Shown in pieces: positions 1 to 64,000 of a stretch of 64,000 nucleotides of DNA (position 1 is its first letter; the number at the start of each line of letters is the position of its first letter). The DNA lies in contig NZ_CP019389.1 in the NCBI RefSeq assembly GCF_001971785.1, positions 1,933,001 to 1,997,000 of the forward strand. Reading direction: 5' to 3'. The DNA is from Seonamhaeicola sp. S2-3. Its GTDB lineage: Bacteria > Bacteroidota > Bacteroidia > Flavobacteriales > Flavobacteriaceae. The notes beneath the pieces were generated by a model. It searched no databases and was not told where the DNA came from. It saw nothing but the letters and a program-made list of their open reading frames with translations. The translations under genes were made by a program, and so were the position numbers.

Positions 1-184
1 GCCCACCTTCTGGCACGTCTTGTGAGTATAAATGCCACCCAGATTCTATTTGTGCTTTAGCAACTAACATATATTCTGTGTCTGTTAGTTTTTCTACGGA
101 TGTATCCCATTTTACGGGGTCTACTATTTGTGCGTTACCAAATATTGAAAAGCACAAAGCGAGTATAAAAACGAATTTTTTCAT
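1..184 (-). CDS. DsbD-like protein, N-terminal fragment (cut by window edge)
   Basis: Only the first 61 residues lie in the window; the gene runs off the left edge. It opens with a signal peptide (MKKFVFILALCFSIFGNAQ) and then VDPVKWDTSVEKL...WHLYSQDVPEGG. That is the start of the N-terminal immunoglobulin-like (alpha) domain of DsbD, the membrane protein that carries electrons from cytoplasmic thioredoxin to periplasmic thiol proteins. The next gene upstream (210-656) has almost the same N-terminus, so the two are tandem paralogues. Family length suggests the rest of this gene could encode the DsbD membrane and thioredoxin parts, but that is outside the window. The start is the ATG at 182-184, 25 nt after the stop of the upstream copy. 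Confidence 0.75.
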   Translation of the reverse strand, partial: MKKFVFILALCFSIFGNAQIVDPVKWDTSVEKLTDTEYMLVAKAQIESGWHLYSQDVPEGG

Positions 185-209
185 GTAAAATAATTTAGAG
201 CTAAGGAAA

Positions 210-656
210 TTATTTAATAGCAAAGGTGAGTTCTTTTTCAGTTGGAGGTAAACAACGGGCATCGTCACAAACCATAAATTCAACACTAGCATTAATATTA
301 AAAGGTGTTTTTCCTTTTAGTTTAATACGCTGTTTAAAAGCTGCTTGTGTTTTAAAAAATTTGATTTCCATATCGAAAATTTTATCATGAACGGTATGAC
401 CTTTTTCCTCTTTGGTATTACCTTTTTTTAAGTAATTACCGTTACTTTCAAAAGTAAAACTAGTAGCTATAGGGCCTCCCTCTGGCACGGTTTGAGAGTA
501 TAAATGCCAATTTTCTTCAATAGTTGCAGTTGCAATTAATTCGTATTCTGTATCTGAAATTTTTTCAACGGAAGTTGACCATTTTATTGGATCTAAAATT
601 TGAGCGAAACCATTAGCGAAACACACTAATGCTAATAATATTAGTAATTTTTTCAT
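210..656 (-). CDS. Secreted stand-alone DsbD-alpha-domain protein
   Basis: 148 residues with a signal peptide (to about residue 19, GFAQ) and a single DsbD N-terminal (DsbC-fold) domain. Near the C-terminus is CDDARCLPPTEKEL, which carries the two cysteines four residues apart followed by PP that mark the redox pair of DsbD-alpha. There is no membrane region, so this copy is a free periplasmic domain. It sits 25 nt upstream of a co-directional DsbD-like gene with a matching N-terminus and probably forms an operon with it. A role in passing electrons to periplasmic thiol proteins is family inference; a periplasmic chaperone-like role cannot be excluded. Confidence 0.75.
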   Translation of the reverse strand: MKKLLILLALVCFANGFAQILDPIKWSTSVEKISDTEYELIATATIEENWHLYSQTVPEGGPIATSFTFESNGNYLKKGNTKEEKGHTVHDKIFDMEIKFFKTQAAFKQRIKLKGKTPFNINASVEFMVCDDARCLPPTEKELTFAIK

Positions 657-674
657 AATTGTTTAATTGTTTTA

Positions 675-704
675 AAAAGGGTTATGTTTTACGATAACCC
701 TTTT
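675..704 (-). terminator. Rho-independent terminator of the M16 peptidase gene
   Basis: A perfect 11-bp inverted repeat (AAAAGGGTTAT / ATAACCCTTTT) with an 8-nt loop. Read on the minus strand, its 3' arm ends in a T run. It lies between the stop of the M16 gene and the start of the DsbD-alpha gene. Confidence 0.7.
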
Positions 705-783
705 GTCATCTTTCTTAATTAAAAATAAATTTATTGACTGACTAACTCAAAAAATCACACTAAAACAAATGTATAAAGAAAGA

Positions 784-3582
784 TTATAAATTGTTGTTGG
801 GTTTAAATACTATTTCATAAGATTTCCCGTTACTTTGAAGTTTTTTAGCTAAAGCCTGAATATCTTGTGTGGTTATATTATTTACAATATCTTCAAAGTT
901 TTTAGGGTTGTTCATGTTATATCCGTCTCTATAAAACGTTGTTAATAAAGCCATATCATAATTGTTATTACTTTTAGATTGTTCTCTAGATTTTTTATAA
1001 CTGGTTAGGGTTTTATTTAAATCTTCTTGTTTAATATTTCCTGCTGTTATTTTAGATAATTCGTTATGAACAATACTTATAAGTTTTTCTGCTAAATCTG
1101 GATTACAATCAAAATTAACGGATAGATAAGATAAAACTTTAGGTTCTTTGGTTAAGAAAGCTCGAGCTCTTGGGCTGTAAACACCACCTTCTTCTTCACG
1201 CAATGTTTCTGTTAACCTTAATTGCATAATAGCACCTAATGCTCTGGTTACATAGCTGTTTTTAACAGTGTAATCATTAGTTATTTTAAATGCCATGTTA
1301 ACATTGGTTTTAGGGTCTTCCATAGGAAGGTATATGTCTTCATCTACGTTGTTGCTTGCCCATGGTTGCGATACATCTTTAAATGATTCTGTATCTTTTG
1401 TAGTTTGTAAACTAGCTATATATTTTGACAGTAAAGGCTCTAGTTGATCTGCTTTTACATCACCTACAATAAAGAATTCAAAATCTGCTGGATTAGCAAA
1501 TCTGTCTAAATACACAGATTTTATTTTGTTAAAATCAATATCTTTTGCAAAATCTTGATTAAAAATTCTTTTTCTAGGATTATTATTGCCATATAAGGTT
1601 GTTGTTATACTGTCTTTTATTTGCTCACCAATATCTTTGCTTCTTTTAATTAAGAAATTATTAATGCCACCTTGCAATACTTGAAATGCTTGTTCATCAA
1701 AACGAGGTTTAACAAAGTATAAGTGTGCTAACTGCAACATGGTTTCTACATCTTTAGTAGTTGAAGATCCTTTAAGGTTTTCTGTTGTTTCACTTATACT
1801 TGGCGACATTGAAGCTGACTTTCCTGCTAAAACTTTAGATAGTTCTGTTGCTGAAAATTCTCCTAATCCAGACATTGATATTAAATTGCCCACTAGGTTA
1901 GCAGATGGTAAATCTTCATCTTTTATTAATGAATATCCTCCATGACTTATAGCGTTAAAAGCAACTGTGTTTTTTTGCTTGTTGGCAAATTTATAATGTA
2001 CTTTAATACCATTACTTAAAGTGTAGGTTGTTGAACTAAGAGTTTCATTTTTTTCTGTATTTACTATGCTTCCTTTGTTTATACTTAACCCAGAGATTAA
2101 AGTTTTACCTTCAAATGCTTCTGTGTAAGGTGTAAGATTTGGGTTGTTTTCAACTGCATTAATAATATTATGGGCTTGTTCTTCGGTTAAGTTATTTTGC
2201 CCTTCAACACCTGTGACATTTAAAAACCTATTCTCTTTAGTGTAAAGCCTTTTAATGGTGTTATGTAGTGTTTCTGGTGTAAAAGAGTTAAATAGTTCTT
2301 TAGCTATTTCATATTCTTTTTCAATGTCAGAAATGGTTATGTTATTTAAGTAATTGTTTTTTATTATGTTAATTAAAGTACCATGTTTTTGATCGTCTTT
2401 TTTAGCTATTTGGTTTTCATATTGGTTTGAAAACTTTTTAATAGTTCTGTTAATTTCTGAAGGTGTAAAACCAAATTTAACGGCTCTATAAACTTCTGTT
2501 AATACCTCAGAGAATGCTTGTTGTTGTTCTCCTGGTTTAGGGCTTATTCTAATACTAAAAACATTATTAGCTCTTGTTAGAGCACTATATCTTAAACCAG
2601 CTCCTAAAAAATGAGCATCTGGTTTTTGTGCTACTTCACTTATTCTTGCAGATAGCATATTAGTAACCATAGACTCTAATAAAGTGTTCTTTAAATCTTC
2701 AACAGTTTGATCTTTTAAAGATTTTTTATGACGAATACCAAAATTTATCATAGCTGTAGAGACTTCTTTATCCATACCTAAGCTATATAACATGTCTTTG
2801 TTTTCTGGTATTTCAACAATAAAACGTTCTCTTGGGTTTTCTACTGCTGGTATTTTAGAAAAAAGCTTTTTAATTTTTGTTTCAATTTCATTAACATCAA
2901 TATCGCCTACTATAGCTATAGCTTGTAAATCTGTTCTATACCAATCATGATAAAAATCGCGTAGTGCTTTGTACTCAAAATTTTCAACAATACTCATTAA
3001 GCCAATAGGTAATCTGTTGGCATATTTTGAATGATTAAAAGTTATTGGTAATGATGTTTCAAATAAGCGCATTTGTCCGTTTTGGTGTGTACGCCATTCT
3101 TCTTTAATTACGCCTCTTTCAGCATCAATTTCTTCATCAGTTAATAGCAAATAATTACACCAATCATGTAATACTAGTAAGCCTTTATCTATTAATTCTG
3201 GTGATGTTGGTACATTATTAATATTATAAACAGTTTCATCAAAACTTGTGTATGCATTTATATCTCTACCAAAAACTAACCCTTTTTCTTGAAACGTATT
3301 TAAAATGCCTTTTCCTTCAAAATTTTCGGTACCATTAAAAGCCATGTGTTCTAAAAAATGAGCCAATCCTTGTTGGTTGTCGTTTTCTAAGATTGATCCT
3401 ACATTTTGAATTATATAATAACTAGCAGCGTTTTTTACAACATCTGTACTTTTTATATAGTATGTTAATCCGTTAGGTAACACGCCTTTTTTTATGGTTT
3501 TGTCTACTGGTATTGGAGCAGATAAATTTTGAGCAAAAAGGTTTATGCTTAACAGTAGGAATAAAGCTGATAATTTTTTCAT
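784..3582 (-). CDS. M16 family zinc metallopeptidase (two-lobed, secreted)
   Basis: 932 residues with a signal peptide (MKKLSALFLLLSINLFAQ). The N-terminal half holds the inverted zinc motif HFLEH (His75, Glu78, His79) and the distal metal ligand Glu155 in the EEIDAERGVIKEEW segment, the classic HxxEH-x76-E arrangement of the pitrilysin/M16 family. The second half is the usual catalytically inactive M16 lobe. Length fits Bacteroidota M16 peptidases of about 940 residues. It probably degrades peptides in the periplasm or at the cell surface. It is flanked downstream by a clear terminator and upstream by decayed gene remnants, so it looks monocistronic. Confidence 0.92.
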   Translation of the reverse strand: MKKLSALFLLLSINLFAQNLSAPIPVDKTIKKGVLPNGLTYYIKSTDVVKNAASYYIIQNVGSILENDNQQGLAHFLEHMAFNGTENFEGKGILNTFQEKGLVFGRDINAYTSFDETVYNINNVPTSPELIDKGLLVLHDWCNYLLLTDEEIDAERGVIKEEWRTHQNGQMRLFETSLPITFNHSKYANRLPIGLMSIVENFEYKALRDFYHDWYRTDLQAIAIVGDIDVNEIETKIKKLFSKIPAVENPRERFIVEIPENKDMLYSLGMDKEVSTAMINFGIRHKKSLKDQTVEDLKNTLLESMVTNMLSARISEVAQKPDAHFLGAGLRYSALTRANNVFSIRISPKPGEQQQAFSEVLTEVYRAVKFGFTPSEINRTIKKFSNQYENQIAKKDDQKHGTLINIIKNNYLNNITISDIEKEYEIAKELFNSFTPETLHNTIKRLYTKENRFLNVTGVEGQNNLTEEQAHNIINAVENNPNLTPYTEAFEGKTLISGLSINKGSIVNTEKNETLSSTTYTLSNGIKVHYKFANKQKNTVAFNAISHGGYSLIKDEDLPSANLVGNLISMSGLGEFSATELSKVLAGKSASMSPSISETTENLKGSSTTKDVETMLQLAHLYFVKPRFDEQAFQVLQGGINNFLIKRSKDIGEQIKDSITTTLYGNNNPRKRIFNQDFAKDIDFNKIKSVYLDRFANPADFEFFIVGDVKADQLEPLLSKYIASLQTTKDTESFKDVSQPWASNNVDEDIYLPMEDPKTNVNMAFKITNDYTVKNSYVTRALGAIMQLRLTETLREEEGGVYSPRARAFLTKEPKVLSYLSVNFDCNPDLAEKLISIVHNELSKITAGNIKQEDLNKTLTSYKKSREQSKSNNNYDMALLTTFYRDGYNMNNPKNFEDIVNNITTQDIQALAKKLQSNGKSYEIVFKPNNNL

Positions 3583-3659
3583 GTATAGTTTTTTATGTGT
3601 TTGTTGTAGTATAGACGTTATAATTTTAGCTTCCCCCTATTAATAAAATGTTAATTTAT

Positions 3660-3920
3660 TTAAAGTTTAAGTGTGTTAAAAATTTCTATCAGTTTGTCAT
3701 TAGATGGTCTTGGGGCATTTGCATCAATAATTACTCCATTAGGATCTAGAAGAATAAACCAAGGAATGCCTTTAATGACATAGTCTTTTACAAATTCTGA
3801 CTGAAAATCATTATCAGCTAATAACTGAATACCTTTAAGTTTTTCTTTTTTAATCATAGTCTTCCATTTTTTATGATTTTTGGGTTTATCTAGTGATATA
3901 CTCACAAAATGAATATTCTT
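3660..3920 (-). pseudogene. C-terminal remnant of a thioredoxin/TlpA-like protein
   Basis: The frame reads ASKNIHFVSISLDKP...GIPWFILLDPNG and ends at a stop at 3660. This is the C-terminal half of a thioredoxin-fold (TlpA/AhpC-TSA) protein, including the cis-proline segment GIPWFILLD. The N-terminal half with the WCxxC active site is missing. Upstream in frame there is only unrelated sequence and then a stop near 3961. The similarity fades near 3910-3920, where a sigma-factor remnant begins on the opposite strand. No ATG precedes it, only GTG (3903-3905), so it is unlikely to be expressed as an enzyme. Confidence 0.7.
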
Positions 3921-4047
3921 ACTTGCTAACCGTTTAAATATATCTGTTAAAACAGTTGAATCTCAAATGCGCATTGCTTACCAAAAAATAAGAGAGGGTT
4001 TTGACGATGATGCATCTGTCTTTATTTTTATTTCAAAGGGTTTTTAA
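3913..4047 (+). pseudogene. C-terminal remnant of an ECF sigma factor (region 4)
   Basis: Open from 3913 to the TAA at 4045-4047, reading LANRLNISVKTVESQM followed by RIAYQKIREGF. This is the helix-turn-helix of sigma region 4 typical of Bacteroidota ECF sigma factors (consensus-like ISVKTVE.QM..A). There is no region 2 and no start codon upstream; a TGA lies at 3910-3912. It is therefore the severed tail of a sigma gene. It abuts a truncated thioredoxin-like gene on one side and an outer-membrane-protein tail on the other. Confidence 0.7.
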
Positions 4048-4049
4048 TT

Positions 4050-4223
4050 TACACTAATACAAGAGATTTATTTGCATCAAGAATTGAAAAATCTGAAACT
4101 ATTCAGGCTGATTTTTATCTATATAACCAAAGTCAAAGAGGTCGTTTTATAACCTTTGGTTTTAGTTATGGTTTTGGCAAAGGAGAAGCTATGGAATATT
4201 CAGGTCAACGCAGAAGGCGTTAG
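4050..4223 (+). pseudogene. C-terminal remnant of an outer-membrane beta-barrel protein
   Basis: The frame reads YTNTRDLFASRIEK...RFITFGFSYGFGKGEAMEYSGQRRRR and stops at 4221-4223. The alternating final strand plus a basic tail is typical of the last strands of TonB-dependent-receptor-like (OMP_b-brl) proteins of Flavobacteriia. Only about 57 residues remain and the upstream frame runs straight into the sigma-factor remnant. The Arg-rich tail recalls the neighbouring GLPGLI protein (5784-6647), so a lost GLPGLI-associated barrel is possible but unproven. Confidence 0.6.
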
Positions 4224-4227
4224 CATT

Positions 4228-4842
4228 TTAAAACAACCCGTGAATTTCAGCATCAATGGTATTTATAATATTCCCTAAATCTTCGGGGTTATCTACAAAG
4301 TCTAAATTATCAACATCAATAATGACTAAGTTTCCTTTGTTATAGCCATGTATCCAAGCTTCATACCGCTCGTTCAATCTACTTAAATAATCAATGCTAA
4401 TAGTATTTTCATAATCGCGTCCACGTTTATGAATTTGTTTTACTAAGTTTGGTATAGAACTTCTTAAGTAAATTAAAAGGTCTGGACCTTGAACTAATGA
4501 TTCCATTAATTCAAAAAGTGAAGAGTAGTTTTCAAAATCACGATTGGTCATTAAACCCATAGCATGTAGGTTAGGGGCAAAAATATGAGCATCTTCATAA
4601 ATGGTTCTATCTTGAATAATGTCTTTGCCACTTTGCCTAATTTGTAGTACCTGACGAAATCTGCTATTCAAAAAATACACCTGTAAATTAAAGCTCCAAC
4701 GCTCCATTTGGTTGTAAAAATCGTCTAGGTATGGGTTGTCTACAACATCTTCCAATTGGGCTTCCCACTTATAATGTTTTGCTAGCAGTTTAGTTAGGGT
4801 TGTTTTTCCAGCGCCAATATTTCCGGCAATCGCAATATGCAT
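4228..4842 (-). CDS. Deoxynucleoside kinase
   Basis: 204 residues. The P-loop GNIGAGKTT lies at residues 7-15, followed by the dNK-family features ERWSFNLQVYFLNSRFRQ and QDRTIYEDAHIFA (the DR(S/T) motif) and a lid-like RSSIPNLVKQIHKRGRDYE. It phosphorylates deoxyribonucleosides, probably purines, in nucleotide salvage; the exact substrate cannot be read from sequence. It starts 2 nt after the stop of the upstream co-directional gene (4845-5624), so the two are probably co-transcribed. The reading frame is full length for the family. Confidence 0.9.
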   Translation of the reverse strand: MHIAIAGNIGAGKTTLTKLLAKHYKWEAQLEDVVDNPYLDDFYNQMERWSFNLQVYFLNSRFRQVLQIRQSGKDIIQDRTIYEDAHIFAPNLHAMGLMTNRDFENYSSLFELMESLVQGPDLLIYLRSSIPNLVKQIHKRGRDYENTISIDYLSRLNERYEAWIHGYNKGNLVIIDVDNLDFVDNPEDLGNIINTIDAEIHGLF

Positions 4843-4844
4843 AT

Positions 4845-5624
4845 TTAGTTAATTTTTAATTGAAATTGTTGTAGTTTTTGATTCTGGTAAATATACAAGG
4901 TTTCATTGGTTACAAAAAACTGATTTATTAACAAATTTGGCAGCAAAATTGGAAGGGGGTTTTCAGCATCTTTTTTTAAATAAAAAAGAGCGTTTTCTTT
5001 CTTTAATATAATGTTTCCGTTGCTTTCAGCCAATTCTGTGTATCCATTGTTTTTTACTTTTTTGAGTAAATTTCCAAAATAATTGTACTTGTAAATGTAG
5101 TTGGTAGTAAGTAACCAAACGCTATTGTAATTACTTTTTAAGTCTAATATTTTGCCTTTTAATGGTAGTGAATGGGCTAGGGTAGTGTTTTTTTTGTAAT
5201 TGTAAAGTTCTAGCTGTTGCGTGTCTATGTTAAATACCCAAAGTGTATTATCAAAACCACTTGAAATATGACTAATGTTTTTATAGGGTTGAATATTATT
5301 AAAATCAATTTTAAAAATTTCTGCTAGTCTGTTGTCAAGCACCAATACGGTGTTAAAATCTTTATAAAATAGATTGATTTTTAAAGGGTTGTATGAATGG
5401 GCAGAACTTATATTTCCTAATTGTAAATTGTTGTATGAGATGGTTTTGTTATTACTTTTTTTATAAAATGTATTATTTTTAAGATAATATACAGAACCAA
5501 AATTATCTATAGAAATAATACTATCTGCTTTAAAATCAATGCTTTTAATAGGGGTGGCTTCAATGCTGTTTTGAGAATGCATTGAAAGCGATATTAATAA
5601 AAAAAGAAAGATAAAATATTTCAT
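4845..5624 (-). CDS. Secreted protein of unknown function, probable beta-propeller
   Basis: 259 residues from the chosen ATG at 5622-5624. That start gives a clean signal peptide (MKYFIFLFLLISLSMHSQ), whereas the longer open frame to 5705 adds non-signal residues. The body has repeated short segments such as NTLWVFN, SVWLLTTNYIYKYN and NETLYIYQNQKLQQF, resembling blades of a propeller. No catalytic motif is seen. It sits directly upstream of the deoxynucleoside kinase gene; I see no functional link and would call it hypothetical. Confidence 0.6.
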   Translation of the reverse strand: MKYFIFLFLLISLSMHSQNSIEATPIKSIDFKADSIISIDNFGSVYYLKNNTFYKKSNNKTISYNNLQLGNISSAHSYNPLKINLFYKDFNTVLVLDNRLAEIFKIDFNNIQPYKNISHISSGFDNTLWVFNIDTQQLELYNYKKNTTLAHSLPLKGKILDLKSNYNSVWLLTTNYIYKYNYFGNLLKKVKNNGYTELAESNGNIILKKENALFYLKKDAENPLPILLPNLLINQFFVTNETLYIYQNQKLQQFQLKIN

Positions 5625-5783
5625 GTTATTTTGAAAAGTACAAAAATCTAATCGTTTAAGGTAAATTAATTTAGGGTTAAATAAATATAATATTTTAAGA
5701 ATCATTTAACGTTTTATGGTTAAACCTTTGTTTTACTTTGTGGTCTTACTTCTATCTAATATAGAATACTTAAATCATTTCAA

Positions 5784-6647
5784 ATGAAGGCTAATTATAC
5801 AAAACTTATTTTTTTAGCATTATTATTTATAACCGCTAGTGTTTCTCAAGCACAAAACTTTCAGGGTAAAGCATTTTACATGTCTAAAACATCTGTAGAT
5901 GTAGATAATTTTGGCAGACCAGATATGCCTGAAGACAGAAAAAAACAAATGCAAGAGCGATTAAAAAGTATGTTTGAAAAAAATTATGAACTTACCTTTA
6001 ATCAAACAGAATCTATTTATAAAGAAGAAGAAACATTAGAAACACCAGGACAAGGTGGTGGAGGTGGACGTGGATTTAGTATGATGAGTAGTAGCTTTAC
6101 TGGAGGGCCTCTTTATAAAAATATAAAAACAAAAGATTTGTTACAAGAGCAAGAATTTTTTGGTAAACAATTTTTAGTTAAAGATGAATTGCCTGTTTAT
6201 GAATGGAAAATGACAGGTGAAACTAAAAAAATTGGCCAATATACTTGCTTTCAAGCAACAGCAACTATTCAGTCTAAAGCAGTAGGTTTTGAAGATTTTA
6301 GACCACCTAAAAGAGATGGAGAAGAATCGGAAGAAACCGAAAGTGAAATAGGAGCTCTTAAAGAAATTAATATAGTAGCGTGGTATACTATGCAAATTCC
6401 TATAAACCAAGGACCAGGAGAATACTGGGGGTTACCAGGTTTAATTTTAGAAGTTAATGCCGGTAAAACAACTATTTTATGTTCAAAAATAGTTATGAAC
6501 CCAGAAGAAAAAACTACAATTAAAGTGCCTAAAAAAGGTAAAGAGGTAAGTAAAGAAGAATACAACGAGATAGTAAAGAAAAAAACTGAAGAACTTAGAA
6601 ATAACTTCAGAAACAGAAGAGGTGGTCCTGGTGGGGGTAGAAGATAA
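5784..6647 (+). CDS. GLPGLI family protein
   Basis: 287 residues with a signal peptide (to about residue 24, VSQAQ). The family-naming motif is seen as YWGLPGLILEV (GLPGLI at 216-221), with PINQGPGEYWGLPG before it. A Gly-rich patch follows residue 89 and the C-terminus is Gly/Arg-rich (RRGGPGGGRR). GLPGLI proteins are secreted Bacteroidota proteins of unknown biochemical function. They are often encoded beside TonB-receptor-like barrels, exactly as here: the barrel gene begins 43 nt downstream on the same strand. Confidence 0.88.
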   Translation: MKANYTKLIFLALLFITASVSQAQNFQGKAFYMSKTSVDVDNFGRPDMPEDRKKQMQERLKSMFEKNYELTFNQTESIYKEEETLETPGQGGGGGRGFSMMSSSFTGGPLYKNIKTKDLLQEQEFFGKQFLVKDELPVYEWKMTGETKKIGQYTCFQATATIQSKAVGFEDFRPPKRDGEESEETESEIGALKEINIVAWYTMQIPINQGPGEYWGLPGLILEVNAGKTTILCSKIVMNPEEKTTIKVPKKGKEVSKEEYNEIVKKKTEELRNNFRNRRGGPGGGRR

Positions 6648-6690
6648 TTGTATTTCCAATAATTATAATAAATAAGCTCAATTCATTTTC

Positions 6691-9441
6691 ATGAAATTTA
6701 AAATATCATTAATGCTTGTTTTCGTAACAAGTCTGGCATCTTATGCGCAAGTAAAATTAGAAGGTGTAGTAAAAGATAGTATTGGTAGTCCATTAGAACT
6801 AGCCAATGTTGTAGCTATAAATCAAGAAACAAAAGTTTTAGATGCCTATGGTATTACAAGTCCAGATGGGAGATATAGACTTAGTTTAAATCCAAATTCT
6901 ACCTATAAAGTACAAATAAGCTATATAGGAATGAAAACAGGAGAAAAACTTATAGAAACCAAAGAAAGTAACCTTGTAGAAGATTTTATTTTACAAAACG
7001 ACAATGCCCTAGATGCTATAAAACTGGTTTATGAAATGCCCGTAACAGTAAAAGGAGATACTATAGTTTATAATGCAGATTCATTTAAAAATGGTTCAGA
7101 ACGAAAGCTAGAAGATGTCCTTGAAAAACTACCTGGAGTAGAAATTAATGATAGCGGACAAATTGAAGTGGAAGGTACCGTGGTGCAAAAAGTAACCGTT
7201 AACGGAAAAGATTTCTTTGATGGCGATTCTAAATTAGCTACAGAAAATATACCTTCTAATGCCGTAGATAAGATAGAAGTTTTACGTAATTTTTCTGAAG
7301 TAAGCCAGCTAAAAAGCGTAGAGAATAATGAAAATAATTACGCCATTAATGTGAAACTTAAAGAAGGCAAGGAAAATTTTTGGTTTGGCGATGTTAAAGT
7401 GGGTGCGGGTGCAGCACCTTCCCCAAATGATGCTTTATATCTAGTACAGCCAAAGTTGTTTTATTATAATCCAAAATACAGTATAAACCTTATTAGTGAC
7501 TTAAATAATATTGGAGAGCCTGCATTAACCAATAGAGAAGTACGTAATTTTGGAGGAGGGTTTAGAGCACCAAGTAGAGATAGTGGCACCAGTTTAAATC
7601 TAGGAGATAATGGGTTAAGTGGTTTAACAAGTGTTTCTAACTCACAAAAAGTAGAAGCAAAATTAGCAGCAACCAACTTTAGTTATTCACCTAATAAAGT
7701 GTTAGATTTAAGTGGATTCTTAATTTTTAATAGTACCCGCCTTAGCACAAGACAAGAAAGTTTTATAAGATACACAGACCCTGATTTAGGAATTCCAGAT
7801 GAGGAAACCGTTAATACAGGTAAAGAATCTTCAGACCAAGGTTTAGTTAAACTTAGCGCTTCTTATAAACCAAATATTAATAATCAAGTAGATTATGATG
7901 TTTTAGCTAGTCTTTCTAAAGACTCTGAAGCTCAAACCGAGTTGTCTTCGGTTATTGGTAGCACAAACCAATTAGAAGAGGCAACACCTTTTAGTGTTAC
8001 TCAAAATTTAAAATATTATTACACGCTTGATGAAAATAATATTTTTGCTTTAGAAGCATTACATGTTTTAAAAGATGAAGACCCTTTTTATGATGCGTAT
8101 TTAAATAATGATCCTACAAATAACGGAACTGATGATGAAGACGCCTATGATGAAACCGCAGAACAATTAGGGTTAGACCGTAGTTTAGATTACTACAATC
8201 TAGGGCAAGATGAGCGTGTTAAATCTAATCAATTAGATGCAAAATTTGATTATTATAATATTTTAAACTCAAAAAGTAATATAAATCTAACCTTAGGAAC
8301 CATATTTAGTAGACAAGATTTTAACTCTAACATCTTTCAGTTTTTAGAAGATGATGAAACGCTTGATGCAACACCAACTATAGTAGATGAAGAAGGTGAT
8401 TTGTTAACTGCTGCAAATGATACGCGTTACAATTTTAGTGATGTTTATCTTGGGGCTAGGTATAATTTGCGTTTAGGTATATTTACATTTAGACCCGGAA
8501 TATCTTTGCATGCCTATGGCAACCAAAATATTCAGTTTGGAGAAAAATATGAAGATAACTTTTTTAGAATTTTACCAGAATTTGAAATGCGTGTTCAATT
8601 TAAAAAATCAGAGAGCCTTCAGTTTAACTATAAAATGAGTAATCAATTTACAGATGTAACCAATATTGCTAGAGGATTGGTTTTAAATAGTTTTGATAAT
8701 TTGTCTTATGGTAACCCAGAATTACAAAACGGATTGTCTCATAATTTAACATTACGATACAGAAGTTTTAATCTGTTTAACTATACCAATGTTTTTGCAA
8801 CTATTAATTACTCTAAAAATATAGACCAAATCCGTTCTATAGCTAATTTTGAAAATGTAATTAGCACCAGTACCTATTTTAATTCGCAATTTGCAGATGA
8901 GTCTCTTTCTGCTTCTGGGCGTTGGCAACGTACTTTTGGAAAAATAAGAACCGGACTTAGCGCTAATCTTAATTACAGTTTAAAGAATCAATTTATTGAA
9001 GATAGACAATCTGAAAGTAAGAGCTTTTCTCAAACTTACAGACCAGAAATTAGAACTAATTTTAATGAAGCACCAAATATTAGATTAAGGTATACCTATT
9101 CTGTAACCAATACAGATCAGGGTACGCGAAACACAAAAATTATAAGAAACGCACCATCAATTAGTTTTGATGCCTATATATGGGATTCTTTAACTTTTGT
9201 AACAGATTATGCGTATACCAATCAAGATGTTGATGGCGAGTCAGAATCATATCAATCTTGGGATGCCCGTTTAGCTTACAGAAAAAATCAAGATTCTAAA
9301 TGGGAGTTTGAAGTTAAAGCAAGCAACCTGTTAAATATTGATGCCAATATTAATAATAACGTTGGTACATTTGCAGTGTCTAACTCATCAACATTTATAC
9401 TACCAAGATTTGTAACTTTTAGAGTTATTTATAGTTTGTAG
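6691..9441 (+). CDS. Outer-membrane beta-barrel protein with carboxypeptidase-regulatory domain (TonB-receptor-like)
   Basis: 916 residues. A signal peptide (LASYAQ) is followed by a CarboxypepD_reg-like domain (VKLEGVVKDSIGSPLELANVV, about residues 21-105) and a plug-like segment (ERKLEDVLEKLPGVEINDSG...VTVNGKDFFDGD, about 135-185). The rest is a large beta-barrel ending in aromatic ...FVTFRVIYSL. It resembles SusC/TonB-dependent receptors but has no obvious TonB box. It probably works with the GLPGLI protein just upstream in uptake or envelope assembly; the substrate is unknown. Confidence 0.85.
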   Translation: MKFKISLMLVFVTSLASYAQVKLEGVVKDSIGSPLELANVVAINQETKVLDAYGITSPDGRYRLSLNPNSTYKVQISYIGMKTGEKLIETKESNLVEDFILQNDNALDAIKLVYEMPVTVKGDTIVYNADSFKNGSERKLEDVLEKLPGVEINDSGQIEVEGTVVQKVTVNGKDFFDGDSKLATENIPSNAVDKIEVLRNFSEVSQLKSVENNENNYAINVKLKEGKENFWFGDVKVGAGAAPSPNDALYLVQPKLFYYNPKYSINLISDLNNIGEPALTNREVRNFGGGFRAPSRDSGTSLNLGDNGLSGLTSVSNSQKVEAKLAATNFSYSPNKVLDLSGFLIFNSTRLSTRQESFIRYTDPDLGIPDEETVNTGKESSDQGLVKLSASYKPNINNQVDYDVLASLSKDSEAQTELSSVIGSTNQLEEATPFSVTQNLKYYYTLDENNIFALEALHVLKDEDPFYDAYLNNDPTNNGTDDEDAYDETAEQLGLDRSLDYYNLGQDERVKSNQLDAKFDYYNILNSKSNINLTLGTIFSRQDFNSNIFQFLEDDETLDATPTIVDEEGDLLTAANDTRYNFSDVYLGARYNLRLGIFTFRPGISLHAYGNQNIQFGEKYEDNFFRILPEFEMRVQFKKSESLQFNYKMSNQFTDVTNIARGLVLNSFDNLSYGNPELQNGLSHNLTLRYRSFNLFNYTNVFATINYSKNIDQIRSIANFENVISTSTYFNSQFADESLSASGRWQRTFGKIRTGLSANLNYSLKNQFIEDRQSESKSFSQTYRPEIRTNFNEAPNIRLRYTYSVTNTDQGTRNTKIIRNAPSISFDAYIWDSLTFVTDYAYTNQDVDGESESYQSWDARLAYRKNQDSKWEFEVKASNLLNIDANINNNVGTFAVSNSSTFILPRFVTFRVIYSL

Positions 9442-9547
9442 GGAATTAAATAAGCCAGTTTTAGAGGTGCGTTAAGAAATAGTCATAGAGGTGTTTTTTC
9501 AGAAAACGATTCTCATACTTTTTTTGAAAAAGTTATCTGTTATTATT

Positions 9548-9578
9548 TTGTATAAATTAAAGAACAATAATATATTTG
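9548..9578 (+). promoter_or_regulatory. Promoter of tRNA-Tyr (TTG-N20-TATATTTG)
   Basis: TTG at 9548-9550, a 20-nt spacer and TATATTTG at 9571-9578, a perfect match to the Bacteroidota TAnnTTTG box. The tRNA begins 11 nt after the box. Confidence 0.75.
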
Positions 9579-9589
9579 CGCTCGGTTTT

Positions 9590-9672
9590 GGGAAGATACT
9601 CAAGCGGCCAACGAGGACAGACTGTAAATCTGTTGGTTTTTACCTTCGCAGGTTCGAATCCTGCTCTTCCCA
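9590..9672 (+). tRNA. tRNA-Tyr (GTA anticodon)
   Basis: The 7-bp acceptor stem GGGAAGA (9590-9596) pairs with TCTTCCC (9665-9671), followed by discriminator A. The anticodon stem-loop CAGACTGTAAATCTG gives anticodon GTA. There is a long class-II variable arm and a T-arm with GGTTCGAATCC. CCA is not encoded (the next bases are CA). A bidirectional terminator follows at once. Confidence 0.95.
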
Positions 9673-9675
9673 CAT

Positions 9676-9708
9676 AAAAAAAGTCTACATAACAGTGTAG
9701 ACTTTTTT
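9676..9708. terminator. Bidirectional Rho-independent terminator
   Basis: Inverted repeat A-run + AGTCTACA / TGTAGACT + T-run with a 6-nt loop. It serves tRNA-Tyr on the plus strand and, read on the minus strand, also has a T run and would end the ars operon whose last stop is at 9728. Confidence 0.8.
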
Positions 9709-9727
9709 GTTTCAAAAAAATTGAAAC

Positions 9728-10438
9728 TCATTTCAATAACCCAATAAAAATTGAAATATAATATAAGCCTGTTATTATAAAAACAACACCAGCTATAGTT
9801 CGCATAACCTTTTCTATCTGTGTAATTTTATTGTAAAATACTCCCACCTTACCAGCAGTGTAGGCTAGCAAATAGGTAAAAAGAATTACTGGTAAGCCCG
9901 TACCAAAAGCAAATATTATTGGTAAGTAAAGTCCGTTAGCAGAAGCAATGGTCATTGGTGTTAACATGCCAAAGTAAAGAGCACCACTATAAGGGCAAAA
10001 AGCTAAGGCAAAAATAACGCCTATTAAAAAAGCACCTAATAGTCCTTTGTCTTTAAATTTTTCTGATAGTTTTTCTTGAAAACTAGACTTTCCTAAAAAA
10101 TTCAGTTTTATTACATTAAGCATAATTAAACCAATAATAATTAAAATAGGGCCTAAATACTTTTCTCCATTTTGATTAAAAAATTTAGCAATATGAAATT
10201 TGCTTGCTCCAAAAAACAAAATTAAACCAATGACAGTATAGCTAAAACCTCTACCAACAGAATAGAGTAAGCCACTAAAAAATACTTTTTGTTTACTAGA
10301 AATACTTTTAGATATAAAAGCGGTAGCCGTTATATTTGTTGCTAAAGGGCAGGGGCTAATAGCAGTCATTAATCCAAGAATGAATGCCGATAAAATAGGA
10401 ATGTTGTATTGCTCTAAAAGAGATTTTAAAACCTCCAT
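9728..10438 (-). CDS. ArsG-like permease (aromatic aminoarsenical efflux type)
   Basis: 236 residues, about six membrane helices, CcdA/DsbD-like fold. The N-terminal GLMTAISPCPLATNITA segment and the mid-protein FCPYSGALYFG carry the family's conserved SPCPLATN and CPYSGAL cysteine-proline motifs. Proteins of this kind are named ArsG when paired with ArsF-like subunits, and are proposed to export trivalent aromatic arsenicals. It starts immediately after the stop of the ArsF-like gene (no gap) and is last in an ArsR-headed operon. A cytochrome c biogenesis CcdA role is less likely given the neighbours. Confidence 0.75.
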   Translation of the reverse strand: MEVLKSLLEQYNIPILSAFILGLMTAISPCPLATNITATAFISKSISSKQKVFFSGLLYSVGRGFSYTVIGLILFFGASKFHIAKFFNQNGEKYLGPILIIIGLIMLNVIKLNFLGKSSFQEKLSEKFKDKGLLGAFLIGVIFALAFCPYSGALYFGMLTPMTIASANGLYLPIIFAFGTGLPVILFTYLLAYTAGKVGVFYNKITQIEKVMRTIAGVVFIITGLYYISIFIGLLK

Positions 10439-10876
10439 TTACAGTGTTTTTAATTCAGTTTCTAATCTTGATTTTAACCCTTTTGAAAATGTTTTTTGGT
10501 CATTTCCATTCATAAACGCAAAATCAGTCAAGTCAATTTTTGTTTCTTTGCCGTCTTTAATCACATTTATAAATAAAGAAGTTCCAGAAGCTTCAAATTT
10601 TTCGGCTATTTTTTCATTCTCTTTCTCATCAACATTAATTACTTTAAAGATGATTTTTTCGTCTTTTAATTCTTTTGAAAAATAGGTGTTAAGTGTGAAT
10701 CTTGTGTTGGCTTCAATAGCATTACAAGTCATACATCTGTGTGTAGAGTGAAAATCTAATACTTCAATTTTTGAAATAGATGTGTCAATAGATTCTTTTT
10801 CTTTTTTGTTTTGCCCATTACATGATACTAAAAATAGGCTTATTGAAATGATGGTTAAAAATTTAAAAGTTTTCAT
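10439..10876 (-). CDS. ArsF-like lipoprotein with CxxC thioredoxin-like motif
   Basis: 145 residues. A lipoprotein signal with lipobox FLVSC (Cys19) is followed by a short thioredoxin-like domain with FHSTHRCMTCNAIE (Cys48, Cys51). The HRCxTCNAIE motif marks the family annotated as nitrophenyl compound nitroreductase subunit ArsF. In the described Shewanella-type ArsEFG system these proteins help reduce nitroaromatic arsenicals before ArsG exports them. Here it sits between an ArsP-like permease (17-nt gap) and the ArsG-like permease (0 gap). The catalytic claim is family-based; only the redox pair is seen directly. Confidence 0.7.
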   Translation of the reverse strand: MKTFKFLTIISISLFLVSCNGQNKKEKESIDTSISKIEVLDFHSTHRCMTCNAIEANTRFTLNTYFSKELKDEKIIFKVINVDEKENEKIAEKFEASGTSLFINVIKDGKETKIDLTDFAFMNGNDQKTFSKGLKSRLETELKTL

Positions 10877-10893
10877 TTTTATAGATTTAAGGT

Positions 10894-11868
10894 TTATAAT
10901 ATTAAGTTGAATAATAATCCTGAAATGATAATAGCTGTGGTAACTACACCAAAAAATATTAATATTAGTTTTAAGGTCATTACCTTTTTAAGTAGCGTAG
11001 CTTCAGGAAAGGAAAGGCCAACGGTTCCCATCATAAAAGCAATAGCGGTACCTAAAGGAACCCCTTTAGCTACAAATACTTGAATAACAGGAACAATACC
11101 AGCAGCATTAGCATACATTGGTACAGCTAGTATTACAGCAAGCGGTACTGTCCACCATTCACCGCCACCTAAATATTTATTAAAAAAGTTTTCTGGCACA
11201 TAACCATGCATGGCAGCACCAATGGCTATACCAATAATTACATAAAGAAGCACACCTTTTACAATGTCCCATGCATTTTGAGATATTTCGGGTAAACGCT
11301 CATAAAAAGTCCGTTTGTTTTCTTCGTATTCTGCATTTTGCATTTTATTTTCAATGATTTGTTTAACCCAATCTGATAGCAGAGGTTCTAAGTTAAATTT
11401 ACCAAGCAACCACCCGCCAATAGTACCTAATAAAATTCCAGAAATAACATAAATTAAAGTTGCTTTTACCCCAAACATACCTATAAACATAGCTACAGCT
11501 ACTTCATTTACTAAAGGAGAGGTTATTAAGTATGAAAAGGTAACTCCTAACGGAATGCCTCCCTGTACAAACCCTATAAATAAAGGCACTGAAGAGCAAG
11601 AACAAAAGGGAGTTAAAGCCCCAAAAAACGAAGCAAACAAATGTTCTAAACCGTAAAGTTTCTTTTTATTTAAATAGTTTTTTAATTTTTCTACAGGGAA
11701 ATAAGTGTTTACAATTCCCATTATAAAAACAATAACGAATAATAGAATGAGAATTTTTATAGTATCATATACAAAGAAGTTTAAAGCTACTCCTAAATGT
11801 GTTTCGGCTTCAATTTCAAAAACAGAATAAATGAGCCAATCAGCAAATTGTTGTAACCAATCAAACAT
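10894..11868 (-). CDS. ArsP-like organoarsenical permease (YraQ/DUF318 family)
   Basis: 324 residues, about eight membrane helices in two halves. The first half carries the family signature GALTPFCSCSSVPLFIGF (Cys89, Cys91), and SYLITSPLVNEVA follows. The second half has AVPMYANAAGIVPV and MGTVGLSFPEA. The family includes ArsP, which exports trivalent organoarsenicals such as methylarsenite and reduced roxarsone. The ArsR, ArsF-like and ArsG-like neighbours support the arsenic reading. Its start overlaps the end of the OsmC gene by 8 nt, which suggests translational coupling. Confidence 0.75.
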   Translation of the reverse strand: MFDWLQQFADWLIYSVFEIEAETHLGVALNFFVYDTIKILILLFVIVFIMGIVNTYFPVEKLKNYLNKKKLYGLEHLFASFFGALTPFCSCSSVPLFIGFVQGGIPLGVTFSYLITSPLVNEVAVAMFIGMFGVKATLIYVISGILLGTIGGWLLGKFNLEPLLSDWVKQIIENKMQNAEYEENKRTFYERLPEISQNAWDIVKGVLLYVIIGIAIGAAMHGYVPENFFNKYLGGGEWWTVPLAVILAVPMYANAAGIVPVIQVFVAKGVPLGTAIAFMMGTVGLSFPEATLLKKVMTLKLILIFFGVVTTAIIISGLLFNLIL

Positions 11869-12268
11869 GTTTTATAATTTTTATAGAGCCAGATATTGAA
11901 CAGGCTAATTTTACTGTATTATAAATAGTTCCAAATCTTTCAATGTTTTTTTTCAAAAGCCGCACATTTAGTTTTTCATCATTACTATAAATGGTCAAGA
12001 CATAATTAATATGCTCCATTCTAGGTGGTTTATCTAAACGTGTTGCTTTAACATCAATTTGCGCTTTTTGATATTGAAACTTCATCATTTCTGCAAATCG
12101 AGCTACATTTTTAAGAACACAAGCTGCAAAAGACCCTAAGAATAATTCGGCAGGATTAGGTAATACATCAGCTGTTTTTGTAGTGGTTCCAAAGGCTATT
12201 TTTGATGTTTTTATATCAATTTCAGCATCTTCCTGAGGGAAGGAAGTAGCCTTTACAGTATAGTCCAT
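11861..12268 (-). CDS. OsmC family protein
   Basis: 135 residues with the OsmC/Ohr fold. The two conserved cysteines are in SFAACVLKNVARFAEMM (Cys50) and VKLACSISG (Cys123). The family reduces organic hydroperoxides with a thiol pair. Within this operon it may protect against oxidants produced during arsenical reduction, which is inference. It lies 13 nt after the mini-thioredoxin gene and overlaps the permease gene by 8 nt. Confidence 0.85.
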   Translation of the reverse strand: MDYTVKATSFPQEDAEIDIKTSKIAFGTTTKTADVLPNPAELFLGSFAACVLKNVARFAEMMKFQYQKAQIDVKATRLDKPPRMEHINYVLTIYSNDEKLNVRLLKKNIERFGTIYNTVKLACSISGSIKIIKHV

Positions 12269-12281
12269 AATACCTTTTTAG

Positions 12282-12518
12282 CTAATTTAACAAGGCTAAA
12301 ACTTCATCTTTTGAGGGGACTCTGCCTTTAATTGTTATAACATCATCAATAACCAAAGCTGGTGTAGTCATAACGTTAAATTTCATGATTTCCATAATAT
12401 CTTCAACTTTTTCAATAGTAGCATCAATGTTGTTTTCAGAAACAACATCTTCTACAACGCCTGTCATAGTTTTACATTTGGGGCATCCTGTACCTAAAAT
12501 TTTAATTACTTTACTCAT
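12282..12518 (-). CDS. Small thioredoxin-like redox protein (CPKC)
   Basis: 78 residues: a minimal thioredoxin fold of the 'small redox-active disulfide protein' type. The active site GTGCPKCKTM (Cys12, Cys15) is at the N-terminus and the cis-Pro loop is TTPALVIDD. Such proteins are commonly encoded with permeases of the YraQ/ArsP family. Here it is the first gene after arsR and has its own ATCG-N8-CGAT site upstream (12537-12552), so it may also start a transcript. It is a likely thiol donor for the operon's redox steps. Confidence 0.85.
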   Translation of the reverse strand: MSKVIKILGTGCPKCKTMTGVVEDVVSENNIDATIEKVEDIMEIMKFNVMTTPALVIDDVITIKGRVPSKDEVLALLN

Positions 12519-12536
12519 AATAATTTTAATTTGTTT

Positions 12537-12552
12537 ATCGCAAATAAACGAT
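12537..12552 (-). promoter_or_regulatory. Putative ArsR operator 2 (internal)
   Basis: ATCGCAAATAAACGAT on the plus strand, an inverted repeat ATCG-N8-CGAT. It sits in the 50-nt gap between arsR and the mini-thioredoxin gene and matches the site in the arsR promoter in 14 of 16 positions. A near-consensus -7 box (TTTATTTG) overlaps it on the minus strand. Confidence 0.55.
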
Positions 12553-12568
12553 AGGTTTATAAAAAATA

Positions 12569-12874
12569 TTAATCAAAAAATTGCTGAAATAACTGTTTAG
12601 CTTTATTCCAGTTTTCCTGATTAATGCAATACTTTATTTTTGGGGGTTTTAATTCGCCTTGAATTAAGCCTGCATTTTTTAACTCTTTAAGATGTTGAGA
12701 AACCGTAGATTGTGCCAAAGGAAAAACATCAACCAAATCGCCTGTAAAGCAACAAGACTGATTTTCAAGATGCTTTAAAATGGCAATACGTGTAGGATGC
12801 CCTAAGGCTTTTGCAAATTTAGCGAGTGCCTCGGTATCCTGTTTGTATTCTATGGGTTCTAAACTTCTTTTCAA
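12569..12874 (-). CDS. arsR: ArsR family metalloregulatory repressor
   Basis: 101 residues, a winged helix-turn-helix. The motifs KALGHPTRIAILKHLENQSCCFTGDL and AQSTVSQHLKELKNAGLIQGE (recognition helix) are clear. An adjacent cysteine pair (Cys41, Cys42) lies at the start of the segment where ArsR proteins bind As(III). It heads the operon of redox proteins and two permeases and would repress it, de-repressing on binding a trivalent arsenical. Putative operators lie upstream of it and just downstream. The vicinal Cys pair rather than the textbook CxC is notable but common in this phylum. Confidence 0.88.
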   Translation of the reverse strand: MKRSLEPIEYKQDTEALAKFAKALGHPTRIAILKHLENQSCCFTGDLVDVFPLAQSTVSQHLKELKNAGLIQGELKPPKIKYCINQENWNKAKQLFQQFFD

Positions 12875-12892
12875 TGTTTTTTGTTATTTATT

Positions 12893-12908
12893 ATCGCAAA
12901 TGTACGAT
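12893..12908 (-). promoter_or_regulatory. arsR promoter -7 box inside putative ArsR operator 1
   Basis: ATCGCAAATGTACGAT (plus strand), inverted repeat ATCG-N8-CGAT. On the minus strand its middle is TACATTTG (12897-12904), a perfect Bacteroidota -7 element. A repressor bound here would block the promoter of arsR directly. Confidence 0.65.
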
Positions 12909-12922
12909 GAGTAATTTATTTG

Positions 12923-12944
12923 AAATGTGACAAAAGTCACATTT
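12923..12944 (-). promoter_or_regulatory. CRP/FNR-type palindrome upstream of the arsR promoter
   Basis: AAATGTGAC-AAAA-GTCACATTT, a perfect 9-bp inverted repeat that contains TGTGA-N6-TCACA. Its centre (about 12933.5) lies about 41 bp upstream of the start site expected from the TACATTTG box. That is the class II activator position, and no good TTG -33 element is seen there. Confidence 0.6.
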
Positions 12945-13013
12945 TGTGTTTTTTTATTTAAAATTGAGTTTGTGGGTTTTGTTTGATGTGTTTGTAGAAC
13001 TAATTTAGTAAAC

Positions 13014-13042
13014 AAAAAATACGAGAAAATTCGTGTATTTTT
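13014..13042 (-). terminator. Probable terminator of the MBOAT/SGNH operon
   Basis: An imperfect hairpin (ACGA/TCGT core extended by A/T pairs with a small bulge) followed on the minus strand by a T run, 57 nt after the SGNH gene stop. Confidence 0.4.
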
Positions 13043-13098
13043 GTAGCTAGGCAACAACCAAAGCAATTAATTATATGCCTCTTTATTGAGTGTTTGTG

Positions 13099-14010
13099 CT
13101 ACTTATCAATAATTTTTAAAATCTTTTCATTAAACAATTCTACCCCTTTTTGATTTAAGTGGTGAGCGTCATAAAAATGTAAAGAATCGTTCAAATGCAT
13201 TATCTCATTGAAATTATAATAATCTGCAAAACTTGACATTAAGGTATCAAAATATTCATTGTTGATGTAACTAGAATAAAGACATTTTGTTATAGGAGCG
13301 TATACTAATAGTAATTTAAAATCCTTTTCTTTAATAATATTTAATATTTTTTTAAATGATTTTAATTGACTTTCGTTTAGATTGATTTTATTCATAGAAA
13401 ATTTTTGAGGGCTAAAGTAGTTTATCTGTTTTTCTACAAAGCCACCTTTTATGTATTTGTCTTGTCCTTTTTCATTAGGTTTTAAATATTTGTCATTTAA
13501 TTGAAATATATCTCTTATAGTTGCATAAAGTAAAGTGTTATATGTTATGATTTCATTTATATTAAAAGCCATTTCATAGGAATAAAAATCATTTTTGTCA
13601 TTAGAAATAATGTCTAATGATGATTCGACACCGTCAATTGACAAGGTGGGGGGATATACTTCGTAAATGATTAATTTTGGTTGTAACTTATCTAGGTATC
13701 TTTTTAAAAGCATTTCTGTTTGAATTGGTGTCTGTGCACTAGAGCCTAAATTAAAAGTATTAAATCCATTTTTATTAAATATTCTTGTATCAAATCCTCT
13801 ATAAGAGTGTGATGAACCTAAAAAGAGAATATCAATATTATTAATTTTTTTGACTTCATTTAATCTAGTATAAGTATTTCCACCTAACCTATAGCTTATA
13901 TTTGGTTTTAGTTTTCTGAATCTATAACTACCAAATATAAAAAGTGAGCATAAGTAAAAAACTGAAGCAAAAGCGGTAAAGAGAATAATATTTTTTATAA
14001 ACTTTTTCAT
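13099..14010 (-). CDS. Membrane-anchored SGNH-hydrolase-like protein, partner of MBOAT acyltransferase
   Basis: 303 residues from the ATG at 14008-14010, chosen because it lies 2 nt after the MBOAT stop and gives an N-terminal membrane anchor (KKFIKNIILFTAFASVFYLCSLFIF). An SGNH-type block I is visible as ILFLGSSHSYRGFD (Ser66/67), then NLGSSAQTPIQTE (block II-like), and near the C-terminus FYDAHHLNQKG (Asp..His catalytic pair). Such proteins act with MBOAT O-acyltransferases, moving acyl groups onto an exported glycan. The last gene of a two-gene operon. The target polysaccharide is unknown. Confidence 0.75.
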   Translation of the reverse strand: MKKFIKNIILFTAFASVFYLCSLFIFGSYRFRKLKPNISYRLGGNTYTRLNEVKKINNIDILFLGSSHSYRGFDTRIFNKNGFNTFNLGSSAQTPIQTEMLLKRYLDKLQPKLIIYEVYPPTLSIDGVESSLDIISNDKNDFYSYEMAFNINEIITYNTLLYATIRDIFQLNDKYLKPNEKGQDKYIKGGFVEKQINYFSPQKFSMNKINLNESQLKSFKKILNIIKEKDFKLLLVYAPITKCLYSSYINNEYFDTLMSSFADYYNFNEIMHLNDSLHFYDAHHLNQKGVELFNEKILKIIDK

Positions 14011-14012
14011 TA

Positions 14013-15452
14013 TTAGAATTGAAAGTAAATAAAGGGTGTTACTTCTGTTTTCATAAATATTCCTATTAAAGTTATAATAAATGCATAAAAGCCCCACTTT
14101 ATTAGTTTATGACAATTTAAAAAAACGTTTGAGATAGCGTACTGTTTTTCTCTACCATTCCATTCTATAATAATAAAAAAGATGAGTAATAAAAAAATTG
14201 TTATAGGTTGGATTTCAGGAATTTTAAATAGTGAACTTGAAAAAATTTCAGAAATATAACGAAAAGCATGGTTAATGTTTTCTGCTCTAAAAAATATCCA
14301 AGCAAAAACAGTTAGGCTAAAAGTTAATACTATAGATAAAAATTCTTTAACATTTGGTAAATATTTGCCTTGAGCTACCACATTTAAATTATTCCTATTG
14401 TTATTAGTAATAAAAATAGGCAAGAAAAACAAAGCATTCAAAGCTCCCCAAAAAATAAAAGTCCAATTTGCTCCATGCCAAAATCCACTAACAAGAAATA
14501 TGATAAATACATTTCTAATTTTATTCCAAGTTCCTCCATGACTTCCGCCTAAAGGAATATAAAGATAATCTCTGAACCAAGTAGAAAGAGATATGTGCCA
14601 ACGTCTCCAAAATTCTGCGACGTCTCTTGAAAAATAGGGGAAAGCAAAATTTTGTTTTAAATTAAAACCGAATAAACGAGAGACTCCAATAGCTATATCT
14701 GAATAACCAGAAAAGTCACAATAAATTTGGAACGTAAAAAATATTGCTCCAAGAACCAAAGTGCTTCCAGAATATTCAGATGAATTGTTAAAAATGATAT
14801 TGGCATAATGTGCGCAATTATCGGCAATTACAGTTTTTTTAAACAACCCCCAAAGTATTTGTCGCATTCCATCAACAGATTTTGAATAGTCAAAATGTCG
14901 TTTTGTATAAAATTGAGGAAGTAAGTTTGTTGCTCTTTCAATTGGTCCCGCTACTAATTGAGGAAAGAAACTTACAAAAGCAGAAAAGACAATAAAGTCT
15001 TTAGTTGCTTCAAGTTTTTGTTTGTAAACATCAATTGTGTAGCTTAATGTTTGAAAGGTGTAAAAGCTAATTCCAACAGGTAAAATTATGTTTAAAGAAT
15101 TAGCCTTTATTTCTGCTCCAAAAAATGAAAAAGCTGTAATGAAATTATCAAGGAAAAAATTATAGTATTTAAAGAATCCAAGAAATCCAATATTTACAAA
15201 AATGCTTGTCCATAATAGCATTTTTCTTTTGGTTTGATTTTCTTGTTTTGAAAGACTAATTCCAATTAGATAATCTACTATTGTACTAAAAAGGATTAGC
15301 GATAAGAATCTCCAATCCCACCAGCTATAAAAAATATAACTAGATATTACAATTAATAAGTTTTGTAATTTTAAGTTTTTATTAGTAACGAACCAATATA
15401 GGATAAAGATAATGGGCAAGAATATTGCAAAGTCAATTGAGTTAAATAGCAT
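14013..15452 (-). CDS. MBOAT family membrane O-acyltransferase (AlgI/PatA-like)
   Basis: 479 residues, about eleven membrane helices. Hallmarks are AEFWRRWHISLSTWFRDYLYIPLGG and SGFWHGANWTFIFWG, with the invariant catalytic His at residue 326. Length and motifs match AlgI-type proteins that carry acetyl groups across the inner membrane to acylate surface polysaccharides. It is followed after 2 nt by an SGNH-like partner. Its upstream region (15526-15579) repeats the region upstream of the next gene, which suggests that the two transcripts share a promoter type. Confidence 0.9.
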   Translation of the reverse strand: MLFNSIDFAIFLPIIFILYWFVTNKNLKLQNLLIVISSYIFYSWWDWRFLSLILFSTIVDYLIGISLSKQENQTKRKMLLWTSIFVNIGFLGFFKYYNFFLDNFITAFSFFGAEIKANSLNIILPVGISFYTFQTLSYTIDVYKQKLEATKDFIVFSAFVSFFPQLVAGPIERATNLLPQFYTKRHFDYSKSVDGMRQILWGLFKKTVIADNCAHYANIIFNNSSEYSGSTLVLGAIFFTFQIYCDFSGYSDIAIGVSRLFGFNLKQNFAFPYFSRDVAEFWRRWHISLSTWFRDYLYIPLGGSHGGTWNKIRNVFIIFLVSGFWHGANWTFIFWGALNALFFLPIFITNNNRNNLNVVAQGKYLPNVKEFLSIVLTFSLTVFAWIFFRAENINHAFRYISEIFSSSLFKIPEIQPITIFLLLIFFIIIEWNGREKQYAISNVFLNCHKLIKWGFYAFIITLIGIFMKTEVTPFIYFQF

Positions 15453-15525
15453 TCTTTTATTCTATTTAAGGTTTGTTGCGTTTTCGGTATGCCTCAACTT
15501 TGAGGAATAAGTTATATTGAATGTT

Positions 15526-15579
15526 AAACGAAAGTAGTTAAGTTTTCGTACAAAATCAATAACTGTTAAACAAAAAAAA
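15526..15579 (-). repeat. 54-bp direct repeat, copy 1 (promoter-like)
   Basis: Matches 17094-17147 with three mismatches. On the minus strand it contains TTG-N20-TACTTTCG (a near-consensus promoter) and the inverted repeat ACGAAA-N10-TTTCGT. It lies 74 bp upstream of the MBOAT start. A degenerate version of the metK terminator borders it on the lipoprotein side. Confidence 0.8.
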
Positions 15580-15600
15580 CTGCTATTAACCGTCTTTTTT

Positions 15601-17016
15601 TTAGTTTAATGGAATTTTAATTCCTGAAATATAATAATCTGGATTATCTGTACCGAAAGCCATATATATGTATAAATTTCCATTTTTTATAATAGGTGAA
15701 ACAAAACCACCTAAATGATCCCAAGCCCAGTTATAAATAGGATATTTACGATATAGTTGAACGGGATTAATTAATAATGGGCTTCTGCTATCGTGACTCC
15801 ATTCTTCATTCCAGTTCATTAACCCATATTCTCTATTGTTTGAGGTTAAGTAATTTGAATTTACTTCTTCACTACCTAATAGTATATATAATTTTGAATT
15901 GAACTGTAGATACGATGCGTCATCAGCCTTTCCTCTTAAATAGCCACTATTCAAAGTGCCTTTATGTATCAAATTTGAAGATTCAATACTTTGGTTGTTA
16001 TCTAAAGCACCAAATAAATCAGTAGCAACTATTTCGTGGATTTCTCTATCTATAAAGAGAGGGTTTCTTCTATGGAAAAGTATTCTAAATTTATTTTCAA
16101 ATTTTGTAATACTTAAGGGGAAACTATTTTGGTTTTCTCCATGCCAATTAGGAATCATAATCTCTTTTGGTTGTTGTATGATATTAAGGTTTTCATCTAT
16201 AATCATATAGGCAGAAGTATAATTATTATTTGGTTGTTGAACTCCTAATAAAACGAGAAAATTTCCATTTTCTAATTCATAGGGGTTATTGGTAGAAAAC
16301 ACATTACCATTTGTTTTTGCAAAGGGTATCATATCTGTACTTAATATCTTTTCATTGTGAAATGTCCAGTCTTCTAAGTTATTGCTGGTTGCATAATAAA
16401 TACTTCTTTTGGTATGAGATCCAAAAACTATGGGTGTTAAAAGTATATAGGTGCCATCAGATTTTTCGATAATACCACCTGGTTGGATATAATTAAAAAC
16501 TCCTTCTGTAACTTGAGTTGGGTAAGGGGAGAATAGTGGGCGGTTGTTAATAATGCTGTAATTTACAAACGGATTAAAAAACTCTATTTGTGCACCCACA
16601 TTTTTGTCTAATTTTCCTAAATAGGTTTTACCTAATGTAATCCAATTATTCGCCAAGTCTACATTTTCTATTTCAATCACAGTAGATGCCTCACTTCTTT
16701 GTATTACAAACCAACTTTGACCGTTACTAGCATGATTGAGTAAATTCTCTATACTTGCATAGTTAGTTTTTATTCGATGGTTTATATTATCATATTCTAC
16801 TATTTTAATTGGGTTTTTTCGTTTTATATTGTTGAATTTATCTGAAATTAAAGCATTAGAAAAAATGTTATTGAGACTACCTTCTGGAAACGTTTCTTCT
16901 GAACCTGTTTCTTCAGGGTTTATTTCATTTTCAATAGGTTCTATTGGTTCTAGATCATCACTACTACAGGAGAAAATGAATGAAATAACAACAATTGGGA
17001 GGAGTAATTTTTTCAT
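15601..17016 (-). CDS. Secreted lipoprotein, glycoside-hydrolase-43-like five-bladed propeller (tentative)
   Basis: 471 residues. A lipoprotein signal with lipobox FIFSC is followed by an acidic linker (DDLEPIEPIENEINPEETGSEE). The body has segments typical of five-bladed propeller glycosidases and their relatives: GGIIEKSDGTYILLTP, SIYYATSNNLEDWTFHNEKIL, NPYELENGNFLVLLG and FRILFHRRNP. I cannot assign the catalytic acids, so the enzyme class is uncertain. Likely surface-exposed and acting on or binding polysaccharide. It stands between metK and the MBOAT operon and is flanked by direct repeats, suggesting a later arrival. Confidence 0.6.
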   Translation of the reverse strand: MKKLLLPIVVISFIFSCSSDDLEPIEPIENEINPEETGSEETFPEGSLNNIFSNALISDKFNNIKRKNPIKIVEYDNINHRIKTNYASIENLLNHASNGQSWFVIQRSEASTVIEIENVDLANNWITLGKTYLGKLDKNVGAQIEFFNPFVNYSIINNRPLFSPYPTQVTEGVFNYIQPGGIIEKSDGTYILLTPIVFGSHTKRSIYYATSNNLEDWTFHNEKILSTDMIPFAKTNGNVFSTNNPYELENGNFLVLLGVQQPNNNYTSAYMIIDENLNIIQQPKEIMIPNWHGENQNSFPLSITKFENKFRILFHRRNPLFIDREIHEIVATDLFGALDNNQSIESSNLIHKGTLNSGYLRGKADDASYLQFNSKLYILLGSEEVNSNYLTSNNREYGLMNWNEEWSHDSRSPLLINPVQLYRKYPIYNWAWDHLGGFVSPIIKNGNLYIYMAFGTDNPDYYISGIKIPLN

Positions 17017-17093
17017 ATAATAAGTTTAGAATGGTTTTAATTTGCAGCAACCTCTATGAATAAGCATCGTTTCAATAACTTATTTTAAGCGCA

Positions 17094-17147
17094 AAACGAA
17101 AGTAGTTAAGTTTTCGTACAAAACCAATAGCTATTAAACAAAAAAAA
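17094..17147 (-). repeat. 54-bp direct repeat, copy 2 (promoter-like)
   Basis: Second copy of 15526-15579, 78 bp upstream of the lipoprotein start. It conserves the TTG-N20-TACTTTCG layout and the ACGAAA/TTTCGT inverted repeat. It partly overlaps the T-run of the metK terminator. Confidence 0.8.
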
Positions 17148-17166
17148 GACTACCAACGGCAGTCTT
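17139..17166 (-). terminator. metK terminator
   Basis: On the minus strand AAGACT-N9-AGTCTT followed by a run of Ts, 24 nt after the metK stop. Confidence 0.75.
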
Positions 17167-17189
17167 CTTAATATATAATTCATGTGTTT

Positions 17190-18443
17190 TTACAAACCAA
17201 ATGCGGTTTTAACGGTATCAACATAATCTAGTTTTTCCCAAGTAAAAAGTTCTACATCTAAGGTTTTACTTTCTCCGTTAGGTTGGGTAAAGGTTTTGGT
17301 TACGATTTCATTGGTACGTCCCATATGTCCGTAAGCTGCAGTTTCACTATACATTGGGTTGCGTAATTTTAGGCGTTCTTCAATGGCAAACGGACGCATA
17401 TCAAAAATTTCTTTTACTTTTTCTGCAATTTCGCCATCATTTAAATTAACTTTAGAAGTACCATAGGTATCAATAAATATCCCCATTGGTTCTACCACAC
17501 CAATAGCGTAACTAACTTGTACTAAAACTTCGTTAGCAACACCAGCAGCTACTAAGTTTTTAGCTATATGGCGGGTAGCGTAAGCGGCACTTCGATCTAC
17601 CTTACTTGGGTCTTTACCAGAAAAGGCACCACCACCATGAGCACCTTTGCCACCGTAGGTATCTACAATAATTTTACGTCCTGTTAAACCCGTGTCACCA
17701 TGAGGACCACCAATAACAAACTTACCTGTTGGGTTTATATGGTATTTAATATCATCATTAAACAAGGCTTGTATTGCTTCTGGAAGTTTAGCTACCACAC
17801 GTGGAATTAAAATTTCTTTAATGTCTTGCCTAATTTTAGTAAGCATGGTTTCATCATCAGCAAAATCATCATGTTGCGTAGATACTACAATAGCATCAAT
17901 GCGTTGAGGTACATTATCATCGCTATATTCAATGGTAACTTGACTTTTAGAATCTGGTCTTAAATAGGTAATTTCTTTATTTTCTCTTCGTAAATTGCTT
18001 AGTTCTTTTAATATACGATGCGATAAATCTAAAGCCAAAGGCATGTAGTTTTCGGTTTCATTGGTAGCGTAACCAAACATCATACCTTGGTCTCCAGCAC
18101 CTTGTTCTTCTTTGGTTGCTCTATCAACCCCACGGTTAATGTCGTCAGACTGTTCATGAATTGCAGAAAACACACCACAAGAATTGCCGTCAAACATATA
18201 TTCACCTTTAGTGTATCCTATTTTATTAATAGTATCTCTGGCAATTTTTTGAACGTCTAAATAAGTACTTGATTTTACCTCGCCAGCAAGCACCACTTGT
18301 CCGGTTGTTACTAAGGTTTCACAGGCTACTTTAGAGTTAACATCAAATGCTAAAAAATTATCAATTAAAGCGTCACTAATTTGATCAGCAACTTTATCAG
18401 GGTGTCCTTCAGAAACACTTTCCGAAGTAAATAAATATGGCAT
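17190..18443 (-). CDS. metK: S-adenosylmethionine synthetase
   Basis: 417 residues making SAM from methionine and ATP. It begins [25 protein letters not shown] (the ATP-binding GHPDK motif). It then shows the loop and hexapeptide regions [12 protein letters not shown] and [22 protein letters not shown], all diagnostic for MetK. Its 5' region carries a SAM-II-like aptamer and a strong TAnnTTTG promoter, so product feedback is expected. It is monocistronic, with its own terminator. SAM from this enzyme feeds ArsM and ArsS encoded elsewhere in the window, a general rather than a specific link. Confidence 0.97.
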
Positions 18444-18468
18444 TATTAATTAATTTATGAGATAAGAT

Positions 18469-18575
18469 TTGACGGAAAACGTCAAGGAAGTTAACACTGC
18501 CTTTAGCATTTTTTATTTATGCTGATTTTAATTAGCATAAAAGAGGTTGCAATCAGTCAAATCTTTCCTCTGTTG
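18469..18575 (-). promoter_or_regulatory. SAM-II-like riboswitch in the metK leader, with downstream hairpin
   Basis: On the minus strand: stem P1 AGAGG (18567-18571) / CCTCT (18542-18546). Its loop holds GATTTGACTGATTGCAA. An A/T-rich linker with a small hairpin (ATGCT/AGCAT) follows, then the conserved-looking TGCTAAAGGCAGT. ACTG in the P1 loop can pair with CAGT (plus 18496-18499), forming the pseudoknot expected of SAM-II. A perfect hairpin TTGACG-TTTTC-CGTCAA (18469-18485) follows, about 26 nt before the start codon. I matched this to SAM-II from memory of its core (GATTTG...TTGCA...GCTAAAGG); a covariance search was not possible. Confidence 0.7.
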
Positions 18576-18585
18576 TTACAGGGGG

Positions 18586-18615
18586 CAAATGTAAAAAAAT
18601 TAAAGGAAAGGCAAA
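18586..18615 (-). promoter_or_regulatory. metK promoter (TTTG-N18-TACATTTG)
   Basis: On the minus strand TTTG (plus 18612-18615), an 18-nt spacer and TACATTTG (18586-18593). The predicted start lies just upstream of the riboswitch P1 stem, so the whole aptamer is in the transcript. Confidence 0.75.
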
Positions 18616-18642
18616 TTAATTTTTAGTTTTTTAACCTAAGTT

Positions 18643-18673
18643 TTGGTTATTTAATTATAAATACAAATATTTG
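18643..18673 (+). promoter_or_regulatory. Promoter of the ilv leader transcript
   Basis: TTG at 18643-18645, a 20-nt spacer and AATATTTG (18666-18673), one mismatch from TAnnTTTG. The leader peptide ATG is 12 nt downstream, giving a very short 5' UTR. Confidence 0.5.
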
Positions 18674-18685
18674 TTGTGTAAAATT

Positions 18686-18745
18686 ATGAAGAAACAAATT
18701 TTAAATATCATTTCTATTATTGTCATTGTGATTATTTCACAGTGA
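18686..18745 (+). CDS. Branched-chain amino-acid leader peptide of the ilv operon
   Basis: 19 residues: MKKQILNIISIIVIVIISQ. Eight are Ile, two Val and one Leu, so 11 of 19 codons call for the amino acids made by the operon that follows. It ends at TGA 18743-18745. An Ile/Val-rich run of this density next to a terminator is the classic sign of ribosome-mediated attenuation. It is too short to be a normal gene, and its hydrophobic look could be mistaken for a signal peptide fragment. No SD sequence is visible, which is usual in this phylum. Confidence 0.75.
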   Translation: MKKQILNIISIIVIVIISQ

Positions 18746-18746
18746 T

Positions 18747-18808
18747 AGGAAGTGCTATTTAAATATTAAAATATAATTAAGCCTTCCTGATAATGGAAGG
18801 CTTTTTTT
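18747..18808 (+). terminator. ilv attenuator: terminator with competing antiterminator arm
   Basis: Terminator: AAGCCTTCC (18779-18787), a 7-nt loop, GGAAGGCTT (18795-18803) and a T run to 18808. AGGAAG at 18747-18752, one base after the leader stop codon, is complementary to CTTCCT inside the 5' terminator arm. A ribosome stalled on Ile/Val codons would leave AGGAAG free to open the terminator. The remaining 238 nt to ilvD (18809-19046) are A/T-rich with no further gene or strong structure that I can see. Confidence 0.75.
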
Positions 18809-19046
18809 ATGATTTTTTTTAAGATTTGGGCATCATAAAAATATCAAGTTAATTAATTGTATGTTAGAATGTTATGTATTTTTTTACAACAGTGAATTTA
18901 ACCAAGATTTGCATTAAATAAAAAGTAAAAAAAGGTAAAGGTTTATTTTCGTTGACCTTATAATGAGTATTTTTTGTTAAAATTCTTAAAATCATAGAAA
19001 TATCATTCTTTAAGCGCGATAAGATTTAAAATTTTTTATAAAAAAC

Positions 19047-20732
19047 ATGAATAAATTAAATAAACACAGTAGTAGACTAACACAGGATGAGTCTCAACCA
19101 GCATCACAAGCTATGTTGTATGCCGTAGGATTGTCTGATGACGATATGAAAAAAGCACAAGTAGGTATTGCAAGCACAGGATATGATGGAAACCCGTGTA
19201 ATATGCACTTAAATAATTTGGCTGCAGAGGTTAAAATTGAGTGTAAAATTGCAGATATGGTTGGTTTGGTGTTTAATACTATTGGTGTAAGTGATGGTAT
19301 TTCAATGGGAACTTCGGGTATGAATTACTCGCTTGCTTCTAGAGATATAATTGCAGATTCTATAGAAACTGTTGTAAACGCTCAAAGTTATGATGCGCTA
19401 ATTTCAGTAGTAGGATGTGATAAAAATATGCCAGGAGCTATTATAGCTATGTTGCGTTTAAATCGTCCGTCAATTATGATGTATGGCGGAACTATTGCCT
19501 CTGGAAATTATAAAGGGAGAAAACTAAATATTGTTTCGGCTTTTGAAGCTTTGGGGCAAAAAGTGGCAGGAGAAATTGATGAAGATGAATACAGGGAAAT
19601 TATTAAAAGAGCCATTCCTGGAGCGGGAGCTTGTGGTGGTATGTACACAGCAAATACTATGGCGTCTGCTATAGAGTGTATGGGGCTTGCATTACCTTAT
19701 AACTCTTCTATCCCAGCAGAAAATCCAAACAAATTATCAGAAAGCGAAAGAACAGCAAGAGCAGTTAAAAACTTATTAGAATTAGATTTAAAACCTTTAG
19801 ATATTATTTCTAAAAAATCTATTGAAAATGCTATTGCATTAGTAAATGCCTTAGGAGGATCTACAAATGCCGTATTACACTTTTTAGCTATTGCACATGC
19901 TGCGGATATTGATTTTACTCTTGAAGATTTTCAACGTGTAAGTGATAGAACACCTTTAATAGCAGATTTAAAACCATCAGGAAAATACTTAATGGAGGAT
20001 GTTCATGGTATTGGTGGTACACCTGCAGTAATGAAATATTTATTAGATAATGGTTATTTACATGGCGATTGTATGACCGTAACCGGAAAAACATTAGCCG
20101 AAAATTTAGCCGATGTAGAGCCACTTAAATTTGAAAACAATCAAGATGTTATTTATCCAAAAGATAAAGCATTAAAATCTTCAGGTAACTTACAAATTCT
20201 TTACGGAAACTTAGCGTCTGAGGGTGCTGTTGCTAAAATATCAGGTAATGAAGGCTTGGTATTTGAAGGAAAAGCAGTGGTTTATAACAGTGAACAAGAA
20301 GCCAATACAGGTATAGGTAATGGAGAAGTAGAGAAAGGAGATGTCGTCGTCATTAGGTATGTGGGTCCAAAAGGAGGTCCGGGAATGCCAGAAATGTTAA
20401 AACCAACTTCTATGATTATGGGAGCAGGTTTAGGCAAATCGGTAGCATTAATTACAGACGGACGATTTTCAGGCGGAACTCACGGGTTTGTTGTAGGGCA
20501 TATTACCCCCGAAGCCCAATCAGGCGGAACCATAGCTTTAATTGAAACTGGTGATAGAATTAGAATTAGTGCAGAAGATAACTCTATAAACGTATTGTTA
20601 TCTGATGAAGAATTAGCCGAAAGAAAAGCAAAATGGGTACAACCTGAATTAAAACACAAAAAAGGAATATTATATAAATATGCAAAATCGGTAGCATCGG
20701 CTTCAAAAGGTTGTGTTACGGATGCATTTTAA
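19047..20732 (+). CDS. ilvD: Dihydroxy-acid dehydratase
   Basis: 561 residues. It dehydrates dihydroxy-isovalerate and dihydroxy-methylvalerate in valine and isoleucine synthesis. Fe-S cysteines are visible in [20 protein letters not shown] and [15 protein letters not shown]; the C-terminal half has [23 protein letters not shown]. Length is normal. It is first in ilvD-B-N-C-A and lies downstream of a BCAA attenuator, so its expression should rise on Ile/Val starvation. Confidence 0.97.
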
Positions 20733-20740
20733 AACATTTT

Positions 20741-20785
20741 GTCATTCCGAATTTATTTCGGAATCTCATCAATAAAGTTGAGATT
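20741..20785 (+). repeat. Intergenic palindromic repeat between ilvD and ilvB
   Basis: Two overlapping inverted repeats: ATTCCGAA/TTCGGAAT (20744-20764) and AATCTCA/TGAGATT (20762-20785). They share AAT, so the two hairpins exclude each other. The second ends exactly at the ilvB ATG. The GTCATTCCG...GGAATCTCAT wording is that of an interspersed element common in flavobacterial genomes; a related one lies at 37204-37276. Confidence 0.6.
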
Positions 20786-22522
20786 ATGAGTAACACACAA
20801 ACAATTAAGAAAGTAGAAAATAAGGCAGTGAAAACAGAACGCATTACTGGTAGCGAAGCCATTATTAAATGTTTAATAGCAGAAGGTGTAGATATCCTTT
20901 ATGGTTACCCAGGTGGTGCTATTATGCCAGTTTACGATGAGTTATTTAAATATCAAGATAAAATACATCATGTATTAACGCGCCATGAGCAAGGAGCAGC
21001 ACATGCAGCTCAAGGCTATGCAAGAATTTCAGGAAAGGTAGGTGTTGCTATGGCAACATCAGGACCAGGAGCAACTAACTTAATTACAGGAATAGCAGAT
21101 GCTCAAATAGATTCTACACCATTGGTGTGTATTACGGGTCAGGTATTTTCGCATTTATTAGGAAGTGATGCGTTTCAAGAAACCGATATTGTTGGCATTT
21201 CTACACCAGTTACAAAATGGAATCACCAAATCACAAAAGCTGAAGATATTCCAGAGGTTTTAGCAAAGGCTTTTTATATAGCCAAAAGCGGAAGACCAGG
21301 ACCTGTTTTAATTGATATAACTAAAGATGCTCAGGTTCAAGAATTCGATTTTAAATATGAAAAATGTACCGAAGTAAGAAGCTATAACCCAGTACCAAAA
21401 ACTAATATAGAGTCTGTTAAAGCTGCAGCAAAACTTATTAATAATGCTAAAAAACCATTAATTGTTTGGGGACAAGGTGTTATTTTAGGTGAAGCCGAAG
21501 AAGAGCTTAAAGCAGTTGTTGAAAAAGCTGGTATTCCTGCGGCGTGGACTATTTTAGGGGCCTCTGCACTTCCAACATCACACCCATTAAATGTTGGTAT
21601 GGTTGGTATGCATGGTAATTATGCTCCTAATAAATTAACAAATGAGTGCGATGTGCTTATTGCTATAGGTATGCGTTTTGACGATAGGGTTACAGGCGAT
21701 TTAAAAACCTATGCAAAACAAGCTAAGGTAATTCACTTTGATATAGACCCAGCAGAAATTGATAAAAATGTAAAAACCGATGTTGCGGTTTTAGGTAACT
21801 CTAAAGAAAGTTTAGCGCTGTTATTAAAAGAGTTAGAAGAAAATTCTCACCAAGAGTGGCATCAAAAGTTTAAAGATTTATATAAAATTGAATACGAAAA
21901 AGTAATAAAATCAGATTTATTACCAGAAAAAGAAGGTTTAACCATGGGTGAGGTGCTTAAAGAAATTAACACCCAAACCAAAGGCGATGCCGCTATAGTT
22001 TCAGATGTTGGGCAACATCAAATGATAGCTTGTCGTTATGCCGAATTCAATAAAACAAAAAGTAATATTACATCTGGAGGCTTAGGTACTATGGGATTTG
22101 CATTACCAGCAGCCATAGGAGCTAAAATGGCAGCACCTGATCGTGAAGTAGTTGCAATTATTGGCGATGGTGGTTACCAAATGAATATTCAGGAATTAGG
22201 TACCGTTTTTCAACAAGAAGTACCAGTAAAAATTGTAGTTTTGAATAATGAATTTTTAGGAATGGTACGCCAATGGCAACAGCTGTTTTTTGATAAGCGA
22301 TATGCATCAACAGAAATGACTAATCCAGATTTTGTTACTATTGCTAAAGGGTATCGTATAAATGCTAAACGAGTTACTAAACGAGAAGAATTAGCAGATG
22401 CCGTAAAAGACATGATTGCTTCAAAATCGTCTTACTTTTTAGAAGTTTGTGTTGAAAAAGAAGATAATGTATTCCCAATGATACCAACTGGAGCTTCAGT
22501 TTCAGATGTTAGATTGAGTTAA
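20786..22522 (+). CDS. ilvB: Acetolactate synthase, large (catalytic) subunit
   Basis: 578 residues from ATG 20786; the longer frame to 20711 runs through the ilvD end and a repeat and lacks family similarity. ThDP-dependent condensation of pyruvate or 2-ketobutyrate. Visible are GYPGGAIMPVYDEL with the catalytic Glu in VLTRHEQGAAHAA, the FAD-binding middle (LGMVGMHGNYAPN, GMRFDDRVTGDL) and the ThDP motif GDGGYQMNIQELGT. Second gene of the ilv operon; its regulatory subunit follows 115 nt downstream. Confidence 0.97.
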   Translation: MSNTQTIKKVENKAVKTERITGSEAIIKCLIAEGVDILYGYPGGAIMPVYDELFKYQDKIHHVLTRHEQGAAHAAQGYARISGKVGVAMATSGPGATNLITGIADAQIDSTPLVCITGQVFSHLLGSDAFQETDIVGISTPVTKWNHQITKAEDIPEVLAKAFYIAKSGRPGPVLIDITKDAQVQEFDFKYEKCTEVRSYNPVPKTNIESVKAAAKLINNAKKPLIVWGQGVILGEAEEELKAVVEKAGIPAAWTILGASALPTSHPLNVGMVGMHGNYAPNKLTNECDVLIAIGMRFDDRVTGDLKTYAKQAKVIHFDIDPAEIDKNVKTDVAVLGNSKESLALLLKELEENSHQEWHQKFKDLYKIEYEKVIKSDLLPEKEGLTMGEVLKEINTQTKGDAAIVSDVGQHQMIACRYAEFNKTKSNITSGGLGTMGFALPAAIGAKMAAPDREVVAIIGDGGYQMNIQELGTVFQQEVPVKIVVLNNEFLGMVRQWQQLFFDKRYASTEMTNPDFVTIAKGYRINAKRVTKREELADAVKDMIASKSSYFLEVCVEKEDNVFPMIPTGASVSDVRLS

Positions 22523-22553
22523 TAATTGAATAGAGAAAATAGAACAAAGAGAT

Positions 22554-22616
22554 AAGATGAAAGTTCTTTAAAAGAGTAATAATTTAGGCAGTATTTGGTC
22601 TTTACTCTTTCATCTT
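22554..22616 (+). other. Long-loop inverted repeat in the ilvB-ilvN gap
   Basis: AAGATGAAAG (22554-22563) and CTTTCATCTT (22607-22616) are perfect inverted copies, 43 nt apart, the second followed by further Ts. It could be a weak intra-operon terminator or a processing hairpin; nothing else is seen in this gap. Confidence 0.35.
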
Positions 22617-22637
22617 TTTTCTAATATCTTTTATAAA

Positions 22638-23171
22638 ATGAACGAAGAAATAAAAACACTTACGATTTCAATTTATACCGAAAATAATATAGGTTTATTA
22701 AATCGTATATCCGCTATTTTTCAGCGCAGACATATTAATATAGAAAGTTTAACAACATCACAATCAGAAATTGAAAATGTAAACCGTTTTGTTATTGTTG
22801 TTAAAATATCAGAAACCCAAGCTAAAAAAATAGTAGGGCAAATAGAGAAGCAAGTAGAGGTTATAAAGGCTTATTATCATGATGAACATGAAACAATTTT
22901 TACAGAATCATGTATGTTTAAAATTAAGTCTGAATTACTGTTTGAAGAACCTCAAATACAAAATATCATCAAAGAAAGTGATACTAGAATTGTAACTGTA
23001 AACAAGCAGTTTTTTGTTTTAGAAAAATCTGGAAGACGCCATGAAATTGAAGCATTACGCAGAGATTTAAGCGCCTTTGGTATTATGCAATTTGTACGTT
23101 CTGGTAGAATTGCTGTTACTAAAGATGAAATGAAAATAACAGAATTATTAGACGGAGTTAAAAATAAATAA
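22638..23171 (+). CDS. ilvN: Acetolactate synthase, small (regulatory) subunit
   Basis: 177 residues. An N-terminal ACT domain (LTISIYTENNIGLLNRISAIFQRRHINIESLTTSQSE) is followed by a second ALS-small domain (ESCMFKIKSE...FGIMQFVRSGRIAVTKDE). It confers valine feedback and full activity on IlvB. The protein is slightly longer than the enterobacterial IlvN and matches the IlvH type. It lies between ilvB and ilvC on the same strand. Confidence 0.95.
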   Translation: MNEEIKTLTISIYTENNIGLLNRISAIFQRRHINIESLTTSQSEIENVNRFVIVVKISETQAKKIVGQIEKQVEVIKAYYHDEHETIFTESCMFKIKSELLFEEPQIQNIIKESDTRIVTVNKQFFVLEKSGRRHEIEALRRDLSAFGIMQFVRSGRIAVTKDEMKITELLDGVKNK

Positions 23172-23234
23172 TTAATTAAACAAACATCCATACATAGATG
23201 GATGAAAACTGAATATTAAAACAAGAATATTAAA

Positions 23235-24710
23235 ATGGGAAATTATTTTAACACTTTATCGCTAAGAGACAAATTAGAGCAATTATCAAAGTGTAGGTTT
23301 ATGGATTCTTCAGAGTTTGGAGATGGTGTAAATGCCTTAAAAGGAAAAAAGATAGTTATAGTAGGTTGTGGAGCGCAAGGACTTAACCAAGGTTTAAACA
23401 TGAGAGATTCTGGTTTAGATATTTCTTATGCACTACGTGAAGCTGCTATAAAAGAAAAACGAGCTTCTTTTGTAAATGCTACAGAAAACGGATTTACTGT
23501 AGGTACTTACGAGGAGTTAATTCCAACAGCCGATTTGGTTTTAAACTTAACACCAGACAAGCAGCACTCAAACGTTGTTAAAGCAGTAATGCCATTAATG
23601 AAAAAAGGAGCAACCTTGTCATATTCTCATGGTTTTAATATTGTTGAAGAAGGTATGCAAATTCGTGAAGACCTTACTGTGATTATGTGTGCACCAAAAT
23701 CACCAGGTTCTGAGGTGCGCGAAGAATATAAAAGAGGTTTTGGTGTACCAACACTTATTGCAGTTCACCCAGAAAATGACCCAGAAGGTAAAGGTTTAGC
23801 GCAAGCAAAAGCCTATGCTGTAGCAACAGGAGGAGATAGAGCAGGTGTATTAGAGTCGTCTTTTGTTGCTGAGGTAAAAAGTGATTTAATGGGAGAGCAA
23901 ACCATTTTATGTGGATTATTACAAACAGGATCTATCCTTTGTTTCGATAAAATGGTTGAAAAAGGAATTGAGCCAGGATATGCTTCTAAATTAATTCAAT
24001 ACGGATGGGAAACCATTACAGAAGGTCTTAAATATGGTGGTATTACCAATATGATGGATAGACTTTCTAACCCAGCAAAAATAAAAGCATTTGAATTATC
24101 TGAAGAATTAAAAGATATCATGCGTCCACTGTTCCAAAAACATATGGATGATATTATGGAAGGACGTTTTTCTAGCGGAATGATGGAAGATTGGGCTAAT
24201 GGAGATGAAAAATTATTAACATGGAGAGCCGAAACTGCAGAAACTGCTTTTGAAAAAACTCCAGCTGCTGATGTAGAAATAACAGAACAAGAATACTATG
24301 ACAATGGCGTGCTAATGGTAGCTTTTGTTAGAGCTGGTGTAGAGTTGGCTTTTGAAGCTATGACAGAATCTGGAATTATTGATGCTTCTGCATACTATGA
24401 GTCTTTACATGAAACACCACTTATTGCAAATACCATAGCAAGAAAGAAATTATTTGAAATGAATCGTGTAATTTCTGATACTGCAGAGTACGGATGTTAT
24501 TTATTTGATCATGCTTGTAAACCGTTATTAGCAGACTTTATGAAAACCATTGATACAGATGTTATTGGCAAACCATATGCAAAAGATAACGGAGAAGGAG
24601 TTGATAATGCTAGATTAATTGAAATTAATGCCGCTTTAAGATCGCATCCTGTTGAAAAAGTAGGAACCTTTTTAAGAGCATCAATGACAGCTATGAAACC
24701 AATAGTTTAA
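23235..24710 (+). CDS. ilvC: Ketol-acid reductoisomerase (class II, long form)
   Basis: 491 residues. The N-terminal Rossmann domain has [19 protein letters not shown] and the NADPH-selecting segment [15 protein letters not shown]. It then shows [32 protein letters not shown] and a duplicated knotted C-terminal domain ([19 protein letters not shown], ...), which makes it the class II (E. coli-like) enzyme. It converts acetolactate to dihydroxy-isovalerate. A strong terminator follows, so ilvA may be only partly co-transcribed. Confidence 0.97.
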
Positions 24711-24732
24711 GAGCAATTTTACATTATATATT

Positions 24733-24765
24733 AAACCTCATAAGTATTGCTTATGAGGTTTTTTG
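24733..24765 (+). terminator. Terminator after ilvC
   Basis: AAACCTCATAAG, a short loop and CTTATGAGGTTT followed by Ts. It separates ilvDBNC from ilvA, which lies 85 nt further on. Confidence 0.8.
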
Positions 24766-24850
24766 TTTTTAATAATTATAGTGAAAATACAATTGTGTAA
24801 CTTGCAAGCAAAGTAGGTTTTAATCCAAATTAATGTTATAAATCATAATT

Positions 24851-26116
24851 ATGCAAAAGGAAAACATAGCATATTTTCCAGATATAAAAGATGTGGTACT
24901 TGCAGCTCAAGCTATTAAAAAAGTGTCAGCACTTACTCCCTTAAATTATGGGACAAGATTTTCAAACAAGTACAACGCCAATGTATATTTTAAGAGAGAA
25001 GACCTCCAGCAAGTTCGTTCTTATAAAATAAGAGGGGCATACAACAAAATAAGTTCATTATCAGAAAATGAATCTAAGAACGGTGTAGTTTGCGCAAGTG
25101 CAGGTAATCATGCACAAGGAGTAGCACTTTCTTGTAAGTTATTAAAGATTAAAGGAACTATTTATATGCCAACGCCTACGCCAAATCAAAAAATAGAACA
25201 GGTAAAAATGTTTGGTGGCGAATTTATCAACATAAAATTAGAAGGAGATACTTTTGATGATGCATATCATGCAGCAGTAATTGAATGTAAGCAAAAGGAA
25301 AAAGTGTTTATTCATCCATTTGATGATGAAAAAGTTATTGAAGGGCAAGCAACCATTGGTTTAGAAATTTTAGAGCAAGCAGAAAAACCTATTGATTATA
25401 TTTTTATTCCTGTTGGAGGTGGCGGATTAGCAGCAGGATTATCATCTGTATTTAAAACCTTATCACCAAAAACAAAAATTATTGGAGTAGAACCAGAGGG
25501 AGCACCATCTATGAAAGTTTCTATAGAAAATAATAAGAATACCGAGTTGAAAGAAATGGAAAAATTTGTTGATGGAGCAGCAGTTAAAAGAGTTGGTGAC
25601 TTAACGTTTCCTATTTGTAAACAGAATTTAGATGAGATGATTACTGTGCCAGAAGGTAAAGTTTGTGAAACCATTTTAGAACTCTATAATAAAGATGCCA
25701 TTGTTGTAGAGCCAGCAGGCGCTTTAAGTATTTCGGCTTTAGATTTTTACACTGAAAAAATTAAAGGCAAAAATGTTGTTTGCCTAATAAGCGGAAGTAA
25801 TAATGATATTACCAGAACCCCAGAAATTCAAGAACGGGCTTTATTATATGCCAACTTAAAGCATTATTTTATTGTAAAATTTCCACAGCGTGCAGGAGCA
25901 TTAAAAGAGTTTGTAGTAGATATTTTGGGTAAAGATGATGATATCACCTATTTTGAATATGCTAAAAAAACAAACCGAGAAAATGGTAGAGCTGTAGTAG
26001 GTATTCAATTAAAATCTTCTGATGATTTAAATCCTTTAATAGGAAGAATGAAAGCGCATAATTTTTATGGAGATTACCTAAATGATAAACCAGATTTGTT
26101 TCAATTTTTGGTTTAA
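24851..26116 (+). CDS. ilvA: Threonine dehydratase (biosynthetic)
   Basis: 421 residues. PLP fold type II: the Schiff-base lysine is in REDLQQVRSYKIRGAYNKI, the glycine-rich phosphate loop in ASAGNHAQGVA and the Ser-rich site in PVGGGGLAAGL. The C-terminal ACT-like domain (KHYFIVKFPQRAGALKEF, from about residue 335) is the short Bacteroidota/Firmicutes type. It makes 2-ketobutyrate for isoleucine. It is in line with the ilv genes but separated from ilvC by a terminator, so it may have its own promoter. Confidence 0.95.
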   Translation: MQKENIAYFPDIKDVVLAAQAIKKVSALTPLNYGTRFSNKYNANVYFKREDLQQVRSYKIRGAYNKISSLSENESKNGVVCASAGNHAQGVALSCKLLKIKGTIYMPTPTPNQKIEQVKMFGGEFINIKLEGDTFDDAYHAAVIECKQKEKVFIHPFDDEKVIEGQATIGLEILEQAEKPIDYIFIPVGGGGLAAGLSSVFKTLSPKTKIIGVEPEGAPSMKVSIENNKNTELKEMEKFVDGAAVKRVGDLTFPICKQNLDEMITVPEGKVCETILELYNKDAIVVEPAGALSISALDFYTEKIKGKNVVCLISGSNNDITRTPEIQERALLYANLKHYFIVKFPQRAGALKEFVVDILGKDDDITYFEYAKKTNRENGRAVVGIQLKSSDDLNPLIGRMKAHNFYGDYLNDKPDLFQFLV

Positions 26117-26260
26117 ATTAAATTAATTTCTTTTTGATGTATTGTTGTTTTTTCGCAATCGTTTTCGTGTTGTAGATAGCGTTTTGAGAAGATTTTAACT
26201 GTATTTTTAAGCTATTTTAGTTTTCTTTGATGCTAACAAAAGAATCTAAAGTAGTTAATT

Positions 26261-27853
26261 ATGGCAACTCAATTTAAAGAAATTCCAGACGCTTATAAAA
26301 TTACATCGCTTTTACACCAAAACACATATTTGGTAAATGGTGAACTGAAAAATTGGGATGGTGAAACCGCTAAGGTTTATTCAACAATATCTTCAACTTC
26401 AGAATATAAGCAAACACTTTTAGGAACTGTTCCGCAGTTAGGAGAAAAAGAGGCTTTAGAAGCACTTCATTCAGCAACATCAGCTTATAGCAACGGAAAA
26501 GGGCTATGGCCAACAATGAAAGTGGCCGATAGAATTGCCTGTATGGAGTCTTTTGTAGAGCATATGCAAACCAAAAGAGAAGAGGTTGTAAAACTTTTAA
26601 TGTGGGAAATAGGGAAAAGCTTACCAGATTCTGAAAAAGAATTTGATAGAACGGTAGATTATATTTATGATACTATTGAAGCTTATAAACAAATAGACAG
26701 AGATTCAGCTAAGTTTGAAAAACATTCTGGGGTGTATGCTCATATTCGTCGCGGACCTCTAGGAGTAGTACTTTGTTTAGGACCCTATAATTACCCTTTA
26801 AATGAAACATTTACGTTATTAATTCCGGCCTTAATAATGGGTAATCCTGTTATATTTAAGCCAGCAAAATTAGGTGTTTTGTTAATATCGCCTTTGTTAG
26901 AAGCTTTTCAGGCTAGTTTTCCAGAAGGCGTAGTTAATATTGTTTATGGGCGCGGACGTACTTTGGCTACACCAATAATGAAATCTGGTAAAATTGATGT
27001 GCTAGCATTAATAGGAAATAGTAAATCTGCTAATGCATTACAAGCACAACACCCAAAAGGAAATAGGTTAAGAATGGTTTTAGGTCTAGAAGCTAAAAAC
27101 CCAGCAATAGTATTACCAGATGCCGATTTAGATTTAGCAGTTGATGAATGTATAGCCGGAACCTTATCTTTTAATGGGCAGCGTTGTACCGCTTTAAAAG
27201 TATTGTATGTACATGAGTCTATAGTTGAAGAATTTAATAGACGGTTTGCCTACAAAGTAGATCAACTTAAATTTGGAAACCCTTGGGAAGAAGGTGTAAA
27301 ATTAACACCACTACCAGAGGTAGATAAACCATCATATATTAAAGAATTGATTGATGATGCTTTAGATAAAGGCGCAAAAATATTGAATAAAAAAGGTGGT
27401 GAAATTTCCGAAAACTTCATCTTTCCAGCTGTTTTATATCCTGTTAATAAAGAGATGAGAGTTTTTCAAGAAGAACAATTTGGACCAGTAATACCTGTAG
27501 TATCTTTTTCTGATATTGAAGAACCTCTTGATGATATGGCAGAGTCTAATTACGGACAACAAGTAAGTTTGTTTGGTAAAAATATTCAAACCCTTTCTCC
27601 TCTAATTGATACTTTAGTTAATTTAGTTTGTAGGGTGAATTTAAATAGTTCTTGCCAAAGAGGTCCAGATGTATATCCGTTTACAGGAAGAAAAGATTCT
27701 GCTTTTGGTACCTTAAGTGTTCATGATGCCTTACGTTCATTTTCAATAAGAACTTTTGTGGCTTCAAAAGATAATGAGTATAACAATGCTATTCTAACAG
27801 ATCTTTTAGAGCAAAAAACCTCTAACTTTATTAGTACAGATTATATTTTATAA
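26261..27853 (+). CDS. gapN: NADP-dependent non-phosphorylating glyceraldehyde-3-phosphate dehydrogenase (GapN-like)
   Basis: 530 residues, aldehyde dehydrogenase superfamily. Catalytic Glu is in [20 protein letters not shown] and catalytic Cys in [13 protein letters not shown]. The substrate-pocket motif [25 protein letters not shown] near the C-terminus is typical of the GapN group. It oxidises GAP directly to 3-phosphoglycerate with NADPH formation. It has a long upstream gap (144 nt) and no operon partners, so it is probably transcribed alone. Confidence 0.85.
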
Positions 27854-27965
27854 AATAAGGTTTGTAGTTAAAATACTATATGCTAAAATCCGTATATTAA
27901 CAATAATCTATTGTTCTGTTGTAGAAATAAATAAAAACCCCAATATTTAAAATAAATTAATAATA

Positions 27966-28370
27966 ATGAAAGTATTAAAGAGTGTGCTAGTATTTGCCTT
28001 TTCAGGTCTTATGTTAGCAGGGTGTGGTGACAAAGAAGAGAAAAAGAAAGAAGGATTTTCTTATGAAAAAACAAAAACAGAAACAGTAAAACAGGTCAAC
28101 CAAGAAGCATCTAAAATAGACGAAACAGAAGTACAAAAATTATTAACAAAAAACACTTGTGTTGCTTGTCATAGTGCAGACAAAAAATTAATAGGGCCTT
28201 CATTTAAAGATATAGCTAAAAGAAATTATTCAGACGAAAGAATTGTAGAACTTATTTATAAACCAGAACCAGGAAATTGGCCAGAATATTCTGTTCCAAT
28301 GGCACCGTTACCCAATGTTCCTAAAAATGAGGCTTTAAAAATAGCTTCTTGGATTAATTCTTTAAACTAG
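27966..28370 (+). CDS. c-type cytochrome lipoprotein
   Basis: 134 residues. Lipobox LMLAGC (Cys20), a charged linker, then a class I cytochrome c domain with heme motif CVACH (Cys65, Cys68, His69) and the axial Met112 in SVPMAPLP. Such c551-like domains are often fused to or encoded with ThuA-domain or quinoprotein sugar dehydrogenases in Flavobacteriia. Here only a ThuA-like remnant survives downstream, so this cytochrome may be an orphan of a lost dehydrogenase. Confidence 0.9.
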   Translation: MKVLKSVLVFAFSGLMLAGCGDKEEKKKEGFSYEKTKTETVKQVNQEASKIDETEVQKLLTKNTCVACHSADKKLIGPSFKDIAKRNYSDERIVELIYKPEPGNWPEYSVPMAPLPNVPKNEALKIASWINSLN

Positions 28371-28551
28371 AAATTAAAGGAACTAAACAAATAATTCACC
28401 TTTAAAATTGCTTTAATTGTATAATTTAGGTGTAATTATTTAAAAACTAAATTCATTATAGTGCTATATTTTAAAAATTAACTAAATATAGTATTGATTT
28501 ATAGATGGTTATTGAATGGTATTTTATAAAATATTCAAAATAAGACGCTAG

Positions 28552-28707
28552 AGAAGAACTTCGTTTCTTAAAAAGCATATTATTGAAGCGACAGCAAAAC
28601 GCGGTACAGAATGGGCTGCAACAGGAAATGTAACACAAAAAACTGTTCCTGCAGATTTTCCAACAGAAACTCAAAAATCTACAAGACATTTTGAGCTAAA
28701 AAAATAA
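28552..28707 (+). pseudogene. C-terminal remnant of a ThuA-like domain protein
   Basis: In frame from a stop at 28549-28551 to TAA 28705-28707: HIIEATAKRGTEWAATGNVT then VPADFPT. The RGTEWAATGxVT...VPxDFPT pattern is the C-terminal end of ThuA (trehalose-utilisation-like) proteins. No start codon or upstream domain remains. The flanking DNA from 28371 to 28551 and from 28708 to about 28890 is A/T-rich and shows no gene. Confidence 0.55.
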
Positions 28708-28899
28708 AAATAGATTATTTGTTGAGAAGATTAAAGCTTCTTAAAATCTGTGAGTTACATACTCTATGATTTTTTATGTAAAATTGTAGGAGTTTTGGCT
28801 TAATTTCAATAAAATTTAAAATAAAAATAAGGTTGAGTTAAGAATTCATTAATTCATTTTAAAGTTAATTTAAAACCTGTTTATTTTTCAATTATTTAG

Positions 28900-28929
28900 T
28901 TGTGTAATTCATAATTAGTTGTAATTTTG
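28900..28929 (+). promoter_or_regulatory. Promoter of the arginine/proline operon leader
   Basis: TTG (28900-28902), a 19-nt spacer and TAATTTTG (28922-28929), a perfect TAnnTTTG box. Transcription should begin near 28936-28940, giving a leader of about 285 nt before the first gene. Confidence 0.7.
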
Positions 28930-28940
28930 CTGCTTATATT

Positions 28941-29133
28941 AACGAAAGGGGCTCACGCCGACGATTTAGAGTTAATAGTTAAGATAGTTATTCAGTGAAA
29001 ACAGGAAACAACATATCTCTTATCTCTTTTGTTCTAGTAAACACTACTAGAGCTGTTGTTGTGCGTTTTCCTCAACCACGCCCCTAAGGGGCTATTCAGT
29101 TTAAGAAAGCATCCGCTGCTTTCAATTTTCGTT
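28941..29133 (+). ncRNA. Candidate structured leader RNA of the arg/pro operon
   Basis: The segment is bounded by AACGAAA (28941-28947) and TTTCGTT (29127-29133), which pair. Inside are a stem GAAAAC/AACAAC with GTTGTT/GTTTTC around a symmetric internal loop, a perfect hairpin TCTAGTA-AACAC-TACTAGA and the hairpin GCCCCTAAGGGGC. A final hairpin GAAAGCA-TCCGC-TGCTTTC is followed by AATTTT. AGGGGC occurs twice (28947-28952 and 29087-29092) and both copies can pair with the single GCCCCT, so two folds compete. No Arg-rich leader peptide and no ATG are seen. It may be a regulatory leader or an interspersed structured repeat. Confidence 0.5.
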
Positions 29134-29224
29134 ATTATTTAGAATATAAAAAGTACAAAGCTTAAAGGCTTAATTAAATGCTTAAAGTTTAATTAGTTCT
29201 TAAGTGTTTAATAATTATTGAAAA

Positions 29225-29812
29225 ATGAATTCAATATTGAATATAGATAAAAATATTGTGGTTGAGGAAGCTAAGTCCTATTGTGATTTACAAGGTTTAG
29301 AAGTTGTTTTTACTTATGAGATTTCAAAAACTAATTTGCAGATAATCTCAGAAAGAACAAAAAATCTTCCTGCAATGTATCATGCCAGTGTAGGTATGTT
29401 ACAAGATCGTTTAAAAAATGGTTGTTATCTTTTAATGAAAGATGGCGAAATCTATGGGCATATTTTTGCTCATAGGCATACTATTGATAAATATTCGGTT
29501 TTTGAGCGCTCGTCTTTGTGGGTGCATAAAGCTTACAGAAACCATAATTTAGGACTACTTTTAATGGATTGCTTAACCAAAAAATTCTCTAAAGAATTTC
29601 TTATTTCAATAGCTCAAGATGCTACTGTGCACCACAACAATGAGTTATTAGGTATGCAGTTTATTACGCTAAAAGATTTGTCTCCAGTTTTAATTGAAAC
29701 CTTAGAAAAACTAGGTAAGCTAAGAGACGAATACAAATACAAATATTACGTTAATCCATATTTCGAATCTAAAATAAATCAATTTAATAAGATTCTTAAA
29801 AATAAAATTTAA
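29225..29812 (+). CDS. GNAT-family N-acyltransferase; candidate N-acylglutamate synthase
   Basis: 195 residues, GNAT fold. The acyl-CoA-binding segment is seen as SSLWVHKAYRNHNLGLLLMDCL (about residues 98-119), preceded by CYLLMKDGEIYGHIF. It lies 9 nt upstream of argG and is the first gene of an arginine operon that has neither argA nor argJ. The missing first step, N-acylation of glutamate (acetyl or succinyl), is thus best explained by this gene. The role is inferred from context; sequence alone says only GNAT. Confidence 0.7.
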   Translation: MNSILNIDKNIVVEEAKSYCDLQGLEVVFTYEISKTNLQIISERTKNLPAMYHASVGMLQDRLKNGCYLLMKDGEIYGHIFAHRHTIDKYSVFERSSLWVHKAYRNHNLGLLLMDCLTKKFSKEFLISIAQDATVHHNNELLGMQFITLKDLSPVLIETLEKLGKLRDEYKYKYYVNPYFESKINQFNKILKNKI

Positions 29813-29821
29813 TTAATTACA

Positions 29822-30997
29822 ATGAAAAAGTTAGTTATAGCCTACAGTGGCGGCTTAGATACATCATATTGTGCGGTAAGTTTATCAAAAGAATATGAAG
29901 TACATGCAGTAAGTGTAAATACAGGAGGATTTACCCAAGCAGAAATAGATCATATAGAAAGTAACGCCTATAAAATGGGGGTTGCTACCTACAAAAACAT
30001 TAATGCCATAGCTACGTTTTACCAAAAAGTAGTAAAGTATTTAATTTTTGGTAACGTATTAAAAAACAATACCTACCCATTATCGGTTAGTGCAGAACGT
30101 ATTATTCAAGCTATTGAAATTGTAGAATACGCTAAAAGTATAGGCGCAGAATATATTGCTCATGGAAGCACAGGTGCAGGAAATGATCAAGTAAGGTTTG
30201 ATATGATTTTTCAAACTTTAGCACCAAATATTAAAATTATAACACCCATTAGAGACGAGCAATTAACCAGACAACAAGAAATAGACTATTTAAAGGAAAA
30301 TGGTATTGATATGTCTTGGGAAAAAGCAAAATACTCCATTAACAAAGGACTTTGGGGAACTAGTGTTGGTGGTGCCGAAACCTTAACTTCAGAAAAACCA
30401 TTACCAGATGAAGCGTATCCGTCGCAATTAAAACACGCCGAAGAAGAAAAAGTTAAGCTTACATTTAATAAAGGTGAGTTGGTAGCTGTAAACGGTGTAG
30501 AAAACAATCCTGAAGTTAATATTGAAGTGTTAAACAATTTAGCATCGGGCTATGCTATTGGTAGAGATATTCATGTAGGCGATACTATAGTAGGTATTAA
30601 AGGTAGAGTAGGGTTTGAAGCTGCAGCTGCCTTAATTACTATTAAAGCTCATCATTTATTAGAAAAACACACATTAACTAAATGGCAATTACAACATAAA
30701 GAATACATAGCAAGTTTTTATGGTATGCATTTACATGAAGGGCAATATTTAGACCCTGTAATGAGAGATATGGAAGCCTTTTTACAAAGCAGTCAAGAAA
30801 AAGTAACTGGCGATGTAACTGTAACATTAAAACCTTACCATTTTGATTTAGATGGTATTAGCTCTGAACACGATTTAATGAGTGCTAAATTTGGTAGTTA
30901 TGGTGAAGAAAACAAAGCGTGGACAGCAGATGACGCTAAAGGATTTATTAAAATTCTTGGAAATCAAAATAAAATATATCAACAGGTAAATAGTTAG
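29822..30997 (+). CDS. argG: Argininosuccinate synthase
   Basis: 391 residues. The N-terminal ATP-pyrophosphatase P-loop is KLVIAYSGGLDTSYCAV. Citrulline and aspartate site segments (YIAHGSTGAGNDQVRFD, YSINKGLWGTSVGGAETL) follow. It joins citrulline and aspartate in the penultimate step of arginine synthesis. It sits second in the operon, 9 nt after the GNAT gene. Confidence 0.96.
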   Translation: MKKLVIAYSGGLDTSYCAVSLSKEYEVHAVSVNTGGFTQAEIDHIESNAYKMGVATYKNINAIATFYQKVVKYLIFGNVLKNNTYPLSVSAERIIQAIEIVEYAKSIGAEYIAHGSTGAGNDQVRFDMIFQTLAPNIKIITPIRDEQLTRQQEIDYLKENGIDMSWEKAKYSINKGLWGTSVGGAETLTSEKPLPDEAYPSQLKHAEEEKVKLTFNKGELVAVNGVENNPEVNIEVLNNLASGYAIGRDIHVGDTIVGIKGRVGFEAAAALITIKAHHLLEKHTLTKWQLQHKEYIASFYGMHLHEGQYLDPVMRDMEAFLQSSQEKVTGDVTVTLKPYHFDLDGISSEHDLMSAKFGSYGEENKAWTADDAKGFIKILGNQNKIYQQVNS

Positions 30998-31072
30998 TTA
31001 TTGGTTGTTAGTTGAAGGTTGAATTTTTAACCTAAAACTTACATCAATGCAAATAGCCAAAAGCTATATAAA

Positions 31073-32056
31073 ATGAAAAAAATACAAGTTGGAATTATTG
31101 GTGGTGCTGGTTATACTGCCGGAGAATTAATAAGATTGTTAATTAACCACCCTGAAGCCGAAATAGATTTTGTTTACAGTACAAGTAATGCTGGTAACCA
31201 AATTAGTAAGGTACACCAAGATTTAGTAGGTACGTTAAATAAAACCTTTACAGATACTGTAAACCCTAATGTAGATGTGTTATTTTTATGTTTAGGGCAT
31301 GGTAATTCGGTTAAGTTTTTATCGGCTAACAAATTTTCTGATAACACTAAAATTATTGACTTAGGAAATGATTTTAGATTGGAAGCCGATAAAGTTTTTG
31401 AAGGAAAAACTTTTGTTTATGGGTTACCAGAACTTAATAAATCTGATATAGAATCTGCCAATTATATTGCCAACCCAGGTTGTTTTGCTACCAGTATTCA
31501 GTTAGGGTTGTTGCCTTTGGCAAATGCAGGTTTGTTACATAAAGATGTGCATATAAATGCGGTTACAGGCGCTACAGGTGCAGGAACTTCATTGTCTGCT
31601 ACCACACATTATACCTGGAGAGATAACAATTTTTCATATTATAAACCCTTTACGCATCAGCATTTAGGAGAAATCAATCAATCGGTAAAACAATTGCAAA
31701 ATAGTTTCAATTCAGATATTTTATTTATGCCGAATAGAGGAAATTTTTCAAGAGGTATTTTTGCAACCATTTATACTGATTTTGAAGGTACTATTGAAGA
31801 AGCTAAAACTATTTATAAAGAGTTTTATAAAGATGCTGTTTTTACTTTTATAAGCGACGATTTTTTACATCTTAAACAGGTAGTAAACACCAATAAATGT
31901 TTAGTGCATTTACATATACACGAAGGTAAATTATTAATAACCAGTATTATTGATAATTTATTAAAAGGTGCATCGGGGCAAGCGGTTCAGAATATGAATT
32001 TAATGTTTGGCTTAGAAGAAACCACAGGTTTAGAATTAAAAGCAACATATTTTTAG
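31073..32056 (+). CDS. argC: N-acyl-gamma-glutamyl-phosphate reductase
   Basis: 327 residues. N-terminal NADP-binding GIIGGAGYTAGELIRLL, active-site cysteine in YIANPGCFATSIQLGL, and HQHLGEINQS. It reduces N-acylglutamyl phosphate to the semialdehyde. Family substrate is the N-acetyl compound; in Bacteroides the route uses N-succinyl intermediates, so acyl specificity here is open. An interspersed repeat lies between it and proC. Confidence 0.95.
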   Translation: MKKIQVGIIGGAGYTAGELIRLLINHPEAEIDFVYSTSNAGNQISKVHQDLVGTLNKTFTDTVNPNVDVLFLCLGHGNSVKFLSANKFSDNTKIIDLGNDFRLEADKVFEGKTFVYGLPELNKSDIESANYIANPGCFATSIQLGLLPLANAGLLHKDVHINAVTGATGAGTSLSATTHYTWRDNNFSYYKPFTHQHLGEINQSVKQLQNSFNSDILFMPNRGNFSRGIFATIYTDFEGTIEEAKTIYKEFYKDAVFTFISDDFLHLKQVVNTNKCLVHLHIHEGKLLITSIIDNLLKGASGQAVQNMNLMFGLEETTGLELKATYF

Positions 32057-32066
32057 AGAAACAGTG

Positions 32067-32152
32067 GTGCGTTAGCGATTGATGCGGTATCCTTTTTTTG
32101 AGGTACGAGAAAAAAGATATAGCGGAAAGCGCGACCCCTTGTGGGTAACGCC
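32067..32152 (+). repeat. Flavobacterial interspersed repeat, copy A
   Basis: Starts GCGTTAG(C)GATTGA and ends CGGAAAGCGCGACCCC...GGGTAACGCC; near-inverted ends (TGCGTTA / TAACGCC) and an inner hairpin (TATCC-T-run / A-run-GATA). The same frame of conserved blocks with a different middle occurs at 58551-58640. It lies in the argC-proC gap. Confidence 0.65.
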
Positions 32153-32173
32153 ATAAAAATAAAAAAACGAAGC

Positions 32174-32968
32174 ATGAAAATAGCCATTATAGGAACAGGA
32201 AATTTAGGTAGTTCTATAGCTAAGGGACTTATTAAAAACAAGTCGTTCACCTCTTTGTACTTAAGTGATAAAAATACGTCTGCGGTTAAAAGTTTTGAAG
32301 ATGAAGATTATGTAACTATTACCAATTACAACAAAGAAGCGGTAATGAATTCTGATGTCATAATTTTTGCATTACAACCAAAGCATGTAGAAAGTGTATT
32401 AGAGGAAGTAGAATCTGTAATTACCAAAAAACATTTAATTATGTCGGTAGCCGCAGGATTTGCCATTTCTAAAATAGAAAGTGTTATTGGAGTCGATAAA
32501 CACATTATTCGTGTTATGCCTAATACGGCCATTTCTATTGGGAAATCTATGACTTGTTTGTCGCCCAATGCAATAGGTGAGGAAAAAATAGAGCTTGCTA
32601 AAACCATTTTTAACCAATTAGGAACTACTATGGTAATTCCAGAAGAGCAAATACAGGCAGCAACGGTTATTTGTGCTAGTGGTATTGCTTTTTGGATGCG
32701 TTTAGTACGTGCTACCACACAAGGTGCTATTCAGTTAGGTTTTGAGGCAGAAGAAGCGCATCAGTTAGCACTACAAACCTGTTACGGGGCGGCTAGTTTA
32801 TTAAAAGAATCTGGAAGACATCCTGAAGCAGAAATTGATAGGGTAACTACTCCAAGTGGTTGTACCATTGCGGGGTTAAATGAAATGGAACATCAAGGAT
32901 TGAGTTCTGCTTTAATACAAGGAATTAACGCTTCTTTTGAAAAAATTAATGAAATAAAAAACGGTTGA
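32174..32968 (+). CDS. proC: Pyrroline-5-carboxylate reductase
   Basis: 264 residues from ATG 32174, which begins MKIAIIGTGNLGSSIAKGL. The earlier in-frame ATG at 32141 lies inside the repeat and adds unrelated residues. NADP-binding GTGNLG and the conserved C-terminal VTTPSGCTIAGLNEMEHQG are clear. It makes proline from pyrroline-5-carboxylate. Its presence among arg genes couples proline and arginine synthesis. Confidence 0.94.
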   Translation: MKIAIIGTGNLGSSIAKGLIKNKSFTSLYLSDKNTSAVKSFEDEDYVTITNYNKEAVMNSDVIIFALQPKHVESVLEEVESVITKKHLIMSVAAGFAISKIESVIGVDKHIIRVMPNTAISIGKSMTCLSPNAIGEEKIELAKTIFNQLGTTMVIPEEQIQAATVICASGIAFWMRLVRATTQGAIQLGFEAEEAHQLALQTCYGAASLLKESGRHPEAEIDRVTTPSGCTIAGLNEMEHQGLSSALIQGINASFEKINEIKNG

Positions 32969-32981
32969 TAGCGCTTTTATT

Positions 32982-33038
32982 AAGCAGTAAGCAGTAAGCA
33001 GTAAAGCAGTAAGCAGTGAGTAGTGAGCAGTGAGTTGT
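32982..33038 (+). repeat. Heptanucleotide tandem repeat (AAGCAGT)
   Basis: Eight units of 7 bp, four of them in perfect pairs or triplets (AAGCAGT), later ones drifting to GAGTAGT, GAGCAGT, GAGTTGT; one extra A after unit three. It lies between proC and argD inside the operon and contains no gene. Confidence 0.85.
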
Positions 33039-33081
33039 AACTAGCTACCATCAACCTATTAACAAATAACAACAAGAAAAA

Positions 33082-34206
33082 ATGCCATTATTTGACGTTT
33101 ATCCATTATATAATGTAACACCCGTTTCGGGTAAAGGTATTCATGTGTACGATGATAAAGGAACAGAATATCTAGACCTTTACGGTGGGCACGCCGTAAT
33201 TTCTATTGGGCACGCGCACCCAAATTACGTAGCAGCAGTTAGCAAACAAGTTGAAACATTAGGGTTTTATTCTAATGCTATTCAAAATCCGTTACAAAGG
33301 CAGTTAGCCAATAAGTTAGAAACGCTTTCAGGTTGTAAAGATTACCAATTGTTTTTGTGTAATTCTGGTGCCGAAGCTAATGAAAATGCGCTTAAACTAG
33401 CATCTTTTAAAACAGGAAAGAAACGTGTTGTAGCTTTTAGTAATGGCTTTCACGGACGTACATCGGCGGCGGTTGCTGTAACCGATAATAAAAACATTAT
33501 AGCACCAATTAACGCGCAACAAGCGGTAACCATTTTACCTTTAAATGATGTTGACGGTGTAAAAACCGAATTAGAAAAAGGTGATGTTTGTGCGGTTATT
33601 GTTGAGTTTATTCAAGGTGTAGGAGGCTTAGACCAAGGGAGTAAAGAATTTTTTGAGCAAGTTTTTGCACTTTGTAAAGCCAATAACACCATGTTTATAG
33701 CCGATGAGGTACAGTCTGGTTACGGGCGTTCGGGTAAATTCTTCGCGTTTCAGCATTATAATGTAACGCCAGATATTATTTCAATAGCTAAAGGTATGGG
33801 CAATGGTTTTCCTATTGGGGGTGTGTTAATTCATCCAGATATTGAAGCTAAATACGGTATGTTAGGTACCACTTTTGGAGGAAATCATTTGGCTTGTGCT
33901 GCAGGATTAGCAGTATTGGATACTATTGAAGAAGAACATTTAATTGATAATGTAAACGAAATGTCTGAGTGTTTTATTGAAAAATCAAAAGATATTTCTG
34001 AGATAAAGAATGTTAAAGGGCGTGGGCTAATGCTTGGTTTAGAATTTAACTTTGAAGTTAGCGAATTACGAAAAAAACTAATTTACAATCATCATATTTT
34101 CACTGGTGGCGCAGCAAACAAAAAGTTACTAAGAATTTTACCGCCTTTAAATATTGAAAAATCACATATCAATCAATTTTTTGATGCCTTAAAAAAGGTG
34201 TTATAA
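33082..34206 (+). CDS. argD: N-acylornithine aminotransferase (class III)
   Basis: 374 residues. PLP class III aminotransferase: LDLYGGHAVISIGHAHP, NSGAEANENALKLAS, FHGRT, FIADEVQSGYGRSGKFFAFQ and the Schiff-base Lys in ISIAKGMGNGFPIGG. It converts N-acylglutamate semialdehyde to N-acylornithine. An ornithine aminotransferase (RocD) role is possible but less likely beside argC, argB and argF'. Confidence 0.92.
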   Translation: MPLFDVYPLYNVTPVSGKGIHVYDDKGTEYLDLYGGHAVISIGHAHPNYVAAVSKQVETLGFYSNAIQNPLQRQLANKLETLSGCKDYQLFLCNSGAEANENALKLASFKTGKKRVVAFSNGFHGRTSAAVAVTDNKNIIAPINAQQAVTILPLNDVDGVKTELEKGDVCAVIVEFIQGVGGLDQGSKEFFEQVFALCKANNTMFIADEVQSGYGRSGKFFAFQHYNVTPDIISIAKGMGNGFPIGGVLIHPDIEAKYGMLGTTFGGNHLACAAGLAVLDTIEEEHLIDNVNEMSECFIEKSKDISEIKNVKGRGLMLGLEFNFEVSELRKKLIYNHHIFTGGAANKKLLRILPPLNIEKSHINQFFDALKKVL

Positions 34207-34292
34207 AAAGTTTAACAAAAAATTATAAAGCTAAGTTCTGCATACAAAAAGAATAATTGTAGAATATAAGCTAAACAATAAAAAAAGAAGAA

Positions 34293-35489
34293 ATGAACAC
34301 CTTACTATCTATTGAAAAAAGAAACGCTGTTTTGTTAAAAATGGCAAAACTTTTAGAAGCAGAAAGGCAAGCAATTATTGAAATTAATAAAGTTGATTTA
34401 GAATCGTACCAAGGCGAAGATATTTCTATGTACGATCGTTTAAAAGTAGACGATTCTAAAGTTGATGAGATGATAAAATCTGTTAGTCATTTGGCGTCTC
34501 AAGAAGATCCAGTTGGTGTAGAGCGTTTTAGTTTTAAGCACGAAAACGGCATGCAGGTTTACAACAAAACCGCATCGTTTGGTACGGTATTAATTATTTA
34601 CGAATCAAGACCCGATGTTACCGTTGAGGCTGCAGGTATTGCCTTTAAATCAGGAAACAAAATTCTTTTAAAAGGTGGTAAAGAATCGTTGCGTTCTAAC
34701 CTAAAAATTGTGGAACTGTGGCATCAAGCATTACAAGAAGTAGATGCATCAACCGATTGGGTAGAATATTTACAATTTAATAGAACTGAAACCCAAGCCT
34801 TTTTAGAAAAACCAACACAACCAGTAGATTTAATTGTACCTAGAGGAGGTGAACGATTAATTGCCTTTGTTAAAGAGCATGCAGCGTGTCCTGTAATTGT
34901 AAGTGGGCGTGGTAATAATTTTGTATATGTACATAAAGATGCCGATACATCAATTGCCTTGGATGTAATTGTAAATGGTAAAACCGCAAAAATTTCGGCT
35001 TGTAATGCTGTTGATAAAGTGCTAATTGATTCTAATCTGCCAAATAAAAATGAGTTTATAGAAGCATTAATTTCAAAATTGAAAGAGTTCAATGTTGAAA
35101 TTTTAGGAGATGATAAAACGTCAAGTTTTGAAGCTATTAACCCTTTTAATTCTGAAGACGTTTGGTTTGAAGAGTTTTTAGATTATAAAATTGTTATTGG
35201 TGAAATAGCATCTAACACCGATGCTATTGCTAAAATAAATAAGTACTCTGGCGGGCATTCGTCTTCTATTATTACTAAAGATGAGGCCGAAGCTAAAATT
35301 TTTATGGAAAATGTAGATACTGCTGCAGTATATCATAATGCATCTACCCGATTTACCGATGGCGGACAATTAGGTTTAGGAGGAGAGTTAGCCATTAGTA
35401 CAGATAAATTACACCAACGAGGGCCTATTGGGTTACAACATTTGGTAACCAATAAATGGTATATTTTTGGTAACGGACAAACCAGATAG
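34293..35489 (+). CDS. proA: Glutamate-5-semialdehyde dehydrogenase
   Basis: 398 residues, aldehyde-dehydrogenase fold: GTVLIIYESRPDVTVEAAGIAFKSGNKILLKGGKE, VPRGGERLIAFVKE and active-site Cys in TAKISACNAVDKVL. It reduces glutamyl-5-phosphate in proline synthesis. ProB follows after a single nucleotide, so the pair is tightly coupled. Confidence 0.95.
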   Translation: MNTLLSIEKRNAVLLKMAKLLEAERQAIIEINKVDLESYQGEDISMYDRLKVDDSKVDEMIKSVSHLASQEDPVGVERFSFKHENGMQVYNKTASFGTVLIIYESRPDVTVEAAGIAFKSGNKILLKGGKESLRSNLKIVELWHQALQEVDASTDWVEYLQFNRTETQAFLEKPTQPVDLIVPRGGERLIAFVKEHAACPVIVSGRGNNFVYVHKDADTSIALDVIVNGKTAKISACNAVDKVLIDSNLPNKNEFIEALISKLKEFNVEILGDDKTSSFEAINPFNSEDVWFEEFLDYKIVIGEIASNTDAIAKINKYSGGHSSSIITKDEAEAKIFMENVDTAAVYHNASTRFTDGGQLGLGGELAISTDKLHQRGPIGLQHLVTNKWYIFGNGQTR

Positions 35490-35490
35490 C

Positions 35491-36255
35491 ATGCAAAAGA
35501 AAAAGCGCATATTACTTAAAGTAGGGTCTAATACTTTAACTAAAGAAACCGATAATATTTCCAGAGGAAAGATTGAAGATATTGCAAATCAAATCACGAA
35601 ACTTCAAGATACTTGTGAGTTTATTGTAGTGAGTTCTGGCGCTATTGCAGTAGCAAAACAGTTTGTGAAATTAGAAAGTAAACGCAAAGAAATTTTTGTA
35701 AAACAAGCGTTGGCATCTATTGGGCAGCCGCATTTAATTAGAATTTACCAAGAAATTTTTAGAGAATATGGCCTTTTAAGTTCACAGTGTTTATTATCGT
35801 ATTCAGATTTCGAAAAAGAAGAAAGTATTGTAAACATAACCAATACCATTAACGTTTTGGTAAATAACAATTATATTCCCATCATTAATGAAAACGATAC
35901 GGTAGCTACCGATGAAATTAAATTTGGCGATAATGATAAACTGGGAGCCTTAACAGCATCACTTTTAAACGCCGATTTGTTTATTATTGCAACAAACACA
36001 AACGGTATTTACACCAAAAGTTCTATGGAAAATGGTACACCAAAAACCATAGAACAGGTGTCAGATTTTGAAGCTTTAAAAGCTCAAGTTGTTAATTCTA
36101 AATCCTCACATGGCAGCGGTGGTATGCAAAGTAAAATTGAAGCTGCCGAGGTTACTAAAAAAGCAAATATTGAAACATGGATAGTAAACGGTTTAGAAGA
36201 TAATTTTATTTTGAACGCCATGAAAAACAAGGTGCCGTTTACCAAAATAATATAA
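35491..36255 (+). CDS. proB: Glutamate 5-kinase (short form, no PUA domain)
   Basis: 254 residues from ATG 35491, 1 nt after the proA stop. The upstream frame overlaps proA and is not used. Amino-acid kinase fold: ILLKVGSNTLTKE, FIVVSSGAIAVAK, INENDTVATDEIKFGDNDKLGALTA and GTGGM-like GSGGMQSKIEAA. The C-terminal PUA domain of enterobacterial ProB is absent, as in many Bacteroidota. Confidence 0.94.
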   Translation: MQKKKRILLKVGSNTLTKETDNISRGKIEDIANQITKLQDTCEFIVVSSGAIAVAKQFVKLESKRKEIFVKQALASIGQPHLIRIYQEIFREYGLLSSQCLLSYSDFEKEESIVNITNTINVLVNNNYIPIINENDTVATDEIKFGDNDKLGALTASLLNADLFIIATNTNGIYTKSSMENGTPKTIEQVSDFEALKAQVVNSKSSHGSGGMQSKIEAAEVTKKANIETWIVNGLEDNFILNAMKNKVPFTKII

Positions 36256-36262
36256 ATTTAAA

Positions 36263-37201
36263 ATGAAGCATTACACATCTATACACGATATTGATAACAT
36301 CAATGCTTGGATTGAAGAAGCAAAGGTTTTAAAAGCAAATCCGTTAGAGCATATAGAGTTAGGGAAAAACAAAACCTTAGGGTTGTTATTTTTTAATTCT
36401 AGTTTGCGTACACGTTTAAGTACCCAAAAGGCGGCTTTAAATTTAGGAATGAATCCTATTGTTATGAATGTGTCTGGCGATGCTTGGGGCTTAGAATTTG
36501 ATGATGGTACTATTATGAACGGCAGTACTGCCGAACACATTAAAGAAGCTGCAGCCGTAGTGTCTCAATATTGTGATATTATTGCAGTAAGAGCATTTCC
36601 AACTTTAACAGACAAAGTAAAAGACGAAAGTGAACAGGTTTTAGAAGCTTTTAAAAAATACGCTTCTGTACCAATAGTAAATATGGAAAGTGCTACGGGG
36701 CATCCGTTACAAGCGTTAACAGATGCTATAACCATCTCAGAATATAAAAAAGTTGCAAAACCTAAGGTGGTTTTAACTTGGGCTCCTCATATTAAACCAT
36801 TACCGCATGCCGTAGCCAACAGTTTTACACAAGCAATGCAAAATATGGATGTAGAATTTGTAATTGCAAATCCTGAGGGATACGATTTAAATCCCGAAAT
36901 TACGGGCAATACACCAATTTATCACAACCAAGAAGAAGCTTTTAAAGATGCCGATTTTGTTTATGCTAAAAATTGGAGTTCTTATGAAGATTACGGAAAA
37001 GTAATAAAGTCTGATGCAGAATGGTTGATTACTAAAGATAAAATAGGTGATGCAAAGTTTTTACATTGTTTACCTGTAAGACGAAATGTAGTAGTAGAAG
37101 ATGCTGTTTTAGATAGTGATAGCTCATTGGTAATAGAGGAAGCTAATAATAGAACCTTTGCGGCACAATTAGTATTAAAGAAGCTTTTAGAAAATAAATA
37201 A
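36263..37201 (+). CDS. argF': N-acylornithine carbamoyltransferase (ArgF' type; succinyl- or acetyl-ornithine)
   Basis: 312 residues. Carbamoyl-phosphate motif FFNSSLRTRLSTQ (the S-L-R-T-R of the AOTCase/SOTCase branch), HPLQALTDA and LHCLPVRRN. The specificity loop reads MNGSTAEHIKEA with Ala90. Xanthomonas AOTCase has Glu (residue 92) and Bacteroides SOTCase has Pro (residue 90) at the matching place, and small residues there favour the succinyl substrate in published mutants. It carbamoylates N-acylornithine rather than ornithine. Alignment was by eye. Confidence 0.9.
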   Translation: MKHYTSIHDIDNINAWIEEAKVLKANPLEHIELGKNKTLGLLFFNSSLRTRLSTQKAALNLGMNPIVMNVSGDAWGLEFDDGTIMNGSTAEHIKEAAAVVSQYCDIIAVRAFPTLTDKVKDESEQVLEAFKKYASVPIVNMESATGHPLQALTDAITISEYKKVAKPKVVLTWAPHIKPLPHAVANSFTQAMQNMDVEFVIANPEGYDLNPEITGNTPIYHNQEEAFKDADFVYAKNWSSYEDYGKVIKSDAEWLITKDKIGDAKFLHCLPVRRNVVVEDAVLDSDSSLVIEEANNRTFAAQLVLKKLLENK

Positions 37202-37203
37202 CC

Positions 37204-37276
37204 TGTCATTGCCAATAAAATGAAGCAATCTCAATCTATGAATAGATTACCTCGCCATAAAATTCTTATAATGACA
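37204..37276 (+). repeat. Interspersed palindromic repeat between argF' and argB
   Basis: Ends TGTCATT (37204-37210) and AATGACA (37270-37276) are inverted copies. The inner hairpin AATCTAT-GA-ATAGATT and the words GAAGCAATCTCA and CCTCGCC identify the GTCATTGC-type repeat frequent in Flavobacteriaceae. It fills the 85-nt gap. Confidence 0.65.
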
Positions 37277-37286
37277 AAAGTTTAGG

Positions 37287-38066
37287 ATGAAAGAAAAATT
37301 ATCAGTAGTAAAAATAGGAGGAAATGTTATTGAGGATAGTGAAGTTTTAAAAACATTCCTTGAAAATTTTTCTAATTTAGAAGGAAAGAAAATTTTGGTT
37401 CATGGTGGCGGTAAACGCGCTACTCATATAGCATCAAAATTAGGAATAGAGTCTAAAATGATAAATGGAAGACGTATAACAGATGCCGATACTTTAGAAG
37501 TAATTACTATGGTTTATGGTGGTCTGGTAAATAAAAATATAGTAGCTCAATTACAAGCTTTAAATATTAATGCTTTAGGGCTTACTGGAGCAGATATTAA
37601 TAGTATTACGTCTAAAAAAAGACCTGTTAAAGAAATAGATTTTGGTTTTGTAGGCGATGTAGAATCGGTTTCACATAATGCTATTAATAAATTAATTCAG
37701 GCAGATTTTACACCAGTATTTTGCGCCATTACGCATGATAAAAATGGACAGTTATTTAATACAAATGCCGATACAATAGCATCGGAATTAGCAATTGGCC
37801 TTTCAAAATTATATAATATTGAATTGTACTACTGTTTTGAAAAAAATGGCGTTTTAATGACTGTTGATGACGATAATTCGGTTATAGATTATATGGATTC
37901 TGGAACTTATGAAGTTTTAAAACATAAGGGCGTTTTTCATGATGGTATGTTACCTAAATTAGAAAATTGTTTTCATGCTTTATCAAGTGGTGTATCAAGA
38001 GTTTTTATTGGAAATCCATCAGTAATAAGTGATAAAAAACAAAAGTTTACAACCTTGTATTTATGA
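37287..38066 (+). CDS. argB: N-acylglutamate kinase
   Basis: 259 residues, amino-acid kinase fold: SVVKIGGNVIED, LVHGGGKRATHIASKLG, TNADTIASELA and SGVSRVFIGNP. It phosphorylates N-acetyl- or N-succinyl-glutamate, the usual arginine feedback point. Its stop overlaps the argE start by 4 nt (ATGA), a sign of translational coupling. Confidence 0.94.
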   Translation: MKEKLSVVKIGGNVIEDSEVLKTFLENFSNLEGKKILVHGGGKRATHIASKLGIESKMINGRRITDADTLEVITMVYGGLVNKNIVAQLQALNINALGLTGADINSITSKKRPVKEIDFGFVGDVESVSHNAINKLIQADFTPVFCAITHDKNGQLFNTNADTIASELAIGLSKLYNIELYYCFEKNGVLMTVDDDNSVIDYMDSGTYEVLKHKGVFHDGMLPKLENCFHALSSGVSRVFIGNPSVISDKKQKFTTLYL

Positions 38067-39127
38067 TAAATCAGTTAACACAAGATGCTATATTGCTTTT
38101 AAAAAAGCTGATTGAGACCCAATCGTTTTCTTCAGAAGAAAATCAAACAGCAACACTTTTAGAATCTTGGTTTCAGCAATATAAAATTGATTATAAGCGC
38201 ATTAAAAATAACGTTTGGGCAGTTAATAAGTATTTTGATGATGATAAGCCTACTTTATTGTTAAACTCACACCATGATACGGTTAAACCTAATTCGGCAT
38301 ACACTAAAGACCCATTTAAAGCCATTGTTGAAGATGGGAAATTATTTGGATTAGGAAGTAACGATGCAGGAGGTTGTTTGGTGTCACTTATTGCCACATT
38401 CACTTATTTTTATAATCAAAAAGATTTAAAATATAATTTAGTAATTGTTGCATCTGCAGAAGAAGAAAGCAGTGGTCCCAACGGATTAAATAGTATGTTG
38501 CCTATTATTCCAAAAGTAGATGTTGCTATTGTTGGCGAACCAACCTTAATGAATTTAGCGATAGCAGAAAAAGGTTTAGTAGTCTTTGATGCGGTGCTTA
38601 CAGGAACACCAAGTCATGCAGCACATCCAAACGATGATAACGTGATTTATAAAGCTATAGATACGTTACAATGGTTTAAAGATTTTAAATTTGAAAAGAA
38701 CTCTGAAGCTCTGGGTGATGTAAAGTTAACGGTGAGCCAAATAAGTGCAGGGAAGCAACATAATGCAGTTCCAGCAGATTTAAATTTAGTAATTGATGTT
38801 CGTGTTAACGATGCTTATACTAATGCTGAAATTGCCGAAATTTTACAAAAAGAAGCGCCAGTAACGCGTATTACACCGCGTAGTTTGCGTTTAAATTCAT
38901 CATCCATTCCTGTAGACCACGATTTGGTAAAAGCGGGTATTGCTATGGGAAGAACCACCTATGGGTCGCCAACCTTATCAGACCAAGCAGTGTTATCTTG
39001 CCCTAGTTTAAAACTCGGTCCTGGTGATAGCACACGGTCGCATAGTGCCGATGAATTTATATATTTAAACGAAATAGAAGAAGGAATTAAAATTTATGTT
39101 GAATTGTTGCATCGTGTAATTGTTTAA
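38063..39127 (+). CDS. argE: N-acyl-citrulline/ornithine deacylase (M20 family)
   Basis: 354 residues. M20 metallopeptidase motifs: LLNSHHDTVKP (metal ligand and catalytic Asp), GSNDAGGCLVSL, ASAEEESSGPNG (catalytic Glu), VGEPT and a dimerisation domain from about residue 165. With an ArgF' enzyme the substrate should be N-acylcitrulline. It removes the protecting group before ArgG acts. Confidence 0.92.
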   Translation: MINQLTQDAILLLKKLIETQSFSSEENQTATLLESWFQQYKIDYKRIKNNVWAVNKYFDDDKPTLLLNSHHDTVKPNSAYTKDPFKAIVEDGKLFGLGSNDAGGCLVSLIATFTYFYNQKDLKYNLVIVASAEEESSGPNGLNSMLPIIPKVDVAIVGEPTLMNLAIAEKGLVVFDAVLTGTPSHAAHPNDDNVIYKAIDTLQWFKDFKFEKNSEALGDVKLTVSQISAGKQHNAVPADLNLVIDVRVNDAYTNAEIAEILQKEAPVTRITPRSLRLNSSSIPVDHDLVKAGIAMGRTTYGSPTLSDQAVLSCPSLKLGPGDSTRSHSADEFIYLNEIEEGIKIYVELLHRVIV

Positions 39128-39186
39128 ATACATTAATAAACAAAACAATTTCAGTTCAACAAATCAACAAATAAACATTAGTAAAA

Positions 39187-40464
39187 ATGAAACTCTGGGA
39201 CAAAGGCATATCAATAGATAAAAAAATAGAGCAATTTACAGTAGGTAATGATAGAGAAATAGATATTCACATTGCTAAATATGATGTAATAGCATCAAAA
39301 GCACATGCTAAAATGTTGCAAAGTATAGGTATTCTATCTACTGAAGAATTAGAACAACTCTTAGGAGGGTTAGATGAGTTAGCATCTCAAATAGAAGATG
39401 GTACCTTTGTTATAGAAGCACAGTTTGAAGATGTACACTCTAAAATTGAGTTTGAGTTAACCAAAACTTTGGGTGAAGTTGGAAAAAAAATCCATACCGC
39501 ACGCTCTAGAAACGATCAGGTTTTAGTGGCGTGTCATTTATATTTCAAAGAAAATTTAAAGCTTATTCATACCAAAACAAAAACACTTTTTGATACACTT
39601 TTAAATTTAGCTGAAACTCACAAAGACAAGCTATTACCAGGTTATACGCATTTGCAAGTGGCAATGCCATCATCATTTGGTTTATGGTTTTCGGCGTATG
39701 CTGAATTAATGATTGATGATGTGTATCTACTTAATGCCGCTTTAAAAACGGTAGACCAAAACCCATTAGGTTCTGCAGCGGGTTACGGAAGTTCTTTTCC
39801 TATTGATAGGGAATTAACTACCAAAGAAATGGACTTTTCAACCTTAAAATACAATGTAGTAGCTGCACAAATGGGACGTGGAAAAAATGAACGTACCATT
39901 GCTGCTGCTTTAGGTAGTTTAGCAAATACATTGTCTCGATTTGCTATGGATGTTTGTTTGTATATGAGTCAGAATTTTGGATTTGTTACCTTTCCAGATG
40001 AATTAACCACAGGCAGTAGTATTATGCCTCATAAAAAGAACCCAGATGTATTTGAATTGATACGTGGTAAATGTAATAAGATACAAGCGCTTCAAACAGA
40101 AATGGTGTTAATTACCAATAATTTACCTAGTGGTTATCATAGAGATTTTCAATTATTAAAAGAAAATATGATTGCTGCTTTTGAAGAGCTAAAAGATATT
40201 TTAGATATTTTCAACTATGCTATTCAACAAGTAATTGTTAAAGATGTTGATTTAAACGATGATAAATACAAATATTTATTTACGGTTGATAATATTAATA
40301 CTTTGGTTGTTGAAGGTCAGAGTTTTAGAGAAGCCTATCAAAAAATAGGCGGACAAGTGCAAGATAGTACCTATGTTCCTGATACATCAAAACAACATAC
40401 ACATGTTGGCAGTATTCATAATTTGAGCCTAGATAAAATTAGAGCTAAATTTCCAGTATCTTAA
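39187..40464 (+). CDS. argH: Argininosuccinate lyase
   Basis: 425 residues, fumarase/aspartase superfamily: HTARSRNDQVLVACHLY, the GYTHLQVAMPSSFG segment and the signature TTGSSIMPHKKNPDVFELIRG. It splits argininosuccinate into arginine and fumarate. It is the last gene of the operon; the next gene is convergent and 76 nt away. Confidence 0.95.
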   Translation: MKLWDKGISIDKKIEQFTVGNDREIDIHIAKYDVIASKAHAKMLQSIGILSTEELEQLLGGLDELASQIEDGTFVIEAQFEDVHSKIEFELTKTLGEVGKKIHTARSRNDQVLVACHLYFKENLKLIHTKTKTLFDTLLNLAETHKDKLLPGYTHLQVAMPSSFGLWFSAYAELMIDDVYLLNAALKTVDQNPLGSAAGYGSSFPIDRELTTKEMDFSTLKYNVVAAQMGRGKNERTIAAALGSLANTLSRFAMDVCLYMSQNFGFVTFPDELTTGSSIMPHKKNPDVFELIRGKCNKIQALQTEMVLITNNLPSGYHRDFQLLKENMIAAFEELKDILDIFNYAIQQVIVKDVDLNDDKYKYLFTVDNINTLVVEGQSFREAYQKIGGQVQDSTYVPDTSKQHTHVGSIHNLSLDKIRAKFPVS

Positions 40465-40540
40465 GCATAGCAGAAATTAAAATACTCTTACATGGTTAAA
40501 ATTAAAAAGAAGGATACTTTTTTATCTTGAGCGTTAAAAT

Positions 40541-42028
40541 TTAAACTTTTGAAGCGATAGATTTAAAAAACACATAACCAAAACCGGCACATAACATAGC
40601 GTGGAATGGAAATAGTCCAAAATCACCACCTTGGTCTCCTACAATAAAGGCACTATACATACCAAAGCCAAAGTAAATCATAAGAGCACCTTCAAAAATA
40701 ACATTAGCTGAAAGTTTTTTTCTAATGTATTTATTGTTTTTCCAGGAGTCTTTTAAGTTGCTAATATTAAATTTTGGAGTTCTTACAAAGGCACTTTTTT
40801 TACCTAAATGTCCTTCTAAAACAGCAATAGAGTTATGTAAAGAAAAGCCCATAGCTATTGAAAAAAACATGAAAAACATACCAATGTAGCCCATAAAGTT
40901 TTTTATGCCTTTGCCATAAATGTTTCTGTACATAATCCAGTAACAAATAAAGAAGATAACGGTACTTAAAACAAAGAAGCTCATTACCAAAAAGTACTGT
41001 TTTAAGTGAGCGTATTCATTTTTAATATAAAGCATAGGAATGCTAAGAATAGCAACAATTAATATGTTTAAAAACATGGTACTATTAAGTAAATGTAAGA
41101 GACCATGAATTTTAGTTTTAGCAGAAATATTCTTGCTTTTTAAAACACGCCAAAGCATTTTTCTGAAATTTTCGGCACCACCTTTATTCCATCTAAACTG
41201 TTGAGAGCGAGCAGCACTAATAACAACTGGTAACTCTGCAGGAGTTTCAACATCTTCTAAATATTTGAATTTCCAGTTTTTAAGTTGCGCACGGTAGCTT
41301 AAATCTAAATCTTCAGTTAGGGTGTCTCCTTCCCAGTTGCCAGCATCAATAATGCATGCTTTTCGCCAAATACCTGCTGTACCATTAAAATTAATAAAAT
41401 GCCCTTTGCTATTTCTTCCTACTTGTTCTAAAGTAAAATGAGCATCTAAAGCAAAAGCTTGTATTCTTGTTAATAAAGAATAATTTCTGTTTATATGCCC
41501 CCAACGGGTTTGTACAACTCCAACTTTTTCATCTTTAAAATAAGTTACAGTACGTTTTAACCAATCTGATTTTGGTAAAAAATCGGAATCAAAAATAGCT
41601 ATAAATTCACCTTTAGCTGTTTTTAAGCCTTCTTTTAAAGCCCCCGCCTTAAATCCTACACGATTAGTTCTAGTAATATGTTGAATATCTAAACCAGTTT
41701 GTTGTAGTTTTTTAATATGTGCAGCTGTAGATTGTACAGTTTCATCGGTAGAGTCGTCTAAAACTTGAATTTCAAGCTTGTCTTTTGGATAATCTATTTT
41801 TGCAATATTATTTAATAAACGTTCCATAACGTACATTTCGTTATACACAGGAAGCTGAATTGTTACGTATGGAATTTGATTAGGGTCTGATAAATTCAGT
41901 TTTGGCTCATTGTCTTTTCGCTTTGCGGAAACATAATTAAATAGCAGGTTTAATTGCGCCAAAGCATACATAAAGATTAGTAAGATGGCAATGGTGTAAA
42001 TAACAATGATGATGGTTTCTAAAATCAT
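40541..42028 (-). CDS. Processive-type membrane glycosyltransferase (GT2, cellulose-synthase-like)
   Basis: 495 residues. One N-terminal helix, a GT2 domain with QLPVYNEMYVMERLL, QVLDDSTDET, DSDFLPKSDWLKRT, TEDLDLSYRA and QQFRWNKG (the QxxRW motif), then about four C-terminal helices. The D, DxD, D, QxxRW set marks processive or CESA-like synthases. Its start shares one nucleotide with the stop of the upstream GT2 gene (TAATG). Product unknown; a glycolipid or exopolysaccharide is likely. Confidence 0.85.
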   Translation of the reverse strand: MILETIIIVIYTIAILLIFMYALAQLNLLFNYVSAKRKDNEPKLNLSDPNQIPYVTIQLPVYNEMYVMERLLNNIAKIDYPKDKLEIQVLDDSTDETVQSTAAHIKKLQQTGLDIQHITRTNRVGFKAGALKEGLKTAKGEFIAIFDSDFLPKSDWLKRTVTYFKDEKVGVVQTRWGHINRNYSLLTRIQAFALDAHFTLEQVGRNSKGHFINFNGTAGIWRKACIIDAGNWEGDTLTEDLDLSYRAQLKNWKFKYLEDVETPAELPVVISAARSQQFRWNKGGAENFRKMLWRVLKSKNISAKTKIHGLLHLLNSTMFLNILIVAILSIPMLYIKNEYAHLKQYFLVMSFFVLSTVIFFICYWIMYRNIYGKGIKNFMGYIGMFFMFFSIAMGFSLHNSIAVLEGHLGKKSAFVRTPKFNISNLKDSWKNNKYIRKKLSANVIFEGALMIYFGFGMYSAFIVGDQGGDFGLFPFHAMLCAGFGYVFFKSIASKV

Positions 42029-42717
42029 TATTTAAAACTGTATTTAAATATCCAACCCAATATTTTTATGCCTGCAAATATAGCACCTTTTATTGTGCCA
42101 GAAACTTTAGATACTCCAATTCTATTTCTGTAATTTACAGGAATTTCAATATATGTTAGTTTTTGTTTTAAAGCTTTAAGTTGCATTTCTACCGTCCAAC
42201 CGTAGGTTTTGTCTTCCATTTTCAGAGCTAAAAGTTTATCGTATTTTATAGCTCTAAAGGGACCTAAGTCTGTAAATTTTGAACCAAACATAAGTTTCAT
42301 AAGCATGGTGGCTAGCCAATTACCAAAAATTTGAGGTTTGGTCATAGAACCAGATTCTCTTAAATGTTTTGTACGTGCACCAATTACAAAATCAATATTA
42401 TCGTTTATAATGGGAGCAACAATTTTGGTGAGTTCTTCAGGGTAATCAGAATAATCACCGTCTAAAAAAACAATAACATCAGGTTTAGGAGTGTTTTTAG
42501 CAATATAATTCATGCCCTTTAAACATGCGTATCCGTATCCCTTTCTGTTTTCGGTTAAAACAGTAGCACCTGCTTTTTTAGCATTAATTTCTGTGAGGTC
42601 TGATGAATTATTACTAACAACAATAATTTCGTCAACAATTTCAGGAATATCTTTAATAACTTTTCCAATGGAATCTCCTTCGTTATAAGCAGGAATGATG
42701 ACTTTTATTATGGGCAT
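42028..42717 (-). CDS. Glycosyltransferase family 2, polyprenyl-phosphate type
   Basis: 229 residues. The N-terminal IKVIIPAYNEGDSIGKVI, VVSNNSSDLT and VIFLDGDYSDYPEEL (DxD) are those of dolichyl/polyprenyl-phosphate sugar transferases. The C-terminal YRNRIGVSKVSGTIKGA loop is also family-typical. It is coupled to the membrane GT2 gene downstream by a 1-nt overlap. Confidence 0.85.
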   Translation of the reverse strand: MPIIKVIIPAYNEGDSIGKVIKDIPEIVDEIIVVSNNSSDLTEINAKKAGATVLTENRKGYGYACLKGMNYIAKNTPKPDVIVFLDGDYSDYPEELTKIVAPIINDNIDFVIGARTKHLRESGSMTKPQIFGNWLATMLMKLMFGSKFTDLGPFRAIKYDKLLALKMEDKTYGWTVEMQLKALKQKLTYIEIPVNYRNRIGVSKVSGTIKGAIFAGIKILGWIFKYSFK

Positions 42718-42759
42718 AAAAAGTTGTTAAGTCACAAAAATACAATAACCTATGATTAA

Positions 42760-44181
42760 TTAAAATTTAGAAGTTTTATTATTTACCAAATTCATTAAAT
42801 CTACATCATTACCTAATAAAACATCAGTTGGGTTGATACGACCTTTTTCTGGTCCGTTTTCTAATTTTAATACACCTCTAGGGCAAACAGCAGAACAAAT
42901 GCCACATCCTACACAACTGGCGCGTACTATATTTTCACCTTTTTGAGCATAAGCGCGCACATCAATTCCTTGCTCGCAATAGGTTGAACAGTTTCCGCAA
43001 GAAATACACTGTCCTCCGTTGGTGGTAATTCTAAATCTAGATTTAAAGCGTTGGATGATACCCATGTAACCAGCTAATGGGCAACCAAAACGACACCAAA
43101 CTCTATTACCCAGCATAGGATAAAAGCCAACCCCAATAACTCCAGAAAACATGGCGCCAATTAAAAATCCGTAAGGTTTGCTAAAGTAGTTGTAAATGCT
43201 TAATCCTAAGAATTCTCCGCTTCCTGTAAAGTAACCATAAAGAACTACTACGGTTACAATAAAAATAAAAACCATGACACTGTGAATTAACCAGCGTTCT
43301 AGTTTCCAAGCTGATAATTTTTTTGATGATAAATGCCTAAAAGGATCTCCGGCAGTTTCTGCTAAACCACCACAACCACATATCCATGAGCAGTACCAGC
43401 GTTTTCCAACAAAATAGGTGATAATTGGTGTAAAAACCAAAAACATAAAAATACCTACAACCAAATAGAACATGCCTAAAGTGCCTCCGTTTAGCATATT
43501 ATCTAGGTGCCAAGATTCAAAAAAATAGTAGTTTAAAGGCCACATGTTTTTAATGTCTTTGGCAAAATATGGGGTTTCAGAATTTAAGCCTTCTAAAATT
43601 TCAGGAATTAAATAAGCCAAGAATAATTGCGAGATAATTACAACTGTTGTGCGTATTAGTTGGTATTGGTTATGACGGTATTTATACATGAATTTGATGC
43701 CTAAAGCCAAAATGGCTAAGGTGTATAAAGTACCGTATACAAACCATTGGCTTGCTGGTTGCTCTTTAAAAAACATGCTTATACTATCAAACATAACAAT
43801 GAGTCCTGAATTAGGTTCGCCATTTATTCCTAATCCTAAAAATTTTGGAAACCAGTATAATAGCACATAGAATAATGTTAGGATAATTCCAACGGACCAT
43901 CCTAATACACTACGATTGGTTAGCGATTTAAACCAAACATGGTTGTTTTTTATTCCTGAAGGTTGTTTTAAATAGGTTCTTCTGGCATAAACTGTTGTGC
44001 CTATTAAAATAAATCCTATAGACACTAAAACAAAAATATTTTTGGGTTCTAAATGAACATTAAGAGTGGCTAATACAAGTATTAATAAACCACTTATTCC
44101 TAACCATAAACCTAATTTTTGAATATTATCTAAGGTTACTTTATGAGGGTTTGATATTGCAAAACTTGAATGCTTATCCAT
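42760..44181 (-). CDS. Membrane polyferredoxin (NapH/NosR-like 4Fe-4S protein)
   Basis: 473 residues, about seven helices. Cysteine motifs in order: WYCSWICGCGG and VWCRFGCPL (NosR/NapH-style CxxxCxx segments near membrane faces), then two 4Fe-4S clusters CISCGNCSTYC and CVGCGICSAVC with trailing Pro. It should pass electrons between a membrane or cytoplasmic donor and an unknown acceptor. It lies 7 nt after the FAD oxidoreductase gene, the obvious redox partner. Confidence 0.8.
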   Translation of the reverse strand: MDKHSSFAISNPHKVTLDNIQKLGLWLGISGLLILVLATLNVHLEPKNIFVLVSIGFILIGTTVYARRTYLKQPSGIKNNHVWFKSLTNRSVLGWSVGIILTLFYVLLYWFPKFLGLGINGEPNSGLIVMFDSISMFFKEQPASQWFVYGTLYTLAILALGIKFMYKYRHNQYQLIRTTVVIISQLFLAYLIPEILEGLNSETPYFAKDIKNMWPLNYYFFESWHLDNMLNGGTLGMFYLVVGIFMFLVFTPIITYFVGKRWYCSWICGCGGLAETAGDPFRHLSSKKLSAWKLERWLIHSVMVFIFIVTVVVLYGYFTGSGEFLGLSIYNYFSKPYGFLIGAMFSGVIGVGFYPMLGNRVWCRFGCPLAGYMGIIQRFKSRFRITTNGGQCISCGNCSTYCEQGIDVRAYAQKGENIVRASCVGCGICSAVCPRGVLKLENGPEKGRINPTDVLLGNDVDLMNLVNNKTSKF

Positions 44182-44188
44182 ATTTACT

Positions 44189-45535
44189 TCAGTTTGTTAG
44201 GTTAAAAATACGTTTCCAACTTTTCTTTTTTAAATGTATGTTAGTACCATGTTCGTTATTGAATTTAGCTACTATTTCGGGTTCATGAAGTTTATAGAAT
44301 TCTGGGTCAAAATTGGCATCAGCTAAATGTTCTAAAACATAATTTACAGTTCTTTTTTCTGTTAATGCTTTATCAAAATACTCATGCCGCATTCTAATTC
44401 CTAAACAATTTATACCAATAAATTCTTTAGTGTTTTTATCAAAGCTTATATGAATGCATTTTTTTTCACTTTCATGCTGCCAATAAAATCGAGCTTCATT
44501 TTCTTTAGGTTCTGCCCAAATCCAACCGTAAGTTTGATACTCAATATCAAAAAATTTGGCAGAGTTAAACCAGTGCCCTGGTTTGTATGGTATTCTATTT
44601 TTGCAAATGGTTTGTGCCACAGTTTCTCCCATCATTCTTCCTGTGTACCAAACGGCTTCTATGGGTCTTCTGTTTCCTATTGCTTCATGTTGTTCTGCAC
44701 AATCACCAATAGCATATACATCTGGGATGTTAGTTTCTAAGTATCTATTAACTTTTACACCGTGATTGGTTTCAATTTCAGAATCTTTAATGAAATCAAT
44801 ATTAGGAGAAACACCAGCAGTTAATCCAACCACATTGCATGGAATTTCTTCTCCGGTTTCAGCAATGACAATAGATTTAACCTTTCCGTTTTCATCGGGT
44901 TTTATTTCTTTTAGATTAACCCCTAAACGCAAATCAATCCCATTGCTAATAATTTCTTTGTTTATCATTTCAGATTCCTGTTTGGGCAAAACTTTGTTCC
45001 AAAAGCTGCTTTCTCTTACTAAAAAAGTAACAGGAATATGTCTGGAATGAAGCATTTCAGCTAATTCAATTCCAATTAAACCACCACCAACAATTACGGC
45101 TCTCTTGCAAACGTTGTTATTAGGGGCAAATTTTTCAAGACTTTCTAAATCTTGTTTGTGGTACATGCCCATAACACCATCTAAATCTTGCCCAGGCCAC
45201 CCAAATTTATTGGGTTTGCTACCTGTAGCTATTATTAGTTTATCATACTGTAAGGTGTCATTATTTATAAAGTGAAGCGTTTTTTGTTTAGTGTCTACCC
45301 TTGTAACGTACCCTTTTTTTAATTCAATTCTGTTTTTTTTCCAAAACCAATTTTCATAGGGTTGGGTATGTTCAAATTTCATATGCCCCATATATACATA
45401 CATAAGGGCAGTACGAGAAAAGAAATAATCTGTTTCGGCAGAAATAATAGTGATTTTTTTATCAGATAATTTACGTATGTGTCTAGCTGCTGTTACACCA
45501 GAAATTCCGTTTCCAATAATGACAATATGCTCCAT
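44189..45535 (-). CDS. FAD-dependent pyridine-nucleotide-type oxidoreductase
   Basis: 448 residues. FAD-binding GNGISGVTAARHIRK at the N-terminus, a second Rossmann motif VIVGGGLIGIELAEML at about residues 150-165, and the FAD motif DVYAIGDCAE near residue 265. It lacks the CxxxxC redox disulfide of glutathione reductases, so it resembles rubredoxin/ferredoxin reductases. It is the first gene of a minus-strand operon with the polyferredoxin and two glycosyltransferases, divergent from a DUF547 gene. Confidence 0.85.
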   Translation of the reverse strand: MEHIVIIGNGISGVTAARHIRKLSDKKITIISAETDYFFSRTALMYVYMGHMKFEHTQPYENWFWKKNRIELKKGYVTRVDTKQKTLHFINNDTLQYDKLIIATGSKPNKFGWPGQDLDGVMGMYHKQDLESLEKFAPNNNVCKRAVIVGGGLIGIELAEMLHSRHIPVTFLVRESSFWNKVLPKQESEMINKEIISNGIDLRLGVNLKEIKPDENGKVKSIVIAETGEEIPCNVVGLTAGVSPNIDFIKDSEIETNHGVKVNRYLETNIPDVYAIGDCAEQHEAIGNRRPIEAVWYTGRMMGETVAQTICKNRIPYKPGHWFNSAKFFDIEYQTYGWIWAEPKENEARFYWQHESEKKCIHISFDKNTKEFIGINCLGIRMRHEYFDKALTEKRTVNYVLEHLADANFDPEFYKLHEPEIVAKFNNEHGTNIHLKKKSWKRIFNLTN

Positions 45536-45739
45536 TTTTGTTGAATTATGAGAATTGAGTCGGAACTAAAGATAAGAACTTAATGCAGCGTTTTAATTTA
45601 GAATGGCTTCAAATTACTCTTTATTTGTAAGGTGTTTACGTTTATTAAGACGCTAATTTTTTTTTCGGGTTTTGTAAGTTAGCTAACATTTTGTTCGACT
45701 TACCAGTTGTTACTTTGTCAAAAAAATAAATTTCAAAAC

Positions 45740-46450
45740 ATGAAAAAAATACTAATTATAGCACTATTAACTTTTGGTTTAAAAGGAACAGCACAAACAG
45801 CCAATAGCTTTTTTGAAAGTGCCAATACATTTTTTAAAACCTATGTAACTAATGGCAAAGTTGCTTATGATAAAATACATAAAAACCCTGAAGATTTAAA
45901 TAAAATTATAGCATTAGCACAGGCAGTAAACGTATCAAAAAACAATGCAAATATGTATCAAGCATTTTGGATTAACGCTTATAATCTTTCAGTAATAAAA
46001 GGTATAATAGATAATTTTCCAACCAATTCGCCATTAGCAAATGCTGGTTTTTTTGATAAAGTTAAACACAATATTGGCGGAAAAAATATAACGCTAAATG
46101 ATATAGAGCACAAATTATTACGTGACCAATTTAATGATGCTCGTTTTCATTTTGTATTAGTTTGTGGTGCCATTGGTTGCCCGCCATTAATTAGTGAAGC
46201 GTATTTGCCTTCTACGTTAAATACACAAATGGATACGCAAACAAAGAAAGCTATGAATGGTGATTTTTTAATGGTGAATATTAAAAAGAAACGTGTAGAG
46301 GTATCACAAATAATGGAGTGGTACAAAGAAGATTTTACTATGAATGGCACTACTGAAATAGACTTTATAAATAAGTACAGAACCGAAAAAATACCAGCTA
46401 ATTTCAAAATAAAATACGTTGAGTATAACTGGCAACTTAATAAACAATAA
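45740..46450 (+). CDS. Secreted DUF547 domain protein (copy 1)
   Basis: 236 residues from ATG 45740, which yields a signal peptide (MKKILIIALLTFGLKGTAQ); the longer frame does not. DUF547 hallmarks: QAFWINAYNLSVIKGII, NDIEHKLLR, ARFHFVLVCGAIGCPPLISEAY and WYKEDF. The cysteine in CGAIGCP and the nearby His suggest a hydrolase-like fold, but no function is known. A second DUF547 gene sits in the arsenosugar operon (53619-54473). Confidence 0.85.
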   Translation: MKKILIIALLTFGLKGTAQTANSFFESANTFFKTYVTNGKVAYDKIHKNPEDLNKIIALAQAVNVSKNNANMYQAFWINAYNLSVIKGIIDNFPTNSPLANAGFFDKVKHNIGGKNITLNDIEHKLLRDQFNDARFHFVLVCGAIGCPPLISEAYLPSTLNTQMDTQTKKAMNGDFLMVNIKKKRVEVSQIMEWYKEDFTMNGTTEIDFINKYRTEKIPANFKIKYVEYNWQLNKQ

Positions 46451-46475
46451 TCAAAAAAAATAATTATACATACAC

Positions 46476-47390
46476 ATGAAAAAACTAATAACCATAGTAT
46501 TTGTGGCTTTAGCATTTACTGCTTTTTCACAAGAAGAAAACCAAGAAAATAAGGGTAGCGTTATACAAACTTACACACCATCAAAACTTTTAAAAAAGGG
46601 ACAATGGGATATTAAGTGGTTTAATAATTTATACACCCAAACTAAAGAAGCCGATGAAAATGGTGATGTTACCAAAAACCTTAGCAGAGAAACCTATTTT
46701 ACTTCAACTTTAGATGCATTTACAGGCGTTTCAAAAAACAGTAAACTTAACGTAGGTGTTATTTTAGAGTTTCGTTCAAATGTAGTGGGTGATAGAAGTG
46801 CACTTGATGTTTTTAAGTTTGATGGTGAACGTGGAACCGCTCGTTCTGGTTTAACATCTATTGCGCCGGCAATAAAATTTAATCCGTTAAAAAATGTGTC
46901 AAACTTCACTATTCAAACAGCATTACACATTCCTTTAGTAGGTAATGAAACTGAAGATGGTGTGTTTTTTGACCAAAAAGGATTCATTTTTCAAAATAGA
47001 TTCTTTTACGATTATACCTTTGGAAGTGGCGATTGGCAAATTTTTTCAGAATTAAACACAGAGTTTAACTTTGGAAAAGAAGATGTATACACTCCAAATT
47101 TTTCAACCTCTTTAGAAGGTAGTTTTGCAAACAACAGTTTACGTTTAACACCGGGTGTATTTTTAAGTTATTTTCCTAGTAATAAATTTACAGTTTTAGC
47201 ATTGGCACAACACTCACAGTTGCTAGATTTAGGTAATGATTTCTCTCAAGATTTTACGGCCGTTGGTGGTGGTGCAAAATACCAATTAACCAATGTTTTA
47301 AATATAGAAGCACTTTACACCAACTTTGTAAGAGGTAAAAGCTCTGGGTTAGGGCAAACGTTTAATATAGGTTTAAGAGCCTTGTTTTAG
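46476..47390 (+). CDS. Outer-membrane beta-barrel protein of unknown function
   Basis: 304 residues, signal peptide (AFTAFSQ). It consists of repeated amphipathic strands such as FTIQTALHIPLVG, IFSELNTEFNFGK and LNIEALYTNFVRG, ending in aromatic LGQTFNIGLRALF, as in outer-membrane barrels. Lies 25 nt after the DUF547 gene, probably in its operon. Confidence 0.65.
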   Translation: MKKLITIVFVALAFTAFSQEENQENKGSVIQTYTPSKLLKKGQWDIKWFNNLYTQTKEADENGDVTKNLSRETYFTSTLDAFTGVSKNSKLNVGVILEFRSNVVGDRSALDVFKFDGERGTARSGLTSIAPAIKFNPLKNVSNFTIQTALHIPLVGNETEDGVFFDQKGFIFQNRFFYDYTFGSGDWQIFSELNTEFNFGKEDVYTPNFSTSLEGSFANNSLRLTPGVFLSYFPSNKFTVLALAQHSQLLDLGNDFSQDFTAVGGGAKYQLTNVLNIEALYTNFVRGKSSGLGQTFNIGLRALF

Positions 47391-47430
47391 GGATTAATTA
47401 ATAGTACTTTAGGAGCTGTATATTTTTAAA

Positions 47431-48432
47431 ATGAAAACATATAAGCTCCTAATTTTATTGCTGTTGCTACAATCTTGCACAGCACAAGTTGAAAAAATAA
47501 ATGGTGTTAGTTTTGTGGCATCTAGAAATGCTCTGAATGAAACACATGTAAATCCGGTTGTAAAACTAAATGCTAATTATGCGGCTGTAATGCCTTTTGG
47601 CTTTGTAAAAAGTTTAAACAGTACAACGTTAACCTATAATACCAATAGGCAATGGTTTGGTGAAACCGCAAAAGGTGTAAAACAATATGTTGAAACACTA
47701 CAAAAACACCATATAAAAATAATGATAAAACCTCAAATTTGGGTTTGGCATGGTGAGTTTACGGGGTTTATTAAAATGACTTCGGAAGAAAATTGGAAGG
47801 CTTTTGAAACATCATATTCAAAATTTATTTTAGAATACGCCGCTTTAGCTGAAGAGGTAAATGCCGATATTTTTTGTATTGGAACAGAATTAGAAACATT
47901 TATAAAAAACAGGCCTAACTTTTGGTTTCAACTTATAAAAAAAATTAAAACGGTTTACAAAGGAAAATTAACCTATGCAGCCAATTGGGATGAGTTTAAA
48001 CGCACACCGTTTTGGGGTGAATTAGATTTTATAGGTATTGATGCTTATTTTCCTGTAAGCGATGTTAAAACGCCAACTTTTGAAGATGCTTTGAAAGGTT
48101 GGAATAACCATTTGCCAGAAATTATAGCAAAGCAAAAGGTATTTAATAAACCTGTTTTATTTACAGAGTTTGGTTACCGAAGCGTAGATTTTTCAGGTAG
48201 AGAACCATGGAAAAGTGAACGAAGCATACAAGGCGTTAATTTAGAGGCACAAGTAAATGCCACAAAAGCACTTTTTGAAACTTTTTGGCATAAAGAGTGG
48301 TTTGCAGGTGGTTTTGTTTGGAAATGGTTTGTAAACCATGAGCAAGTTGGCGGAGCGCAAAACCATATGTTTACACCGCAAAACAAACCTGCAGAAAAAT
48401 TAATAAGTACATATTTTAAAAAATTCGAATGA
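47431..48432 (+). CDS. GH113-like glycoside hydrolase lipoprotein (beta-mannanase family, tentative)
   Basis: 333 residues. Lipobox LLLQSC (Cys16), then a TIM barrel. Candidate acid/base is Glu153 in FCIGTELETF and nucleophile Glu246 in PVLFTEFGYRS, both at strand ends as in GH113 and clan GH-A. IMIKPQIWVWHGEF and WGELDFIGIDAYFP are also family-like. It probably cleaves mannose- or glucose-containing glycans at the cell surface. It overlaps the next gene by 4 nt. Confidence 0.7.
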   Translation: MKTYKLLILLLLLQSCTAQVEKINGVSFVASRNALNETHVNPVVKLNANYAAVMPFGFVKSLNSTTLTYNTNRQWFGETAKGVKQYVETLQKHHIKIMIKPQIWVWHGEFTGFIKMTSEENWKAFETSYSKFILEYAALAEEVNADIFCIGTELETFIKNRPNFWFQLIKKIKTVYKGKLTYAANWDEFKRTPFWGELDFIGIDAYFPVSDVKTPTFEDALKGWNNHLPEIIAKQKVFNKPVLFTEFGYRSVDFSGREPWKSERSIQGVNLEAQVNATKALFETFWHKEWFAGGFVWKWFVNHEQVGGAQNHMFTPQNKPAEKLISTYFKKFE

Positions 48433-49163
48433 AAAAAATAGCATACATAATTTTAGTGTTGTTTATGGTAAGCTGTTATAGTGATGATAACGTCCCTTTA
48501 GTTGCAGATGAAGAAGCTATACTTTCAACATTCATTGCAAATAAAAAATTTATTAAAGATAATGTTATTGCTTGTGCCGCTAGTGATGAGGTTTCCGCAG
48601 GATTAATTAATGTGTATTTTTATCCTGAAGCTGGTGCTAAAGATTTTAAATTATACCAATCGGATGGTACTGATGGTAACGATTTTTCAAAATACCAATT
48701 TGTAAAAGCGGTAGCGCAACCCTTTATTGATGGTACATTGCAGCAATTTAAAGTACGCTCTAAAGTAAATTGGTTTGTGGTGGTTTATATGGTTGATGAT
48801 ACTGTTAAAATTTCAACGCCTATACGTTCAAAAGTGTTTTCGCAGCCAACAGTTTGGAATAATGCTGTAACTATAAATCAAGAGCAAATGGAAATGCCTC
48901 AATTTAATTGGCCTATTGCTGATGAAAGCCTAAATGCTATATTTTTTCAGGTTGTAACTACACAAAATTCTGAATTCCTTTCCGGAACTTACACCCACGA
49001 AAATAAATTTCAATATTATAAATTAAATAATGTAGTTTTGAATGTAACTAACGGAACACCACCAAACTTAGTGTCAAATAACACCTATAATTTTATTGTA
49101 ATGGATGTAAGTTTAGATAATTGGGTAAACACGGTGAGTAGTTCATCTTTTGTAGCAAATTAA
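48429..49163 (+). CDS. Lipoprotein of unknown function
   Basis: 244 residues with lipobox FMVSC (Cys16) followed by YSDDN. No catalytic motif. The sequence is acidic and beta-rich. It overlaps the GH113-like gene by 4 nt upstream and shares one nucleotide with the Omp85-like gene downstream, so the three are translated as a unit and likely act together at the outer membrane. Confidence 0.6.
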   Translation: MKKIAYIILVLFMVSCYSDDNVPLVADEEAILSTFIANKKFIKDNVIACAASDEVSAGLINVYFYPEAGAKDFKLYQSDGTDGNDFSKYQFVKAVAQPFIDGTLQQFKVRSKVNWFVVVYMVDDTVKISTPIRSKVFSQPTVWNNAVTINQEQMEMPQFNWPIADESLNAIFFQVVTTQNSEFLSGTYTHENKFQYYKLNNVVLNVTNGTPPNLVSNNTYNFIVMDVSLDNWVNTVSSSSFVAN

Positions 49164-50419
49164 TGAGGTGTTTTCTTGTATTATGCGTATTGTTTTTTTG
49201 TGCTAAAATTAGCGCACAAGGACATGTTAATAATGTAACAATACAAGGTAATAAAAGGCTTAAAGCAGCTTTTGTTAAAAAGATAAGCACAGTTAAAGCT
49301 GGTGGAGTGTTAGATTCTTTACAGCTAAACCAAGATACGGAGTTTTTAAAAAGATTGCCATCAGTATCACACGCCTATTATCAGGTTTTTAAAACTGAAA
49401 CAGGTAATTATAATGTTGTTTTTAATATTGAAGAAAGCTTCACTTTAATACCTTCACCCAGTATTTATACTACAAATAATGGCGAATTTGCCTTTAGAAT
49501 AGGGCTTACAGAGTTTAATTTATTCGGTCAAAATATTGGTTTAGGAGCTTTTTATCAGCATGATATTTATGATTCTTATGCTATAAATTTTAGAGCCCCA
49601 TTTTTATTCTCAAATAAATTAGGCTTAGCTATAAATTTACAAGATTTAACAACTTTAGAGCCTGTATTTTTTAATAACAGTTCTGCAGATTATAGGTATA
49701 ATAATGAGTCTGTTGAGGTTTTAGGGCTTTATAAAATTAATTTTAAAAACAGGATTGAGTTTGGTGCAACCTATTTTAGTGAAGATTATGATTACGTTGC
49801 TGGTGTAACAAGTAGTACGGTACCACAAAGCTTAGAAGTAAATAAATGGTTAGCAAAGTTAATTTATGAATACAATAATTTAAGCTATCATTACCAATAT
49901 GTTTCTGGGTTTAGAAGTTTGTTTAACTTTCAGTACGTTACAGCAACCAATAGTGAACTGCCTAATTTTTTTATTACTTGGAATGACTTTTTCTATTTTA
50001 AACGCGTAGGCAAAAAAGGCAATTGGGCAAACAGAATGCGCGTTGGCTTATCACAAAATGATAATACACCTTTTGCACCTTTTTCAGTAGATAATAATAT
50101 AAACATTAGAGGTGTTGGTAACACCATTGATAGAGGTACAGGCGCTATAGTTTTTAATACAGAATATCGGCATACTTTAATTGATAAAAAAAATGTGGCC
50201 CTACAAAGTAATATATTTGTAGATAGTGGTACATGGCGTAACCCAGGCGGTGCATTAAGTGATTTTACAAACAGTGATAATGTTAAAGTATATTCTGGGT
50301 TAGGGCTCAGGTTTATTCATAAAAAAATATTTAATGCGGTTTTTAGAATAGACTATGGTTTTGGGCTCACCCAAAATGCTTCACAAGGGCTTGTGTTTGG
50401 TATTGGTCAATATTTTTAA
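49163..50419 (+). CDS. Short Omp85-superfamily protein with one POTRA domain
   Basis: 418 residues. Signal peptide (FFCAKISAQ), one POTRA-like domain (VNNVTIQGNKRLKAAFVKKIS...YNVVFNIEES, residues about 22-95) and a barrel. NNINIRGVGNTIDRGTGA resembles the RGF loop region of BamA/TamA, and the C-terminus is GQYF. BamA has five POTRA domains; one is unusual. It may place the adjacent lipoprotein or hydrolase at the surface, which is inference. Confidence 0.65.
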   Translation: MRCFLVLCVLFFCAKISAQGHVNNVTIQGNKRLKAAFVKKISTVKAGGVLDSLQLNQDTEFLKRLPSVSHAYYQVFKTETGNYNVVFNIEESFTLIPSPSIYTTNNGEFAFRIGLTEFNLFGQNIGLGAFYQHDIYDSYAINFRAPFLFSNKLGLAINLQDLTTLEPVFFNNSSADYRYNNESVEVLGLYKINFKNRIEFGATYFSEDYDYVAGVTSSTVPQSLEVNKWLAKLIYEYNNLSYHYQYVSGFRSLFNFQYVTATNSELPNFFITWNDFFYFKRVGKKGNWANRMRVGLSQNDNTPFAPFSVDNNINIRGVGNTIDRGTGAIVFNTEYRHTLIDKKNVALQSNIFVDSGTWRNPGGALSDFTNSDNVKVYSGLGLRFIHKKIFNAVFRIDYGFGLTQNASQGLVFGIGQYF

Positions 50420-50489
50420 TTAAATCTTAACTTTAAAAAAGCATTGTTTTTTATAATTCTGCTATAGTTTTGCAGAAAAGTATTATAAA

Positions 50490-51221
50490 ATGGCACGCAT
50501 TATTGCAATAGGAGATATTCACGGAGGTTTACAGGCTTTAATTCAGGTATTAAATAAAATAGAAATAAAAGAAGAGGACACCCTTATTTTTGTAGGCGAT
50601 TATGTTGATGGTTGGAGTGAGTCTGCCCAAGTTATTCAGTTTTTAATAGAGTTATCTAAAAAAATAAATTGTGTTTTTATAAAAGGAAACCATGATATAT
50701 GGGCAGAAGAATGGTTAAGAAGCGGAGAGGTGCCTCCAACTTGGTATATTCATGGTGGTAAAGAAACCATAGAGAGTTATGAAGGTTTTTCAGAAGAAGA
50801 TAAAACCAAGCATTTGGAGTTTTTTGAAAAAATGAAAAGCTACTACATTGATGATGAAAATAGGTTGTTTTTGCATGCAGGCTTTACCTCAATGCATGGT
50901 GTTGAAAAGGAAGTGTTTAAACAAACCTTGCATTTTGATAGAACCCTTTGGGAAATGGCTTTAACTATGGATAAAGAAATTCATGAAAACTCAGAATTAT
51001 ACCCTAAGCGATTAAAACATTATAAAGAAATTTATATTGGTCATACACCTACTACTAATTTTAATTCAGATGTTCCAATGCAAGCCATTAATGTTTGGAA
51101 TATTGATACGGGAGCAGCTTTTAAAGGTAAAGTATCTGCTATAGATATTGATACAAAAGAGTTTTGGCAAAGTGATAATTTACCAGATTTGTACCCCAAT
51201 GAAACGGGTAGGAATAAATAA
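50490..51221 (+). CDS. Metallophosphoesterase, PPP serine/threonine phosphatase type
   Basis: 243 residues with all five metal-site motifs in order: GDIHGG, GDYVDGW, GNHDIW, HAGF and GHTP. Cytoplasmic. It resembles bacterial PPP-type phosphatases and diadenosine tetraphosphatase relatives; the substrate is not evident. It converges with the gene at 51224 with only 2 nt between stops. Confidence 0.88.
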   Translation: MARIIAIGDIHGGLQALIQVLNKIEIKEEDTLIFVGDYVDGWSESAQVIQFLIELSKKINCVFIKGNHDIWAEEWLRSGEVPPTWYIHGGKETIESYEGFSEEDKTKHLEFFEKMKSYYIDDENRLFLHAGFTSMHGVEKEVFKQTLHFDRTLWEMALTMDKEIHENSELYPKRLKHYKEIYIGHTPTTNFNSDVPMQAINVWNIDTGAAFKGKVSAIDIDTKEFWQSDNLPDLYPNETGRNK

Positions 51222-51223
51222 AA

Positions 51224-52753
51224 TCACTCAATACTTTTAAAATCTTTAATAGCTTTGTTAGGTTCAATAACATTGTAGCTTTCCCAAAATTTAGGATCGT
51301 AATCAGGTAAATATGTAGGGCTTACATTTGGTTTTTCCTTAAATGCTTTAAAATCAGCATCAGTAATGATTTTATTTTCAAAAACTACCAATTCTTTTTT
51401 AGTGGTGTTAGACATTACAAAATGAAGCTCTGTAGATAATTCATTTTGTTTTCTTCTACCTTTTACATGTTTGTTTTTCTCAATAATTTTTAAGGGGCGT
51501 TTTACACCAAAGTTTATGTTATTTATAGCTTCTGCATACTTAAGAGAATAGGTTTCTGTGCTGTTTTTTTCATAAATTAGTGTGCCTTTGTGTAACTTTT
51601 CTTGGTATGAAATTCCTAGCAATTTAAAATTTTTAAGCAGATTTACGTTTTCATAATCTACCCGTATTATGGCAAAATCTTCTGTGTTTACATAAACAGT
51701 ACCTTTATAATCTGCACTTCGCTTAGGTTTAAAACTAATTTTATAAACAAAAGCATCTCCAATAAAAAGGTAGTCTAAAATTTCAAAAAGGTATTTTTTA
51801 GGTTTCTCTAGAAAGTTTAAATGAGAATCTTTAAAAATAAAACTCCCTTTTTTTAAACTAGCAATAGTTTGTTTTCTGTGGTTTAAAAAATCTTTTTTTC
51901 TGGCTGTTTCTTTCTTTTTTTGTTCAGCAATAAAAGCATCGGTTTTTTCTCTTTCATTTTGTTTTTTAGAGTCTGCACTATCAAATAGAGTAGAATCTAT
52001 TGCTTCTTTAGTGCCAAAAATGCCCGATTTTATTTTGAAATAAGAGTCGCGTTTTACGTGCTTTTTAAAAATAGTATTAAAACGCTCTTCTAAACCATCA
52101 AAAGATACTTCTAAATTTTTGTCATAAAGATGAGAAGCTTTTATAATGTCTAGTTTATGAGAGTTTTCATTACTTAGATTAGAATAAAAATTGCCTAAAA
52201 TTTCAATATGATCAGAGGCGTTTTTAGGCATGATTTTCATAACACTGTCCATAAACGCTTGGTTAAATTCAGGAATAGAAGACTCTTTTACTCTTATGTT
52301 GTTTTTAGAGATGTTGTTAAAGTTAGATTCTCTAAAAAAGAGCTTACTTTTACTAATATTGAAGTTGTAATTCTTACTTAAATTTTCGTGGGCTTTTTCA
52401 ATAATTTCTAGCGGTGTGTATTTTTTGTTAGATACTAAAACTTCATCTAACTCTATAGATTGTGGTTGTAAAAACACAATACTATCAGAAAATTTTTGAG
52501 CAGCAATAGATTTAGATTTATAGCCCATACAGCTTATAACTAAAGAGTCTTTCTTCTTAAGGTGCTTTTTAAAATGAATTTGAAATATCCCGTTACTGTT
52601 TGAAATAACGCCAGATTGTTTTCCAAAACTAATATTGGCGTACGGAATTGGTTTTTGAGTTGTAGAGTCTAATAATTTAGCACTTATTGATTGTTGAGCA
52701 AACGAAGTTGTTATGGTGATTAGGCAAACAATTCTAGTAATTATATGTTTCAT
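51224..52753 (-). CDS. Secreted carboxypeptidase-regulatory-domain protein
   Basis: 509 residues. Signal peptide (SFAQQ), a CarboxypepD_reg-like domain (SAKLLDSTTQKPIPYANISFGKQSGVISNSNGIFQI, about residues 23-105), then a long beta-rich region with RPLKIIEK and a lysine/glutamate-rich middle (residues about 245-305). Domain content resembles DUF5686-type outer-membrane associated proteins. Lies downstream of the arsenosugar operon on the same strand with a 78-nt gap. Confidence 0.65.
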   Translation of the reverse strand: MKHIITRIVCLITITTSFAQQSISAKLLDSTTQKPIPYANISFGKQSGVISNSNGIFQIHFKKHLKKKDSLVISCMGYKSKSIAAQKFSDSIVFLQPQSIELDEVLVSNKKYTPLEIIEKAHENLSKNYNFNISKSKLFFRESNFNNISKNNIRVKESSIPEFNQAFMDSVMKIMPKNASDHIEILGNFYSNLSNENSHKLDIIKASHLYDKNLEVSFDGLEERFNTIFKKHVKRDSYFKIKSGIFGTKEAIDSTLFDSADSKKQNEREKTDAFIAEQKKKETARKKDFLNHRKQTIASLKKGSFIFKDSHLNFLEKPKKYLFEILDYLFIGDAFVYKISFKPKRSADYKGTVYVNTEDFAIIRVDYENVNLLKNFKLLGISYQEKLHKGTLIYEKNSTETYSLKYAEAINNINFGVKRPLKIIEKNKHVKGRRKQNELSTELHFVMSNTTKKELVVFENKIITDADFKAFKEKPNVSPTYLPDYDPKFWESYNVIEPNKAIKDFKSIE

Positions 52754-52831
52754 GTTTTTTGATTTTGTAATGAAAATAAGGCATTACAAAAACTAGACCG
52801 CTTAATTAACATTTTGTTACATGCTTTTTTG

Positions 52832-53569
52832 CTATTTTTTAACAGCTACATGTTTTAAATAATAGTTGTTTAAAGTTTCGGCACTGGCACCAAGCCACTT
52901 TTTTAAATGAATATTTAGGTAATGATATTGCAAGCGCCAAATGCCTGTTTTGTTGTAGCGTCTTGCTGATGTTGTAAGCCATTTTTGTATAACAACAAAT
53001 TGTTTTTGTTGGTAAAGTTTAAAAATAAAGTCATTATCTTCATAAATAACGAAGCGCTCATTGAAACCGCCAATGATATTAAAAAGTTTTTTAGTTACAA
53101 ACAAACTTTGGTCGCCACCACGGGCACTTTTCCATGAGAATTGCGTAAGCCATCCAGCAAATTTTAACCACCAATGTTGGCTGTTAAATTTCATTTTAAA
53201 ACAACCAGCCTTGTTACCTTTTTTAACTTCATTAATAATAAGTTTATCAAAATTTTTAGGCGGAAATGAATCGGCATGTAAAAAATATAAAATAGAGCCC
53301 TTTGCATGTTTAGCACCCATATTCATTTGTTTGGCACGTCCTTTTTGTGAAGTTAAAAATTTTATATTATTGTGCTTTGTTTTGTTTTGTAATAGCGTGT
53401 CTATTATGTGGCTTACAAGGTGTTTTGTTTTGTCTGTACTGCCACCATCAACCACTAATATTTCTTTAATATTTTCTTCGGAAGCATTTTGAAGCAGGTG
53501 TTTTAACAATTTTTCAATAAAAGCTTCCTCATTTAAAGTTGGTATAATTATAGATAGTTGATGATTCAC
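52832..53569 (-). CDS. Arsenosugar biosynthesis glycosyltransferase, TIGR04283 type
   Basis: 245 residues, GT2 fold: SIIIPTLNEEAFIEKLL, VVDGGSTDKT, LHADSFPPKNFDKLI (DxD-like), ARGGDQSLFVTKKLFNIIGGF and a C-terminal HLKKWLGASAETL. This combination is typical of the TIGR04283 family linked to arsenosugar clusters. It should add a sugar or glycerol-type group to the arsenic riboside. Last gene of the operon. Confidence 0.85.
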   Translation of the reverse strand: MNHQLSIIIPTLNEEAFIEKLLKHLLQNASEENIKEILVVDGGSTDKTKHLVSHIIDTLLQNKTKHNNIKFLTSQKGRAKQMNMGAKHAKGSILYFLHADSFPPKNFDKLIINEVKKGNKAGCFKMKFNSQHWWLKFAGWLTQFSWKSARGGDQSLFVTKKLFNIIGGFNERFVIYEDNDFIFKLYQQKQFVVIQKWLTTSARRYNKTGIWRLQYHYLNIHLKKWLGASAETLNNYYLKHVAVKK

Positions 53570-53618
53570 TTAAATTACAATTTTTTGAGCGCTTGAAATA
53601 AGTTTAGCATGGTACAAG

Positions 53619-54473
53619 TCATTCATTTAAATTCCAGTTATAATCTAAAAAACTTTTTTTGGCATTAGCAGAAATTTGTACGGTTGAGTATGTGTTTAAA
53701 AAGTCTATTAAAGTGCCGTTGGTTTTAAAATCTTTTGAAAACCACTGAAATATTTTTGAAATTTTAATTCTGTCTTTTGAAATAATATTTTTTGAAGTAT
53801 CTGATAAAAACTCCTTTGTAGCGTTGGTTAATTGTGTGTCTAAGCTTTCAGGGGTAAAAGCTTTATTTTGTAATTTGGGACATGATATTGAAGCGCAATT
53901 TATAGCAAAGTGAATTCTAGGTTCATTCATTTTACGTAAAATTTTATGTTCAATTTCATCAAGATTAAACCATTTATCACCTAATTTCCAAAGGCGCTTT
54001 TTCCAAGGGTCTTTTATATTTTTAATGCTAGTAATAGGGTAATTACGTAAAATTAAATCAACCGTAAAAGCATTGTAAGCGTTTATCCAAAAAGCAAGTT
54101 TTTCTTCTTTTGAAAGTGTATTGAAACTTTCATGCTTATACATTAAATCTAAAGCGCGTAAATAATCATAAAAATCTTTTTGGTCTTTTAGAAAACCTTT
54201 GTAATTAACATTACCGTTTTTTGAAACATGCTTTTGTAAAAGTTTATTCCATAAAAAATGCGTGTTAAAAATACGTTTGGTTAAAACTTGATTGAATGGG
54301 GTTGCTGTACTATTTAAATTAACACGATTTTGAATGTTTTCTGAAACGCTATCATGCTGCTTAGCTATGTGTATTGAAGTTTTATTAGTTTTTTTTGTAG
54401 TTATAGATTGCATTTTAGGTTTACAATGAAACAAGTAAACTAAACAACAAAGCAGAGTGAAAAAATGAATCAT
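53619..54473 (-). CDS. DUF547 domain lipoprotein (copy 2)
   Basis: 284 residues from ATG 54471-54473, 10 nt after the arsM stop; the longer frame overlaps arsM antisense-free but adds a non-signal tail. Lipobox-like LFHC is followed by a low-complexity linker. DUF547 features: KLAFWINAYNAFTVDLIL, DEIEHKILRKM, PRIHFAINCASISCPKLQNKAF and WFSKDF. DUF547 genes recur in arsenosugar clusters but have no known function; this is the paralogue of 45740-46450. Confidence 0.82.
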   Translation of the reverse strand: MIHFFTLLCCLVYLFHCKPKMQSITTKKTNKTSIHIAKQHDSVSENIQNRVNLNSTATPFNQVLTKRIFNTHFLWNKLLQKHVSKNGNVNYKGFLKDQKDFYDYLRALDLMYKHESFNTLSKEEKLAFWINAYNAFTVDLILRNYPITSIKNIKDPWKKRLWKLGDKWFNLDEIEHKILRKMNEPRIHFAINCASISCPKLQNKAFTPESLDTQLTNATKEFLSDTSKNIISKDRIKISKIFQWFSKDFKTNGTLIDFLNTYSTVQISANAKKSFLDYNWNLNE

Positions 54474-54483
54474 AGTTAGTTTT

Positions 54484-55455
54484 TTAACAGCAGCCACCAC
54501 CATCATAATGGTAGGTAGATTCACTAATAAAAATATCATTTCTACCAAGTGCAGCTAGGTTAGTAGCTGTTTTATCGCAAATAGCTAAAGGTTGATTTTT
54601 TAGTAAAATATGGCCAGCATTATCATTAAAGAAATCTTCATTTCCAAAATAAATAGCGGCTTTTCCTGTAAATACACATGGACCATCGGCAGGCATAGGG
54701 TCTTTTATGGCAGCAACTTCAATAGATTCAATGTAAATTAATTCGTTGGTGTCATATTCTTCAGGACTTAATATTCTGTAAGGTTTTCTAGCTCTAATTT
54801 CAATAGTACCAAAACCAGCATTGGTTAACATTTTTACATATTCTTTAATAGGTAAGCTTCCGCTAAGGCAAAGGGCTCTTAGGCGGTCGTCATTACGTAA
54901 ATTATCATTCATTGGCTGCTCACAAGTTGGATCGCTCATAACTAAGCGTCCGTGAGGTTTTAAAACACGATACATTTCGGCAATAGCTTTTTTTAAATCG
55001 TTTTCTTTAAAAATATTGAATAGGCAATTTTGTGCCGCAACATCAATACTATTTTCTTCAACTGGTAAGTTAAGAGCATCGCCTTTACGTAAATCTACAA
55101 ACTCACTTTTAAACCAAGGGTTAAGCGCTTCGGCTTCAATAAAATTTTTACGTGAAGCTTCTAACATTTCATCAACTACATCAACACCAATTACACCGCC
55201 TTTTTCTCTGTTAAAATATGAGAATTGTAGTAGTTCCATACCACCACCTACACCTACATATAGCATTTTAGGGTTGTTTGATAAATCGCGCGCATGCACT
55301 GTAGAGCCACAGCCGTAATTCATTTCTTGCATGATTTTAGGAATTTTTAATCCTGGTAATTCCCAAATAGGATTGGTGGTACAACACAGACCAACATCAG
55401 GAGTTAGTGCAGCTTCTTTATATACATCGTGAGTGGTTTCTAGATAGTTGCTCAT
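54484..55455 (-). CDS. arsM: Arsenosugar-type arsenite methyltransferase ArsM
   Basis: 323 residues. SAM-binding LYVGVGGGMELLQFS and VIGVDVVDEML; FxxxVEENSIDVAAQNCLFNIF and RVLKPHGRLVMSDPTCEQ are methyltransferase motifs. As-binding candidates are the CC at 24-25, Cys49 in YGCGS, Cys144, Cys178 and the terminal DGGGCC. The latter two tails are features of the arsenosugar-type ArsM. It methylates arsenite to di-methylated species, the substrate of ArsS. Confidence 0.9.
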   Translation of the reverse strand: MSNYLETTHDVYKEAALTPDVGLCCTTNPIWELPGLKIPKIMQEMNYGCGSTVHARDLSNNPKMLYVGVGGGMELLQFSYFNREKGGVIGVDVVDEMLEASRKNFIEAEALNPWFKSEFVDLRKGDALNLPVEENSIDVAAQNCLFNIFKENDLKKAIAEMYRVLKPHGRLVMSDPTCEQPMNDNLRNDDRLRALCLSGSLPIKEYVKMLTNAGFGTIEIRARKPYRILSPEEYDTNELIYIESIEVAAIKDPMPADGPCVFTGKAAIYFGNEDFFNDNAGHILLKNQPLAICDKTATNLAALGRNDIFISESTYHYDGGGCC

Positions 55456-55521
55456 TTTTTCTAAGTTTTTCAGTTTCTGTGATTAGTTTTCAGTTTCAGA
55501 ATGATTGAGTACTGCGACTGC

Positions 55522-56337
55522 CTACTGCAAACTTTTAATTAATTCTTTAAATAAAGTAATCATATTTGGTTCGGCTTTATTGGCCATAGCAATGATGTCT
55601 TCAATGTTTACTGGTTCTAGGTTATCTGGGTCGCATTCATCTGTTAAAACTGACACAGCAGCTACTTTTAATTTTAAATGATTAGCAACTATAATTTCTG
55701 GTACTGTGCTCATGCCTACAGCATCTGCACCAATAATTTTAAGCATACGGTATTCTGCTTTGGTTTCTAATTGTGGGCCAACAACCGATGCGTACACGCC
55801 TTTGTGTAAAGTAATGTTATTGGTTTTAGCAATGGCTTCAAATTTTGAGTTAATTTCAGCGTCATAAGGAGCACTCATATCTGTAAATCGTTCGCCCAAT
55901 AATTCAACGCCTTTAAAAGCTAAAGGAGAGTTTCCTAATAAGTTAATGTGATCTTCAATTAACATTAATTCTCCTTTTTTAAAGTTAGGGTTTATGGCAC
56001 CAGCAGCGTTTGAAACTAGTAGTGTTTTTATGCCTAGTTTTTCCATAATACGAACAGGGTATGTTACATCTTGTAGGGTGTAACCTTCGTATAAATGAAA
56101 CCGCCCTTGCATAACAATTACTTTTTTACCTTCTAAAATACCATAAATAAGTTTTCCTTTATGAAATTCTACTGTGGCGGTTGGAAAGTTAGGAATGTGG
56201 TTGTAACTAGCTTGGGTTATAATTTCAATGTCATTAATAAGTTGTCCTAAACCTGTACCTAAAATAATACCCACTTCTGGGGTTTCAAATCCTTTGTTTT
56301 TTAAATAATCAACGGTTTCTTCAATATATTTAATCAT
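55522..56337 (-). CDS. Purine nucleoside phosphorylase (trimeric type)
   Basis: 271 residues. [11 protein letters not shown] (phosphate loop), [69 protein letters not shown] and the active-site ALTD-like SVLTDECD. In its operon, arsS comes before and arsM after, so a specific job is plausible: splitting adenine from the adenosyl-arsenical that ArsS makes. This is inference; ordinary purine salvage cannot be excluded. Confidence 0.9.
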   Translation of the reverse strand: [271 protein letters not shown]

Positions 56338-56959
56338 GAGAATTTTTAATTTTTTCTTGTAATAATTTGTTTGATTTATAAAAGCTTGAGTTTTTTAAAT
56401 CATCAAATGTATCTATATCATTTAATGTATCTAAATTACTAAATGTTATGTTATTTTCTGTTAATTGATTTAATGTTTTGGTTAATAAATTTGGTTGGCT
56501 CCAAGGTTTATTTTCAAAAACCATTTTATGCATATTACGCATGCCAATTAGGTAATAACCACCATCAATAGCGGGTCCAAAAACAAGGTCTTTTTTGTTT
56601 AAAATAGAAAACCCTTTTTTAATGTGTTTAGCACTTATGTCTGGCAAATCTGAGCCAATTAAAATAATGCGGTTGTACCCATCATTAAAACCATCATTAA
56701 AAGCATTTTTCATACGTTCTCCAAGGTTATTCCCGTTTTGGATGTATTTGTTGTGGTTTGTCCATTCAGTCTCAACAACACAATTAGAAAAATAAATTCG
56801 TTTGTCAATTTTTAAGTTTTTTAGAGCTTTCTCTGTAATTTTAACCAGTTCTTTGTAAACTAGAAAAGCTGCTTCATTTCCAATGGTTTTAGCTAAACGG
56901 GTCTTTACTTTGCCTGGAATTGCATTTTTTACAAAAACGATAACCAAATTTTTAGTCAT
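56330..56959 (-). CDS. Arsenosugar biosynthesis glycosyltransferase, TIGR04282 type
   Basis: 209 residues. LVIVFVKNAIPGKVKTRLAKTIG (nucleotide-binding start), LGERMKNAFNDGF, ILIGSDLPDISAKHIKKGF and VFGPAIDGGYYLIGM are the family's hallmarks (the DGGYYLIG motif). Nucleotidyltransferase-like GT of the TIGR04282 family tied to arsenosugar clusters. It overlaps the PNP gene and the rhodanese gene by 8 nt each, which couples the three. Confidence 0.87.
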   Translation of the reverse strand: MTKNLVIVFVKNAIPGKVKTRLAKTIGNEAAFLVYKELVKITEKALKNLKIDKRIYFSNCVVETEWTNHNKYIQNGNNLGERMKNAFNDGFNDGYNRIILIGSDLPDISAKHIKKGFSILNKKDLVFGPAIDGGYYLIGMRNMHKMVFENKPWSQPNLLTKTLNQLTENNITFSNLDTLNDIDTFDDLKNSSFYKSNKLLQEKIKNSHD

Positions 56960-57446
56960 ATACTTTTTCTCCTTGTTTTAACCATTTACCCCATTCTTTT
57001 GAAAATGCATGAATTTTATTGGTTTCAAAACCTTTAGAATTGTAAATAGGATTTCCATTGTTTTTCCATTCAAAAATACCGCCAAACAGATTAAATACAT
57101 TAGTGTAGCCTGCTTTTTTAAGTTTTAGTGCTATGTTTTCAGAACGAATTCCTAATGAACAATACACTACAATTTTTGAATCTTTATTTGTGATTTTTTG
57201 GCGGGTAGAATCTATATTAAAGAAATTATAACCTACTAAAATAGCATCTTTTAAATGACTAACGGCGTATTCATTTTCTTCTCTAGCATCTAAAAAAATA
57301 ATATTTGTGGGATTTAATTGTAATTCTTCAACATAGATGTATGGTATGTTTTCAGAATTATGTTTTTTGAGTAATTTGGCAAGTTTCTTTTGTGAAAACC
57401 CAAAAACTGAACTGAAAATGAATAGGATTAAAATATTTTTTTGCAT
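56952..57446 (-). CDS. Secreted rhodanese-like protein
   Basis: 164 residues from ATG 57444-57446 (signal peptide MQKNILILFIFSSVFGFSQ). A rhodanese domain with IIFLDAREENEYAVSHLKDA and active-site loop VVYCSLGIRSENIA (Cys). A thiol or sulfur transfer step near arsenic chemistry (thioarsenicals) is imaginable but not shown. Overlaps the downstream GT gene by 8 nt; the ArsS gene stops 10 nt upstream. Confidence 0.82.
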   Translation of the reverse strand: MQKNILILFIFSSVFGFSQKKLAKLLKKHNSENIPYIYVEELQLNPTNIIFLDAREENEYAVSHLKDAILVGYNFFNIDSTRQKITNKDSKIVVYCSLGIRSENIALKLKKAGYTNVFNLFGGIFEWKNNGNPIYNSKGFETNKIHAFSKEWGKWLKQGEKVYD

Positions 57447-57456
57447 AACAGACAGT

Positions 57457-58521
57457 TTAGGCAACAGAGCCTTGGCAACTGCTTCCTGCACCTGCAGTAC
57501 AGCCGTAGCAATGTTGTGAAATTACAATATTTCTACCTTCAAGTAAATCTTTGTTGTATTCTGAAATGTGTTTAGCTTTACTGTTAACGGGTAATTCTAG
57601 CATTTGGTTAAAATCACAATCATATAAAAATCCATCCCAACTAACCGATAAAGTATTTGTACACATAACGTTTGAAACTGCTGCTGGATTATAAGCATCA
57701 ACCAATTGATACATGTAATCTTCGTAATTTTCAGAAGCAATTAAATAATCTAAAAATCGGCTAATAGGAAGGTTTGTTAAGGCAAATAAATTATGAAATT
57801 GAATACCGAAGTCTTCTTTTAGTACTTTTTTAAAATCTTTTTCCATAGAAGCTTGGTTACTAGGTAAAAATGCTCCTGATGGGTTGTAAACTAAATCTAA
57901 CCTTAAATTGCTATTGGGCATACCATAACCAACAGCATTCAGTTCTTGTAGTGCTTTTATAGATTTATCGAAAACGCCATCACCACGTTGTTTGTCTGTT
58001 TTTCCACGAGTCCAATGTGGCATAGAACTTACTACGTGTACGTTGTATTTTTTAAAGAAATCTGGTAAATCGTGATATTTTTTATTGGCTCTAATAATGG
58101 TAAGGTTAGAGCGTACAATAAAATCTTTAATACCTACTTTAGAGGCTTCTTCTACAAACCAACGGAAATTAGGGTTCATTTCTGGGGCTCCTCCTGTTAA
58201 GTCTAAAGTATGGGCTCCTGTACTTTTTATAACCTCTAAGCACTGTAACATGGTTTCGCGGGTCATAATTTCTTGTCTGTCAGGGCCTGCATCTACATGG
58301 CAATGTTCGCAAACTTGGTTACACATATACCCAACGTTTATTTGAAGAATTTCTAATTTTTTAGCTTTAAGAGGGAATTGATTAGTCTCAGAAATTTTAT
58401 CTTTAAAAGTGGGAAGTTCACCACTTTTAAAAATACCGTTTGATAAAATTTCTAACTGCCTTTTGCTATTGGCTAATGCGCTTTCGCGTTTATGAAGTGA
58501 TTGTGTTTTTAACTTTGACAT
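57457..58521 (-). CDS. arsS: Arsenosugar biosynthesis radical SAM protein ArsS
   Basis: 354 residues. The radical SAM cluster motif CNQVCEHC (Cys67, Cys71, Cys74), LDLTGGAPEMNPNFRWF, and the C-terminal Cys-rich region HCYGCTAGAGSSCQGS that defines the ArsS family. In cyanobacteria ArsS uses SAM to put a 5'-deoxyadenosyl group on dimethylarsinite, giving the nucleoside precursor of arsenosugars. All Cys codons here are standard (no selenocysteine). Second gene of the operon. Confidence 0.92.
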   Translation of the reverse strand: MSKLKTQSLHKRESALANSKRQLEILSNGIFKSGELPTFKDKISETNQFPLKAKKLEILQINVGYMCNQVCEHCHVDAGPDRQEIMTRETMLQCLEVIKSTGAHTLDLTGGAPEMNPNFRWFVEEASKVGIKDFIVRSNLTIIRANKKYHDLPDFFKKYNVHVVSSMPHWTRGKTDKQRGDGVFDKSIKALQELNAVGYGMPNSNLRLDLVYNPSGAFLPSNQASMEKDFKKVLKEDFGIQFHNLFALTNLPISRFLDYLIASENYEDYMYQLVDAYNPAAVSNVMCTNTLSVSWDGFLYDCDFNQMLELPVNSKAKHISEYNKDLLEGRNIVISQHCYGCTAGAGSSCQGSVA

Positions 58522-58550
58522 ATTGTGAATTGGGCACTATTAATTTATTT

Positions 58551-58640
58551 GGCGTTTTTTGCGTTAGGGATTGAGGCATTTGTTGGAGCTCCTCGCAGAG
58601 AGCGACTGCCGAAAGCCCGACCCTTTAGGGGAACGCCCGA
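58551..58640 (-). repeat. Flavobacterial interspersed repeat, copy B
   Basis: GCGTTAGGGATTGAGGC at the left, GCCGAAAGCCCGACCC...GGGGAACGCC at the right, and the palindrome GGAGCTCC in the middle. Shares the boundary blocks of 32067-32152. It fills the gap between the peroxidase-like gene and arsS, inside the operon. Confidence 0.65.
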
Positions 58641-58646
58641 AAAATA

Positions 58647-58982
58647 TTATCCGTCTAACTTATTTACTTTATTCATCATTTGTACCCCATGTACAAGTGT
58701 TGCGCCACTTTTTATGGCAGCTCCAACGTGTATGGCTTCCATCATTTCTTCTTTTGTAACACCACGTTGTAAACTGTCTTTTGTGTAGGCATCAATGCAA
58801 TAAGGGCATTGTTCTGTGTGAGCTACAGCAAGGGCAATTAAACTTTTTTCACGGGCAGTAAGTGCACCTTCTTCAAAAACTTTTCCGTAGTATTCAAAAA
58901 ATTTATTTCCTAGTTCTTCACTCCATTCTGTGATGTTGCCAAATTTCCGTAAGTCTGCAGGGTTGTAATACGTTTTAGACAT
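58647..58982 (-). CDS. Arsenosugar-associated alkylhydroperoxidase-like protein (TIGR04169 type)
   Basis: 111 residues, AhpD/carboxymuconolactone-decarboxylase fold. Motif ALAVAHTEQCPYCIDAYTKDSL (CxxC, Cys59 and Cys62 region) and VHVGAAIKSGATLVHG-like C-terminus. This compact form begins SKTYYNPADLRKFGNI, as in the family linked to arsenosugar clusters. It may reduce peroxides or arsenic intermediates. It is the first gene of the operon, just upstream of copy B of the repeat. Confidence 0.85.
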   Translation of the reverse strand: MSKTYYNPADLRKFGNITEWSEELGNKFFEYYGKVFEEGALTAREKSLIALAVAHTEQCPYCIDAYTKDSLQRGVTKEEMMEAIHVGAAIKSGATLVHGVQMMNKVNKLDG

Positions 58983-59128
58983 AAGTGTTTTTTTAACTAA
59001 AGTATAAAAATATAGTATGTTAAGTCGGTAAAAATAGCGTTACTTAACATTGAGTTTTGAAGTTTTTGTAACTTTTGCAATAAGTGATTTTTTTTGTTTG
59101 CTATAAAGGCTTAGTTTACAGTATACTA

Positions 59129-59155
59129 AAAAAGGTTTCTTATTGAAACCTTTTT
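59129..59155. terminator. Bidirectional terminator at the end of the acyl-CoA dehydrogenase gene
   Basis: AAAAAGGTTTC, a 5-nt loop and GAAACCTTTTT; the arms end in T runs on both strands. The minus-strand form is 33 nt after the acyl-CoA dehydrogenase stop at 59189. Confidence 0.7.
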
Positions 59156-59188
59156 ATTAGTGAGTTATTTAGTTTGTGTTTTAAAGAT

Positions 59189-60331
59189 TTAATCTCTTAG
59201 AATACTTCTTGAAATTACAATTTTTTGAATTTCGGAGGTGCCTTCATAAATCTGGGTGATTTTGGCATCACGCATTAAACGTTCTACGTGATATTCTTTT
59301 ACAAAACCGTTGCCTCCGTGAATTTGAACTGCTTCAATGGTGGTTTCCATAGCTACTTTAGAAGCGTAAAGTTTTGCCATAGCGCTAGATAGGTCGTAAT
59401 TATTACCAGAATCTTTATCGCAGGCAGCTTTCATAACCATATGGCGAGCAGCAGCAATTTCAGTATGCATATCAGCTAACTTAAAAGCAATAGCTTGGTG
59501 GTTGCCAATTTCAGTACCAAAAGCTTTTCGTTCTTTACTGTACTTTAAAGCAAGTTCATAAGCGCCTTGTGCAATACCTAGTGCTTGGGCAGCAATACCT
59601 ATTCTGCCTCCAGATAGTGTTTTCATGGCAAACCTAAAACCAAATCCATTAGCACCAATTCTATTTTCTTTAGGTACTTTTACGTCATTAAATTGCAAGG
59701 AATGAGTATCACTACCTCTAATGCCTAATTTGTCTTCTTTGGGGCCAACATGAAATCCTTCCATACCCTTTTCAACAATAAAAGCATTAATGCCGTGAGA
59801 ACCTTTGTCTCTGTCGGTTTGAGCAATTACCAAATAAACATCGGCTCTTCCGCCATTTGTAATCCAGTTTTTAGTGCCATTTATTAAATAATAACCTCCT
59901 TTATCAATGGCAGTTGTTTTTTGTGATGTTGCATCACTACCAGCTTCAGGTTCGCTTAAACAAAATGCTCCAATCCATTCACCAGAAGCCAATTTAGTTA
60001 AATATTTTTCTTTTTGCTCTTCGGTTCCATAAGCCTCTAAGCCATAACATACTAATGAATTGTTTACAGATACCATTACAGAAGCGGAAGCATCAATTTT
60101 AGAGAGTTCTTCCATGATAAGAACATACGAGATAGTGTCCATACCGCTACCACCATATTTTGGATCTACCATAACTCCCATAAAACCTAATTCTCCCATT
60201 TTTTTTACAAGTTCGTCTGGGAATTCTTGTTTGTTATCACGTTCAATGACACCAGGCAGTAGTTCGGTTTGAGCAAACTCTTTGGCGGCATCTTTAATCA
60301 TGATGTGTTCTTCAGAAAGACTAAAATCCAT
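59189..60331 (-). CDS. Acyl-CoA dehydrogenase (short/medium-chain type)
   Basis: 380 residues. FAD motifs AFCLSEPEAGSDA and the PSITNGGRAD-like WITNGG, substrate-binding R and catalytic Glu in IYEGTSEIQKIVISR at the C-terminus. The length is standard. It probably oxidises a fatty or branched acyl-CoA. Its promoter TATATTTG (plus CAAATATA at 60370-60377) lies next to two palindromes shared with anmK. Confidence 0.93.
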   Translation of the reverse strand: MDFSLSEEHIMIKDAAKEFAQTELLPGVIERDNKQEFPDELVKKMGELGFMGVMVDPKYGGSGMDTISYVLIMEELSKIDASASVMVSVNNSLVCYGLEAYGTEEQKEKYLTKLASGEWIGAFCLSEPEAGSDATSQKTTAIDKGGYYLINGTKNWITNGGRADVYLVIAQTDRDKGSHGINAFIVEKGMEGFHVGPKEDKLGIRGSDTHSLQFNDVKVPKENRIGANGFGFRFAMKTLSGGRIGIAAQALGIAQGAYELALKYSKERKAFGTEIGNHQAIAFKLADMHTEIAAARHMVMKAACDKDSGNNYDLSSAMAKLYASKVAMETTIEAVQIHGGNGFVKEYHVERLMRDAKITQIYEGTSEIQKIVISRSILRD

Positions 60332-60369
60332 AATCTATAAACAAATTATTAGTTTAATAAAATTGATAA

Positions 60370-60409
60370 CAAATATAAATATTTGATGTGATATTTTTAA
60401 CAAATATCA
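60370..60409. promoter_or_regulatory. Divergent promoter region with two palindromes (acyl-CoA dehydrogenase / anmK)
   Basis: CAAATATAAATATTTG (60370-60385) includes the acyl-CoA dehydrogenase -7 box (minus TATATTTG). TGATATTT-TTAAC-AAATATCA (60389-60409) is a perfect 8-bp inverted repeat. Both are candidates for a repressor site in the space between the two divergent genes. Confidence 0.5.
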
Positions 60410-60410
60410 T

Positions 60411-60418
60411 TATTTTTG
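60411..60418 (+). promoter_or_regulatory. Possible anmK promoter box TATTTTTG
   Basis: A perfect TAnnTTTG match ending 6 nt before the anmK ATG (60424). If functional, the mRNA would be leaderless. No clear TTG at 19-20 nt is seen. Confidence 0.4.
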
Positions 60419-60423
60419 TGAAT

Positions 60424-61509
60424 ATGATAAAAACGAGCTACAATGTTATTGGGGTGATGTCTGGGACATCATTAGATGGAATTGACTTAATTTACGTGTC
60501 ATTTAATCATAACAACAGTAAATGGCTATTTAAAATTCATGCAGCCGAAACTGTGTCTTACAATAAAGAATGGAAAGAGAAACTAAGAAATTTAGTAGCA
60601 TATTCTATTGAAGAATTACACCAAATTGATAAGGAATATACATCTCATTTGGCATATGTAATAAATAAGTTTATTACAAAGCATAGTATTACAGAAATAG
60701 ACGCGGTTTGTTCACATGGGCATACAGCTTTACATCAACCTGAAAATAGAATTACTTATCAAATTGGGAATATGCCACACATGGCAACACTTTTAAAAAA
60801 CAAAGTGGTTTGTGATTTTAGAGCGCAAGATGTTGCCTTGGGTGGTCAAGGAGCGCCTTTAGTGCCTATTGGTGATAAATTGTTGTTTTCAGAATATAAT
60901 TTCTGTATTAATTTAGGGGGTTTTGCTAATATATCTTCAGATATTAATAATGAACGCATTGCATATGATATATGTCCGGTAAATATCGTTTTGAATCAAT
61001 ATGTGAAAAATCTTGGATTAAATTATGATGACGAAGGAAAAATAGCGGCAAGTGGAACTGTTAATATCGATTTATTACAACAACTCAATGCATTAAGTTT
61101 TTATAATGAATTACCTCCAAAATCTTTAGGATTAGAATGGGTGAAAACTAATGTTTTTCCAATAATTGATGCTTTTAATTTAGATATAAAGGATGTTTTA
61201 AGAACGTTTGTAGAGCATATAGCCATACAAATTTCTAACAGTATATCACAAATTCCACAAAGCTCTGTATTAATTACAGGCGGTGGTGCTTATAACTTAT
61301 TTTTAATAGAAAGAATTGAAGCTTTGTCTAGTAATAAAATCATAATTCCTTCAAAAGATATTATAGAATTTAAAGAGGCTTTGATTTTTGGCTTTTTGGG
61401 TGCTTTAAAATTAAGAAATGAAACCAATTGTTTAAAAAGCGTTACAGGTGCTTCAAAAAATCATAGCTCAGGAAAAATATACTTCCCTTCAAAAATAACC
61501 CAAAATTAA
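60424..61509 (+). CDS. anmK: Anhydro-N-acetylmuramic acid kinase
   Basis: 361 residues from ATG 60424 (MIKTSYNVIGVMSGTSLDGIDL). The longer frame reads back over the TATTTTTG box and is rejected. ASKHA motifs: GVMSGTSLDG, CSHGHTALHQP, ALGGQGAPLVPIGD, CINLGGFANIS and VLITGGGAYN. It phosphorylates anhydroMurNAc for peptidoglycan recycling. Divergent from the acyl-CoA dehydrogenase. Confidence 0.95.
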   Translation: MIKTSYNVIGVMSGTSLDGIDLIYVSFNHNNSKWLFKIHAAETVSYNKEWKEKLRNLVAYSIEELHQIDKEYTSHLAYVINKFITKHSITEIDAVCSHGHTALHQPENRITYQIGNMPHMATLLKNKVVCDFRAQDVALGGQGAPLVPIGDKLLFSEYNFCINLGGFANISSDINNERIAYDICPVNIVLNQYVKNLGLNYDDEGKIAASGTVNIDLLQQLNALSFYNELPPKSLGLEWVKTNVFPIIDAFNLDIKDVLRTFVEHIAIQISNSISQIPQSSVLITGGGAYNLFLIERIEALSSNKIIIPSKDIIEFKEALIFGFLGALKLRNETNCLKSVTGASKNHSSGKIYFPSKITQN

Positions 61510-61530
61510 TATTTAAGATTTTAAGTTTTT

Positions 61531-61538
61531 TATATTTG
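61531..61538 (+). promoter_or_regulatory. Promoter box TATATTTG upstream of the amino-acid dehydrogenase
   Basis: A perfect TAnnTTTG box 114 nt upstream of the start codon. No good -33 TTG is seen. Confidence 0.45.
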
Positions 61539-61652
61539 TTACTTTAATAATTTAAAACATTTTTTATACCATGACTCAGCTTTAGCTACACCAGAATTAC
61601 ACTCCGGATAATAAGTTTTATGCTTTAAGTTGAATTATTGTGATATATAAAA

Positions 61653-62879
61653 ATGAAAAAATTATTAAAAAGATACGAAAACAAGAAACCAGAAATAGTT
61701 TTTAATTGGAAAGATTCCAAAACAGATGCAGAAGGATGGGTTGTTATAAACTCTTTAAGAGGAGGTGCAGCTGGTGGCGGAACACGCATGAGAAAGGGTT
61801 TAGATATGAATGAAGTGTTGTCATTAGCAAAAACCATGGAGATAAAATTTACAGTGTCGGGTCCAGCAATAGGTGGCGCCAAATCTGGAATTAATTTTGA
61901 CCCAACAGATTCACGTAAAAAAGGCGTGTTAGAGCGTTGGTACGCTGCTGTTTCTCCGTTATTGAAAAGTTATTATGGCACTGGTGGCGATTTGAATGTA
62001 GATGAAACACATGAAGTTATACCAATAACTGAAGCAAGTGGCGTTTGGCACCCACAAGAAGGTGTTTTTAATGGCCATTTTAAACCCACCGAAGCCGACA
62101 AGATTAATAGAATTGGACAATTAAGACAAGGTGTAATAAAAGTTATTGAAAACCCCATTTACTCGCCAGACGTTTCTAGAAAATATACTGTAGCAGATAT
62201 GATTACAGGTTTTGGTGTAGCAGAAGCTGTAAAACACTATTATAATATCTATGGAGGCCAAGTTGAAGGTAAACGTGCTGTTGTTCAGGGATTTGGAAAT
62301 GTAGGTAGTGCAGCCGCTTTTTATCTAGCTCAAATGGGAGTGAAAATAGTAGGTATAATTGATTCAAATGGAGGGCTTATTAATGAGGAAGGTTTTTCGT
62401 TTAATGATATTTGTCATTTTTTTCTATCCAAAAAGGGTAATATTTTAGCAACCGAAAACTTGATACCGTTTGAAGAGGCCAATGAAAGAATTTGGTCTAT
62501 TAAAACCGAAATTTTCGCACCTTGTGCGGCATCACGTTTAATTACTATTCATCAAATAGATGAAATGATTAATAGTGGATTGGAAGTGATTTCTTGTGGT
62601 GCAAATGTGCCTTTTGCAGACAAAGAAATTTTCTTTGGACCCATTATGGAACATACAGATCATCGGGTTAGTTTAATTCCCGATTTTATTTCAAACTGCG
62701 GAATGGCAAGAGTATTTGCCTATTTCATGGAACGAAAAGTACAAATGACAGACGAAGCAATTTTTAACGATACATCAAATACAATTAAAGAAGCTATTAA
62801 AAAAGTGTATAGTAAAAACCCTTCAAAAACAGGGGTTAGTGCTACAGCTTTTGAAATAGCATTAAATCAACTTATTTAA
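61653..62879 (+). CDS. Glu/Leu/Phe/Val dehydrogenase family protein
   Basis: 408 residues. The N-terminal domain has GWVVINSLRGGAAGGGTRMRKGL and the catalytic-Lys region GPAIGGAKSGINFDP; NAD-binding is VQGFGNVGSAAAFYLAQMG. The family includes leucine, phenylalanine and glutamate dehydrogenases. The substrate cannot be set from sequence alone. The next gene starts 4 nt downstream, so it is co-transcribed with nhaD. Confidence 0.88.
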   Translation: MKKLLKRYENKKPEIVFNWKDSKTDAEGWVVINSLRGGAAGGGTRMRKGLDMNEVLSLAKTMEIKFTVSGPAIGGAKSGINFDPTDSRKKGVLERWYAAVSPLLKSYYGTGGDLNVDETHEVIPITEASGVWHPQEGVFNGHFKPTEADKINRIGQLRQGVIKVIENPIYSPDVSRKYTVADMITGFGVAEAVKHYYNIYGGQVEGKRAVVQGFGNVGSAAAFYLAQMGVKIVGIIDSNGGLINEEGFSFNDICHFFLSKKGNILATENLIPFEEANERIWSIKTEIFAPCAASRLITIHQIDEMINSGLEVISCGANVPFADKEIFFGPIMEHTDHRVSLIPDFISNCGMARVFAYFMERKVQMTDEAIFNDTSNTIKEAIKKVYSKNPSKTGVSATAFEIALNQLI

Positions 62880-62883
62880 ATAT

Positions 62884-64000
62884 ATGGAAGCAGTAATTAT
62901 TTTAGTTTTTGTAATGGGCTATTTAGCTATTACCCTTGAGCATAGTATAAAAATTGATAAATTAATTCCTGCTCTGGTGATGATGGCCATTTGTTGGGCT
63001 TGTATAGCACTTGGTCTTGAATCGTTTCCGCAATGGTTTGATTCTGGTAAGCATGCCCTTTTAGAAAATTTTGGGTTGCTTGCTCATGAAGAGAAAATGC
63101 ATTTAATGGAGGAAACACTTTTGCATCATTTAGGGAAAACATCAGAAATTTTGGTGTTTCTTTTAGGAGCCATGACTATTGTTGAAATCATTGATTATTT
63201 TGATGGTTTTTCAACAATTAAAAGCTTTGTTAAAACTAAAAAGAAAACAAAAATTTTATGGATATTTTCAATTTTAGCATTTGTTCTTTCAGCTATTATT
63301 GATAATTTAACAGCAACTATAGTACTTATATCAATACTTCAAAAAATTGTAAAAGATAGAAATATTCGTATTTGGTATGCTGGTTTAATTATAATTGCAG
63401 CTAATGCAGGTGGAGCTTGGTCTCCTATTGGAGATGTTACAACTACCATGCTATGGATTGGTAAAAAAGTAACTACAGGTCATTTAATAGGATATTTATT
63501 AGTACCATCTTTACTTTGTATGATGGTACCATCTTTAATTGCTTCATTCTTACCTGTTTTTAAAGGCGATTTAAACATTGTTGAAGATGAAGATAAAACC
63601 AAATCAAGGTTTAGTAGTACAATGCTTTATCTTGGGCTAGGGGCTATTGTGTTTGTGCCTATTTTTAAAATGGTAACACATTTACCACCCTACGTAGGTA
63701 TGATGCTATCTCTAGGAGTTGTGGCCACTTTTGCCGAAATTTATAGTAGTTCTAAGTTTAGTTTAACAGAGCATGGTGCATATGAAAGTGATGCACATGC
63801 ACAACATAGTCCAGTACACTATTCATTATCAAAAATAGAATTGCCTAGTATATTATTCTTCTTAGGAATTTTAATGGCAGTTGCAGCATTAGAATCTTTA
63901 GGTATATTATTTGGGTTTGCTAATTCATTACAAGAAACTATGCCTATGTTAGGAACAGAAATTCACCCAGGAGGACATGAAGGCGTTTCAGATTTAGTAG
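62884..64000 (+). CDS. nhaD: Sodium:proton antiporter NhaD, 5' part (cut by window edge)
   Basis: The frame is open from ATG 62884 to the end of the window (372 residues, no stop). Membrane protein with HLGKTSEILVFLLGAMTIVEIID, LSAIIDNLTATIVLISIL (family ion-site region) and AANAGGAWSPIGDVTTTMLWIG, typical of NhaD/ion-transporter proteins. It exports Na+ in exchange for H+, expected in a marine organism. It lies 4 nt after the dehydrogenase. Confidence 0.88.
   Translation, partial: MEAVIILVFVMGYLAITLEHSIKIDKLIPALVMMAICWACIALGLESFPQWFDSGKHALLENFGLLAHEEKMHLMEETLLHHLGKTSEILVFLLGAMTIVEIIDYFDGFSTIKSFVKTKKKTKILWIFSILAFVLSAIIDNLTATIVLISILQKIVKDRNIRIWYAGLIIIAANAGGAWSPIGDVTTTMLWIGKKVTTGHLIGYLLVPSLLCMMVPSLIASFLPVFKGDLNIVEDEDKTKSRFSSTMLYLGLGAIVFVPIFKMVTHLPPYVGMMLSLGVVATFAEIYSSSKFSLTEHGAYESDAHAQHSPVHYSLSKIELPSILFFLGILMAVAALESLGILFGFANSLQETMPMLGTEIHPGGHEGVSDLV

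Follow-up and report, generated by a model that had tools for sequence, protein, structure and literature searches.

The arginine/proline operon in the 64,000-nucleotide stretch of DNA analysed here (the window) is preceded by a leader RNA that is probably a leader-peptide attenuator of the flavobacterial arg family in which an invariant RNA hairpin at the 5′ end has taken the place of LP1, the first, Arg-codon-sensing module. The leader is real and occurs in a single copy, and wherever its position was tested it belongs to the arginine operon. Much of it resembles a leader-peptide attenuator, since its ORF has homologs in an arginine leader-peptide family that is widespread. A new regulatory RNA had been predicted from the sequence, as a possibility, at this position. 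The conserved leader found before the arg operon only agrees with this, but its properties are mostly those of a leader-peptide attenuator, not of a free-standing riboswitch. The possible new sensor could be the 34-nt 5′ element, which the prediction had not singled out; this hairpin might represent a novel type of arginine control. No earlier description of this flavobacterial arginine leader family was found in the literature searched. The features along the window are:

28900–28929, + strand: promoter of the Bacteroidetes type, TTG-N19-TAATTTTG (from sequence; like pair in 21/27 element-bearing loci)
28937–28977, + strand: hairpin of the 5′ element (pattern searches, fold prediction, UNCG loops in relatives)
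28982–29018, + strand: hairpin around the GTG start, 28982–28989/29010–29018 (98.1% of cells paired in 20 leaders)
28995–29087, + strand: putative leader ORF with GTG start, VKTGNNISLISFVLVNTTRAVVVRFPQPRP-stop, LP2 homolog (frame conservation, homology)
29031–29053, + strand: hairpin E inside the ORF, 29031–29038/29046–29053 (covariation)
29080–29092, + strand: hairpin G, GCCCC-TAA-GGGGC, spanning the leader stop codon (best stem in 13/20 leaders)
29105–29123, + strand: hairpin F, GAAAGCA/TGCTTTC, then AATTTT (covariation)
29124–29141, + strand: U-rich tail with TTTCGTTA at 29127–29134 (complementary to 28940–28947, helix Pa)
29225–38066, + strand: operon of GNAT, argG, argC, proC, argD, proA, proB, argF-like (N-acetylornithine carbamoyltransferase) and argB (ORFs; Pfam/NCBIfam)

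Promoter and operon

The window belongs to a genome consisting of a single contig of 3.75 Mb, and the relatives searched here are Flavobacteriaceae, going by the named loci. The promoter was found as originally described, with TTG at 28900–28902, an N19 spacer and TAATTTTG at 28922–28929. Between the promoter and the operon start at 29225 lies a leader of about 295 nt. A TTG plus TANNTT(T/A)(G/A) pair was present upstream of 21/27 element-bearing loci, compared with 25/800 background 75-nt segments. Of these 21 positive loci, 20 allow a spacer of 19, with 11–12 nt between the end of the box and the element. The pair was missed in six loci, i.e., L041 and all five loci tested of a second element-bearing clade (see below).

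Operon genes were named from Pfam and NCBIfam, with the exception of proB, which was assigned from its translation. The argF-like gene (36263–37201, + strand) scored 300.7 bits as N-acetylornithine carbamoyltransferase at a cut-off of 288, and this sequence-based identity suggests an acetylated route to arginine. The slot between leader and argG (29225–29812 in the window) is occupied by one of two different types of acetyltransferase-like protein. One type is found in the window and in L017–L027, the other in L068–L070 (translated) and L139–L141 (by eye); the window's protein had no NCBIfam match. Two Rfam families were seen elsewhere in the window: a Flavo-1 RNA (48.3 bits) between argC and proC within the arg operon (32067–32140, + strand), and a SAM-II riboswitch with a long loop (56.4 bits) at 18493–18576 (− strand).

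A search for ArgR (PF01316) found none in this genome and none in 10 of the 11 relatives tested, i.e., ArgR was present in one of 12 genomes; the control search was positive in 9 of 14 known genomes. With none detected here, ArgR control of the operon was rejected; the same negative result, together with the overall count of 1/12, makes control at the RNA level plausible. The same-genus genome G005 (C6:20181–24103) has a second argG, 49% identical, about 2.6 kb from an ArgR gene and alongside its argG preceded by LP1 and LP2.

The invariant 5′ hairpin

The core of the 5′ element is invariant over 34 nt (28941–28974). It reads AACGAAAGGGGC-NNNN-GCCGACGATTTAGAGTTA, and its 30 fixed letters were identical in all 88 loci analysed, which represent 87 distinct leaders with argG as low as ~63% identical. 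The tetraloop alone varies, in 23 forms over the 88 loci. The hairpin consists of P1 (28937–28943/28971–28977), an AAA/UUU helix (28945–28947/28965–28967) and a GGC/GCC stem (28950–28952/28957–28959) capped by the variable tetraloop (28953–28956), which is UCAC in the window. G/AGA and GG/GACGA remain unpaired.

UNCG tetraloops stabilise RNA. They were found in 40/87 distinct leaders with a chance expectation of 4/256 forms, a count that is not independent since the leaders are related. By group, 36/54 loci of the second clade, 4/12 distant window-type loci and 0/22 loci nearest the window have them. Because such loops stabilise RNA, it is very likely that GGC-NNNN-GCC forms a stem in the RNA, and a hairpin at the RNA level is strongly suggested for the leader 5′ end. 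RNAfold predicted the same kind of hairpin for element pieces from both clades; its folding energy by itself was not unusual (z −1.74 to +0.44). The P1 strands are UAUUAAC/GUUAAUA in the window and UAG-U-UAAC/GUUACUA in the second clade. Pairing of P1 is hence preserved despite changes on both outer strands, as one between-clade change for which a bulge is needed. No double change was counted in this hairpin on the fixed alignment, and the inner pairs are beyond a covariation test.

The pattern AACGAAAGGGGCNNNNGCCGACGATTTAGAGTTA, allowing a maximum of three mismatches, was searched for in 397 genomes of the family. It occurred in 19 genomes, at one place each and always with 0 mismatches; the reversed control gave 0 matches in the same genomes. 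Matches without a mismatch were also obtained in 60/66 genomes of one distant genus and in 5/5 genomes of another. All matching genomes contain one copy of the element, and in the window's genome the leader gave one full match, with a next best match of 19 nt. In the originally proposed check of arg leaders of other Flavobacteriaceae, the element lay upstream of argG in 22/22 and 27/27 loci tested for synteny, the latter set with argG 62–93% identical. These counts exclude 39 further element loci, for which ~600 nt each were retrieved.

Moreover, 11 loci were found via the GNAT protein. Eight of them have an alignable leader before it and come from Algibacter, Flavivirga, Jejuia, Hyunsoonleella and uncultured Flavobacteriaceae; the remaining three (L025–L027) have Arg-rich leader peptides and no element. 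BLAST of the leader against the 397 family genomes yielded 21 matching genomes, 14 of them near-full-length (including L035, with 173/199 bases covered), five with the first 39 bases only and two short (L047, L048). The short matches were dropped, likewise L016. A covariance search for the 5′ element matched nine of 296 order genomes, with full matches at E below 1e-16 in the family genomes G000 and G165 only. The other seven matches (21–28 bits) were taken as chance; the best of these, L144, looked coding by eye. Element-bearing leaders occur in two types. One is that of the window, which has hairpins E and F; the other is the second clade (54 loci), in which peptides mostly end near RRFRRP and an AGGUG-type hairpin is present in 51/54 loci by a loose pattern.

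Leader peptide, tandem leaders and folds

According to the original prediction, the leader had no Arg-rich leader peptide. This needs correction, as the GTG ORF (28995–29087) contains three Arg codons and the relatives' versions are plainly Arg-rich. The ORF has 30 codons with three Pro codons in addition, and ends ...VVVRFPQPRP-stop (TAA at 29085–29087), i.e., with Arg-Pro-stop. Over 20 leaders, drawn from 22 near leaders after removal of near-duplicates, its frame had 0 stops and 0 indels, compared with 50 and 24 stops in the other two frames. Arg29 (CGC or CGT) and Pro30 were kept in 29/29 leaders of an alignment that covers 29 of the 34 window-type loci and leaves out two near-duplicates and the indel-bearing L207, L208 and L225. 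Among the latter, L208 and L225 retain Arg-Pro-stop, and L207 lost the terminal Arg and the stop. Distant copies from another genus read METSVKTGNHISIISSTL...VVRFPVRRP-stop. In-frame 12-nt deletions were present in 2/12 of these distant copies, and in 1/12 a compensated +1/−1 frameshift restored the terminal ...FPVNRP-stop.

The ...VVRFPVRRP-stop peptides are intermediates between the window's ORF and the FPRRP-stop end of LP2, the second leader peptide of relatives lacking the element. The window peptide itself ends Q-P-R-P-stop, not Arg-Arg-Pro-stop, and the intermediates end V-R-R-P-stop in another genus. Judged by its sequence, the window ORF is a homolog of LP2, not a typical LP2 member. 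We found no purifying selection on amino acids: pN/pS was 1.15 in the 20 near leaders (0.53 and 0.76 in the other frames) and 0.82 in the deeper comparison of 29 leaders (0.70 and 0.76). The ORF is hence regarded as putatively translated on the grounds of frame conservation and homology, not of substitution statistics. An arrest peptide with a conserved sequence was unsupported in the window type, where pN/pS is about 1, and a further frame seen by eye, which overlaps from upstream and stops at the GTG, was rejected, since L013 has a 1-nt insertion there. In L209, the upstream ATG frame is gone and the GTG frame is kept. Arg codons are few for a codon counter, three in the window ORF and one in the relative L039, and the usual stop is read past in 2/22 near relatives (L036, L040). 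As end-product codons the window has R-F-P-Q-P-R-P, relatives have clear Arg runs, and the window type shares one invariant Arg-Pro.

For comparison we analysed 63 argG loci without the element, i.e., 60 from the argG match list, chosen among the more similar matches with known element carriers left out, and three of the window's genus. Most of them have two short ORFs, LP1 and then LP2, at the same place before argG. These tandem leader peptides are Arg-rich. LP1, for example MKNLKNKIRCTTPGLPMRRRRCI-stop, is followed by a T run mostly 28–43 nt past its stop. LP2 ends FPRRP-stop, and the Pro preceding Arg-Arg-Pro uses all four codons. An Arg-Arg-Pro-stop end was found in 51/63 loci; 47 of these 51 have AGGUGNGNCC starting 26–29 nt from the stop codon. 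A crude classifier applied to 66 loci called LP1 with a run of at least five T in 53, LP2 (for which GGG after the stop was needed) in 49 and both in 36, with a few of the LP1 calls being really LP2-like (L129, L132, L136). A loose scan for hairpin terminators covered two loci, L080 and L107. It found none at LP1, and its sole match, in L107, was the LP2 stop hairpin; the T run and stems seen by eye suggest termination at LP1. The exact LP2 signature occurred in 17/326 order genomes, all of this family (control pattern, 1 match). By coordinates it lies upstream of argG in 14 of the 17, and the other three are outside the argG list. A hairpin with the conserved loop AGGUGNGUCC was seen in the LP2 region of L079–L141, 26–29 nt from the LP2 stop and with no constant U-tract. 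It had no Rfam match in the eight loci bearing it among 20 scanned, and on reading the sequence it is absent from window positions 29088–29224.

Both arrangements exist within single genera. In the window's genus, G000, G001, G004 and G006 carry the element, and G002, G003 and G005 carry LP1 and LP2. In the second genus, with the element in 60/66 genomes, three of the six genomes without it lack an argG match (55–89% complete). The other three have argG; in them LP1, as translated by eye, is rich in Arg and the AGGUG hairpin is present. Two of the three show the exact LP2 end pattern, and the end of L230 has diverged. In the two genera, all argG-bearing species without the hairpin thus have LP1 and an LP2-type region (6/6). 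Since LP1 and the hairpin alternate in this way, the comparison of sequences places the element where an arginine-codon attenuator stood, i.e., the element occupies its place. The argG tree, weakly supported at the nodes that matter here, did not enter any count of losses or transfers.

The RNA of positions 28932–29135 folds at −56.5 kcal/mol compared with −39.8 ± 4.25 kcal/mol for shuffled sequences (z −3.93, 0/200), in agreement with the structured leader originally proposed. In the local structure, 20 cells were changed on both sides (5.8 ± 2.3 in shuffles, 0/500) and five pairs had a double change (2.8 in shuffles, 14/500); the types of standard pair showed no excess over shuffles (278/500). 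Slid versions of the structure paired in 36–45% of cells, the true structure in 99%. Both perfect hairpins of the prediction are present, TCTAGTA/TACTAGA at 29033–29039/29045–29051 and GAAAGCA/TGCTTTC at 29105–29111/29117–29123, and both covary among the 20 leaders. Three pairs of hairpin E and two of hairpin F changed on both sides. The covariation check proposed with the prediction hence gave a positive result for E and F. The stems of the 5′ hairpin and the long-range helices hardly vary, so that covariation is uninformative for these helices. At greater depth, hairpin E had 29 distinct best stems in 34 loci, assigned by an automatic rule that may choose a wrong stem in a few loci, e.g., L225, and hairpin F had altered stems in 10/12 distant leaders. 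Changes in the GTG-start hairpin were on one side only (20 leaders). For hairpin G, a different stem scored longer in the remaining 7/20 leaders.

AGGGGC occurs twice (28947–28952, 29087–29092) and GCCCCT at 29080–29085, as had been noticed, and GCCCC of hairpin G could instead pair with GGGGC at 28948–28952. The distal pairing proposed from this was disfavoured as the main switch: the predicted probability of the GGGGC/GCCCC helix was 0.00 in the window with a mean of 0.03 over 20 leaders, and no double change was found among the leaders compared. The favoured long-range helix is Pa, formed by TAACGAAA (28940–28947) and TTTCGTTA (29127–29134), and TTTCGTTA was present in 20/20 near leaders, 2/12 distant window-type leaders and 0/54 leaders of the second clade. 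Mutually exclusive folds, as originally envisaged, are possible in the leader. Pa had a predicted probability of 0.99–1.00 with a masked ribosome or none; with Pa near 1, the thermodynamic model puts local P1 near 0. Simple thermodynamics hence does not show a ribosome-gated switch, because Pa is predicted to be stable at any ribosome position. AATTTT does follow the last hairpin, F, but passes as a terminator in a loose scan only, and the U-tract 3′ of hairpin F is degenerate in several relatives.

Known systems, competing explanations and meaning

The original view that the leader belongs to no known riboswitch class is in line with the Rfam covariance search, in which no family scored above its gathering cut-off within the leader. 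A permissive scan gave three weak matches, the best of which by E-value (Lysine, 12.1 bits, E 0.97, cut-off 30) was rejected as noise, and 20 related loci gave 0 matches. We know of no established natural arginine riboswitch. In the open-licence literature, with most subscription papers outside it, we found no description of the element or of tandem arginine leaders, and the phrase "arginine riboswitch" came up only with an abstract on magnesium and RNA stability.

Attenuators of the trp and his type are ribosome-mediated transcription attenuators, and Bacteroid-trp is an attenuator. With the trp/his type the window leader shares a short ORF with end-product codons, overlapping alternative hairpins and a place upstream of a biosynthetic operon; it differs in its few control codons, its weak terminator and the invariant 5′ hairpin that replaces the first attenuator. 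Like the tandem LP1/LP2 leaders, it lies before GNAT-argG, has an ORF homologous to LP2 and places the stop codon within a CCC...GGG hairpin. Unlike them, it lacks LP1 and the AGGUGNGUCC hairpin and has the 5′ element and hairpin F. In F. psychrophilum, clues for leader-peptide attenuation before amino-acid operons have been described (PMC9723704), in a paper whose main text mentions arginine solely in connection with cyanophycin. A catalogue that also contains Flavo-1 (PMC2864571) gives Bacteroid-trp (RF01692) as a Bacteroidetes motif with a likely cis-regulatory role. The same catalogue describes the Downstream-peptide motif, likewise a small conserved RNA preceding a short ORF; this and the glnA motif are cyanobacterial, and the window leader matches no Rfam family. 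By description, orf34 in the Salmonella speF leader is similar in being a short ORF with arginine codons inside a long leader, where ribosome pausing chooses between mRNA folds (PMC6386406). It differs in that speF is an ornithine decarboxylase gene and the outcome involves Rho and RNase G. The leader ORF of Staphylococcus aureus rbfL also senses arginine via Arg codons (PMC13009471), but blocks translation of a biofilm regulator, and the passages of that source describing rbfL name no such RNA element.

In the leader-peptide attenuator proposed here, a shortage of charged tRNA would slow the ribosome at the end of the ORF, on the Arg/Pro codons of R-F-P-Q-P-R-P-stop. The switching strand would be the 5′ strand UUAACGAAA(GGGGC), common to the local 5′ hairpin and to distal partners, i.e., the U-rich tail beside hairpin F in the window and the Arg-Arg-Phe-Arg codons in the other clade. 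The position of the ribosome, possibly together with a ligand on the 5′ hairpin, would then choose the fold, and the fold would decide whether or not RNA polymerase goes on to argG.

The role of the element within the leader can be read in several ways. The leader may be a plain ribosome-mediated attenuator, with the element as a multi-partner pairing strand or as a structure for 5′-end stability or translation start; this we rate as a serious possibility that stays below even. CGAAAG-G-GGC can indeed pair with the Arg-Arg-Phe-Arg codons in 38/54 second-clade loci by a strict pattern and in 42/54 by a looser one admitting mismatches, and the strict pattern fits 0/50 LP2 ends without the element. 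Also, GGGGC complements GCCCC in the window, and UAACGAAA complements UUUCGUUA. A multi-partner strand would change slowly. However, the partners vary and differ between the clades and the element does not, and some of its invariant letters (GACGAUUUAGAG) have no constant partner outside the hairpin. Alternatively, the element could be a ligand-binding aptamer that works as a small riboswitch next to a leader peptide now vestigial, with arginine, ornithine, an acetylated intermediate, proline or a nitrogen signal as candidate ligands. Such a role fits its 30 fixed letters, its internal loops rich in purines (GG/GACGA and G/AGA) and its free capping loop, which is UNCG in 40/87, as well as its replacement of the arginine-sensing module and the sharing of its 5′ strand with a distal helix adjoining a U-rich tract. 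On the other hand, it stands before one operon only, and aptamers are often reused; its stems are just the AU-rich P1 and a 3-bp GGC/GCC, its inner pairs have no confirming double change and it has no Rfam relative. We hence consider an aptamer rather unlikely. Slightly more doubtful is the specific proposal that the hairpin is a new natural aptamer of very small size, binding arginine or another metabolite of the arginine/proline pathway, and that before this same operon it has traded places with an attenuator that counts codons, in two genera or more.

A protein-binding site, for an RNA-binding protein or for a DNA-binding regulator just past the promoter, would account for the extreme sequence constraint and for the distance of 11–12 nt from the −7 box, constant in 20/27 loci tested. 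We regard it as improbable, as a folded RNA is favoured by the UNCG loops and by P1, in which both strands have outer changes between the clades and pairing is kept by means of a bulge, ArgR was not found in this genome, and DNA operators are rarely so invariant. A structured interspersed repeat, originally named as the main alternative, or a functionless chance structure can practically be dismissed: the element has one copy in this genome and one in every matching genome, always precedes argG where tested and is deeply conserved.

For Flavobacteriaceae without ArgR, these results indicate a family of leader RNAs, usually with two tandem Arg leader peptides. Within single genera, the attenuator appears to have been exchanged for an invariant RNA element, which amounts to a natural replacement experiment. 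If the aptamer reading is true, one operon would have two physically different ways of sensing the same amino acid.
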